39,392 nucleotides of DNA. It comes from a virus. Shown here piece after piece: positions 1 through 39,392 of the stretch. The translations under genes and the position numbers were made by a program. The number at the start of each line of letters is the position of its first letter. The first letter of the stretch is position 1. The DNA is taken from positions 10,953 through 50,344 of the IMG/VR virus record IMGVR_UViG_3300023278_002863; one strand, written 5' to 3'. The notes beneath the pieces were generated by a model. The model did no database searches. It had not been told where the DNA came from and was given only the letters and a program-made list of their open reading frames with translations.

Positions 1-74
1 GCCCTGGCTGAATACGCCTGCCAAGCCGGAGGCACAACCCACAAGAAAAACAAGGGTATAAGAATTGGTTTAAA

Positions 75-683
75 GTGGTAGACTATGAAACTGCCTCCAG
101 AAACGGAGAGCCTTTTGAAAAGTTTATCAAAAAAGAACGTCTTCCAAACTCTGCCTATCCAAACTGTTCCGGCAGGTTAAAGCAGAGACCGTTGCAGAAC
201 TATGCAAAACATTTTTTTAAAGGACATCCTTATTATACTGCCATAGGTATAAGGTATGACGAACAACACCGAATAAAATGGGATTCAGCACAAAAAAATA
301 AGTATTGGTATCCCCTGGCGGTTGATTTTCCGATAACAAAAGAATTCATACACAACTATTGGAGCAGTCAAACCTTTACCCTAAACCTAAAATCCTATGA
401 AGGTAATTGTGATTGTTGTTGGAAAAAAAGCAACAGAAAGCTATACACAATTGCAAAAGAGAGTCCGGAATATTTTGAGTGGTGGGCAGAGATGGAAGAG
501 AAAAACGGAGATGGATTTAATTTTTTCCGGAACAACCGTAGTGCAAAGGAGATACTTGAAGAATCTAAAAAATTCCCACTGAAGTATTATGCCAAGTGCG
601 ATACAAAAACAACGGAATTAAAAAACAATCAACTATCGTTTTTTGATTTAGACAACGAATCAAAATGCAACTGTCTGTACTAA
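75..683 (+). CDS. PAPS reductase-family C-terminal half (N-terminus missing)
   Basis: The 202 residues match the C-terminal half of phage phosphoadenosine-phosphosulfate-reductase-like proteins: ETASRNGEPF near the start, an NCSGRLKQRP segment, YTAIGIRYDE, a GNCDCCWKKSNRKL cysteine/lysine cluster and a WW pair. The ATP-binding PP-loop (SGGxxS), normally at the N-terminus, is absent. Only a GTG at 75 is available as start. The same frame continues upstream (the residues before it, YKNWFK, look homologous) but meets TGA at 9-11, while another frame is open from base 1 to a TAG near 80. The gene is therefore either frameshifted or cut by the window edge. It is the only + strand gene in this end and its stop overlaps the convergent gene at 680. 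Family confident; functionality doubtful. Confidence 0.65.
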   Translation: MVDYETASRNGEPFEKFIKKERLPNSAYPNCSGRLKQRPLQNYAKHFFKGHPYYTAIGIRYDEQHRIKWDSAQKNKYWYPLAVDFPITKEFIHNYWSSQTFTLNLKSYEGNCDCCWKKSNRKLYTIAKESPEYFEWWAEMEEKNGDGFNFFRNNRSAKEILEESKKFPLKYYAKCDTKTTELKNNQLSFFDLDNESKCNCLY

Positions 684-895
684 TTAACACAGACAGCATT
701 AACCCGTTCATCGTCATCTAAATCTCCAGACGGGACAAAGTCTCTGTCCTTAAATTCTCCTTTGCTTGGACTGTAGTAAACAGGATTAAATCCATTACCT
801 TCATCGTCCTTACTTGTTATTACTTCTAATTCTAATGTTTCCGGATTTGTTTCTGCAAACAATTTTAAATTGGCTATATATTCTTTAAGTGTCAT
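680..895 (-). CDS. conserved small phage protein of unknown function
   Basis: A 71-residue acidic protein starting MTLKEYIANL and containing LELEVITSKDDEGNGFNPV and a C-terminal NAVCVN. This pattern is common among small hypothetical proteins of phages, but no function is known to me. It is the last gene of the leftward block and its stop overlaps the convergent PAPS-reductase-like gene by four bases. The start is ATG with an AAAGAAGATG-like purine stretch before it. Confidence 0.8.
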   Translation of the reverse strand: MTLKEYIANLKLFAETNPETLELEVITSKDDEGNGFNPVYYSPSKGEFKDRDFVPSGDLDDDERVNAVCVN

Positions 896-912
896 CTTCT
901 TTATTTTAAGGG

Positions 913-1185
913 TTACATGAAATCACTTTCTAAGTAGCCACGAGGGTCGCTACCGTCATCAATACTTCCGTCCTCATGAAAGTGAGTAGGACTTCCATCG
1001 TCCTCTTCATACCAATCAAAGACTTCTTCTCCCACAAGGAGTTCTTCAAGTGCGGATTGAGTAGGTGTATTGTCAAAGTGTAAGTGGACGTTGATAGGAT
1101 CCAAGTTAACTTCATAATCATTTACTAATACGGTGACATCAACTATATCACCATCAATTTGAAAACTTACTATTTCTTGTATCAT
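913..1185 (-). CDS. hypothetical acidic protein
   Basis: A 90-residue, strongly acidic protein (about a quarter Asp/Glu, with DWYEEDDGSP and DGSIDDGSDP near the C-terminus). No family is recognised. It sits 5 bp downstream of the 1191-1544 gene on the same strand, so it is probably co-transcribed. An alternative ORF in another frame (930-1121) is an overlapping shadow. Confidence 0.7.
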   Translation of the reverse strand: MIQEIVSFQIDGDIVDVTVLVNDYEVNLDPINVHLHFDNTPTQSALEELLVGEEVFDWYEEDDGSPTHFHEDGSIDDGSDPRGYLESDFM

Positions 1186-1190
1186 AATAA

Positions 1191-1544
1191 TTATTTTATT
1201 TTGTAAAATTTATTTCTCATTTCTTTCTGTACAGCAAGAAGACCCTGAAGCTTTTCAGAAGTTTTAGAAATATCCCCTTCAAGAATATTTTTGCTGTAGG
1301 TTTCAAATATAGCCTCCTCTATTATCATCCCAATCTCCGGCTCTGTGTTTACTTTAGAGACATCACAGACGGTCTTAAAAAATACCTTTGACCGCTGGGT
1401 GACCGTCCTGCCCTCAAACTTATTAAAGAAGTTGCTGACAAACAAATTGTCAGAGCGTTCAAAATAAAAAATCAATACGCAATCCGGCAGGGTCATAGTT
1501 ACTTCACAATTATCTTCGCTAAAGCAAAACTCAGTCTTTATCAT
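1191..1544 (-). CDS. hypothetical protein
   Basis: A 117-residue protein of mixed alpha/beta character starting MIKTEFCFSEDNCEVTM, with a hydrophobic strand VLIFYF and a Lys-rich helical C-terminus. No family is recognised. Its start overlaps the stop of the upstream gene by 14 bp, indicating translational coupling inside the leftward operon. Confidence 0.7.
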   Translation of the reverse strand: MIKTEFCFSEDNCEVTMTLPDCVLIFYFERSDNLFVSNFFNKFEGRTVTQRSKVFFKTVCDVSKVNTEPEIGMIIEEAIFETYSKNILEGDISKTSEKLQGLLAVQKEMRNKFYKIK

Positions 1545-1821
1545 GTTTTTTTTTATGGTAGTGATTAAAAATATCTCCTTTTCGTATGTATCTGCATTCC
1601 ATTCCTTTCAGAGGCATATCGTATTTGTCACGGGCATACAAGATTAAGCAAGTCGTAAACTTCATAAACACTTCACGTGTATTACCGCTTTTAGGGTAGT
1701 ATCGCTCTATGATTAATGTATACCTCCGGAACTGAAAGTAGTAACCCTCAGGGTAAAAGTGAACCTTTTCCCATCCATTGTCCTGTAAACATTTCCAAGC
1801 TTTGTCTATAAGGTCTTTCAT
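1531..1821 (-). CDS. hypothetical protein
   Basis: A 96-residue basic protein rich in Tyr and Phe (YFQFRRYTLIIERYYP), ending in a HYHKKKHDKD tail. No family is recognised. Its ATG overlaps the TGA of the upstream gene (ATGA), a coupling junction typical of this block. Confidence 0.75.
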   Translation of the reverse strand: MKDLIDKAWKCLQDNGWEKVHFYPEGYYFQFRRYTLIIERYYPKSGNTREVFMKFTTCLILYARDKYDMPLKGMECRYIRKGDIFNHYHKKKHDKD

Positions 1822-2192
1822 ACCTTGTCGTTTTCTCCGCTGTTATGTCTGTCTATAGCCTTCAGACATAGTTCAGTAAATTGGGTTTCAATGAAGTCTA
1901 TCTGAGTTTCTGGCACAACTGCCAGAGTGCCTATCAGACTACCCATAAGACCTACATTTTCCAAGGCCATCCCTTCACCAATCTCAATCTGAGACTTAGT
2001 AGCACCGCTACTTTTCTCTATTTGAAGCAATTGGTTTTTCACATACATAAGCTTTTTTCTGCAAGTATGCCGTGACTCACCTTTAATAAGGGGATTGTCA
2101 AGAAGTTCTCTGTACCCATACTCCTGCAAGAGCAGGGAAGTGTAGACTACTTTTTTGTTGATGTAGACCATCATTTCATTCGAAAGTTCCAT
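1818..2192 (-). CDS. hypothetical helical protein
   Basis: A 124-residue protein predicted mainly helical, with a central Gly/Leu-rich stretch (MALENVGLMGSLIGTLAVV) that could be a buried helix or a weak membrane segment. No function is recognised. It is preceded by a copy of the AACAGCTATG leader shared by several genes of this block and by a weak hairpin between 2193 and 2225. Confidence 0.75.
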   Translation of the reverse strand: MELSNEMMVYINKKVVYTSLLLQEYGYRELLDNPLIKGESRHTCRKKLMYVKNQLLQIEKSSGATKSQIEIGEGMALENVGLMGSLIGTLAVVPETQIDFIETQFTELCLKAIDRHNSGENDKV

Positions 2193-2236
2193 AGCTGTTT
2201 TTTGAACCCGTGCAAAAACTACACAAGTTGGTTAAG

Positions 2237-3103
2237 TTAATCAAAGGCACAGAAGGTACACGAAGCACCGCCCACATCTCCTTTTGTTATATTGTCTACC
2301 TCCCGTCCCCAGTAGGTATCTAATTTTTCAGCGGTTTCCAAAGCACGTTCATAGTACTCTGGAAAGAAGCATTTTACCATATAGAACTGCCAGCTTTGCA
2401 TATTCTTGCAAGGAAGACAGTTGTTGTGGTCAAACACCCGATAGGTATGTTTCATGATATTGTATCCCCTTACAGCGTACTGTAGCACAACTTTATATTG
2501 TGCTTCAGGGATAAGGTGTTTATGCTCTTCTAAGAAGGGAATAATCCTCTTATCCTGCCACTTAAGACCGTATATCTCAGGACACCAACCAAAATATTTT
2601 TCTACTAAACTAAAGCAATCTTCATTACTTAAATGCTTAATAAGATAATCTTTACCTTTCACTCCTCTCTTTATTTGTCTGTCCATCCTCTTTTTCTCCG
2701 ACCGTACATAGCCAACGAGGTCTACGTCTATTCCATTCTCTTCCATGTAGTGTGCCATGGGAAATATTTTTAGGTGACCCGTACAAGCAGAATTTGTCGG
2801 ATGTGGGATCATGTTCTGCTTTAAGAAATATGCATTTACAGACTCAAAGGTCTGTTTGAAAATTATTTTTGTGAACTTTCCTCTTGCGTACTCTACTAAT
2901 TCATGCACAAATCTTTCTGTGTCCGGACTATGCTCTTCAAAGTGAGCGTAGAACAGATGCAGTACCTCAGGCTTTTCCGCAACGAACTCTGCAAGGTAAA
3001 CAAGTACCGCAGCGGAATTGATACCACCACTAAGTCCTATCATCACTTTTTTGTCAGCGTAGTTCCAAGTGTCATCCAGGACTTCAAACAAAGATATCTG
3101 CAT
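2237..3103 (-). CDS. PP-loop / PAPS reductase-family protein
   Basis: A 288-residue adenine-nucleotide alpha-hydrolase fold protein. The PP-loop is SGGINS (25-30), preceded by MIGL and followed by a helix. A TNSACTGHLKIFP segment (103-115) resembles the substrate-side Cys-Lys motif of PAPS reductases. Four further cysteines form CLPC (229-232) and CTFC (282-285), a layout suited to a metal or Fe-S site. Such phage proteins are usually annotated PAPS reductase but may act in tRNA or DNA thiolation or another ATP-PPase reaction; substrate cannot be read from sequence. A second, broken member of the superfamily lies at 75-683. Confidence 0.85.
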   Translation of the reverse strand: MQISLFEVLDDTWNYADKKVMIGLSGGINSAAVLVYLAEFVAEKPEVLHLFYAHFEEHSPDTERFVHELVEYARGKFTKIIFKQTFESVNAYFLKQNMIPHPTNSACTGHLKIFPMAHYMEENGIDVDLVGYVRSEKKRMDRQIKRGVKGKDYLIKHLSNEDCFSLVEKYFGWCPEIYGLKWQDKRIIPFLEEHKHLIPEAQYKVVLQYAVRGYNIMKHTYRVFDHNNCLPCKNMQSWQFYMVKCFFPEYYERALETAEKLDTYWGREVDNITKGDVGGASCTFCAFD

Positions 3104-3116
3104 ATTAACAAGTTAA

Positions 3117-3141
3117 GCGAGACACCATTACGGTGCCTCGC
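3117..3141 (-). other. intercistronic hairpin
   Basis: A 10-bp stem (3117-3126 with 3132-3141) and 5-nt loop lies between the 3152-3607 gene and the PP-loop gene. On the minus strand every position pairs (one as G-U), whereas the plus-strand version has an A-C mismatch, so the structure is best in the direction of transcription. No U-tract follows, so it may act on mRNA stability or processing rather than termination. Confidence 0.6.
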
Positions 3142-3151
3142 AGTTATAAAT

Positions 3152-3607
3152 CTATTTTCTGTGAGCCTCAATAATCCAAACAATAAGAACATTGTCGGCA
3201 TTTGGTTCGTGGTGTAGAACCTTACGAACAACGAATCCAATCTTAAGGAGTATTTTTCTTAAGCCAATTATATTAGGACGTACAGTAACCTTACAGTTTT
3301 TAGTCCATCTCTTCTGAGGTTTTCCCGTCAAGGGATTAAAGAATGACAGACACCCATAGTTTTCTGTATTAATTTTAGGCAATAACTCTCCCAGATCCTC
3401 CATTAGTAACTGAGCCAACACAGCAGGAAATAACTCTGAATGTGAGTTATTAAGAGCCAATGCCGGAGTCAATGGTTTTCCGTGGTAGTTCTTATAGATG
3501 CCTTCATCTGTGGTGTAGTCATATTGGTAGGTGATAGCTTTCACGCCTTCATTTTGCTTTTGCATCAACCATTCTTTTGCACGAATCGTGCTAAATATCT
3601 TTCTCAT
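3152..3607 (-). CDS. hypothetical protein
   Basis: A 151-residue protein beginning MRKIFSTIRAKEWLMQKQNEG, with a long mixed central part and a basic C-terminal third (RPNIIGLRKILLKIGFVVRKVL). No family is recognised. A second frame across its 3' end is open only as a shadow. It is 11 bp downstream of the exported-protein gene at 3619. Confidence 0.75.
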   Translation of the reverse strand: MRKIFSTIRAKEWLMQKQNEGVKAITYQYDYTTDEGIYKNYHGKPLTPALALNNSHSELFPAVLAQLLMEDLGELLPKINTENYGCLSFFNPLTGKPQKRWTKNCKVTVRPNIIGLRKILLKIGFVVRKVLHHEPNADNVLIVWIIEAHRK

Positions 3608-3618
3608 CCGAATTAGTT

Positions 3619-4227
3619 TTAATCTTTGAATAAATCATTTTGGTCTGTCTGAGCATTTATACTCTTTACAATTTTGTCGTTGTCCAGCAGGGCAATAAAG
3701 CTTTCAATCTCCTGAACAGATGCAAAGGCAAAGACTCCACCATCGCATTTTAGGTATTCGTTGTCAGAAGCTGACATCTCTCCGGTTCGCATAATGATGT
3801 AGTAATTAACTTCTTCCTTGGCATCCTTAACAACAGAGAACTCAAACGTAGGAGTCATGTTGTAACAAAAATTCCATTCATCAATGGAATAAAAAAATCC
3901 CAAGACCCTTGTAGACCTTACCTTTATTTTCTTCTGAAGCTTAGTGACATTATTTGCAATAGCCACATTTTTCCATTCAGAATACTTTTCAATACATACA
4001 TTAAATGCTTCTACAAGCACCTCTGCTTGCTTAGGTTCAATCTTAATACCTACCTTATCCTTATACGTGTCCATAGACAGCATATCTATCCACAATGCCC
4101 AAGCGTTTTTAGTAGAGGAGACTTTTATCTCATACTCACCGTGAAGCGTTTTGTAGAATGTGTAAGGTTTTTGGCTGTAACCTTCTACAGCCAGCATAAT
4201 CAAAAGAAACAAAAAAAAGTTTTTCAT
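3619..4227 (-). CDS. exported protein with Sec signal peptide
   Basis: A 202-residue protein whose first 19 residues form a classical signal peptide: MKN, hydrophobic FFLFLLIMLAV, then EGYSQ with likely cleavage near Q19, a Bacteroidota-style site. The mature part has no further membrane segment and no recognised domain. A phage-encoded periplasmic protein suggests a role at the envelope, such as superinfection exclusion or lysis, but this is inference. A Bacteroidota-type -7 box lies just upstream (4251-4258), so this gene probably heads a transcript. Confidence 0.8.
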   Translation of the reverse strand: MKNFFLFLLIMLAVEGYSQKPYTFYKTLHGEYEIKVSSTKNAWALWIDMLSMDTYKDKVGIKIEPKQAEVLVEAFNVCIEKYSEWKNVAIANNVTKLQKKIKVRSTRVLGFFYSIDEWNFCYNMTPTFEFSVVKDAKEEVNYYIIMRTGEMSASDNEYLKCDGGVFAFASVQEIESFIALLDNDKIVKSINAQTDQNDLFKD

Positions 4228-4250
4228 AAATATTAGTTTAAATTGTTTAG

Positions 4251-4258
4251 CAAAGATA
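4251..4258 (-). promoter_or_regulatory. Bacteroidota-type -7 promoter box
   Basis: On the minus strand the sequence reads TATCTTTG, a perfect fit to the Bacteroidota -7 consensus TAnnTTTG, in a 125-bp AT-rich gap about 25 bp before the exported-protein start. No convincing TTTG -33 box is seen at the right distance, so strength is uncertain. Confidence 0.5.
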
Positions 4259-4352
4259 CAAAACTTTTAATAAAAATTAGTCTTTATTAAGAAATATTTT
4301 TATCAAAAAGTTCCATTTTTTAATAGCCAGACGTTGTTTTTCCGTCCAAGCG

Positions 4353-4820
4353 TTAATCGAAATTACCTTGGCTTTTGTTTTCATGTAAGTGTTTTGAAAG
4401 TTTTAAAGTTATTTTTTCCGATAGTACATGACCATAGAAAGCACGAAGTATGCTCGTACTTCCTATAGGGTAGGGGTTAAGGTCTGCATTATATTGATAC
4501 GACCTTATATCCAAGCCTTTACGTTGTGCATCAGCAATAAGCAAAGCCTGAAGCTTTATTGCTATTTTTTTCCTTCTCTTATGCTCTTTAGCGACAAGAG
4601 GGTGAACGGGCAATGGAAAGAAAAATCTCCAGCATTTTTTCCATACACGAGCCGAAACTTTCCGACCGCAATAAATAGCATATACTCCTTTTGCCGATAT
4701 TGGAAACGGATTAGGGATCCGGTTATACGACCTGCACAAAGCAGAAGGTGTGTACCCTTGCTTTGTGCAGTAATCGTATACCATTTCCCTTAATTTTGCG
4801 TACTGCTCTTCACTAACCAT
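4353..4820 (-). CDS. protein with two tandem helical repeats (possible DNA-binding)
   Basis: A 155-residue basic protein made of two related units of about 50 residues (15-67 and 95-145). Each carries an N-terminal helix, then YN....NP.PI, then an aromatic/Gly motif (AIYCGRK, AFYGHVL) and a basic helix. The NP.PI....I.A.YG core is shared. The size and layout resemble paired helix-turn-helix units, so it may bind DNA or RNA; no named family is recognised. It overlaps the upstream gene by 31 bp. Confidence 0.75.
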   Translation of the reverse strand: MVSEEQYAKLREMVYDYCTKQGYTPSALCRSYNRIPNPFPISAKGVYAIYCGRKVSARVWKKCWRFFFPLPVHPLVAKEHKRRKKIAIKLQALLIADAQRKGLDIRSYQYNADLNPYPIGSTSILRAFYGHVLSEKITLKLSKHLHENKSQGNFD

Positions 4821-5152
4821 TTCATTGTAGATTTTCTGAGTAAATCAATTACTATTTTGTTCATCTCGTCAATTAACCAAGCTTGTAATTGAAGACGGGT
4901 AGTTTCGTAAAGGTAATACTGATTGCCCAAAGCCTGGGCATACTCTGTCGTATTGGAGTGCAAGTGGCATCTATGCTCCTTAAGGAAGGTGTCCAATTCT
5001 CCTCCGATGTGCCACCATTCAGCGGAGGTTGAACGTCCGTAATCAACACGGGTTAATATCTCTGAGAACTCATCCCATAGTTTCACCTGAGGGTCATCTT
5101 CATCAAAGAATTTTTTAATAAAATCCCAATCAAATTTAGGCAATTGTTTCAT
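4790..5152 (-). CDS. hypothetical protein
   Basis: A 120-residue protein rich in Trp, Asp and Glu (WDFIKKFFDEDDPQVKLWDEF; WWHIGGELDTFLKEH), probably helical. No function is recognised. It lies 3 bp from the upstream gene and overlaps the tandem-repeat gene downstream. Confidence 0.75.
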   Translation of the reverse strand: MKQLPKFDWDFIKKFFDEDDPQVKLWDEFSEILTRVDYGRSTSAEWWHIGGELDTFLKEHRCHLHSNTTEYAQALGNQYYLYETTRLQLQAWLIDEMNKIVIDLLRKSTMKWLVKSSTQN

Positions 5153-5155
5153 AGT

Positions 5156-5356
5156 TTATTTTTTTAAGATTAAAATTTCCAACACATCCCAATGCTCAGA
5201 AGTAGAAACATCGTAACCATGTTTCTTAAACAGAGCAATTAAACTGTGTCGGTTTTCCCATATTTCCCTGCTGTGGGCATGATGGTCAGCCGTTATTATA
5301 ATAGCATCACCAAAGTTATGAAGCCTCCAAAGAAGGCGTTTAAGTAGTTTAAGCAT
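5156..5356 (-). CDS. hypothetical protein
   Basis: A 66-residue protein with a Leu/Arg-rich first helix (MLKLLKRLLWRLHNFG), a central IIITADHHAHSRE segment and an amphipathic C-terminus. The HHAH motif might bind metal, but no family is recognised. It follows an intercistronic hairpin at 5374-5401. Confidence 0.65.
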   Translation of the reverse strand: MLKLLKRLLWRLHNFGDAIIITADHHAHSREIWENRHSLIALFKKHGYDVSTSEHWDVLEILILKK

Positions 5357-5373
5357 ATCAATTTTTTGATTGT

Positions 5374-5401
5374 AGCGATTCTCATTACGTGAGAAAGTGC
5401 T
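5374..5401 (-). other. intercistronic hairpin before a start codon
   Basis: TTCTCA (5379-5384) pairs with TGAGAA (5390-5395) and outer AGC/GCT close the stem. On the minus strand it is followed by ACAATCAAAAAA leading into the start of the 5156-5356 gene, the same arrangement (hairpin, then CTACAA and an A-rich leader) as at 11771 and 12724. Immediately upstream on the same strand there is a second small hairpin (AGCC TTCA GGCT). Confidence 0.5.
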
Positions 5402-5419
5402 GTTTCTGAAGCCTGAAGG

Positions 5420-5698
5420 CTATATAAATGGCAAAAACTCAGACGGATTTGCCCCTTTTTTGTCCTTAAATGTATTTATTATTTCTTTTGCCAGCTGATG
5501 ACTCGCTTCGTTCCTGCCATCGTGTCTGTAATCTTCTGAGGCAATAGCCTCTGTTAGCTTTAAGATGAGCCTGAAGGCACTCTGTTGTAAAGTCTTGTGA
5601 GACCGGCAGAACTCTGTAATAAAGTCCTCTGTGGTCTCTTTGTCGGCAAATGTATTGACAAAATCTATCAATTGTTTTGCGGTTTCTTTTCCATTCAT
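5420..5698 (-). CDS. conserved hypothetical phage protein
   Basis: A 92-residue helical protein starting MNGKETAKQLIDFVNTFADKE. It looks like a common small phage protein found near host-takeover genes, but no function is known to me. A longer overlapping ORF in another frame (5466-5705) is a shadow. Confidence 0.75.
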   Translation of the reverse strand: MNGKETAKQLIDFVNTFADKETTEDFITEFCRSHKTLQQSAFRLILKLTEAIASEDYRHDGRNEASHQLAKEIINTFKDKKGANPSEFLPFI

Positions 5699-5711
5699 TT
5701 TTCAAAGTTTT

Positions 5712-5966
5712 TTAATCAAAAGGTAAATAAGTTATTTTTTTTAAGTCGTTATTTTTTACATATTCCTGTAAATAAACTTCTGCTTCTTTAGTAATGTTTT
5801 GAAACGGGTAAACCTCTGTTAACAACCACCCGAAACCCTTAAAATATTTTGGATTTAATTCCAAACACTTTCCATGTTTAGAATCAATTATATTAGATAA
5901 ATCTAATGCTTTTTTAATGTCAACAAGTTGTATTGTTGTGTTTGGATTAATATTAAAATCTGTCAT
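5712..5966 (-). CDS. hypothetical protein
   Basis: An 84-residue protein (MTDFNINPNTTIQLVDIKKAL...) with an acidic/aromatic C-terminal half. No family is recognised. Its ATG overlaps the stop of the 5963-6256 gene (ATGA junction), indicating coupled translation. Confidence 0.75.
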   Translation of the reverse strand: MTDFNINPNTTIQLVDIKKALDLSNIIDSKHGKCLELNPKYFKGFGWLLTEVYPFQNITKEAEVYLQEYVKNNDLKKITYLPFD

Positions 5967-6256
5967 TTTTCAAAGTTTTTTAGTAAAATTAAATATGCAA
6001 GAATTGTATCTTTTTTTCGTGGGAGTATATCTAAAAAGTACTCTTCTCTATCAGATAAATATATCTTAAAGTTGGAGCAAAAGAAGTTTTCCCTACACCA
6101 ATAATTTATTCCGGAGGCACTCTTATCAAAGTAGTTATCCAAAATAAAATCAAGCATTTCAGCTACCTCTCCACCTTGTGCAAAATGCTGATGAAAGCCT
6201 ACCTCTTGTAGGCTTTCATTGTTTCCTTTCAGCAGTTGTTCAATTTGTTTGTTCAT
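5963..6256 (-). CDS. hypothetical protein
   Basis: A 97-residue protein starting MNKQIEQLLKGNNESLQEVGFHQHFAQGG in translation order. The frame is open further upstream to 6385, but that part overlaps the well-defined 6267-6662 gene, so the internal ATG at 6256 is preferred; it lies 10 bp after the upstream stop. The sequence is mixed alpha/beta with Cys and aromatic residues in the middle; no function is recognised. Confidence 0.75.
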   Translation of the reverse strand: MNKQIEQLLKGNNESLQEVGFHQHFAQGGEVAEMLDFILDNYFDKSASGINYWCRENFFCSNFKIYLSDREEYFLDILPRKKDTILAYLILLKNFEK

Positions 6257-6266
6257 GTTGTTTGTA

Positions 6267-6662
6267 TTAGTCAGCAAAGTATCCCTGCAAGGGGCAAGAA
6301 ACCAGATCCGTATCAATCCACTTCTGCCCAGGTTTTGTAAAGAGACAAGGAGTTTTGATTTTTTCCTCACTAAAATACATATCAATACCTTTGTTCCGGC
6401 ATTTGTCTACGTCCTTATTCATTTTCCTTGTGAATACATCCTCGCTGTCGTACAGACTGTCTGCGACTGTCTCTCCGGTATTCATTTCGTAGATCAGAAC
6501 GAATATGTCTTTTCCCCCAAAATCGCAGTAACCTCCGTAGTTACTTTCCTTCCATTCTCTGCCTTTATTATCAACCATGTAAATGTCAACAGTCTCTTGA
6601 CCACTGTGTCGGTTCATAATACTCTGTTTTGTGTCCGTTGTTAAAAAGCTTGAAAATCCCAT
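6267..6662 (-). CDS. conserved phage protein of unknown function
   Basis: A 131-residue protein beginning MGFSSFLTTDTKQSI, followed by IYMVDNKGREWKESNYGGYCDFGGKD. This start and the DNKG/GGYG-FGGKD pattern recur in small phage hypothetical proteins, but function is unknown. The leader reads ACTATTACAGCTATGG, a member of the shared AACAGCTATG family. Confidence 0.8.
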   Translation of the reverse strand: MGFSSFLTTDTKQSIMNRHSGQETVDIYMVDNKGREWKESNYGGYCDFGGKDIFVLIYEMNTGETVADSLYDSEDVFTRKMNKDVDKCRNKGIDMYFSEEKIKTPCLFTKPGQKWIDTDLVSCPLQGYFAD

Positions 6663-6675
6663 AGCTGTAATAGTT

Positions 6676-7299
6676 TTATTTGATTGAAAAATTAAATTTA
6701 ATAATGTTTTCCGCTGTGGCTTCTATAAAGCAATCAGAGACACCTTCCACGGTATTCTTAACCCAATAGTCATCTTGTCTGACATCTTCTGAAGCCTTGA
6801 GAAAGCCTTGGATAACGGTGTTTTCCCAAATTTCCGTCGCTATTCCTTCAACAGCAGAAACGCTTTCAATGTTGTCTTGGGGCATTTCCTCGTGAGGCTG
6901 TTGTGTCCTGATCCTTTCCCATGTTCGTGCCACGTGAACCAATATTGTGTTAAACATCCACCGATTTGCAGGAGTTATTTCAAGTGGCTCTTCTTCTTTT
7001 GACCACCAAAGGAAATTATCCGGAGTGACTACATCTGCTGAAAACTCCAAAAAGCCTTCTCTTGTTTTTAGAAAAGCAAGCGTAACTTCTGCTTGTTCTT
7101 TTGCAACTTCCACGTCATCTTCGTGTAGTGTAATTATAATTTGCCGACCATCAATAGCATGATGTTCTAAACTAATTGCTCCGTCAAACAGACCGTTTCG
7201 TGGAAAGTTTGCAACATCAACATCCAGGTCCCATGCTGTTTCTTTTGCTTGTTCTTCTGTTTCAAATGTGGCGTAAATTACCACGTTACCATAATCCAT
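6676..7299 (-). CDS. hypothetical acidic protein
   Basis: A 207-residue acidic protein (MDYGNVVIYATFETEEQAKETA). The first 90 residues alternate strands and helices as in small ferredoxin-like folds; the rest is helical and Trp-rich. No family is recognised. It is preceded by the AAATAACAGCTATGG leader. Confidence 0.75.
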   Translation of the reverse strand: MDYGNVVIYATFETEEQAKETAWDLDVDVANFPRNGLFDGAISLEHHAIDGRQIIITLHEDDVEVAKEQAEVTLAFLKTREGFLEFSADVVTPDNFLWWSKEEEPLEITPANRWMFNTILVHVARTWERIRTQQPHEEMPQDNIESVSAVEGIATEIWENTVIQGFLKASEDVRQDDYWVKNTVEGVSDCFIEATAENIIKFNFSIK

Positions 7300-7311
7300 A
7301 GCTGTTATTTT

Positions 7312-7557
7312 TTAGTTATTGAAAAATTTTAACCATTCTACTACTTCGGTGTAAACTTCCTCAAGGCTGTACCTTTTGCAGATACAATCTATACCGTGTT
7401 CTTTTGCAATTTTTAATGCCACCGGCATAAGCCAATCCCATGATGACCGAAATTTGCTCAAGGATTTAATTGAATATGTCCATTCACCATTTTTAAAACT
7501 TCTTTTATCAGAGTATTTTATACCCATGAATTCAGCAATTATAATATTATTTTCCAT
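7312..7557 (-). CDS. 'EFMG...SWDxLMPV' family protein, copy 1
   Basis: An 81-residue protein carrying NNIIIAEFMG near the start, SSWDWLMPV in the middle and an EVYTEVVEWLKFFNN end. The same modules occur in the genes at 7711 and 8079, so this is one of three tandem paralogues. The family is widespread in small phage proteins but of unknown function. The start lies inside the end of the 7547-7705 gene, and the shared AATAACAGCTATGG leader is therefore also coding sequence. Confidence 0.8.
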   Translation of the reverse strand: MENNIIIAEFMGIKYSDKRSFKNGEWTYSIKSLSKFRSSWDWLMPVALKIAKEHGIDCICKRYSLEEVYTEVVEWLKFFNN

Positions 7558-7705
7558 AGCTGTTATTTTGAATGGTTTCCATTGCAGGTTTAGAAAGTTC
7601 TTTTATCACTCTCAGCATCCCTTTACCTTCTGCTTTTTCTCTACTGTTGCCAAATTCCACAAGTTCATTAGCTTGCTCTGTAAGGTCTTTAAATAATTTT
7701 TTCAT
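7547..7705 (-). CDS. small hypothetical protein
   Basis: A 52-residue Lys/Glu-rich helical protein (MKKLFKDLTEQANELVEFGN... ending TIQNNSYGK). It is supported by an AAAAATAACAGCTATG leader identical to that of neighbouring genes, and by overlap of its 3' end with the next gene's start. No function is recognised. Confidence 0.65.
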   Translation of the reverse strand: MKKLFKDLTEQANELVEFGNSREKAEGKGMLRVIKELSKPAMETIQNNSYGK

Positions 7706-7710
7706 AGCTG

Positions 7711-8073
7711 TTATTTTTGATTGTAAATAATTTTTCTCTGAGTAATAAAATCTACTACTGCATCATAGACCGTGTCCAGATCCAAAGATGCAATTGCATT
7801 CTCAATATCACGAAATTCCATCCGGTCTGCCAATTTTGAACATTCTAACACCACCGGCATCAGAGCATCCCATGACTCATGGTATTTTAAAGGAGAAACG
7901 ACTGCTGAAGGGATAATGCCGTACCTATCATCGAAGTGGTCAATTTCGGCTTGTGCTTCCTCTTTGTTAAGGTTTCTGCTTAAGGTAACATTGCCACGGT
8001 AATCATTAACATCAACAATGTCATAGGTTTTTTCTTTACGCATAAACTCTGAAATCATTTTATTGTTTTTCAT
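7711..8073 (-). CDS. 'EFMG...SWDxLMPV' family protein, copy 2
   Basis: A 120-residue protein with KMISEFMRK at the start, YHESWDALMPVVLEC at about 78-92 and a C-terminal TVYDAVVDFITQRK. It is paralogous to its neighbours at 7312 and 8079. The frame is open to 8145, but the internal ATG at 8073 has the AAAAATAACAGCTATG leader and gives the family N-terminus, so it is chosen. Confidence 0.8.
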   Translation of the reverse strand: MKNNKMISEFMRKEKTYDIVDVNDYRGNVTLSRNLNKEEAQAEIDHFDDRYGIIPSAVVSPLKYHESWDALMPVVLECSKLADRMEFRDIENAIASLDLDTVYDAVVDFITQRKIIYNQK

Positions 8074-8078
8074 AGCTG

Positions 8079-9065
8079 TTATTTTTGATTGTTTAATAAT
8101 TTGATAAATTTGATTACTGCTCCGTAGGTTCCTTGAAGGTTGCATTCACCTTGTGCTTGGTTTACATCATGCATCTCTTTTCCATCTAATTCCACCGTAC
8201 ATTTAGCGTAGCATTTTTCTATAACCGGCATCAGAGCATCCCATGATTCATGGTATTTTGCCAGCACAATAAGGTCGGGGTCACAATCGGTGTGTATCAT
8301 TGGAACTTCATCATCTCCTAACATAGCAGAGTATTCATGCCCACAGTTGTTGCAAGAGTGCCTACCATTATTTTCGTGGACATTGTATAAACCCATGAAT
8401 TCAGCAATTAGCAAAGTGTCTTTTTTGAGTTCCTCTTCCACGGATAGTATATGTAGAGCAAGAGACTTATCATTGCAGGATTCAGAATGTTGCAAATGAA
8501 TGTCATAAAATTGATTTCCAATATTCAGAAGGTGCAATGTAGAGAACTGTTTAATATCTCTTCCATTAAGCAATTCTGTATCCTTAGATAGGAGTTTTTT
8601 GATTACTTCCAAAGCTTCGGTTTCTGTGTATGTTTTCACTCCCTCTGCATGACCATAGTCACAATAAACGTTCTGAGGAGTGATATCATAATCACCATTT
8701 TTGTCGAAATCCCAATTGGTGACCTGATCATCCGGAGCCTCCGGAAGAAAACCTACCAATCTTTCTTTGGGTAGAAAGTGGAGGAGTTCGTCAATGGCAG
8801 TAAGGTCATTATACTCAATGTCATCTTTTATTTTTTCTATTACTGCATCAACAAGAGATTCGTCAGAAGCATTTGTCTCCGACATCTGTAGACAAAACTG
8901 CAACTCCGGAATAAAACTTGCTGTATTCAAACAGCAAGAGCATAACTCAGAGTAATCTAAAAACAGTTTTCCATTGTCATCAGTTTCTACCGTGAGGTTC
9001 ATTTTTGTGCCACAGCACTCAGAAACTTGATTATATTCTTTAATATTAAGATTCATAATACGCAT
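8079..9065 (-). CDS. 'EFMG...SWDxLMPV' family protein, copy 3, with N-terminal extension
   Basis: A 328-residue protein. The C-terminal 110 residues are the third copy of the family (LLIAEFMG, KYHESWDALMPVIEKC, AVIKFIKLLNNQK) with an inserted CNNCGHEYS zinc-ribbon-like knuckle. The N-terminal 215 residues are different, Cys-containing (CCGTK..., LCSCC) and acidic, and not recognised. This looks like a fusion of a separate domain to a duplicated module. A terminator-like hairpin lies upstream (9076-9107). Confidence 0.75.
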   Translation of the reverse strand: MRIMNLNIKEYNQVSECCGTKMNLTVETDDNGKLFLDYSELCSCCLNTASFIPELQFCLQMSETNASDESLVDAVIEKIKDDIEYNDLTAIDELLHFLPKERLVGFLPEAPDDQVTNWDFDKNGDYDITPQNVYCDYGHAEGVKTYTETEALEVIKKLLSKDTELLNGRDIKQFSTLHLLNIGNQFYDIHLQHSESCNDKSLALHILSVEEELKKDTLLIAEFMGLYNVHENNGRHSCNNCGHEYSAMLGDDEVPMIHTDCDPDLIVLAKYHESWDALMPVIEKCYAKCTVELDGKEMHDVNQAQGECNLQGTYGAVIKFIKLLNNQK

Positions 9066-9075
9066 TTTAAAGGTT

Positions 9076-9107
9076 AAAAAAAGGCAAGTGACAGAAGACT
9101 GCCACCT
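9076..9107 (-). terminator. rho-independent-like terminator
   Basis: On the minus strand AGGTGGCAG (9099-9107) pairs with CTGTCACTT (9086-9094; two G-U pairs) around loop TCTT, followed within 3 nt by seven U. It lies after the stop of the 9120-9413 gene and would separate it from the 8079 gene, or act as an attenuator. Confidence 0.55.
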
Positions 9108-9119
9108 ACCAATAATATC

Positions 9120-9413
9120 TTATTTTCCGGCATTCCGGCATGGTCTGAGATGCTCACCCAATACGAGAGTATCATTTTCGAAGGTTATTCCGTAGGTAAC
9201 GTCAACTAACTGCTCACAGTCATGGAAACGCTCGTCACCGAACGAAATGACGTAAACCTGGCGGTACGCATGAGGAGATATCATATCAGCATGACCAATA
9301 ACCTCCGGCTGATTCTTAGCAGAAAAACAGCCAACAATAACAAAAAACAAACAGTAGTAAACAACAGCATTACAGCCGTTCAAAATTTTAGATGTCTTCA
9401 TAATTTTACGCAT
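9120..9413 (-). CDS. probable exported lipoprotein
   Basis: A 97-residue protein with a basic N-terminus (MRKIMKTSK), a hydrophobic segment VVYYCLFFVIV and then GCFSAKN, which fits a lipobox (IVG-C29) followed by a short linker. The mature part contains three more Cys and no recognised domain. If lipidated it would sit at the envelope, as expected for a superinfection-exclusion protein, but the start (9413 or Met5 at 9401) and the lipobox are predictions. Confidence 0.65.
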   Translation of the reverse strand: MRKIMKTSKILNGCNAVVYYCLFFVIVGCFSAKNQPEVIGHADMISPHAYRQVYVISFGDERFHDCEQLVDVTYGITFENDTLVLGEHLRPCRNAGK

Positions 9414-9433
9414 TTTATGATTAAAAAAATAAT

Positions 9434-9658
9434 TTACACAAGTGATTCGAAGGTCAGATTGCCTTCGTCATCCCAAAGGACTTGGAAGGTCTCTATCCAC
9501 TCTTCAGTCTCGTTTACCACAATCACATCATCTTCGATGTAATGGTAAAGGGTATATTTGTCGTTAAGTTCAACCTCCGCTCCGTACGGCAAAGCTTTAC
9601 ACATCCGGAGAGTTATTTTGCTGAGGGCATCATCTAATTTCGCATTCATGGTAAGCAT
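9434..9658 (-). CDS. hypothetical acidic protein
   Basis: A 74-residue protein (MLTMNAKLDDALSKITL) with a YTLYHYIEDDVIVVNETEEW core, suggesting a small beta-rich fold. The start could be Met1 (9658) or Met4 (9649). It is the first gene after the promoter at 9699-9729. Confidence 0.75.
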   Translation of the reverse strand: MLTMNAKLDDALSKITLRMCKALPYGAEVELNDKYTLYHYIEDDVIVVNETEEWIETFQVLWDDEGNLTFESLV

Positions 9659-9698
9659 ATTTTAATTGTGAGTAATAAGTGTAACAGCCAACTTTTAT

Positions 9699-9729
9699 CA
9701 AATATAAGCTATTAATATTTAAATGTCAA
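9699..9729 (-). promoter_or_regulatory. Bacteroidota-type promoter
   Basis: On the minus strand a TTG (in CTTGACA, 9727-9729) is followed after 20 nt by TATATTTG (9699-9706), matching the Bacteroidota pattern TTG ... TAnnTTTG. It drives the 9434 and 9120 genes and lies downstream of the tRNA-like element, so that element belongs to the preceding transcript. Confidence 0.65.
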
Positions 9730-9754
9730 GTTTTTTATTAAAAATCTTGTTTTG

Positions 9755-9800
9755 TAGACAGAAGAGGAGTCGAACCTCTTCCATGCACCAATGCTGTCTA
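9755..9800 (-). ncRNA. tRNA-top-half-like minihelix beginning at a UAG stop (copy 1)
   Basis: On the minus strand TAGACA (9795-9800) pairs with TGTCTA (9755-9760). Directly stacked on it is a 7-bp hairpin (9761-9767 with 9775-9781) with the seven-base loop TTCGACT, a consensus tRNA T-loop. The two helices total 13 bp, close to the 12-bp acceptor/T stack of tRNA, and a 13-nt bulge replaces the D and anticodon arms. The first three bases are the UAG stop of the upstream exported-protein gene. No anticodon arm is present. A second example lies at 13840-13881. Confidence 0.55.
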
Positions 9801-10142
9801 TCCCTCGTAAGGGTAATATATAACGACAGATACAGACTCCTCAAGTCTTTTGCCGTTAACAGTGATTATTTTGCCCATATTAGGCATCTTTAACAAATCA
9901 TTTACTCTATACCTGCCTTTCCGGAATAAGGCATCTAATGACTGTATAGAGCAATTGGCAGTAACAGTAGTCTCTATTATAGTCCGACTGCCTTTAGACT
10001 TTACCACCTTCACATAAGAAGGTATTTTTTTGATGTTCGTTATAGCCTCCGCTTTAAGGGTCTGACTATATGTTCTTCTGCTCTGCCCATAGGACATAAC
10101 TGAAGCCAACATCACCAAAAGAAAAACGCATTTTTTCAACAT
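9798..10142 (-). CDS. exported protein with signal peptide
   Basis: A 114-residue protein with a signal peptide MLKKCVFLLVMLASVMSYGQS (cleavage likely after about residue 20), typical of Bacteroidota secretion. The mature 94 residues are basic and probably alpha/beta, resembling no domain I can name. Its UAG stop forms the 5' end of a tRNA-like minihelix. The 5' leader is a 27-nt sequence shared with the gene at 12767. Confidence 0.75.
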   Translation of the reverse strand: MLKKCVFLLVMLASVMSYGQSRRTYSQTLKAEAITNIKKIPSYVKVVKSKGSRTIIETTVTANCSIQSLDALFRKGRYRVNDLLKMPNMGKIITVNGKRLEESVSVVIYYPYEG

Positions 10143-10167
10143 AGTAATAAGTTTAAATGATTAAAAA
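10141..10167 (-). repeat. 27-nt shared leader, copy 1
   Basis: The 27 bases just before the start of the exported-protein gene are identical to 12996-13022 before another gene. The minus-strand core reads TTTAAACTTATTACTAT. Exact identity outside coding sequence suggests a conserved translation or regulatory leader. Confidence 0.7.
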
Positions 10168-10192
10168 AAAAGTTATGATCAGGACAATGGAA

Positions 10193-10444
10193 TTAAAAAT
10201 GCCCTTGGTTTAAAAACTCTCTGAGACTATTTTCGTAGGCTTTGATGTACTCTATAGCCTCCGGTAATAAGACCTTGTTGAATTTATTCAATTCTTCTGA
10301 TATATATTTTAGGGCATTGTAATTCTGTTTTTTGAAGACGGATCTGGCAGGGTCTTCAAATGTATCAATAAACTGTTCTGCTACAGAATGACCATGACGA
10401 AAGGATATAATTGCCACCAAAAAATCTTTTACTGAATCTTCCAT
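10193..10444 (-). CDS. hypothetical helical protein
   Basis: An 83-residue helical protein (MEDSVKDFLVAIISFRHGHSV...). No family is recognised. It lies 7 bp downstream of the 10452 gene, with the same A/T-rich spacing found through the block. Confidence 0.7.
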   Translation of the reverse strand: MEDSVKDFLVAIISFRHGHSVAEQFIDTFEDPARSVFKKQNYNALKYISEELNKFNKVLLPEAIEYIKAYENSLREFLNQGHF

Positions 10445-10451
10445 GCTATTA

Positions 10452-10790
10452 TTATTTTACAATGTCATCAAGTTTTTTGAGACATTCGTTAAAGAAATAT
10501 TTTTCCAAATCTGCACGTTGTAATTCCAACATAGCTTCCACTATGTGAAATAGAGACATTTTACCGTCAATTACGGTATAATGTTCACGAATCATTTTCA
10601 GAGCATTAATAATTTCGTCTAAGGAGAAGACACTTGTATAGAAATCCGGTTCTATTGTGCATTTTGCTGTCATACCATCAATTTCAGATAGCATTTTAAC
10701 CATGTCATTAAACTTGCAATTGATGAACAGATTCGTCAAATCCTCCGCTTTATGAGAGATAGCCTCCTCCAGGTTTTTTAGATTTTTCAT
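10452..10790 (-). CDS. hypothetical helical protein
   Basis: A 112-residue Leu/Lys/Glu-rich, mainly helical protein (MKNLKNLEEAISHKAEDLTNL). No function is recognised. Its start overlaps the stop of the upstream gene (ATGA junction). Confidence 0.75.
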   Translation of the reverse strand: MKNLKNLEEAISHKAEDLTNLFINCKFNDMVKMLSEIDGMTAKCTIEPDFYTSVFSLDEIINALKMIREHYTVIDGKMSLFHIVEAMLELQRADLEKYFFNECLKKLDDIVK

Positions 10791-11023
10791 ACTTTTTGGT
10801 TTTTTAAGTTATTAAAATAGTTATCAATAATGTAATCAATCTCATCCTCATCAATTGTTTCGTCTTCACAGTCAAATTCGTAGTCTTGACAGCCCGAATT
10901 AAACTCTTCTATTGTGGGTATTACAAAGGTACCCCCAATCATATTAACTGTGTTTTGAAAATGTATTTTCCGAGGCTGACCATTCATGGTCTCCTCAACA
11001 ATGTACTCAATAATATCACTCAT
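10787..11023 (-). CDS. hypothetical acidic protein
   Basis: A 78-residue protein with a strongly acidic C-terminal half (DYEFDCEDETIDEDEIDYIIDNYFNN). Small acidic phage proteins are often DNA mimics or inhibitors of host enzymes, but nothing specific is visible here. It is coupled to both neighbours by 4-bp overlaps. Confidence 0.75.
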   Translation of the reverse strand: MSDIIEYIVEETMNGQPRKIHFQNTVNMIGGTFVIPTIEEFNSGCQDYEFDCEDETIDEDEIDYIIDNYFNNLKNQKV

Positions 11024-11247
11024 ATCACATTAAATTTAATTGTTACAAAATCGGTCAAAAGACCTTCTTCTACTTTTACTAATTCCATAATACCGGCATC
11101 AACAGTATTGAAAAATGAACCTATTGATGACTTGTACTGCCGGAAGTCTTTTTTAAAATCCTCTCCATTACCAATGTCATACTTTCGTAGTTCAACAGCA
11201 GTAGCATCATTAACAGAACTTCTGAAGGTTAATTTAATACACAACAT
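11020..11247 (-). CDS. hypothetical protein
   Basis: A 75-residue protein starting MLCIKLTFRSSVNDATAVEL. The frame is open to 11322, but the longer version would overlap the 11252 gene, so the ATG at 11247, 4 bp after that stop, is chosen. No function is recognised. Confidence 0.7.
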   Translation of the reverse strand: MLCIKLTFRSSVNDATAVELRKYDIGNGEDFKKDFRQYKSSIGSFFNTVDAGIMELVKVEEGLLTDFVTIKFNVI

Positions 11248-11251
11248 AATT

Positions 11252-11443
11252 TTATATTTTTTCAATTTTAATAATCTCCCAATCAAATCTGATTTGGGTT
11301 TTCTGACAAAACTCATGAACATACTTTACATTTTTCGTACGTTCAACAACAGCTGTTCTCTGATACTCTGACTTATACTTTTTGGTACGTACGTCAGTAC
11401 ATCCGGAGAAACGGTCTCTAAGGGTGATTCTAAGCTTCTTCAT
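11252..11443 (-). CDS. hypothetical basic protein
   Basis: A 63-residue basic protein (MKKLRITLRDRFSGCTDVRTKKYKSE) that may bind nucleic acid on charge alone. No family is recognised. It continues the leftward operon. Confidence 0.65.
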   Translation of the reverse strand: MKKLRITLRDRFSGCTDVRTKKYKSEYQRTAVVERTKNVKYVHEFCQKTQIRFDWEIIKIEKI

Positions 11444-11465
11444 AGCGATGTTTTTTAAAGGTTAT

Positions 11466-11756
11466 TTAATCAACTGTACCATTACCGTAGTACAGATTCA
11501 TTTTTACAGATTCGGATAAATTTGCATACCATTTTTTGTACTCTTCTATATGTCTGTAATAAACCAATTCGTAACTACAGCCATTGCAGTACCTTAACTT
11601 TCTGTTTTCTGACTCAAGCCTGAAGAAAACATCCTCAAGCGTTTCTGCTTCCCAAACAACATCTGTCACTACAGCTACAGTTGAACGGTAACTGAATCCG
11701 CATTCCGTTCTGACTGATTTGTACTCCTCACTATTTTTTCTGATTTGCACCTTCAT
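11466..11756 (-). CDS. hypothetical protein
   Basis: A 96-residue protein (MKVQIRKNSEEYKSVRTECGF) with a Tyr-rich C-terminus. No function is recognised. It is preceded by the hairpin at 11771-11798 and an AAAGCAAAAAAAATG leader. Confidence 0.7.
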   Translation of the reverse strand: MKVQIRKNSEEYKSVRTECGFSYRSTVAVVTDVVWEAETLEDVFFRLESENRKLRYCNGCSYELVYYRHIEEYKKWYANLSESVKMNLYYGNGTVD

Positions 11757-11770
11757 TTTTTTTGCTTTGT

Positions 11771-11798
11771 AGTACAGCAGGAATCACCCTGCTGTACT
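11771..11798 (-). other. intercistronic hairpin of the TACAGCAG family, copy 1
   Basis: An 11-bp perfect stem (11771-11781 with 11788-11798) with a 6-nt loop stands before the 11466-11756 start. Flanks match copy 2 at 12724-12750 (GATTAA on one side, TTTGTAG on the other). One stem pair is T-A here and C-G in copy 2, so the pairing is kept through a compensatory change. Confidence 0.7.
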
Positions 11799-11830
11799 GA
11801 TTAATTAATATATTTTGCCAGATCCTACAA

Positions 11831-12367
11831 TCATTTTTTCCAATCATCTCTGTAACTCTGACAAGCTTCTGCTACTTCTCTTAATACATGGTTGTAGCTG
11901 TCAGCAAATTGCTTTCCTTTGTGGAAAGTATCACAAGGTTTTTGTGTACCAATACTTTTACAACATTGAATGCTGTAAGAAAGTAATGGAGTGAAAATTG
12001 GATTTCCATTGTCATCATTATTTAACCATATTTTGACATTAACTCTATTTAAGTTTAATGTAATTTGGCTAAAATTATAACTCCATAAACCATGATATTC
12101 CGTTTCTGCAATCCACAACAATTGCTTCTCTATGTCTTCAACTGACAACCCCAATAGACCTCTCTGTCCGGTAGAACTATCAAAAGAATTTGAACATTTT
12201 CTGTTGTGCAATGCCAATACAGAATGATAAAAAGGTAACGCTATTTTCAACAATGCCTCTTTGTTTTTTTTACCTTTCATTTTCAAATCTAATTTAGCCA
12301 AATCTACCTTGTTTGCTTTCTCATCTTGAATTTGGAATAGGCTTTCTAAATTTATTTCGTACTTCAT
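11831..12367 (-). CDS. hypothetical protein
   Basis: A 178-residue protein (MKYEINLESLFQIQDEKANKVDL) with a GQRGLLGLSVEDIEKQLLWIAE segment and several Cys. No family is recognised. Its AT content and codon use resemble its neighbours. Confidence 0.75.
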   Translation of the reverse strand: MKYEINLESLFQIQDEKANKVDLAKLDLKMKGKKNKEALLKIALPFYHSVLALHNRKCSNSFDSSTGQRGLLGLSVEDIEKQLLWIAETEYHGLWSYNFSQITLNLNRVNVKIWLNNDDNGNPIFTPLLSYSIQCCKSIGTQKPCDTFHKGKQFADSYNHVLREVAEACQSYRDDWKK

Positions 12368-12396
12368 AATTATTAATATTTGATTGTTGTTTAAAA

Positions 12397-12714
12397 TTAT
12401 TTTTTTGTTAAATCACCATAGCTATTGACATACTCATTTGCCTGATCAACAGTATAAGTATATTCAACAGCGTTCTTATGTAGTGCTATAGCTAAGATAT
12501 TACCTTTATCTTTTGCATCTGATGTATTGTGTAAGGATATCAATTTAACAGCATCTGAAACGCATCTAATTGTATGTATGTTAAAGCTAAAATAACAGAG
12601 AGTTGATAACTTAAAACCTTCGCAAAACAATGTAGCTATGTAATAAGTCAAGTCATCTTGACCATTTTCTGTAACGTTAACTTTGGTAATGTCTATTTTA
12701 AAATTCATTTCCAT
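12397..12714 (-). CDS. hypothetical protein
   Basis: A 105-residue protein (MEMNFKIDITKVNVTENGQDD) with an alternating strand/helix pattern. No function is recognised. The hairpin at 12724-12750 ends about 10 bp before its start, separated by CTACAAATCAA. Confidence 0.7.
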   Translation of the reverse strand: MEMNFKIDITKVNVTENGQDDLTYYIATLFCEGFKLSTLCYFSFNIHTIRCVSDAVKLISLHNTSDAKDKGNILAIALHKNAVEYTYTVDQANEYVNSYGDLTKK

Positions 12715-12723
12715 TTGATTTGT

Positions 12724-12750
12724 AGCACAGCAGAACTATTCTGCTGTGCT
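12724..12750 (-). other. intercistronic hairpin of the CACAGCAG family, copy 2
   Basis: A 12-bp perfect stem (12724-12735 with 12739-12750) and a 3-nt loop. It shares flanks and stem core with copy 1 at 11771-11798, including the same position just upstream of a start codon. It has no U-tract, so a role in mRNA stability or ribosome access is more likely than termination. Confidence 0.7.
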
Positions 12751-12766
12751 GATTAAAAAGATGTTT

Positions 12767-12994
12767 TTACTTTACCTTAAGCTTTGCTTTTATTCCTTCC
12801 GACCATGACCATGTTTTGAATCTATCTTGTACAAAGCTTTCAAAGGCAACAATCTCCTCTTCTGTAAACTCTTGAAAAAATTCTATATCTGCAATCTCAA
12901 ATTCATTGAAGGATACATCAAAACTGCCACAAAGACCGGAGTTTTGAAATCTAAAATTAATTTGACTGTCCGTAGTTTTCTCGAAAAATACCAT
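12767..12994 (-). CDS. hypothetical acidic protein
   Basis: A 75-residue protein (MVFFEKTTDSQINFRFQNSG) rich in Phe and Glu (EFEIADIEFFQEFTEEE). No family is recognised. The leader (12996-13022) is identical over 27 nt to that of the exported-protein gene at 9798. Confidence 0.7.
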   Translation of the reverse strand: MVFFEKTTDSQINFRFQNSGLCGSFDVSFNEFEIADIEFFQEFTEEEIVAFESFVQDRFKTWSWSEGIKAKLKVK

Positions 12995-12995
12995 A

Positions 12996-13022
12996 ATAGT
13001 AATAAGTTTAAATGATTAAAAA
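12996..13022 (-). repeat. 27-nt shared leader, copy 2
   Basis: Identical to 10141-10167. It starts just upstream of the ATG at 12994. A looser version, with AACTTAATTACTATG, precedes the small ORF starting at 15698. Confidence 0.7.
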
Positions 13023-13050
13023 TTAAATTTTGCAAATGCCAGCTGAAGTA

Positions 13051-13800
13051 CTAATGCTTTAAATAAGCAATAGTCTTTATCTCCGGATTCCAACATTTTC
13101 TGCAATCTTCACATCTATGAGAAGATTCTTTTCGTGTAGCATGACAGACATTTCCTTCCATTGTAAGAGAAGGCAACATCTCTTCATTATCAATCACAAT
13201 GCTGTTCTGCGATTTGGTTTTTACTTCCTTAATGCTGTTGTTCATGTGGGCAGAAAACCTTACCACAAGGTTAACCGGAAGACTTCCGGAAAACTTCTTA
13301 ACAATTGAATACTCTCTTGTAGGTAACCAAAATTTGACATCCGGCAACATCTCTGCAATAAAGCAGATGTCTGCAAAATGTTTTACTGATTGCAAATCGC
13401 CGGAATCATGCCATCTGAAATAACCGGAATCACAGTTCTTACCGTGATTGAAAATAGCTATAGATAAGACCATAGATTCTCTCCAAAACTTACCTTGTAA
13501 CGTTTCAAATCTACGATATAATGCATCTTTTACGTTACTGAAATTGTATCTGCCTCGCAAGGCATAACATTTTTCACAAGTACTACCAACTACATTTACT
13601 AATTTGCTTCCGACCTTGCACTCCCAAGCAGGAATATTGTATGCGAAAGACGGCATTTTAGAGGGTGAAGATAAACCTCCATTATAACCTTGCAAAACTT
13701 TTTTGACTTCAGCTTTGGATGTACAATTGTCTAATAGACTGATTAAAAATTGAAAATTTGGCTGTCCTGAAAACTGCTGATATTTTTTTCTCCAAGTCAT
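13051..13800 (-). CDS. Gp88-family phage protein
   Basis: A 249-residue protein fitting the phage 'gene product 88' family: PSFAYNIPAWEC (50-61), TCEKCYALRGRYNF (74-87), YRRFETLQ, RWHDSGDL (129-136), PDVKFWLPTRE (153-163), VRFSAH, and a C-terminal C...C..C..CW cluster (219-237). The conserved cysteines suggest a metal or Fe-S centre. The family's biochemical role is not established to my knowledge. The ATG at 13800 follows a TATCAGTATT leader and a tRNA-like minihelix. Confidence 0.85.
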   Translation of the reverse strand: MTWRKKYQQFSGQPNFQFLISLLDNCTSKAEVKKVLQGYNGGLSSPSKMPSFAYNIPAWECKVGSKLVNVVGSTCEKCYALRGRYNFSNVKDALYRRFETLQGKFWRESMVLSIAIFNHGKNCDSGYFRWHDSGDLQSVKHFADICFIAEMLPDVKFWLPTREYSIVKKFSGSLPVNLVVRFSAHMNNSIKEVKTKSQNSIVIDNEEMLPSLTMEGNVCHATRKESSHRCEDCRKCWNPEIKTIAYLKH

Positions 13801-13839
13801 AATACTGATAATTTAAGTTAATGAATAAATGAATAATTG

Positions 13840-13881
13840 TAGGCAAGGCAGATTCGAACTGCCTCAAATACCATATACCTA
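13840..13881 (-). ncRNA. tRNA-top-half-like minihelix beginning at a UAG stop (copy 2)
   Basis: On the minus strand TAGGTA (13876-13881) pairs with TGCCTA (13840-13845; one G-U). It is stacked on a 6-bp hairpin (13846-13851 with 13859-13864) whose seven-base loop is TTCGAAT, a consensus T-loop. The composite helix is 12 bp, exactly the length of a tRNA acceptor/T stack; an 11-nt bulge stands where the D and anticodon arms would be. As in copy 1, the first three bases are the UAG stop of the preceding gene and CTACAA ends the element. Confidence 0.55.
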
Positions 13882-14130
13882 TTTATAAGCTATGCAATCG
13901 TACTTATCAGAATATGCCTTCTGTTGTCCGGTAATGCTGTGGATTATCTGTATGTTTGCCTCTCTCCGGATTGTCTCTCTATACTCGTATTCTGCTGTCT
14001 TACGTTCGTCTTCAAATAGAGTAATAATTGCAGTCAAAAGATTCTCCTCAAGAGATAAAGAATTGTAGAATGTTACCTTTTCTTCAGAGATAACTTGCAT
14101 AACTGTTGTAACTGTCTTTGGATAATTCAT
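13879..14130 (-). CDS. hypothetical protein
   Basis: An 83-residue helical protein (MNYPKTVTTVMQVISEEKVTF). No function is recognised. Its UAG stop is the first triplet of the tRNA-like element at 13840-13881. Confidence 0.7.
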   Translation of the reverse strand: MNYPKTVTTVMQVISEEKVTFYNSLSLEENLLTAIITLFEDERKTAEYEYRETIRREANIQIIHSITGQQKAYSDKYDCIAYK

Positions 14131-14187
14131 AGTATTGATATTTTAACTGTTTAAAAAAATTATGGATCCAATCAAATTTTTACTCCC

Positions 14188-14712
14188 TCAAAGCTGAGGA
14201 AGTATTATATTTTGTACGTAATCACAAATCTGTTTTGGACATAGATTGCGTATTGCTATTTGGTGTTTTATATTGCTGTCATTCCAAAATTCAAAACCAA
14301 TAGCTGATAGCATCTGAAAAAGCTTGTCTTCTGCTGTCTCAAAATCCTCTCCATTTGCTATTGCATCTCTTGTTTCGGCAATAGCTTTGCCAATAGAATG
14401 CTTGTTAGGTTTAAAGGTCTTATTGATAAACTTAACTACTTCTGCATAATCTGTTGAAATGAAATGATTGTCAGCAAAGTCATTATCTGTTATTGAAAAC
14501 GAATTGAATAACTCTTCTTCTGAATTGTCTACAAAACTGTTTGGTAACATGATAATTATCATTTTATCTGCTGTTACTTCAAATTCAATGCTGTCAACAA
14601 GGTCATTACCATAACTGTTGTCGTACCAACATTGATTTGTATCTTTGTTGAACATTTCCAATAATTGAGATGTCATCTGTGGGGTGTGTAATCCTGCTGT
14701 AAATTTAGTCAT
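14188..14712 (-). CDS. hypothetical protein
   Basis: A 174-residue protein (MTKFTAGLHTPQMTSQLLEMF). It has a beta-rich first half (EFEVTADKMIIIMLP) and a helical C-terminal half with a KAIAETRDAIANGEDFETAEDK segment. No family is recognised. The leader AACATATCAATTATG belongs to a third leader group shared with 15240. Confidence 0.75.
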   Translation of the reverse strand: MTKFTAGLHTPQMTSQLLEMFNKDTNQCWYDNSYGNDLVDSIEFEVTADKMIIIMLPNSFVDNSEEELFNSFSITDNDFADNHFISTDYAEVVKFINKTFKPNKHSIGKAIAETRDAIANGEDFETAEDKLFQMLSAIGFEFWNDSNIKHQIAIRNLCPKQICDYVQNIILPQL

Positions 14713-14725
14713 AATTGATATGTTT

Positions 14726-14827
14726 TTAGTTGTTTGAGATTAATTGCGCTATAGCTATAATTAAAGCGCAATAGTTAAGAATAAGGATAATTGCTACAAT
14801 TCTGTCTGCAAGTTCATGTTTGTTCAT
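14726..14827 (-). CDS. small membrane protein
   Basis: A 33-residue ORF (MNKHELADRIVAIILILNY, then CALIIAIAQLISNN) with one predicted membrane helix. Its ATG overlaps the TGA of the upstream gene (ATGA), the same coupling seen between annotated genes here, which supports it. Function unknown. Confidence 0.5.
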   Translation of the reverse strand: MNKHELADRIVAIILILNYCALIIAIAQLISNN

Positions 14828-15240
14828 TTTTGGTAAATTTTATAGAAATTAGTAAATAGATTTTCAAATTTTGTGTTATTGATATTCATTTTTTCGAATG
14901 TCCAATTCGGTGATATCCTTGGATTGAAACAGATTTGAACATCTGTTTTTACCTTCAATTCTGTTATGCTGTAATCAGCACAAACAATCCATGCACAGCG
15001 TTCTTTGTGAACACCCTTATCTCTGCCGTTATAGATATGCTGAGAACGTGACAAAGCATTGTGCAAATAACAGTCAGACATCTCTATTGTATTTTTTGTG
15101 CCGTCTATATAACCTATCACTTTTCCAAGCTTAGTATTACCTTCGCATTCTCGGATTTGGAAAAATCCTTTTACTGACTGTTTTTTGCCTTCATGCATGA
15201 CCTTGGTTGTACCTAAATGTCTTCTTATTGCGTAATTCAT
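14824..15240 (-). CDS. tandem paralogue pair, member 2, conserved phage protein
   Basis: A 138-residue protein (MNYAIRRHLGTTKVMHEGKK). It shares FQIREC, GYxDGTKN, CADYSITEL and the nearly identical C-terminal NWTFEKMNINNTxFENL with the adjacent gene at 15237, so the two are tandem duplicates. The IRxHLG...K.FQIRE...GYVD pattern is common in phage hypothetical proteins; function is unknown. Confidence 0.8.
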   Translation of the reverse strand: MNYAIRRHLGTTKVMHEGKKQSVKGFFQIRECEGNTKLGKVIGYIDGTKNTIEMSDCYLHNALSRSQHIYNGRDKGVHKERCAWIVCADYSITELKVKTDVQICFNPRISPNWTFEKMNINNTKFENLFTNFYKIYQK

Positions 15241-15617
15241 AATTGATATATTTTATCTGATACACTAATCAGATTTTCAAAATTAGTGTTATTAATATTC
15301 ATTTTTTCGAATGTCCAATTTGGACATTTCCTTGGATTGATACAGATTTCAACAGCTGTTTTTTCTCTCAATTCTGTTATGCTGTAATCAGCACAAACAA
15401 TGTACGCACAAGGACGTTTTTTTGGATAACGTCCGGAATGTATTTTTTCGCTTATGTTAATGTTGTTGTACAAAAAACAATCTGTCATTAATAGACTGTT
15501 TTTTGTGCCGTCAACATAACCAACAACATCACCTTGTTTGTTGTTTGCGAGGCATTCACGGATTTGAAAATGTCCGTGATTTTTACCTTGTCCGAGATGT
15601 AATCTAATAGTATACAT
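15237..15617 (-). CDS. tandem paralogue pair, member 1, conserved phage protein
   Basis: A 126-residue protein (MYTIRLHLGQGKNHGHFQIRE), paralogous to the gene at 14824 and overlapping its start by 4 bp. The strongest similarity is in the last 60 residues, suggesting a fairly recent duplication or gene conversion of the 3' half. It is the second ORF after the leftward promoter at 15824. Confidence 0.8.
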   Translation of the reverse strand: MYTIRLHLGQGKNHGHFQIRECLANNKQGDVVGYVDGTKNSLLMTDCFLYNNINISEKIHSGRYPKKRPCAYIVCADYSITELREKTAVEICINPRKCPNWTFEKMNINNTNFENLISVSDKIYQL

Positions 15618-15626
15618 GGTTATAAT

Positions 15627-15698
15627 TTAAGCAAAAATGTATGTAATGAACTTCTTAACAAGGATATAAACAACCGGCAAAATAAGTAGATTAAACAT
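15627..15698 (-). CDS. tiny membrane protein
   Basis: A 23-residue hydrophobic ORF (MFNLLILPVVYILVKKFIT plus YIFA). It is supported by a leader (AACTTAATTACTATG) related to those of established genes and by its place as the first ORF after the promoter. It could be a leader peptide or a toxic/lysis-type peptide. The evidence is limited. Confidence 0.4.
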   Translation of the reverse strand: MFNLLILPVVYILVKKFITYIFA

Positions 15699-15823
15699 AG
15701 TAATTAAGTTTTAATTGTGTAGTAATAAGTAAGAAGGATATAAGACCATTATAGTAATCACAATACTAATTATCGGTAAGCTGTATATCATGGTAACACC
15801 TTTGTGCTACACTCTCTATGTTA

Positions 15824-15856
15824 CAAAGATAAGGTAAAGTATATCACAATGTCAAA
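15824..15856 (-). promoter_or_regulatory. leftward Bacteroidota-type promoter
   Basis: On the minus strand TTTG (15853-15856) is followed after 21 nt by TATCTTTG (15824-15831), matching the Bacteroidota -33/-7 pattern. It is placed to drive the whole leftward gene block, leaving about 120 nt before the first small ORF. Confidence 0.7.
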
Positions 15857-15990
15857 TTAAACACAAAAAAAGATTTAAAACTGAAAGGCAGAAAACCCTG
15901 AAGACTGCTACTTAATGTCCGGATAACCAACAAGTTAAGGCAGTAAAACGGCATAAAATAGCTATTGAAAATAATTATATAAGCAATACC

Positions 15991-16020
15991 AAAACAGCCA
16001 AAAACAGCACAAAACAGAGA
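15991..16020 (+). repeat. three tandem 10-bp repeats (AAAACAGnnn)
   Basis: AAAACAGCCA, AAAACAGCAC and AAAACAGAGA follow one another without spacing, so the AAAACAG core recurs exactly once per helical turn. This is the geometry of iterons or a cooperative protein-binding site. Confidence 0.6.
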
Positions 16021-16053
16021 TAATCTGACTATATGTATAGATTTAGTAGTTAA

Positions 16054-16077
16054 TGCCTCTGACACGTCACAGAGGCA
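16054..16077. other. inverted repeat / hairpin
   Basis: TGCCTCTG (16054-16061) and CAGAGGCA (16070-16077) form a perfect 8-bp stem around the loop ACACGTCA. No U-tract follows in either direction, so it may be an operator or an origin element. Confidence 0.55.
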
Positions 16078-16265
16078 GTTTAAGACATCCGGACATAATG
16101 ACAGAGATATATACAAAAGCAGGTTTTCGCTACAGCTTGCGAATGTAAATAGCTGAAAGCCAGGCGAGTATGTGTCTATTTAACATAATGTAAATTATAG
16201 GCGCTTTTGAGAAGCGTTATACAGAAAACGTTGACAATGAGGCAGATACGCACAAAAAAAGAAAA

Positions 16266-16328
16266 AAACCGGACAGAAACAAACCCCACCCACCAAAAAA
16301 AAATCGATTCCGGTTTGCCTGATCAGGC
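16266..16328. repeat. inverted repeats including a 12-bp perfect palindrome
   Basis: AAACCGGA (16266-16273) and TCCGGTTT (16309-16316) are perfect inverted copies 35 bp apart. They are followed immediately by GCCTGATCAGGC (16317-16328), a perfect 12-bp palindrome. The spacer is CA-rich and A-rich. The cluster may be a regulator-binding or replication site. Confidence 0.55.
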
Positions 16329-16667
16329 CCCCTAATTTTTCTTAACAATGTGGGTAACACCCCATACACGCTAATTTAAAAGATATTTATCATTTTGTTT
16401 GTAAAATTGCTGTATAAGTCGTAAATTGCCAAAAAACGGGATATTTTTTAATAATTTCGAACATTAACTTACTGAATAATTAACGACAATACCCTTAAAA
16501 TCAAACGTAAAGACAAAACCATAGGGCAACCCCCCGATCCTGCAAAGAGTCGCTATTTGCCCCCAAATTTTGAGGATCATCCGGTATTCCTTTTTTATGG
16601 TTACTATCCATTAAGGTTAGAAATGATATATTACCTGGATTACTTATAAGAAAAAACCTTTAGTTAT

Positions 16668-17774
16668 ATGAACGTACTTTCTCTCTTTGACGGCATGAGT
16701 TGTGGACAGATAGCCATTAACAGAATTGGCTTGAAGTGCGACAGGTATCTTGCCTCTGAGATTGATGTATATTCCATGTCAGTAACAAAGGAGAATTATC
16801 CGGACACAGAGCATATAGGGTCTGTGGTAGACATAGACACATCCTTACTGCCTGAGATCGATTTATTAATTGGAGGGTCACCATGTCAGAGTTTCAGTTT
16901 TGCTGGGACGAGAAAGGGAATGGCTACGAGTTGCAGTGTGGACATATTGAGTTTAGAACAGTATCTCCAATTAAAGCAAGAGGGGTTTGAGTTTGAGGGA
17001 CAGAGTTATTTATTTTGGGAATACATGCGAATATTAAAAGCTGTAAACCCTACATATTTTTTATTGGAGAATGTCCGGATGAGTGAGAAGTGGCAGAGGG
17101 TATTGAGCAGGGCCATAGGTATAGACCCGATAATGATAGACAGTTGTTTGGTAAGTGGACAGAGTCGCAAGCGTTTGTTTTGGACTAACATAGGCACACA
17201 GTGCAACAATTTATTTGGTATAGCGGAGCCAGGGATAGGACAGCCTGAGGACAGGGGAATATTGTTACGGGACATATTGCAGGGAGAGGAAGAAATAGCA
17301 GACAAGTTTTATTTGAAGGAGGCTGCGTTGAAGTATATGAGCAGGGAGCGTAATGGGCGTGTGCGTTATGAGTATCACAAGAATGAGGTAGATGGTAAAG
17401 CTGGGTGTTTAACGGCAAATATGTGGAAGGGAGTACCATATGGGGTGGTACGTTTAGATGAATGTAAGCGATCGAAGGCGATACAGCGAAGCGTGAGCAG
17501 GGATAAGAGTACGCCTATAGATGCGAGTTACTACAAGGGGTTTGGCATGCGTTTGGGTATTTGTCGGCAGGTAGTAGCTGAGGAGGGGCGTGTAAGGCGT
17601 TTAACACCAATGGAGTGTGAGCGATTGCAGACTGTACCGGATAATTACACGAGTGGTGTATCGGATTCACAGAGGTATAAGATGTTGGGCAATGGGTGGA
17701 CTGTTGATGTGATTGCTTATATATTGGGTCATATGGACAAAAAAAGGTTAAAACCCCGTAAAAACGGCAAGTAA
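16668..17774 (+). CDS. C5 cytosine-specific DNA methyltransferase
   Basis: A 368-residue enzyme transferring methyl from SAM to cytosine C5 in DNA. Motif I is LSLFDGMSCG (4-13). The catalytic PCQ (72-74, Cys73) lies in GGSPCQSFSFAG. Motif VI is ENV (134-136), motif VIII QSRKRLFW (165-172), and the C-terminal motifs include RRLTPMECERLQTVPDNYT and MLGNGWTVDVI. All catalytic motifs are present and the length is normal, so it is probably active. No cognate nuclease is adjacent, so it likely protects phage DNA from host restriction or epigenetically regulates it. It is the first rightward gene. Confidence 0.93.
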   Translation: MNVLSLFDGMSCGQIAINRIGLKCDRYLASEIDVYSMSVTKENYPDTEHIGSVVDIDTSLLPEIDLLIGGSPCQSFSFAGTRKGMATSCSVDILSLEQYLQLKQEGFEFEGQSYLFWEYMRILKAVNPTYFLLENVRMSEKWQRVLSRAIGIDPIMIDSCLVSGQSRKRLFWTNIGTQCNNLFGIAEPGIGQPEDRGILLRDILQGEEEIADKFYLKEAALKYMSRERNGRVRYEYHKNEVDGKAGCLTANMWKGVPYGVVRLDECKRSKAIQRSVSRDKSTPIDASYYKGFGMRLGICRQVVAEEGRVRRLTPMECERLQTVPDNYTSGVSDSQRYKMLGNGWTVDVIAYILGHMDKKRLKPRKNGK

Positions 17775-17804
17775 CTAAAAGTTTAGTTAATAAAAATAAT
17801 AGAG

Positions 17805-17876
17805 ATGGGAGTAGTAATAGTATCAGACCCGGGAGATGAGCAGGATTATATATACGCCAAAACGGACAGCGAATGA
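17805..17876 (+). CDS. tiny ORF upstream of the exoribonuclease-like gene
   Basis: A 23-residue ORF (MGVVIVSDPGDEQDYIYAK followed by TDSE) whose TGA overlaps the next gene's ATG (ATGA). It may be a real micro-protein or an upstream coupling ORF. No function is recognised. Confidence 0.4.
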   Translation: MGVVIVSDPGDEQDYIYAKTDSE

Positions 17877-18601
17877 ATTTTTATCTTCAGGCCATTAATG
17901 TATGTGGCCGTCAGCCAAAGCGGTTTATGGGCATTCAGTATAATTGGAGCAAGCCGTTAGTAGATTTAATAAGTTTACACATAGTTGACGAGAATGGAAA
18001 GGAGTTATTTTTGTTAAGTCGGGATTTTAATATAGATTGGGCGTGGAAGCGATTGGACAGGGGGTTATATGGTAGTCGTGGAGATGTATTTATGATGTTA
18101 TACCGCAGGTATGTGCCGGAGGTGTACCGAAAGAGTTTACCATTTAATTTGGCTACCATGCGTTGGATTCGAAGCCGTTACGGTTTAGGGGTTGACAGTA
18201 TAGTTGAGGAGGTAATGAATTTCACTGTTAAAGCGATGATACCGGAATACGCTAAGAATGTGACATACCTGGAGGATTTGATGAATTTGAAGTTAAAGGG
18301 GGGTCCAGTATTTTGGGCATATAACAGTGACAGTGACTGGATAGGGTTTAGTCAGTTATTTGGGGGGGTCAGGAAATTGCCAGTAAGTTATCCGAGATAT
18401 TGTTTAAGTTTGAAGCAGGAATTGATGAGGGCATCGGAGGTTTGTTATAGGGGTGAGGACAAGCCATGGTTTAAGGATAAGGATGTATATGAGATTAGCA
18501 GGTTTATAAAGGGGATGGTACCTCTGGGAGGGGGGAGGATACGGGATGCGATGTGGGTTATGGAATTACATGATATAGTAAAACGGGTACAAAAAGTATA
18601 G
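17873..18601 (+). CDS. Rv2179c-like 3'-5' exoribonuclease homologue, probably inactive
   Basis: A 242-residue protein. VDLISLHIVDENGKELFLLS and then RDFNIDWAW match the region after the first catalytic motif of DEDDh-type phage/bacterial exoribonucleases. FWAYNSDSDWIGFSQLFGGV and then LPVSYPRYCLSLKQEL match the second-Asp motif, and IRDAMWVMELHDI matches the C-terminal HxxxxDA.W motif. The expected N-terminal DTE is replaced by QAI in MNFYLQAINV, and the catalytic His before the last Asp seems replaced by Gly. The protein may therefore bind RNA without cutting it. The family call is from memory of motifs. Confidence 0.6.
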   Translation: MNFYLQAINVCGRQPKRFMGIQYNWSKPLVDLISLHIVDENGKELFLLSRDFNIDWAWKRLDRGLYGSRGDVFMMLYRRYVPEVYRKSLPFNLATMRWIRSRYGLGVDSIVEEVMNFTVKAMIPEYAKNVTYLEDLMNLKLKGGPVFWAYNSDSDWIGFSQLFGGVRKLPVSYPRYCLSLKQELMRASEVCYRGEDKPWFKDKDVYEISRFIKGMVPLGGGRIRDAMWVMELHDIVKRVQKV

Positions 18602-18603
18602 CT

Positions 18604-18792
18604 ATGGGATTAGATTTAGAAGGATCTGAGGATAACAAGCATTTGAGTATGTTAATCATACGGTTGGATTTCATCAAGAACGACATAGATGGCAGTGAGG
18701 AGTGGGATAGGCATGTTGAGTGTATAGAGGAAGTTCAGGCTTATTTATATAAACAGGTAGAAAAATATGAAAAAGAAAAAGAAGGTAATTAA
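18604..18792 (+). CDS. small acidic helical protein
   Basis: A 62-residue protein (MGLDLEGSEDNKHLSMLIIR) dominated by Glu/Asp and ending in a charged helix. The start is preceded by TATAGCTATGG, like the leaders in the leftward block. Its 3' end overlaps the Lys-rich ORF. Confidence 0.65.
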   Translation: MGLDLEGSEDNKHLSMLIIRLDFIKNDIDGSEEWDRHVECIEEVQAYLYKQVEKYEKEKEGN

Positions 18793-18853
18793 GAAAAAGG
18801 TTAAAAAGTTAAATAAGAAAGTTTCAAAGAAGAGTAAACGTTTAAAATATTAG
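18767..18853 (+). CDS. tiny poly-lysine protein
   Basis: A 28-residue ORF (MKKKKKVIKKKVKKLNKKVS plus KKSKRLKY) with well over half Lys/Arg, in a frame overlapping the end of the preceding gene by 26 bp. It could neutralise packaged DNA or bind RNA if made. It is uncertain because A-rich sequence easily yields such ORFs; the close start/stop coupling to neighbours favours it. Confidence 0.45.
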   Translation: MKKKKKVIKKKVKKLNKKVSKKSKRLKY

Positions 18854-18856
18854 ACG

Positions 18857-18967
18857 ATGAAAAGGATAAGGGACAAGATATCTGAGTGGGGTTATCTACC
18901 AGGGGCGGTTATAGCTGTTGTGTGGGCGTTGGTATACATTGTTTATAAGTTTTTACAATTAATGTGA
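18857..18967 (+). CDS. small single-pass membrane protein
   Basis: A 36-residue ORF: basic N-terminus (MKRIRDKISEWG), a membrane helix (LPGAVIAVVWALVYIVYKFL) and a short tail. Its TGA overlaps the next ATG (TGATG). The size resembles small phage inner-membrane proteins (holin/spanin-like or host-modifying), without specific evidence. Confidence 0.55.
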   Translation: MKRIRDKISEWGYLPGAVIAVVWALVYIVYKFLQLM

Positions 18968-19404
18968 TGGCAAAGTATGATTTATCAAAGCCTATGCGGA
19001 TTGCACAGTTTGAAAAAAGGATTAAGTCTTTAATGGCAAAGAATTGTTTAGTTGAGTTGAGGGAGTTAACTATTCGGAGTCTTAGTCAGAACAATTACTT
19101 ACACCTGATACTGTCTTTTTATGGATTGGAGTTTGGGTATAGTCTTAATTATGTAAAGCGGAATATATTTAAAGCATTGATTAATCCTACTATGTTTATA
19201 GTTGAAAAGGTAAATGAGAAGAATGGGGAAGTGTATAAGGATTTGCTTAGTACGTCAGAGATATCAAAAACGGATATGATAATTGCTATAGACAGATTTA
19301 AGAATCATTCAGCTAAGGGAGGATTAGTTCTTCCGGATCCATCTAACTTAATCTACCTTAGAGAAATTGCAGAAGAGATAGATATGGCAAAAAGATATTT
19401 ATGA
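18967..19404 (+). CDS. NinB-like recombination protein (tentative)
   Basis: A 145-residue protein. RSLSQNNYLHLILSFYG near residue 37 and STSEIS...MIIAIDRF...A.KGGLVLPDP (about 96-125) resemble the layout of NinB/YbcN-type single-strand DNA-binding recombination proteins (RSLxQNxxLH ... ST.x(n)M...I.F.....G..LPDP). NinB proteins help load recombinases during phage recombination. The ATG at 18967 is preferred to the GTG at 18964. The resemblance is motif-based; it may be a divergent cousin. Confidence 0.55.
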   Translation: MAKYDLSKPMRIAQFEKRIKSLMAKNCLVELRELTIRSLSQNNYLHLILSFYGLEFGYSLNYVKRNIFKALINPTMFIVEKVNEKNGEVYKDLLSTSEISKTDMIIAIDRFKNHSAKGGLVLPDPSNLIYLREIAEEIDMAKRYL

Positions 19405-19407
19405 TAC

Positions 19408-19581
19408 AAGGCAGGCTTGATATTAATTAATTTAATTTAACCGTCCGGGATTTGATAATTCTTTATTGTCGGCCTGTCTTTTTAAGTTATAGGGAAGGGG
19501 AGAAACTATTTTTATTTAATTTATTTATTTAATTACGGGTTGAAAGGTTTGTTGAGACTAAATTAAACTGCCCCCTTCCCT
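19408..19581 (+). other. two successive long-loop stem structures
   Basis: AAGGCAGGC (19408-19416) pairs with GCCTGTCTT (19472-19480, one G-U) over a 55-nt AT-rich loop and is followed by TTT. Then AGGGAAGGGG (19491-19500) pairs perfectly over 10 bp with CCCCTTCCCT (19572-19581) across a 71-nt AT-rich loop. The pair fills the gap before the winged-helix gene. It could be a terminator plus leader, a small RNA, or an origin. Confidence 0.5.
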
Positions 19582-19595
19582 TGTTTAAGATAATT

Positions 19596-19925
19596 ATGGC
19601 AGATGTTAATAGGTTGTTGTTTGTGGGTTATGAGACATATATGTTCCTGAGGGAGAAGTTTGAATTAAAGAGGGATGAGTATAATTTGTTGTATTCCATT
19701 TCTGTTGCAGACTTTGTACGGGATGACATTAAGGAGGTTATAGCACAGGTGGGGATAAAGGAGAAGAGGGGGATTGATATAGTGAGGATGTTATTGGCTC
19801 AGGGGTTTATCTTAAATGTGACAAAGGCCAGGGCAGTCAGTCATGGTATTTTTAAGATTACTGCCAAGGGGAGGCATGTCTTCCAGCAGGTTGACATATT
19901 TTTTACTAAGATGATGCGAGGATGA
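19596..19925 (+). CDS. putative winged-helix DNA-binding protein
   Basis: A 109-residue protein starting at ATG 19596 (a TTG at 19581 would add five residues). The central GIDIVRMLLAQGFILNV, followed by HGIFKITAKGRHVFQQVDIFF, has the 'recognition helix, wing (xIT.KGR), C-terminal helix' order of MarR-like winged helices. A transcriptional switch role is plausible, as it follows an unusual structured leader. Confidence 0.5.
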   Translation: MADVNRLLFVGYETYMFLREKFELKRDEYNLLYSISVADFVRDDIKEVIAQVGIKEKRGIDIVRMLLAQGFILNVTKARAVSHGIFKITAKGRHVFQQVDIFFTKMMRG

Positions 19926-20086
19926 AGTTGCACATAGACATAAAGGGAAGTGTGGCACGTGTGAAGGTACGTGGCAGGGGAACGGACATGGTGTTTGATG
20001 TTAGTGGAGTTGATGGTAAGGATGCTATGGATAAGGCGTTGATGCGCTTATATCATATATATGTGAAGGGCATAAAAAAAGGGTAG
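19922..20086 (+). CDS. small basic protein
   Basis: A 54-residue protein (MKLHIDIKGSVARVKVRGRG... ending YVKGIKKG). The start overlaps the upstream TGA (ATGA). Basic residues and a strand-rich N-terminus suggest nucleic-acid contact, but no family is recognised. Its last codons form the 5' arm of the terminator at 20077. Confidence 0.65.
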   Translation: MKLHIDIKGSVARVKVRGRGTDMVFDVSGVDGKDAMDKALMRLYHIYVKGIKKG

Positions 20087-20106
20087 GGTCCAATCCCTAC
20101 TCTTTT
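20077..20106 (+). terminator. rho-independent terminator closing the methyltransferase block
   Basis: AAAAGGGTAGGG (20077-20088) pairs with CCCTACTCTTTT (20095-20106; one G-U) around a 6-nt loop. The stem includes its own A- and T-tracts, and the stop codon of the preceding gene lies in the 5' arm. Confidence 0.75.
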
Positions 20107-20155
20107 AAAGATATTAATGTGCGAAGTTTCCTACCTTCAAAAATAATTAAATAAA

Positions 20156-20177
20156 TGCACATAATATCATTGGTGCA
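20156..20177 (+). promoter_or_regulatory. short inverted repeat in the chaperonin-cassette leader
   Basis: TGCAC (20156-20160) and GTGCA (20173-20177) form a 12-bp-spaced inverted repeat within the 116-bp AT-rich gap after the terminator and before the first cassette gene. It could be an operator; the promoter itself is not clear. Confidence 0.3.
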
Positions 20178-20222
20178 AATATAGTAAATAATTAATTAAA
20201 TACATAAATAAACACATAAAGC

Positions 20223-20576
20223 ATGGAAAAGGGAATAGAAAACTTAAAGAAGGTAATTATTTGGCATACTGATTTGATTGACGAGATTTTTAAGTTGGTA
20301 GACAAGAAGAAGGGCAAGAAGGTAACCGGATGGGTGGCCTTGAAGTTTATTGACAATTTGTTTCAGTTGTTTCCTATTATAGGGAATTACAAGGAGATAG
20401 GAGCAGAGTGGCAGGATTTGGATGAAGCTGAGAAGAGGCAGATTCAGGCGTTGGTAAAGACTGAGTTGGATATTGACGATGCGTTCACTGAGGAGTTAGC
20501 GGAGAGGTTGTTTTATATTATTATAGAGATTGGTGATTTCATTCAGTTTGTTGTAGAGGCTAAGGCTAATAAATGA
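20223..20576 (+). CDS. hypothetical helical protein, first gene of the chaperonin cassette
   Basis: A 117-residue protein (MEKGIENLKKVIIWHTDLID) predicted all-helical with amphipathic segments and a hydrophobic ERLFYIIIEIGDFIQFVV near the C-terminus. No family is recognised. It follows a terminator and leader, so it probably begins the transcript that includes the chaperonin. Confidence 0.75.
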   Translation: MEKGIENLKKVIIWHTDLIDEIFKLVDKKKGKKVTGWVALKFIDNLFQLFPIIGNYKEIGAEWQDLDEAEKRQIQALVKTELDIDDAFTEELAERLFYIIIEIGDFIQFVVEAKANK

Positions 20577-20650
20577 TATATCCGGGCATTGAGAGGCGAA
20601 TTTATAAACGGGGGTTTTCTTTTGCTGTCTTTCTTTGTCCGGAGTTTTAG
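20573..20650 (+). CDS. tiny coupled ORF
   Basis: A 25-residue ORF (MIYPGIERRIYKRGFSFAVF plus LCPEF) whose ATG overlaps the previous TGA (ATGA); its TAG lies 2 bp before the next ATG. It may be a real micro-protein or merely couple ribosomes between genes. Confidence 0.4.
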   Translation: MIYPGIERRIYKRGFSFAVFLCPEF

Positions 20651-20652
20651 TT

Positions 20653-21027
20653 ATGGGAAGGATAGAGTTTCGCATATCGAAGTATGAGAAGTTCCTGGAA
20701 GCGTTGAGTGAGATGTACGGGGGTTGCAGCACGGGGGTTTCATTGTCTGATCGAAAGGTATGGTTTCGTGTAGACGGGACCAAGGTATGGCTGGACATAA
20801 GGTTTAAGAAGCACTACGAGAATAAGTACTATGAGGGGGTTAAGTTTATGACCTATGGTGTTGATTGGATACGAGTTATCCGTATTGGTCATGAGGTGTT
20901 GAAGTATGATTTGTATGCGTATGATATGAATGTTCCTGTGAGGGACCATATACATGAGGATAGTAATCTGTATAGTTTTTTGATTTTTTTAAGGGGAGTA
21001 GCAAATAGTAAATTATTAATAAAATAG
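20653..21027 (+). CDS. hypothetical protein
   Basis: A 124-residue protein (MGRIEFRISKYEKFLEALSE) rich in Tyr, Trp and Val (VWFRVDGTKVWLDIRFKKHYENK), suggesting a beta-sheet core. No family is recognised. A TTG-started extension to 20635 is possible but the ATG at 20653 is preferred. Confidence 0.75.
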   Translation: MGRIEFRISKYEKFLEALSEMYGGCSTGVSLSDRKVWFRVDGTKVWLDIRFKKHYENKYYEGVKFMTYGVDWIRVIRIGHEVLKYDLYAYDMNVPVRDHIHEDSNLYSFLIFLRGVANSKLLIK

Positions 21028-21032
21028 ATATT

Positions 21033-21416
21033 ATGTCAGTTAAAGAGAAGAGTATTATAACGAGAAAAGTCCTTGTGGCTAATGTTGATGCCATTGAGGC
21101 TTATTTAAGTAAGGACAATGGTAAGTTCAGGTTCTGCCAGGAAGATAACAAATATTATACAGAGGGGGCGCAGAAGGGGGTTCCATTGCATCTTGTTCGT
21201 GGGTATATGAGTAGGCTGTTGGTGGTGTATGTGGATCGTCACAACTTTGAGGTTACAATAAATACTGTACCTTTGACTCGTGGTGCGCAGAGTGGTGTTG
21301 TTGTGGAGAGCAATAAGACTATGATCAGGAAGCCTGAGTTGTTCTTTGAGTTGTTAAAGGAGAAGCAGTTGGAGTATGAAAAAATTGTTGAACACATGCA
21401 AAATCAGAAAAGGTAA
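21033..21416 (+). CDS. hypothetical protein upstream of GroEL
   Basis: A 127-residue protein (MSVKEKSIITRKVLVANVDA) with an alpha/beta first half and a Lys/Glu helix at the end. Its TAA overlaps the chaperonin ATG (TAATG), so the two are translationally coupled. A helper role for the chaperonin is possible only by context. Confidence 0.75.
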   Translation: MSVKEKSIITRKVLVANVDAIEAYLSKDNGKFRFCQEDNKYYTEGAQKGVPLHLVRGYMSRLLVVYVDRHNFEVTINTVPLTRGAQSGVVVESNKTMIRKPELFFELLKEKQLEYEKIVEHMQNQKR

Positions 21417-23257
21417 TGGGACATTCAAAACATTTGTTGATTAGGGGCAGGGAGGAATATGTATCGGGTTTAGTTAAGGAGTTAAGTGATGTTATTGTTA
21501 GCACTATGGGTCCGGGGGGCGATATCGCTCTGATACAGACGGGTAGTGGCACTATGGCTACAAAGGATGGGGTGACGGTTAGTAGGCATATTGCACCACG
21601 TGACAGCTTTTCGTCTATGATTAGTCGTTTGATTATTGATGCTGCCAATCGTACTGTTAAGGAAGTTGGAGATGGCACTACAACTACGGTGTGCCTGTTG
21701 TCGGCTCTGTATAGTTTGTGGGTACATAATTATCGTGAGCAGTTCTTTGACAAGAGGCAGTTCTTGATTGGCATGGATGAGGCTGTCAAGGATGTGTTGT
21801 CGTTGATGAAGGAAGGGGGAAGGAGTGTTTATAATAGGGATGGTATTTGCAAGAACACTCTGTGCCATGTGGCACGTATTGCCTGCAATGGTGACAATAC
21901 TACAGCAGACATGATTAGTGATCTGGTGTATAGTGTTGGTGCTAATGGGCGTGTGATGATTAAAAAGAATATTGGTTCTGTGACTTATACTGAGAGGGAG
22001 AGTGGCTATACCTTTGATACGGTGTTGTTGGGAAGACAACACCTTCGTGACCGTACCAAGGGTGAGACTGTTTTGATAAACCCTTTGTTTATGTTGTCTG
22101 CGGATGTATTTGAAGACGATGTTGATATTGTTCCTGTTATTGATGCTTGGTTGCGTAGCAGTGAGTTGAAGGATGAGAATGGTGCTATACGGCCACTTGT
22201 TATTGTTACTACGGGATTGACGGGTGCTGCCCGAAGCTTTATCAGTGCCAATGCTGACCAGGCACCTGTTTATGTAGTATCACCACCGCTGGGTGGCGAG
22301 GAGGGATGGGAAGTGATGACAGATATTCAAGATCTTACGGCAACGCATCAGGTGTATCTGAAGGCAGGGGGAAAGCCTGTCCGAGATGCCTTTGGTGCTG
22401 ACTTTGAGCCGGAGGATGAGATGGAACTGCCACAGCCGTGGAAGGAGTTTGGTAGTGCTTCCAAGTGTATATTGAGTCCTACTAAGTGTAGTATTATTCC
22501 GGATAAGGAATATAGTTCAGATAGTCGTGTGGCTTTGATACAGGCACGTATTGCCAAGAGTCAGAGTGAGAGGGAGATAGAGTTCTTGCAGCAGAGGATT
22601 GCTGCATTGCTTGGAGGAGTTGGAGTTGTCTATGTGGGTGCAGATTCTGATGCTGAAGCAGATAAGCTTGAGCATGCTATTGATGATGGTCAGAGGGCAT
22701 GCTTTACTGCTCTGAAAGGAGGGGTTGTAGCTGGAGCAGGAAGGAGTATGTGGTTTGCCAGTGTTCATCTTTCTAACGTAGGAAATGTTGCTTTGAATTG
22801 TTCTGACGAGGACCACGTGGAGGCGAGTTATTGGAATGGGTACAACCTGGTGCTTCAGGCATTAGCTATTCCTGCGTGTCAGATTATTGCCAACTACCTT
22901 GGGTGTGCTAAGTTTGAGGCAGGACAAAAGCTTGAGGAGTTGGAGCATGATGAAGACTTAATGTCATCCAGATGGCGTGGATGGGAAGCCAATGGCAGAC
23001 TTGTAGATGACATGTTTGATGCAGGGATAATTGACCCTTATCTTGTCTGTCAGTCGGCTATAAAAAATGCATCGAGTGTTGCAAAACAATTGATTCACTG
23101 TAAGTATGTGTTAATAGAGGATAAGGGCGATGAAGGGTTTATAGGCGCACCTGGGGAGCAAGTGGATGAGCGTATTAATACGGATGATGTTCGGGAGTTA
23201 TACAAGAGATTAGATTTATTAAAAGCAAATAAAGAAGGAAACGCATGGCACGGATAA
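21416..23257 (+). CDS. groEL-like: GroEL-type group I chaperonin (phage-encoded)
   Basis: A 613-residue Cpn60 homologue; E. coli GroEL has 548. MGPGG (31-35) matches the nucleotide phosphate loop LGPKG, TKDGVTVSR (49-57) contains the D52 equivalent (Asp51), GDGTTT (85-90) the D87 equivalent (Asp86), and a gap-free alignment over GGVGVVYVGA...GGVVAGAG (400-442) puts Asp424 at D398. ATPase residues thus seem intact. The apical domain (about 188-380) aligns through GYTFD and LVIVTTGLTG. The Gly/Met-rich tail is absent, replaced by a charged C-terminus; extra length lies in the apical domain and C-terminal region. It overlaps the GroES gene by 13 bp. The role is ATP-driven folding, probably of phage structural proteins. 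Confidence 0.95.
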   Translation: MGHSKHLLIRGREEYVSGLVKELSDVIVSTMGPGGDIALIQTGSGTMATKDGVTVSRHIAPRDSFSSMISRLIIDAANRTVKEVGDGTTTTVCLLSALYSLWVHNYREQFFDKRQFLIGMDEAVKDVLSLMKEGGRSVYNRDGICKNTLCHVARIACNGDNTTADMISDLVYSVGANGRVMIKKNIGSVTYTERESGYTFDTVLLGRQHLRDRTKGETVLINPLFMLSADVFEDDVDIVPVIDAWLRSSELKDENGAIRPLVIVTTGLTGAARSFISANADQAPVYVVSPPLGGEEGWEVMTDIQDLTATHQVYLKAGGKPVRDAFGADFEPEDEMELPQPWKEFGSASKCILSPTKCSIIPDKEYSSDSRVALIQARIAKSQSEREIEFLQQRIAALLGGVGVVYVGADSDAEADKLEHAIDDGQRACFTALKGGVVAGAGRSMWFASVHLSNVGNVALNCSDEDHVEASYWNGYNLVLQALAIPACQIIANYLGCAKFEAGQKLEELEHDEDLMSSRWRGWEANGRLVDDMFDAGIIDPYLVCQSAIKNASSVAKQLIHCKYVLIEDKGDEGFIGAPGEQVDERINTDDVRELYKRLDLLKANKEGNAWHG

Positions 23258-23559
23258 AAGCAAGAGAGGGATATGTTCTGTTAGAGGATGTGTCTGTTCG
23301 CCTTAGGGGCGTTAAGAAGTTTCATGAGGTTCGTCATCGTCAGCCACAGCTGGCTATGATAATAGAGTTTACTAAGCCATCTGGAGAACAGTTCATTCCA
23401 TGGGATGAACAGATTAGTGTTGGCATGGTGGTGTTAAAGCCTGTAACACAGAAGTATGAGTTTGATGATGGCCAGGGGAGAAGGTTGTTGGTATGCCATC
23501 ATTCGGATATAAAGGTGTTCTTTGACAAAAACGACAATGATGAAGCCGGACCATATTAG
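23245..23559 (+). CDS. groES-like: GroES-type co-chaperonin
   Basis: A 104-residue Cpn10-like protein. GYVLLEDVSV (9-18) matches the first GroES strand (RVIVKRKEV). Residues 19-33 stand at the mobile loop and are rich in Arg/Lys/His (RLRGVKKFHEVRHRQ). ISVGMVVLKP (57-66) corresponds to KVGDIVIF and LLVCHHSDIKVFF (81-93) to VLIMSESDILAIV. It should cap the phage chaperonin as a ring. It overlaps the chaperonin gene upstream and the tandem GroES gene downstream. Confidence 0.8.
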   Translation: MARIKAREGYVLLEDVSVRLRGVKKFHEVRHRQPQLAMIIEFTKPSGEQFIPWDEQISVGMVVLKPVTQKYEFDDGQGRRLLVCHHSDIKVFFDKNDNDEAGPY

Positions 23560-24268
23560 TAGTAACCTTGTAATGGTTCGCCCCGAAGCACACATGAACA
23601 AGATTGGTGAGTGGCAGATATTTGATATTCATTCACCTGCCCATCACCATTCTGTTCGTGGCAGAGTGGTTAAGGTTCCGGATAACCTGTATTGTGCAGG
23701 AGACCAGATCCGAAAGCTTGACAGGGTGCAGAGATGCGATGAGGTGATTAAGAATAAACAATTTATCGCTTCAAGGAGTCTTGAGTTTGGAACAAAAATG
23801 GAGTTGGAAGTAGGAGATGAGGTAATATTTCGTTATATTATACATACCGAGTGCATGGCACAGGGTTGGTATTGGCATGAAGAAGGGGAAGAGGTTCCCT
23901 GTCTGTTTATGCCGTATGACAGTATCTTTATGGTTATTCGGGATGGGAAGCGGATAATGGTAAATGGGTGGCTGTGGGTAGAGCCAGTACAGGTTTCCAA
24001 GGATGAAGTTGCCAATGATGTAGGCATGATTATAGCGGAGCAGGGTAAGAAAAAGATAGGCAGTGGAATCGTAAGGCTTGCAGGAAGCTGTAACAGTAGT
24101 TACCTGTACGAGGCAGGTAGTGATCTGGATGATGTGAAGGAGGGAGATTCTATAGTGTTTAAAAAGACTGCAGGGGTAGGCGTTGAGTGGTTCTGTCATC
24201 AGAGCCTCAACAGCGGAAGGTATCCGTACTACGTCATGCAGAGAAAAGATATCTTAGCAATTATTTGA
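23537..24268 (+). CDS. tandem two-domain GroES-like co-chaperonin (Cpn20-like)
   Basis: A 243-residue protein of two consecutive GroES-like domains. Domain 1 (9-134): LVMVRPE, SVRGRVVKVP (GroES STRGEVLAVG), EVGDEVIF (91-98), PCLFMPYDSIFMVI (121-134). Domain 2 (140-243): GWLWVEPV, IGSGIVRLAG, VKEGDSIVFKK (200-210) and YYVMQRKDILAII (231-243). Fused double Cpn10 proteins are known from chloroplasts (Cpn20). ATG 23537 or 23540 is chosen over a TTG at 23522. It overlaps the single-domain GroES by 23 bp. The terminator at 24294 ends the cassette. Confidence 0.8.
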   Translation: MMKPDHISSNLVMVRPEAHMNKIGEWQIFDIHSPAHHHSVRGRVVKVPDNLYCAGDQIRKLDRVQRCDEVIKNKQFIASRSLEFGTKMELEVGDEVIFRYIIHTECMAQGWYWHEEGEEVPCLFMPYDSIFMVIRDGKRIMVNGWLWVEPVQVSKDEVANDVGMIIAEQGKKKIGSGIVRLAGSCNSSYLYEAGSDLDDVKEGDSIVFKKTAGVGVEWFCHQSLNSGRYPYYVMQRKDILAII

Positions 24269-24293
24269 CTTTGTGGTCAATTGTGTGTTTCTG

Positions 24294-24322
24294 GGGTGCA
24301 GATTGCGGTCTGCGCCCGTTTT
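24294..24322 (+). terminator. rho-independent terminator closing the chaperonin cassette
   Basis: GGGTGCAGA (24294-24302) pairs with TCTGCGCCC (24309-24317, one T-G pair) around a 6-nt loop, followed by GTTTT. It separates the chaperonin cassette from the packaging genes. Confidence 0.75.
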
Positions 24323-24333
24323 AAAAAGTTAGT

Positions 24334-24966
24334 ATGAAAGAACAGGAATTTAGTGGTATGGAGTTTAATCCCTTTGAGCCGTTTGGCGAGACCTTCATGT
24401 GCAAACACTTTAAAAGGTTAGGTAAGATAGAGGCATTTAGCTATCTGCCAGCGGAGTACAAAGAGGCAGGATGGAAGAAAAACAACATCGACCGAATGCT
24501 AAGATTTGTAGTAGTGTTTATAGACCCACAGTCACCACTATTTGAGGAGAGGGATTTCATGAAACGCAGGAAGCTTGCAAAGAAGGTGATAGGGATTAAG
24601 AAGGATGATGTGGAAAATGCAGAGATAGAGGACGAGGCAGAGGTCTTTCAGGAATTAACATACGAATACTTCAGGTTAATCCACGCTACTAACTACGAGC
24701 AATGGTTTACTTATAAGATGCAGATTGCAGATTTCAATAAGTATCTAAGGACTCCTATTGAGAAGTCTGCGCAGAAGGTGGCACAGGAAGTAAATGCCCG
24801 TAAGAGTCTTATGCAACAGATAGGGTCGTTTACAGAAGAGATGCAGAAATTAGAGAATGTGATATTTAATGATGACAGGTTAGCTAAAATGATTAATGAA
24901 AAGGCTGTGCAAAACTCAATAGGAGGATATGCAGAGCGATTTGCAGATGAACCAGAATGGCATTAA
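24334..24966 (+). CDS. conserved protein upstream of TerL (possible small terminase-like)
   Basis: A 210-residue, largely helical, charged protein (MKEQEFSGMEFNPFEPFGET). The mid part is Lys/Glu-rich (KVIGIKKDDVENAEIEDEAE) and residues about 140-190 look like a coiled coil (EKSAQKVAQEVNARKSLMQQ). Position directly upstream of TerL, overlapping it by 10 bp, is where a small terminase subunit would sit, but no DNA-binding motif is visible. Confidence 0.7.
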   Translation: MKEQEFSGMEFNPFEPFGETFMCKHFKRLGKIEAFSYLPAEYKEAGWKKNNIDRMLRFVVVFIDPQSPLFEERDFMKRRKLAKKVIGIKKDDVENAEIEDEAEVFQELTYEYFRLIHATNYEQWFTYKMQIADFNKYLRTPIEKSAQKVAQEVNARKSLMQQIGSFTEEMQKLENVIFNDDRLAKMINEKAVQNSIGGYAERFADEPEWH

Positions 24967-27113
24967 ACGAAAAATTATACACAGCAGAGTGGGATTTTGA
25001 AAACCCATATGATGTCACACCCATTGACGGGTTTGACATTCCCGTCTCCCTCCCCAAGAAACCACCAAAAACTTACTTTAATAATATGAACAAGGCCGTA
25101 TCAAATCAAAAGTTTGAACGGGAAGTAATACCAAAGGATCTTATGAGGTGGCCGGAGAGGCTGCGAGATAAGTTTGTGGAGAGGATGTATCACAAAAGAC
25201 GGAACGGGGAATGGTGGATGATTAAAGGAAAAGAAGTGTACATCACGGGCAAGTATTGGTTTTACCTGAACTTCTGGTGGACAGAGTCGGGGATGTTCCC
25301 AGAGTTCAGAGAAGGGGATATGAACTTCTACCTCGTGTGGGAGCATTGCTGTAGGGATGAAAATTGTTATGGGATGTTGCATATAAAGGGCAGACGTATG
25401 GGTGATACTGAAAAGGCTCTGAATCTTGTGTGGGAAAAAAGTTCCGGCACACGATATACATGGTGTGGCATGCAGAATGTGAAGGAGGATGATGCCAAAG
25501 ATAACTTTATACGTATCGTTCATGCACACAATAAGATACCGTGGTTCTTCAAGCCTATCATGAAGGGTAGTTCCGCTCCGACAAAGGATATGGAGTTTGA
25601 TTATCCGGAAGAGATATACTCCCGAAAGAAGCTTAAAGAAAAGAAGAAGCGTGGAGATATAGACTCGCAGGGAGACCTGATACACAAGTATAGTCCTATA
25701 CAGAGCCGGATAGATTACGAGACTTCCGTTAAAGGGAGATATGACGGTAAGAGGCTTGCGATCTGGCATTTGGATGAGCCTGGCAAGATTACAGCCTTTG
25801 ATGTCAACGAGCAGTGGAGTATCATAAAACCTGCCCTTGCTCTGCAGAACGGGGTAAAGATAATTGGTAAGGCATTGTGGACAACAACGGTTGAAGACTT
25901 TGAGAGTGCTAAGACGATGCAGAATATACAAAAGACATGGAATGATAGTGACCCCTCTAATAAAAATAAAAATGGCAGGACCAAGTCAGGGTTGTACAGG
26001 TACTTCAGAAATTGTATCTATGCCTTTACTGTAGACGAGTGGGGATTTCACGATAAGGAGGCGTGTATAGAATTTGTCAATAACGAGAAGGAATCGTTTG
26101 AACAGATGACAGACTGGGACGGGTTAGCAGACTTTATGCGTAAACATCCGTTGAGTATAGAGGATGTGTTTAAGCCTCCTCACAACGAGTGTGTGCTGTT
26201 TCCGGCACTTCTTGATAAGAGAATGACACAGATAGATACTAACAAAGCTGGAAATGGAGGAGATGTTTCTGCAACAGGAACACATGTTAAACCGTTAGAG
26301 ATAGCAGGGGACTTTGTGTGGACAGGAGGATTCGGAGGAGAGGTTATGTGGCTTCCATCTAAGAATGGCAAGTGGAGAGTGTCACACTTTCCGGATAAGC
26401 CTAACAACTTCTTTAAACAGGCAGACGGTCTGCCACGACCAGGAAATGATAATCAGTACACGTTTGGAGTTGACCCGATTGACCATATGGCAGAGAAAGG
26501 AGAAGGATCTGATGGTGGCGGTGCTATATATAGAAGGTATAACGAAATAGTGGATGGCAATCTTGATAAGGACGAAGAAGGTGAAGTGGCCGAGTGGGAT
26601 ATGTGGAAAATGCAGACAGACAGGTTTGTTGCTGATTACATGGATAGGCCGGACAATCCATACGAGTACTTTGAGGAGATGCTGAAAGCAGGTGTGTACT
26701 ATGGTGTGCCTGTGTTTCCGGAAGCGAACAGGGGGTCGATAATCCCTTGGTTTTATAGCAAAGGGTTTAAGCATTACATAAAAGGAAGACCCAAAGAAAC
26801 ACACATAGATCAGAACAAAAAGAAAAGAAAAGCGTTTAGAAAAGAAAAAGGAATCAAAGCAAACACAGCAATTATACATCTTTACACGCAGGAATTAAAG
26901 AAGCATGTGTTTAGTCGGTGGCAGACAATCCACCACAAGAGGATAATAAATGATTTCAGACAATATAATGTAAAGAACAGGACGTACCGAGATTTAACGG
27001 TTGCATGTGGCATGGCACTTCTTGCTGCCATGGATATGAAAAAAGAGGCAGGGGCAGTGGTTAAAAAAGATTGGAACGGTCTACCGTTGAAGAAAAGAAA
27101 ACGAAGGGTATGA
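24957..27113 (+). CDS. terL: terminase large subunit
   Basis: A 718-residue packaging motor. The ATPase domain has a Walker A-like HIKGRRMGDTEKA (142-154) and Walker B LAIWHLDEPGK with Asp273-Glu274. The C-terminal nuclease domain has YTFGVDPID (catalytic Asp), VPVFPEANR and YRDLTVACGMALLA, which correspond to the three acidic positions of RNase H-like terminase nucleases. The layout and the long N-terminal WW-rich region resemble crAss-like phage TerL. It cuts concatemeric DNA and pumps it through the portal. Confidence 0.88.
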   Translation: MALNEKLYTAEWDFENPYDVTPIDGFDIPVSLPKKPPKTYFNNMNKAVSNQKFEREVIPKDLMRWPERLRDKFVERMYHKRRNGEWWMIKGKEVYITGKYWFYLNFWWTESGMFPEFREGDMNFYLVWEHCCRDENCYGMLHIKGRRMGDTEKALNLVWEKSSGTRYTWCGMQNVKEDDAKDNFIRIVHAHNKIPWFFKPIMKGSSAPTKDMEFDYPEEIYSRKKLKEKKKRGDIDSQGDLIHKYSPIQSRIDYETSVKGRYDGKRLAIWHLDEPGKITAFDVNEQWSIIKPALALQNGVKIIGKALWTTTVEDFESAKTMQNIQKTWNDSDPSNKNKNGRTKSGLYRYFRNCIYAFTVDEWGFHDKEACIEFVNNEKESFEQMTDWDGLADFMRKHPLSIEDVFKPPHNECVLFPALLDKRMTQIDTNKAGNGGDVSATGTHVKPLEIAGDFVWTGGFGGEVMWLPSKNGKWRVSHFPDKPNNFFKQADGLPRPGNDNQYTFGVDPIDHMAEKGEGSDGGGAIYRRYNEIVDGNLDKDEEGEVAEWDMWKMQTDRFVADYMDRPDNPYEYFEEMLKAGVYYGVPVFPEANRGSIIPWFYSKGFKHYIKGRPKETHIDQNKKKRKAFRKEKGIKANTAIIHLYTQELKKHVFSRWQTIHHKRIINDFRQYNVKNRTYRDLTVACGMALLAAMDMKKEAGAVVKKDWNGLPLKKRKRRV

Positions 27114-27445
27114 TGGCAGGAGCATGGGTGGTGTTGCATACAATATTTGCAGCAATACAACACACAAGTAAGAATTATATTGAGTTAAAAAGTTTTAAAG
27201 AAGACTTAAAAGAAATATTAATTTATATATTAATGTGTATCGTAGTGTTTAGTTATGGGTACCCTATACATTTAGCAGTGGTCATGTCTTGTGTAATTGG
27301 TTGTTTTTATGTATTTTGTGCAATGGGTTGGAAAATCTTTGCTATATTAACACCTCTACACTGGCGTTGGGCCTCCTTTATGGGGTTCAATAATCTATTC
27401 ATTTCAGGAACATTAGCTTTTTTATTGTACATATGTTATGGTTGA
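27110..27445 (+). CDS. three-helix membrane protein between TerL and portal
   Basis: A 111-residue hydrophobic protein starting at ATG 27110, which overlaps the TerL stop (ATGATG), and overlapping the portal start by 8 bp. Likely membrane segments are EILIYILMCIVVFSYGYPI, LAVVMSCVIGCFYVFCAMG and LFISGTLAFLLYIC. A membrane protein in the packaging operon is unusual; a holin or another late membrane function is possible but unproven. Confidence 0.7.
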   Translation: MMAGAWVVLHTIFAAIQHTSKNYIELKSFKEDLKEILIYILMCIVVFSYGYPIHLAVVMSCVIGCFYVFCAMGWKIFAILTPLHWRWASFMGFNNLFISGTLAFLLYICYG

Positions 27446-29870
27446 AACACAGAAATACATAGGAGAGAAAGACTATAAGTCTGGAAAATACAAAATGCCC
27501 AATCGGGCATCTCAAAAAGACGATAAGTTCTATCTCAAGATGGCAAAGTATATGTGGTCACAGTACGTGAGCAATTCCAGTGCTATAAGTTATGGTGGCT
27601 ATAGTTCGACTTCCGGAAAAAGTTTTGTAGAGTTGAGGCTCTATGCCCTTGGTCAGCAAGACAAGTTACGATACATGGAACTGTTGGACGATTGTGATGA
27701 GTTCACACAGGAGGGATATCTGAATCTGAATTGGGACATAGTCCAGATCCTTCCAAAGTTTACTGACATCGTAAAGGGTAAACTTGCAGGGATGGACTTT
27801 GAGATGAACACCCAGGCTATCGATGCGGTATCAAACAAGAAAAGGCTAAGGAAGTCCAACAAGATGAAAATCCTTGCAAACCCTCAGATGCAAGAGTTTA
27901 TGAAAAAGACGGGGTTTCGGCCAAAGGGCATGAAACTGCCTTCGTATATAAAATCCGTGGAAGACGTAGAAGTCTATGTAAAAATGGGAGGGGTTAAGCT
28001 GGAATATGAGATGGCGATGAGAGATGCCATAGAAAGCACAAAATATGAAAGCCGTTGGGATACACTGAAAGATAAGATAGTAGAAGACGTAATTACTTTG
28101 GGCATATGTGCCATTAAAACTAAATGTCATGAGAAGACTCACAAGGTTATTGCAGACTATGTAGACCCTCTGTATCTTGTTATACAGCCATCTAAGTATG
28201 CAGACTATCGTGATAGCACATGGGCAGCGGAAATAAGAACCGTTACGATTGGCCAATTAAGAATGGAGTCCAATTTAACCGAAGGAGATATCCTTGAGAT
28301 TGTAAAAAAATATAGAGGGCAACGTGGGAACTCAAAGACATACGATGTGCCAACGGGAATAGAATGGGAGAAGTCCTACCAAAACGACTATGACTTTGAT
28401 ACAACACAGATTTCTTATAATGACTTTACGATAGACGTTATGGAGAGTTACTTCATAGCTAAAGACGTAGAAAGATACATTGTAGGAGTCAGAGAAGACG
28501 AGGGGAACTACATCTATGATAAAGTAAAAAGGAACGCAAAGCTTAATAAAAAACAAAAAAAGTCGGGAAAGAATACAGAGGACAATATTATACAGAAGTG
28601 TTACAAGTGCTTCTGGGTGATAGGGACAGACTATCTGTATGACTGTGGCGAGGAGTACGCTATCGCTAAAGCTGAGAAAGATGGCGTGAAAGAAGCACTA
28701 CTTCCTATTCAAGTTTACTCAAACAAAACAAAAAGTATAGTGGAGAGATGTATATCCTTTGTAGATGATATACAGCTTGCTACACTGAAGAAAAGAAATG
28801 CCCTATCTAAGATGGCTCCTGGGCCACGCATGATTATAGATAAAAGTATTCTAAGGGATTCTGTAGATATTGGTGGACAACAATATTCAATGTTGGACTT
28901 GCTGTCGGTATATAGCAAGTCGGGAGTTATGATCGTAGAATCCAGGCCGGAATACGAAGGTGACGAAGGGGCCAGCAACAGAAGACCATTTGACTTCATG
29001 CCGTCCGGAGTCATGGAGGATATTAATATCTTCCTTCAAGAGATATCTCATAACGTAGACCTTATCAGGCAGGTCACAGGTATAAATGAAGTGGCTGACG
29101 GTAGTACACAGAAACAGGACATGTTGGTAAAAGTCATGGAGGGATTAAATGCAGCAACCAATAACGCCTTGAGGCCACACTTCAGACTGTATGAAGGACT
29201 CTATGAAAATTGGTGCAAATATGCTTGTTTGAAATGGCAAACAGCTTTAATGGGTGGTGACATCGATGTCAACTATGTTCCTATGGGAGACACGATGATT
29301 CAAACTATAAAGCTTTCAAAAGATATGTACCTGTATGACTACGGCATACATATCACTTTGATTCCTTCGCAGGAGGACAGGCAGATGCTACTTCAGAACA
29401 TACAGCAGATGCGCATTGCAGACCAGCTTGCAATAGAGGATTACCTTGTGCTTCACAATATGATAAAAACAGGAGACATCAAAAAAGCGCAACTTTTCTT
29501 GGCAAAAGCAGTAAAAGAATATAGGAAGCTTCAACATCAAAGACAGTTGGAGCAGATGGATGCACAGGGGAAGGCCAATGGCGAAGCTGCAGTAATGGCT
29601 GAACAGGCAAGAGCGCAGACATCACAGATAAAACTGCAGGGCGATCTGGCAAAGATAGCAGCGCAGGGTGAGGAAGATAGAAAGACGATAGCCTTCCAGG
29701 CTAAATTTGACATGACGAGAGATGAAGAAAAAGACACTCGTAAGTTAGGTAGTGATGTCGTGCAGAAAGGCATGGATGCTGCCATAGAAGGTAAAATTCC
29801 ACCTCCACCAACAGGAGAGGAAATGCCACCGGGGCAAGAACAAATGCCACCTAATTTGGGAATGTCTTGA
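27438..29870 (+). CDS. portal protein
   Basis: An 810-residue protein. The N-terminal YALGQQDKLRYMELL and then LNWDIVQILPKFTDIVKGKL are typical of portals of crAss-like phages, where the ring of twelve subunits forms the DNA channel. The C-terminal third is a helical barrel/coiled coil rich in Gln, Ala and Lys, ending in a Pro-rich tail (PPPPTGEEMPPGQEQMPP). It follows TerL as in other tailed phages. Confidence 0.85.
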   Translation: MVETQKYIGEKDYKSGKYKMPNRASQKDDKFYLKMAKYMWSQYVSNSSAISYGGYSSTSGKSFVELRLYALGQQDKLRYMELLDDCDEFTQEGYLNLNWDIVQILPKFTDIVKGKLAGMDFEMNTQAIDAVSNKKRLRKSNKMKILANPQMQEFMKKTGFRPKGMKLPSYIKSVEDVEVYVKMGGVKLEYEMAMRDAIESTKYESRWDTLKDKIVEDVITLGICAIKTKCHEKTHKVIADYVDPLYLVIQPSKYADYRDSTWAAEIRTVTIGQLRMESNLTEGDILEIVKKYRGQRGNSKTYDVPTGIEWEKSYQNDYDFDTTQISYNDFTIDVMESYFIAKDVERYIVGVREDEGNYIYDKVKRNAKLNKKQKKSGKNTEDNIIQKCYKCFWVIGTDYLYDCGEEYAIAKAEKDGVKEALLPIQVYSNKTKSIVERCISFVDDIQLATLKKRNALSKMAPGPRMIIDKSILRDSVDIGGQQYSMLDLLSVYSKSGVMIVESRPEYEGDEGASNRRPFDFMPSGVMEDINIFLQEISHNVDLIRQVTGINEVADGSTQKQDMLVKVMEGLNAATNNALRPHFRLYEGLYENWCKYACLKWQTALMGGDIDVNYVPMGDTMIQTIKLSKDMYLYDYGIHITLIPSQEDRQMLLQNIQQMRIADQLAIEDYLVLHNMIKTGDIKKAQLFLAKAVKEYRKLQHQRQLEQMDAQGKANGEAAVMAEQARAQTSQIKLQGDLAKIAAQGEEDRKTIAFQAKFDMTRDEEKDTRKLGSDVVQKGMDAAIEGKIPPPPTGEEMPPGQEQMPPNLGMS

Positions 29871-29917
29871 TAATTAGGAAATAATTTATTAAATTTGATC
29901 ATATAAATGTACATATT

Positions 29918-30988
29918 ATGTTTGATGGGAATGAGCAACCAGTAAATGATGAGTCGGTTAACGCTGAAGATTTTATCAAAAGTATCAATGGTTCTGCTGA
30001 GACAGTAGAAAACTACGAGACACCTGAAAAGATTGGAGAGTTTGACACAGGCGATTATTTTAAAGCAATGGAGACAATATCTGACGGTAGCGTTTCTAAT
30101 TTTGAACAATTCAAAGAATCACTTAGCTACAAGAGCAAGTACGGAGAATTGGAGCAGAAATACAATCAGTTAGATGCACAGTCTAAGATTAGTCCATATA
30201 CAAATGATTTGTCTAAAGAGATAAACGAACTGTATAGATTGGGCGCAACTAATGACGAGGTGCAAGGCTTTTTGAAACTGCAAAACATGGACGTTGACGG
30301 AATGAATTCCGCTGACTCTATCAAGTTACAGATGAAGATGTCTGCTGATGGTCAGCTATCTGATGAAGATGTAGATAGTTGGTATGAAGATGTTTATGGA
30401 GATGACGGTGACGAAATCACAGGAGCGCAGAAAGTAAAACTCATACAGGATGCAAAGGCAGCCAAAGAGTTTTTGAATTCTCGCAAAGTAGATTCCGGTC
30501 AACCTGCTGTTGTTCTAAAACAAAGACAGGCAGAAGAAAACTTCAAACGTAACAATAACTTTTGGTCTGATGTGGTGACCAAGACAATCACAAATTATGA
30601 AACCCAAAGCTTTCCGGTTAACATCGGCAAAGATGAGAATGGTGAACCAATAGAGTTGAATTACGACTTTCCTGTCCCTAAAGAAGGACGGGATATGATA
30701 GCAAGTGAGACAGCGAGATGGGCAGCTATGAACAACCTTGGGGGAAATGAAGCGGATTATCAAAAAGTGAAACTGTTTAGCGAAAGACTATTGTGGGCGC
30801 AGTATGGTCCAGAGATTATGGGCAATGCCGTGCGCAATGCAAAAAGTAAAGCTACAGAAACAGTAACACAAAAGCACCACAATATCAGACCTCTTGGCCA
30901 GGGAAACAAGCAAGAAAAGATAAGTCCTCAGGACAAGTCTAAAGTTGCTGCGTATATGGAAAAAATAAGGAAGTCTGGTCCTTTCTAA
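29918..30988 (+). CDS. putative scaffolding or capsid-assembly protein
   Basis: A 356-residue acidic protein (MFDGNEQPVNDESVNAEDFI) with coiled-coil potential in the first 150 residues, an acidic centre (YEDVYGDDGDEITG) and a basic C-terminus (KISPQDKSKVAAYMEKIRK). An acidic helical protein with a basic tail between portal and major capsid protein is the usual scaffold arrangement, so this role is inferred from position and composition. Confidence 0.65.
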   Translation: MFDGNEQPVNDESVNAEDFIKSINGSAETVENYETPEKIGEFDTGDYFKAMETISDGSVSNFEQFKESLSYKSKYGELEQKYNQLDAQSKISPYTNDLSKEINELYRLGATNDEVQGFLKLQNMDVDGMNSADSIKLQMKMSADGQLSDEDVDSWYEDVYGDDGDEITGAQKVKLIQDAKAAKEFLNSRKVDSGQPAVVLKQRQAEENFKRNNNFWSDVVTKTITNYETQSFPVNIGKDENGEPIELNYDFPVPKEGRDMIASETARWAAMNNLGGNEADYQKVKLFSERLLWAQYGPEIMGNAVRNAKSKATETVTQKHHNIRPLGQGNKQEKISPQDKSKVAAYMEKIRKSGPF

Positions 30989-31020
30989 CATTAAAAAACA
31001 ATTAATAAAAAATAAAAGCT

Positions 31021-32544
31021 ATGGCTTATTTACCTTTTGTTGCTCCAGGTGGGCAGGACTTAAGACCGAACGTGTTCTCAACTGTAGGAGGAGGTTCGGC
31101 ATCTCAGGTTGTTATCAGTCAGTATGACTTGTACAGACCTAATGAATTACTACAGGTTTTTGAACGCCACACATATGGTGGTGGATTTCGTATCATGTTG
31201 AAAGCCATGGGTTTCAATCGCCCTACCAGTGCGCCTACGACAGGTCATTACGAATATCCTTGGAGGGAGAATCTTGTTACTATTGGTGCTATTGTAACGC
31301 CTTCAGCTGGTGCAGGAACAGACGTTGTCATTGAACTTGATGCTGCGGATATGTTTGCAGCTGGGGTGACTGTAAATGGCGTTGCAGGACAACAGGCTTC
31401 TTATCCCGTAGTTCATGAAATACTGATCTTCAGAGATGGTGAAGCAGCAATGATTATGGATAAAGACACAACAACGAATCCGGCACTACATCGCTTGACT
31501 CTTCGTCCTTTGGATCCTACAGTCGATCTTGCAACTTCAGTGGTTGCTACAGAAAGCTATTTCGTTGTAGGTAATGCACATGCTGAGGGGTCTGACCTGC
31601 CGGTAGGTCGTGTTCCTCGTGTGATTTCATATACCAATGATTTCCAAATCACGAAAACCAAAGCGCAAAGCACAGGTACTGAACTCACAAATACTATGTA
31701 CTTCCAGCCAGTTGAAGGTATGGCAGGGTCTATCTACCTTAAGGTGAAGGCTGACATGATGTATGACTTTGAGAAGAACTGTGATGCTGCCCTGATCTGG
31801 GGTCAGAATATTACAAACATTACGGAGTTTGTTCCATCTCTTGGACACGATGCTCCTATCCGTGGTACTGAAGGACTAATCACCTTTGCTACTACAAATG
31901 GTAATGTTGACAACTATGTTGCTGTGGGTGGTTATACACTTGCTGACTTCCGTGACCTTGCCCGTTATTACGAAGGTGAACGTGTAGGTACAAACACATT
32001 CATGAACCTTATGGGTTTTGAATTGTACCAGGAGGTTGAGCAGGAAATGGCTGACTTCTTAAATGCAGACACTGCTGCCTTGTTGGTGAAAGACTTCCTT
32101 TATGGTGATTCTGTGTTTGACAACCTTGACAGCACAGACTACTACAAGGAACCTGCTGAGTTAGCACTGAAAATCGGATTTAAAGCAATTAAGATTGGAG
32201 GTTACAACTTCTTATTCCGCTCCTTCCGTGACTTCAACAAGCGTGTTGGTGCAGGTGCTGCTGGATACGATTACACTTCTTGGCAAGTAGTTCTTCCTGT
32301 AGGTATGGCTACTGATAAGTCAACAAATACCACAAGAGGTACATTTGGTTATGAGTACAAGGTTTCTGCAGATGGCTACTCAAGAGAGGAGGTTATTGGA
32401 GAAATTACCGGAGCAGGTGTTGGTGGTAGAACTATCTATCGCAGTGCATCTCACGGAGCAGATATTCATGAGTGTTATATGATCTCAGAATTTGCCTTCC
32501 ACCCGACTTGTGCAAACCACGTAACAATTCAGAGACCTCAGTAA
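31021..32544 (+). CDS. major capsid protein (HK97-like fold expected)
   Basis: A 507-residue protein (MAYLPFVAPGGQDLRPNVFS) with QYDLYRPNELLQVFERHTYG, the conserved start of crAss-like capsid proteins, and a C-terminal ATDKSTNTTRGTFGYEY...CYMISEFAFHPTCANHVTIQ segment. Length, beta-rich composition, position after portal/scaffold and a strong terminator immediately after the stop all fit the most abundant virion protein. It is a likely client of the phage chaperonin. Confidence 0.87.
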   Translation: MAYLPFVAPGGQDLRPNVFSTVGGGSASQVVISQYDLYRPNELLQVFERHTYGGGFRIMLKAMGFNRPTSAPTTGHYEYPWRENLVTIGAIVTPSAGAGTDVVIELDAADMFAAGVTVNGVAGQQASYPVVHEILIFRDGEAAMIMDKDTTTNPALHRLTLRPLDPTVDLATSVVATESYFVVGNAHAEGSDLPVGRVPRVISYTNDFQITKTKAQSTGTELTNTMYFQPVEGMAGSIYLKVKADMMYDFEKNCDAALIWGQNITNITEFVPSLGHDAPIRGTEGLITFATTNGNVDNYVAVGGYTLADFRDLARYYEGERVGTNTFMNLMGFELYQEVEQEMADFLNADTAALLVKDFLYGDSVFDNLDSTDYYKEPAELALKIGFKAIKIGGYNFLFRSFRDFNKRVGAGAAGYDYTSWQVVLPVGMATDKSTNTTRGTFGYEYKVSADGYSREEVIGEITGAGVGGRTIYRSASHGADIHECYMISEFAFHPTCANHVTIQRPQ

Positions 32545-32564
32545 GGTTTAGAATAATAATCAAA

Positions 32565-32595
32565 AGTGGCACTGAAATTTTCAGTGCCACTATTT
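32565..32595 (+). terminator. rho-independent terminator after the capsid gene
   Basis: AGTGGCACTGA (32565-32575) pairs perfectly with TCAGTGCCACT (32581-32591) around a 5-nt loop, followed by ATTTT. It is the strongest hairpin seen in the window, placed 20 bp after the capsid stop. Confidence 0.85.
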
Positions 32596-32620
32596 TAAAT
32601 ATGTTAAACGTAGATGGAAT

Positions 32621-33868
32621 ATGGGTTTAATAGTAGATGGTACATGGAAGGGAGAATTCTATGACCAAGAGCAAATGCCAGCACAGAAGGTGGCAAAAAT
32701 ATTTGGAATACATGGAGAGATATTTCCTAAAAAATCAAAACAATCTATACAGTTCGAACTCCACAAGAGCAAGAGGAAGGTTGTACGTGGTCAGCAGAGG
32801 ATTGTAAAACAATTACAGATACCTACACAGTTTACAAAAAGTAGCGGTGGAGACACAGTAACTGTTATTTATTTTGACAAGAAAGTTCAGAAGCGTGACC
32901 CTGAAGGAAGACTTACTTCACAATTAACGCCAAGAAAATTAATTCTTGACAGAAAAGTTGTATCTTACAAGATAGATAAATATGCGGATACCGTTGTGTA
33001 TCTGGCCCTTCATAATCAGTGCCACACCTCTCCTCTGGCTAATTTAACAGATGAGAAATCATGGGGTCTTAAAGACCACGGCAAGGAGGCTGAAGTATAT
33101 CTATACAACAAAAGACTTGAGAATACACTTCGAAATAAGATATTCACAGACCCGATAGAACTGCTACGAATGAGAGCCAAAGGAATAAATATTGCCAACG
33201 TAGACAACATGGACGATGAAGCAGTCCGTGCCTCTATCCTTCAGAAGATGGAGAATGCTATATCCGGCAGAACAAAAGAAAACTTTGACTCCTTCAACAC
33301 TAAATTCAACGCTCCATATTCAGGTATAAAAGGATATGTACAGGAATGTATGGACAGAGCGCACATTAAACGTAGAGTAGCAACAGGAGGTAAGTTTGTA
33401 TACTTCTGGAAAAAAGGTCTCACCATTACCGGAGACATTGTTACTGTACCAAGGGGCAAAGAGCCAAAAGAGTATCTTGTTGACCACATAGTAGGACAGT
33501 GGGAAACATATCGCAAACACATCCTTGATGCAATTAAATATGGGACAGACATGAACAATGACTCTGTTGCTGACTTTGAGCAGGATGTTGTTAAAGAAAA
33601 GGTAATCAAACCCGTTAAAGAAATGAGCATACAGGAAATCACAGATGAGGCAATTAAAACTGCTATTGTCATGTACAACCCTGTAACTAAAGGAATTCAC
33701 ATGTTCAGTTCTAAGACAAAGAAATTAGAAAAAGATCCGTTTATGGCTGTAGATTTGCAGACATGGGCAGAAGAATTAAGACACGAGTTAAGTGAAAATT
33801 CAGAATTACTGAAGAAGGTAAAACAAAAGCTGAATGGGAAGCGATTGAAGATGCCTTCTAAAAATTAA
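32621..33868 (+). CDS. hypothetical virion-region protein
   Basis: A 415-residue protein (MGLIVDGTWKGEFYDQEQMP) that is basic overall, with a KSKRKVVRGQQRIVKQLQIP segment and a C-terminal KVKQKLNGKRLKMPSKN tail. It sits between the capsid and head-fibre-like genes. It could be an auxiliary capsid or DNA-binding virion protein; no family is recognised. Confidence 0.75.
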   Translation: MGLIVDGTWKGEFYDQEQMPAQKVAKIFGIHGEIFPKKSKQSIQFELHKSKRKVVRGQQRIVKQLQIPTQFTKSSGGDTVTVIYFDKKVQKRDPEGRLTSQLTPRKLILDRKVVSYKIDKYADTVVYLALHNQCHTSPLANLTDEKSWGLKDHGKEAEVYLYNKRLENTLRNKIFTDPIELLRMRAKGINIANVDNMDDEAVRASILQKMENAISGRTKENFDSFNTKFNAPYSGIKGYVQECMDRAHIKRRVATGGKFVYFWKKGLTITGDIVTVPRGKEPKEYLVDHIVGQWETYRKHILDAIKYGTDMNNDSVADFEQDVVKEKVIKPVKEMSIQEITDEAIKTAIVMYNPVTKGIHMFSSKTKKLEKDPFMAVDLQTWAEELRHELSENSELLKKVKQKLNGKRLKMPSKN

Positions 33869-33874
33869 AAACAA

Positions 33875-35737
33875 ATGGCATACGTACCATCAATACTCAT
33901 AGACCTGATAGAAGGCAGTGCAAACTTTGGAAACATAGTATCAGATATTACTAATACTACCATTGCACCTGCTGTGACTGAAAATGTTTATTATCGGGTC
34001 ACATCTCCATCTGGAATTATTATCAAAGCTATAGACTTTGGCATACCGGATGGTCAATTAACTCTGGCTCTTCCATCTGCATCAATGCCGTTGGTCCCAC
34101 TACCCGTGGTGACTGACGGCTCTTTTGAAGAGGGGACGTATGGGATCGACTTTTATGTGGAACTTCCTGGAATCCCTGGAGTCTACGTAGAGGTGTTCAT
34201 GACATTTGTTCTGGACATTAAGAACCAAGGGTCAGACACTTGTGTGAAGAAAGGTTTAATTGATGTAGCAACAGATTGCTTCTGCCTCAAGATGACAATT
34301 ACCGACAAGTCTGATTATAGTGATGTTACTGTATTGTCTAAGACAATGACTATATCTCCTCCTGTAACGTTGACAGATCCAACGCCTACAGATATAGTAA
34401 CAACAAACGATGTAATAACAATAGACTTTGGGTATTCGGGGGTAACTTATAACACATATCTATTTTCAACCTACAACTACCCTGTCACGCCAACGGGAGG
34501 ATGGCCACCAATCACAGTGCAAGAAAGTTTATCGTTCACACAGGCACATAAAGTGTTGTGTGATTTCAACTTGTGTAAGCTGATTAAGTGTATAAATGAC
34601 TTCTTTGAAGCATGCAGGATAGCAGCAAGTAATGTGGGGGGTATACAAAACCTGCCATTTGAAAAGCTTGACAAGTGGCTGTATATTGAACAGTTGCTGA
34701 CAGTGTATAATACTGCCATTAAGTGCCAGGATGCAGTGATGCTTGAAAAGATATTCAGAACACTGCAGGAATTAGTCGATTGTGATTGTGGGTGTGACGG
34801 GGAAGGCTCTGATCAGGTTGTAAAGTTGGTTCCATTGTGTACACCAACAACAGTTATAGTGGGAGCGGAAAATGGTTTAAGTACAGTATCCGGACCTTCT
34901 GGCCTACTTGTAGTTCTTGGGGGAACATTGTATGGTGGGTTGACTACCATTGAAGGAGGAATAACAAGTGAACTACAAATAGGTTCAGGTGGTGCGCCAC
35001 TTGGGTTCTTAAGCACAACAACTGACAATGCACAAGGAGCAGGAACTACAACCTTCAATGCAAGTGATGACATAAAGTTGAACAACACTACCGCAAATAC
35101 TTCTATCTCTGTAACAGATACAAACTCCGGTGCAGAGAGTGGTGTTGAGATAAAAACTCTCAAAGTTGTGGGAGCCACGGCAAATATAAACGATGTCTTA
35201 ACATTAGTAAATGCTACAACTGGTGAAGCTGAGTTTAGTCCGGTGGTTGCAGGAAAGTATGTAACAAACTTTTTGGCTGCCGACTTTACGGGTGTAGGTC
35301 AAAATTACACCCTAACCGCTGCCACTCATGGGAAAGGAATAAACCCAATAGTTCAGATTTATGACACTGCAAATAGATTTATACGTACACCAGGTCCATT
35401 TATAGCTTATGCAAGCACCTTATATGGTGAGCCTTTTGCAATTGGAGTTCAATGGCAAATTGTTGCAGACAATCCAGGAGTGGTGGGGAATAGCATATCA
35501 ATTGTAACAGATGGAATTAATACTTTAGACTATTGGGTCAATCAGTGGAACATTGGAAACCCAACTAACACTGCAACTTTAACATATACTTTAGGTTCAG
35601 GGTATGTTGGGGGAGCCTTTACATATAATCTATCTGGTGGTGCTTCATATATTACTACCATAAAAATACAAGCAAATGGAGATATAATAGTGGCAACAGG
35701 GGGCCTTGGATTTGATGGAACAATAATAGTGATATGA
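33875..35737 (+). CDS. head-fibre or decoration-like structural protein
   Basis: A 620-residue protein with three parts: a beta-rich N-terminal half (MAYVPSILIDLIEGSANFGN...), a cysteine-rich helical linker with about nine Cys (KVLCDFNLCKLIKC ... DCDCGCDG), and a Gly/Thr/Ser/Ala-rich repetitive C-terminal half like fibres. The end has NSISIVTDGINTLDYWVNQW and then NIGNPTNTATLTY, a motif found in phage surface or decoration proteins. Position after the capsid genes suits a head fibre. Confidence 0.6.
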   Translation: MAYVPSILIDLIEGSANFGNIVSDITNTTIAPAVTENVYYRVTSPSGIIIKAIDFGIPDGQLTLALPSASMPLVPLPVVTDGSFEEGTYGIDFYVELPGIPGVYVEVFMTFVLDIKNQGSDTCVKKGLIDVATDCFCLKMTITDKSDYSDVTVLSKTMTISPPVTLTDPTPTDIVTTNDVITIDFGYSGVTYNTYLFSTYNYPVTPTGGWPPITVQESLSFTQAHKVLCDFNLCKLIKCINDFFEACRIAASNVGGIQNLPFEKLDKWLYIEQLLTVYNTAIKCQDAVMLEKIFRTLQELVDCDCGCDGEGSDQVVKLVPLCTPTTVIVGAENGLSTVSGPSGLLVVLGGTLYGGLTTIEGGITSELQIGSGGAPLGFLSTTTDNAQGAGTTTFNASDDIKLNNTTANTSISVTDTNSGAESGVEIKTLKVVGATANINDVLTLVNATTGEAEFSPVVAGKYVTNFLAADFTGVGQNYTLTAATHGKGINPIVQIYDTANRFIRTPGPFIAYASTLYGEPFAIGVQWQIVADNPGVVGNSISIVTDGINTLDYWVNQWNIGNPTNTATLTYTLGSGYVGGAFTYNLSGGASYITTIKIQANGDIIVATGGLGFDGTIIVI

Positions 35738-36429
35738 TAAGTGTACAAACAGTATTTGAAAGAGTAAAGGACTTGTCAAGAAAAGACAAGGCTGGCTATA
35801 CGAGTGCTGCAGAGTTCAACAGAAACCTTGCAGAGGCACAGACCCTGTTGATGGATTGGTACTATAAGATGTTTGAGGCAAATGAAAAAACCTTAGATAG
35901 TCTTGCTCCTTTCATAAAGGAAACAAGTCTATTGATAACTAATCAGTTCTGTGCCTTCCCAGCTGATTACAGGCATAAGCTTGAAGGAGGATATAACTTT
36001 ACCTACAACAACTGTGATGGCGTGAATCCAACAACTAATACAGTAGGAATGCAACACCTTAAAACAGGAGAGGTTATGAAAACCTTATCTTCGGCTATAA
36101 GAAAGCCTAAGATTGATGTGGAAAAACAGACGGGGAAGTTTGCATACACCTTTGTAAACAACATGATAAAAGTATATCCAAAAGAACTAACAGGTAGTAT
36201 ATACTTTAAATACATAACAGACCCTCCGGTGTCATTGTACAACGTGACAATCGATTTGGTAAATCAAGAGGAAGATTACGATCCGGCAACGTCTATTGAC
36301 CTTCAATGGGGAGAACAAGACCAGAGTAATTTGGTGGACTTAATGTTATTCTTTAAAGGTATACAAGTGAGAGAAGGAGAGTTGTTACAATGGGTAGTTC
36401 AAAAACATCAATATTCTAACAGGAAATAA
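35734..36429 (+). CDS. structural protein (adaptor/ring candidate)
   Basis: A 231-residue protein (MISVQTVFERVKDLSRKDKA) with FCAFPADYRHKLEGG and VYPKELTGSIYFKYITDPP, patterns of ring/adaptor proteins between portal and tail in crAss-like phages. It overlaps the head-fibre-like gene (ATGA). The structural role is inferred from context and pattern. Confidence 0.6.
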   Translation: MISVQTVFERVKDLSRKDKAGYTSAAEFNRNLAEAQTLLMDWYYKMFEANEKTLDSLAPFIKETSLLITNQFCAFPADYRHKLEGGYNFTYNNCDGVNPTTNTVGMQHLKTGEVMKTLSSAIRKPKIDVEKQTGKFAYTFVNNMIKVYPKELTGSIYFKYITDPPVSLYNVTIDLVNQEEDYDPATSIDLQWGEQDQSNLVDLMLFFKGIQVREGELLQWVVQKHQYSNRK

Positions 36430-36441
36430 AAATTTAGTTCA

Positions 36442-36612
36442 ATGAAGTACTCATATAAATTATACATTGCATTAGATTCGGCACAATTAGCAGATGCTTT
36501 ATCAATAGCAACAACGACAGACAAATTAACACCTGTAAGCATTTGCCAAGTAAGTCCCTTTGCAGGAAGTCAAGCAGATTACGTGGTGATATTCACAACT
36601 ATAAAAGTATAA
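36442..36612 (+). CDS. small protein between ring candidates
   Basis: A 56-residue protein (MKYSYKLYIALDSAQLADAL... ending YVVIFTTIKV) fitting exactly between two structural genes, 12 and 3 bp from them. Probably alpha/beta; no function is recognised. Confidence 0.6.
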   Translation: MKYSYKLYIALDSAQLADALSIATTTDKLTPVSICQVSPFAGSQADYVVIFTTIKV

Positions 36613-36615
36613 TCG

Positions 36616-37269
36616 ATGGCTTACACTAAAGCACAGATGGTAGAACAAGTGTACCTTGTAATCTCCGGAGGGCAACCTACCGAAGATTTTGACGTACAAA
36701 GAGAAGACATTGAAATGTACATGTCTAATCTTATCAATACTGTTGCCTTAGAAGATAGCAGGAGAAGAAGATTAGAAGCCAGGAGAGACAATGTTGGAAC
36801 TACAGGAGTAGATGCTTCGTTCCTAACTGTAGAATATCTAACTGTGTTGTCTGATGCTGAAGCAGGACAGAAATATGTGAAGTTTGTCAAAAAGCCTCTT
36901 CTGTTAGATGATACATATGGCATAGCAGAAGTAGGGCCAAAGCAAGGTGATAATATATTTATCAAGATAAAGACAAGACATGATGGCGTTAAGCTTGACT
37001 ACTTGTTTACAGATGTAACACGGTGGTATTATGAAAACAACAAGGGGGAACAGAGGATATACTTTAAGAATATTGCTCCTGTAGTAAATGAAGTAAGAGT
37101 TGCCTATGTTCCATCGATGGATGATCTGGATGACGATGAGTTGGTTCCTCTTCCTTCGGGATTAGAAACCGTAGTAGTAGACAGGGCTGTGGCATTCTTT
37201 ATGCAAGAAGCAAATATGCCATCAGACGATTTGAATAACCATAACGATGATCGCAATGCTAAACGATAA
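36616..37269 (+). CDS. structural protein (ring/adaptor candidate)
   Basis: A 217-residue protein (MAYTKAQMVEQVYLVISGGQ). A helical N-terminus with DVQREDIEMYMSNLIN leads to a beta-rich middle and a conserved end VPLPSGLETVVVDRAVAFFM plus MPSDDLNNHND. That end recurs in tail-ring proteins of crAss-like phages, so an adaptor role is likely. Confidence 0.6.
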   Translation: MAYTKAQMVEQVYLVISGGQPTEDFDVQREDIEMYMSNLINTVALEDSRRRRLEARRDNVGTTGVDASFLTVEYLTVLSDAEAGQKYVKFVKKPLLLDDTYGIAEVGPKQGDNIFIKIKTRHDGVKLDYLFTDVTRWYYENNKGEQRIYFKNIAPVVNEVRVAYVPSMDDLDDDELVPLPSGLETVVVDRAVAFFMQEANMPSDDLNNHNDDRNAKR

Positions 37270-38059
37270 TACAAAGCAATTCGTGACCTTCGATGAGCAG
37301 GTCCGGTTAATATGCTCGTACTTAGGAGATGACGAAGCGAGTAAACTGTATACAAAAGTTTCTCGCTTTTTAGGTTTAGCCTTGGAGGATTTAAGCCTAA
37401 AGGTGCTTCCTAATATTAAATCGGCAGCATTGACTATAAACGACAATCTAACTATAGACCTGCCGGACGATTTCTTAGAGGTCAGCAAAGTGGGTGTATG
37501 TTGTGGCAACAGGGAGATCAGGCTGTTGGGCAGGAATCACGACCTGTGTAAGACAGCATTTCCAAAACCACCTGCGATACAGTGTTGCACTTGTGACAAA
37601 GAAGAAACTGATTCAACGACAGCACAAGCATGTTGCCCTGCGTGTACCTTTCATAACTTTTCAAGTGTAGGAGGAGTAGAGTACAGGGATTTCTTTCTAA
37701 CCGGATACGGGGGTTATCTCTATGGTTACCAACCAAAACAGCAATTCATTGGAGGCACTTATGACATAGACCTGCATAATAACAGGTTGCTGTTGGGCGA
37801 TGGTTGCAATGTTGCTCCAGGCAGTATGTTGGTGGTAGAGTATTCTGCTGCTTTAAGTGGAAAAGGATTTGTTTTAATACCACGCAAAGCAAGGACAGCA
37901 TTGATGTACAAGACAGCACATCTCATAAGGGACAAGCAAACAGACCTAAGGAGTTTTAAGAGGGAATTCCTTGAACTGAAGAGAAGTTACGACAAATACA
38001 CCTTACAGGATTGGATGGCTGCTATACGAAGAGGTTATAAGTTATCACCAAAACGATAA
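37247..38059 (+). CDS. structural protein (tail stopper/ring candidate) with Cys-rich insertion
   Basis: A 270-residue protein. A helical start, DDFLEVSKVGVCCGN, a cysteine-rich insertion (CCTC ... ACCPAC at about 112-131) that could bind zinc, and a C-terminal IPRKARTALMYKTAHLIRDK, then KREFLELKRSYDKYT and DWMAAIRRGYKLSPKR. The end resembles stopper/ring proteins of crAss-like phages. Starts at 37247 (overlapping the previous gene) or 37256 are both possible. Confidence 0.6.
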   Translation: MIAMLNDNTKQFVTFDEQVRLICSYLGDDEASKLYTKVSRFLGLALEDLSLKVLPNIKSAALTINDNLTIDLPDDFLEVSKVGVCCGNREIRLLGRNHDLCKTAFPKPPAIQCCTCDKEETDSTTAQACCPACTFHNFSSVGGVEYRDFFLTGYGGYLYGYQPKQQFIGGTYDIDLHNNRLLLGDGCNVAPGSMLVVEYSAALSGKGFVLIPRKARTALMYKTAHLIRDKQTDLRSFKREFLELKRSYDKYTLQDWMAAIRRGYKLSPKR

Positions 38060-38062
38060 GAA

Positions 38063-39392
38063 ATGCAAGAGTACTCACCAAATAAGCCTATTGGGTTCAT
38101 GGACACGGACACTGAACTCACTTTAGTAGAAGTGACAAATTACAAATATGCTTTAAATATTCGTAATGGCTATGGTAGTATTATAGGTACAGTAACTCCT
38201 GTAAAAGGGAATGAATTGGTTTCATACCCCCTTCCTGCTGGGAACAACACATGCATTGGAACTGCGGAAGATGACAGAAATAAGAAGGTTATATACTTTG
38301 TGTACAACGATGCTGATGACCATCTTATCCTTAGCTTTGACCCTGCTACCAATACCATAGAAAGGCTTGCCCAGGGCAGTGTGTTTAATTTTAAAAAAGA
38401 GTGGAAGGTAAACCATGCAGTGCTAATAGATAGCAAATTGCTGTACTGGACAGATGCATATACTGAGGGTGAGAGTATAGAGGGAAATCCACCAAGGAAA
38501 ATAAATATAGAAAAATCTAACGTTACTGCAAGGAGCCTGGAATATGAAGTACATACGGATGATGCTTTAACTTTTCTTGATACAGTACCCCCTTCAGGGA
38601 TAACACTAAACTTCCGAGATGTAACGACCTCTGGGAGTCAACTTATTAACACAGCATCTTTGACGGCTTTCCAGGGTGACCCTGATGGATTCTTGGAGTT
38701 CGTGAAAGGAGTAATAGAATTCTTCTTTAGCAACTGGGTAGAAAGCGTGGAATTTTGTGAATGCAAATTAGTTATAAAGACTACCACGTTGAATGGTGAG
38801 ACTGTAGAATTTTACATGTCTTCAGCGGATCCCATAGAACAAGATGTATTAGTGGTTCCCATCGATCATTACCCGATAACTATAGCTGGTGGTAATATTA
38901 CGTATTTGTTGGAGGAACAACATATCAGCCTGATCAAAAAACCGCCAATATGTGGGCCTACTGCAACTTATTACCAAGAAATAACGTTTTCAAAAAATTT
39001 AGTAACTCGTGATATATTTCAATTTAGAATAAGGTATTGGTATGATGATTACGAAAAATCTGCATGGAGTGCTATATCTTTATTGGCTATGCCCTTGGAT
39101 AATTTTGGAGTTTTCATAGAAAGCTTAAATGCAATAAGAATAGATTTATCAGAAGATATATTAGCAGAAACATCGTGGAGGAATATATTAAGAAAAGTTG
39201 AGTTAGCAGTAAGGATAGGCAATAATGGCAATTTTCGAACAGTAGAAGAAATCGAAATTTGTGATATTGGCATAAAACAAAATTTATTTTCTTTTTTTAA
39301 CGATCAAACATATCCTATTGTATCCAGTGATGATATAGTTATTAATCAAGAACTTCAAACTATTAAAAATTTTGACAATGTCCCTCAATTGT
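38063..39392 (+). CDS. tail (muzzle-like) protein, N-terminal part, cut by window end
   Basis: Open for 443 codons to the window edge without a stop. MQEYSPNKPIGFMDTDTELT, NIRNGYGSIIGTVTPVKGNE and the FRIRYWYDDYEKSAWSAISL motif resemble the N-terminal part of the very large tail proteins ('muzzle' or tail-nozzle components) of crAss-like phages. The real length cannot be read here. Confidence 0.65.
   Translation, partial: MQEYSPNKPIGFMDTDTELTLVEVTNYKYALNIRNGYGSIIGTVTPVKGNELVSYPLPAGNNTCIGTAEDDRNKKVIYFVYNDADDHLILSFDPATNTIERLAQGSVFNFKKEWKVNHAVLIDSKLLYWTDAYTEGESIEGNPPRKINIEKSNVTARSLEYEVHTDDALTFLDTVPPSGITLNFRDVTTSGSQLINTASLTAFQGDPDGFLEFVKGVIEFFFSNWVESVEFCECKLVIKTTTLNGETVEFYMSSADPIEQDVLVVPIDHYPITIAGGNITYLLEEQHISLIKKPPICGPTATYYQEITFSKNLVTRDIFQFRIRYWYDDYEKSAWSAISLLAMPLDNFGVFIESLNAIRIDLSEDILAETSWRNILRKVELAVRIGNNGNFRTVEEIEICDIGIKQNLFSFFNDQTYPIVSSDDIVINQELQTIKNFDNVPQL

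Follow-up and report, generated by a model that had tools for sequence, protein, structure and literature searches.

Anticodon-less mini-tRNAs at gene ends in Bacteroidota phages, a candidate form of tRNA-style transcript punctuation

Minihelices made of an acceptor stem and a T-arm serve in the laboratory as models for RNase P and of the ancestral half of tRNA. The minimal substrates AT1 and pMini share with the element described here an acceptor stem stacked on a T-arm, the absence of an anticodon arm and the predicted cut between N-1 and N+1, but they are laboratory constructs with RCCA ends, whereas the element is natural, carries a linker with a D-loop-like GG and ends in A-C-W-A. RNase P indeed cleaves model substrates consisting of acceptor stem, T-stem and T-loop between N-1 and N+1, as the initial annotation of this locus had assumed, and RNase P processing is also known for polycistronic mRNA (PMC11143913).

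In animal mitochondria, tRNA folds punctuate the transcript at gene borders and overlap or abut stop codons, as the present element does; the latter, however, lacks the decoding half, resides in phage DNA, and its excision by tRNA enzymes is only predicted. The tRNA-like domain of tmRNA, which is processed by RNase P, also combines an acceptor stem, a T-arm and a D-loop without a full D-stem. By contrast, the mini-tRNA is 42-46 nt long, has no mRNA-like or pseudoknot part and is not alanine-specific, and the tmRNA model (RF00023) yielded only 17-nt T-arm fragments of 12-15 bits, with neither the tag-coding part nor the pseudoknots. Bacterial Y RNAs (YrlA) are likewise small RNAs that mimic tRNA, but their long Ro60-binding stem has no counterpart in the element, whose flanks are coding or short intergenic sequence. 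The his operon mRNA and the C4 RNA of P1/P7 are non-tRNA operon and phage RNAs used by RNase P; to our knowledge, their cleavage sites have not been described as a conserved tRNA-top-half family. No account of a mini-tRNA family such as the one reported here emerged from a literature search within the open PMC subset, though one may exist elsewhere.

The window, the whole 39,392-nt stretch of viral DNA analysed, contains two of these elements (Table 1). Copy 1 reads UAGACAG-CAUUGGUGCAUGG-AAGAGG-UUCGACU-CCUCUU-CUGUCUA-CAA (minus strand, 9800 to 9752) and copy 2 UAGGUA-UAUGGUAUUUG-AGGCAG-UUCGAAU-CUGCCU-UGCCUA-CAA (minus strand, 13881 to 13837). The acceptor/T-arm stack with loop TTCGACT that had been proposed for the first copy is thus confirmed, as 7+6 bp (or 6+7) forming 13 contiguous pairs without bulges in 46 bases, and the second copy implied by its label was found as well. 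In copy 1 the linker could also pair as GCA-UUGG-UGC, a D-arm-like hairpin of 3 bp. A Markov-shuffled window contains on average 0.03 hairpins with loop TTCGANT and at least 12 contiguous pairs (0.3 with looser loops), compared to the two observed, and a structural scan and model search of the whole 50.3-kb record gave no further copies. Taken alone, the folding energy of the single sequence does not reach significance (z = -0.9 including flanks and -1.9 for the bare element), and the significance of copy 1 is therefore drawn from the comparison across members of the family.

Table 1. Mini-tRNA copies and adjoining features in the window
Feature	Coordinates	Strand	Remarks
Mini-tRNA copy 1	9755..9800	minus	13-bp acceptor/T-arm stack; 13-nt linker with UUGG; T-loop UUCGACU
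CAA trailer (C74-A-A) of copy 1	9752..9754	minus	3' of A73 (9755); matches trailer of true tRNA genes in related phages
UAG stop of 114-aa gene	9798..9800	minus	U-1, A1 and G2 of copy 1
Gene upstream of copy 1	9798..10142	minus	114 aa; signal-like N-terminus (MLKKCVFLLVMLASVMSYGQ)
Promoter-like pair TTGACA...TATATTTG, Bacteroidota-type	9699..9729	minus	Consensus match only; just 3' of copy 1
Mini-tRNA copy 2	13840..13881	minus	12-bp stack; linker with AUGGUA; T-loop UUCGAAU
CAA trailer of copy 2	13837..13839	minus	
UAG stop of 83-aa gene (14130..13879)	13879..13881	minus	First three bases of copy 2
GP88 family gene (PF17338)	13051..13800	minus	Downstream of copy 2; start 37 nt past element

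Members of the family were collected by pattern scans of IMG/VR and bacterial genomes, followed by structure checks. The retained members have 13 uninterrupted pairs, whereas the rejected pattern matches have clearly fewer, mostly at most 9, so that the two groups split sharply. Covariance model R1 was built from eight members, all from other contigs and with the window copies held out, and it recovers both, copy 1 with 43.2 bits (E 5e-8) and copy 2 with 33.1 bits (E 1e-5), these E-values being rough. Furthermore, R1 detects L269, located in a phage contig (L035) with a terminase related to the window's, and a second model, R2, adds prophage or phage-like members from Sphingobacteriaceae (L276-L278) and Cytophagales (L344-L346). 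The phage and prophage members number 18 and come from unrelated Bacteroidota phages. Weak model matches (up to ~27 bits), mostly 3' ends of normal tRNAs, were left out of the family, and L279, a normal tRNA-Glu, was not counted.

In the 20-member alignment, 95.3% of the cells are paired and 95 cells carry double changes, compared to 28.2 in shuffled alignments and no more than 23 when the structure is slid. The covariation score is 0.91 versus 0.13-0.21 for slid structures, and compensatory changes occur in 12 of the 13 pairs, the sole exception being the invariant G53:C61. Together with a linker of only 10-13 nt, this covariation upholds the earlier proposal that the element mimics the top half of a tRNA without an anticodon arm. 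The tRNA hallmarks that persist are U-1, a D-loop-like UGG or GG in the linker, G53-UUCGANU-C61, usually A73, and C74. The conservation of UAG...CUACAA, GGU and UUCGANU is overstated and partly reflects selection, since the search pattern imposed these letters on most members; the window copies, L269, L277, L278 and L344-L346 were found without pattern selection, although the model favours the same letters. Likewise, all 20 members contain the GG, but this is partly dictated by the pattern or the model used to find them, and a full D-stem is absent. The covariation in the remaining pairs is unaffected. Judged from the sequences, these anticodon-less mini-tRNAs are a previously unlisted family across Bacteroidota phages and prophages.

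The comparison of homologous loci points in the same direction. Four related head modules (L189, L215, L255 and L276, with capsids 39-80% identical to that of L189) carry the element in front of the gp6-like connector region and after a ~51-aa gene that itself follows the major capsid gene. Their elements differ by compensatory double changes at four pairs, with none disrupted, and the upstream stop lies anywhere from 7 nt 5' of the element to its first base. L255 belongs to a prophage of Sphingobacterium sp. UT-1RO-CII-1. The gp6-like connector is encoded by 2 of 251 Sphingobacteriaceae genomes, and the element is present in both. Similarly, the proteins upstream of L209 and L269 are 47% identical (E 3e-21), whereas the elements themselves share only U-1, UGG, G53-UUCGAUU-C61, A73, C74, A76 and a few linker or stem bases, almost all other helix bases being swapped in pairs. 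A loss of the pairing or the T-loop at loci that keep the genes had been named as evidence against the element; the pairing is retained throughout, and so is the T-loop except in L276. There (1501-1547), perfect helices enclose AUCGUUU in place of UUCGAUU, with U54/A58 swapped to A/U.

The element is absent from most relatives of the window phage, as judged from TerL-anchored loci and GenBank relatives. R1 gave no match in 1.08 Mb of TerL-anchored loci, although one such contig carries L269 outside the searched stretch, and R2 gave nothing convincing, only ordinary tRNA tails or noise, in the GenBank Flavobacteriia phages snusmum, hattifnatt, phi19:1, phi13:2, elemoF, Arctus and Panino. No relatives were found in viral contigs through either upstream protein or through TerL alone, the window has no DNA similarity to GenBank phages, and the 114-aa protein has no match in Pfam or PHROG.

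The ends of the element resemble those of phage tRNA genes, with U-1, A73 and then CAA or CUA (C-W-A). Among 25 true tRNA genes from the same phages or their relatives, 21 have U-1 and all have C74, with trailers such as CAA and CUA. None of the elements encodes CCA, and N73 is U in L344-L346. In nearly all members the T-loop is followed by 13 nt up to N73, the same as the C61-N73 distance in tRNA. Features of an RNase P substrate are present, namely a ~12-bp helix ending at a single-strand junction, a T-loop, U-1 and a purine at 73. No full tRNA spanning the region was called when tRNA scanners were applied: ARAGORN reports none at the element and Rfam gives no match at the gathering score, the tRNA family (RF00005) reaching 19.4 bits over copy 1, with the anticodon arm deleted, against a cut-off of 29. 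The acceptor stems vary at almost every pair, which makes specific aminoacylation of the mini-tRNA unlikely on sequence grounds. A PreQ1 riboswitch was rejected, with 20 bits against a cut-off of 39 and inconsistent with the family.

With respect to genes, the element starts within -7 to +20 nt of an upstream same-strand stop in 13 of the 18 phage and prophage members (with ORFs called mechanically) and overlaps the upstream coding sequence in seven of them, by at most 20 nt (L277). In the initial annotation the UAG of the upstream gene opens the helix. This holds for both window copies but is not a family trait: across members the stop, which can also be UAA, is found as early as 7 nt ahead of the element, as late as its position 18-20, or at a greater distance. 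This drift in position and identity indicates that the UAG is a coincidental economy rather than a conserved device. Readthrough or recoding at UAG was rejected on the same variation in stop identity and register, and ribosome bypassing, suggested by GGA-UAG in copy 1 as in T4 gene 60, was rejected as other members lack that arrangement. The suggested link to an exported protein proved incidental, other members following capsid-module, methylase or unknown genes. Elements lie in the interval between Phage_capsid and the gp6-like connector, before a tape-measure module, 3' of an N6/N4 methylase gene and 3' of a putative tail gene. Copy 2 is intercistronic, ahead of the GP88 gene; a specific link to GP88 was dismissed, a GP88 homologue in L003 being without the element. 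Where the downstream side was examined, the start of the next gene is mostly 10-40 nt away, compared to 97 nt for copy 1. The promoter-like pair in Table 1 precedes a 74-aa gene (9658..9434, minus), so copy 1 may close a transcription unit; the pair is weak alone, as TAnnTTTG occurs 28 times on the same strand of the window.

The same fold (AAGAUG...UAAAGG-UUCGAUU-CCUUUA-CAUCUAA-CAA) is found independently in the 16S rRNA-operon leaders of a Flavobacteriaceae genus, 3' of a TAnnTTTG promoter and ~220 nt before 16S, in several operons. The loci of this genus, that of G710, are L307, L310, L286, L287, L311 and L312, and a relative (L308) has a diverged form. ARAGORN and Rfam annotate none of these leader elements where scanned. 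Among 30 other Flavobacteriaceae leaders, one (L337) contains a different tRNA-like structure with a 27-nt linker. Taken together, the folds in these leaders lie ~170-220 nt before 16S, with several copies per genome. Since marks for RNA processing are naturally expected in rRNA leaders, their mini-tRNAs favour a role in punctuation. Within ~700 nt, phage contig G014 (L343, minus strand, ~4160-4940) holds a normal tRNA-Met, an odd-armed degenerate tRNA and a mini-tRNA whose linker measures 15 nt, and it also carries an intergenic mini-tRNA. This side-by-side arrangement suggests that the mini-tRNA descends from phage tRNA genes.

On balance, the mini-tRNA is probably an intercistronic processing site for RNase P and RNase Z, a form of tRNA-style punctuation. 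The element, a natural minihelix of acceptor stem and T-arm probably derived from phage tRNA genes and retained as RNA punctuation, would fold into a tRNA elbow within the polycistronic phage transcript, with a GG in the linker acting as that of the D-loop and docking onto the T-loop. RNase P would then cut on the 5' side, between U-1 and N1. Based on tRNA geometry and the work on minimal substrates (PMC11143913), the predicted cut falls after U-1, between 9800 and 9799 in copy 1, and hence, for both window copies, within the UAG itself (U^AG) rather than just before it, as had been proposed. A second cut after N73 by RNase Z or exonucleases would separate the upstream mRNA from the downstream message. 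Given that the 5' strand reaches into or adjoins the upstream stop, ribosomes ending the upstream gene would unfold the element, and processing would thus compete with translation of that gene. The upstream fragment left after cleavage would be a non-stop mRNA, a cost to the upstream genes that counts against punctuation. So do the altered T-loop of L276, the lack of an encoded CCA and the absence of the element from most relatives of the window phage.

Alternatively, the fold might stay on the upstream mRNA as a stable 3' terminus that shields it from 3' exonucleases, perhaps after a cut by RNase Z only and addition of CCA. Plant-virus tRNA-like ends shield RNA in this manner, although no equivalent is known from phages. 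The element is flush with gene 3' ends, including directly behind the capsid module, and its A73/C74 trailer resembles tRNA genes; however, U-1 and the tRNA ruler fit RNase P equally, and terminating ribosomes would unfold such a cap in the several members that hold the upstream stop inside the fold, so this explanation is unlikely. We consider it quite unlikely that the element is excised as a free ~43-nt RNA with a role in trans, where it would serve as bait for proteins that bind or cut tRNA, tRNA-tail nucleases such as Cas12a3 included, or for tRNA-modifying enzymes. The full elbow mimicry, the variable stem sequence and the unrelated places at which phages carry the element agree with such a role, and a defence that cuts tRNA tails exists (PMC12851939). 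However, there is usually one copy per genome, within operons and without a dedicated strong gene, the missing anticodon loop would render the RNA useless against anticodon nucleases, and the tight fit to gene ends is left unexplained.

An unprocessed structure that regulates in cis the translation of the next gene or transcription termination is improbable. The next start codon is often close (11-40 nt downstream) and both helices are strongly conserved, but a plain hairpin would suffice for this purpose, the downstream genes are unrelated among members, and U-1, G53-UUCGANU-C61, the GG, A73, C74 and the rRNA-leader copies have no explanation. Functionless remains are highly improbable, whether of tRNA genes in decay or of tRNA 3' ends that integrase attachment left behind. 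The neighbours in contig G014 and the frequency of tRNA fragments in prokaryotes (PMC9897764) are in their favour, yet decay accounts for origin and not for maintenance, and the compensatory changes over very divergent loci, the matched and covarying 5' strand and the location within structural operons speak against it; the last two reasons also led to the rejection of a host tRNA 3' end left over from integrase attachment.

Taking punctuation as the preferred reading, a broader claim falls slightly short of an even chance: that anticodon-less mini-tRNAs serve as dedicated punctuation in Bacteroidota phages and, within the rRNA leader, in at least one host genus, selected only for cutting by RNase P and RNase Z and, where stops overlap, in competition with translation. 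If true, phages would shape their transcripts with host tRNA enzymes, the punctuation idea would become directly testable in bacteria, and intergenic sites missed by tRNA and RNA-family scanners would be accounted for.

Other features of the window include adjacent minus-strand ORFs (138 and 126 aa) at 14823-15410 with a 175-nt direct repeat of 83% identity, a tandem gene duplication, and a segment at 7421-8259 (ACCGGCATCAGAGCATCCCATGA...) that is repeated in neighbouring ORFs (97% between 7853 and 8224), a local duplication. A phage-encoded GroEL lies beside the terminase and portal genes (21416-23257 and 24957-29870). Of the phages described so far, Flavobacteriia podoviruses (Baltivirus phi13:2, Elemovirus and Maribacter phage Panino) are the closest, with a TerL identity of 24-28%.
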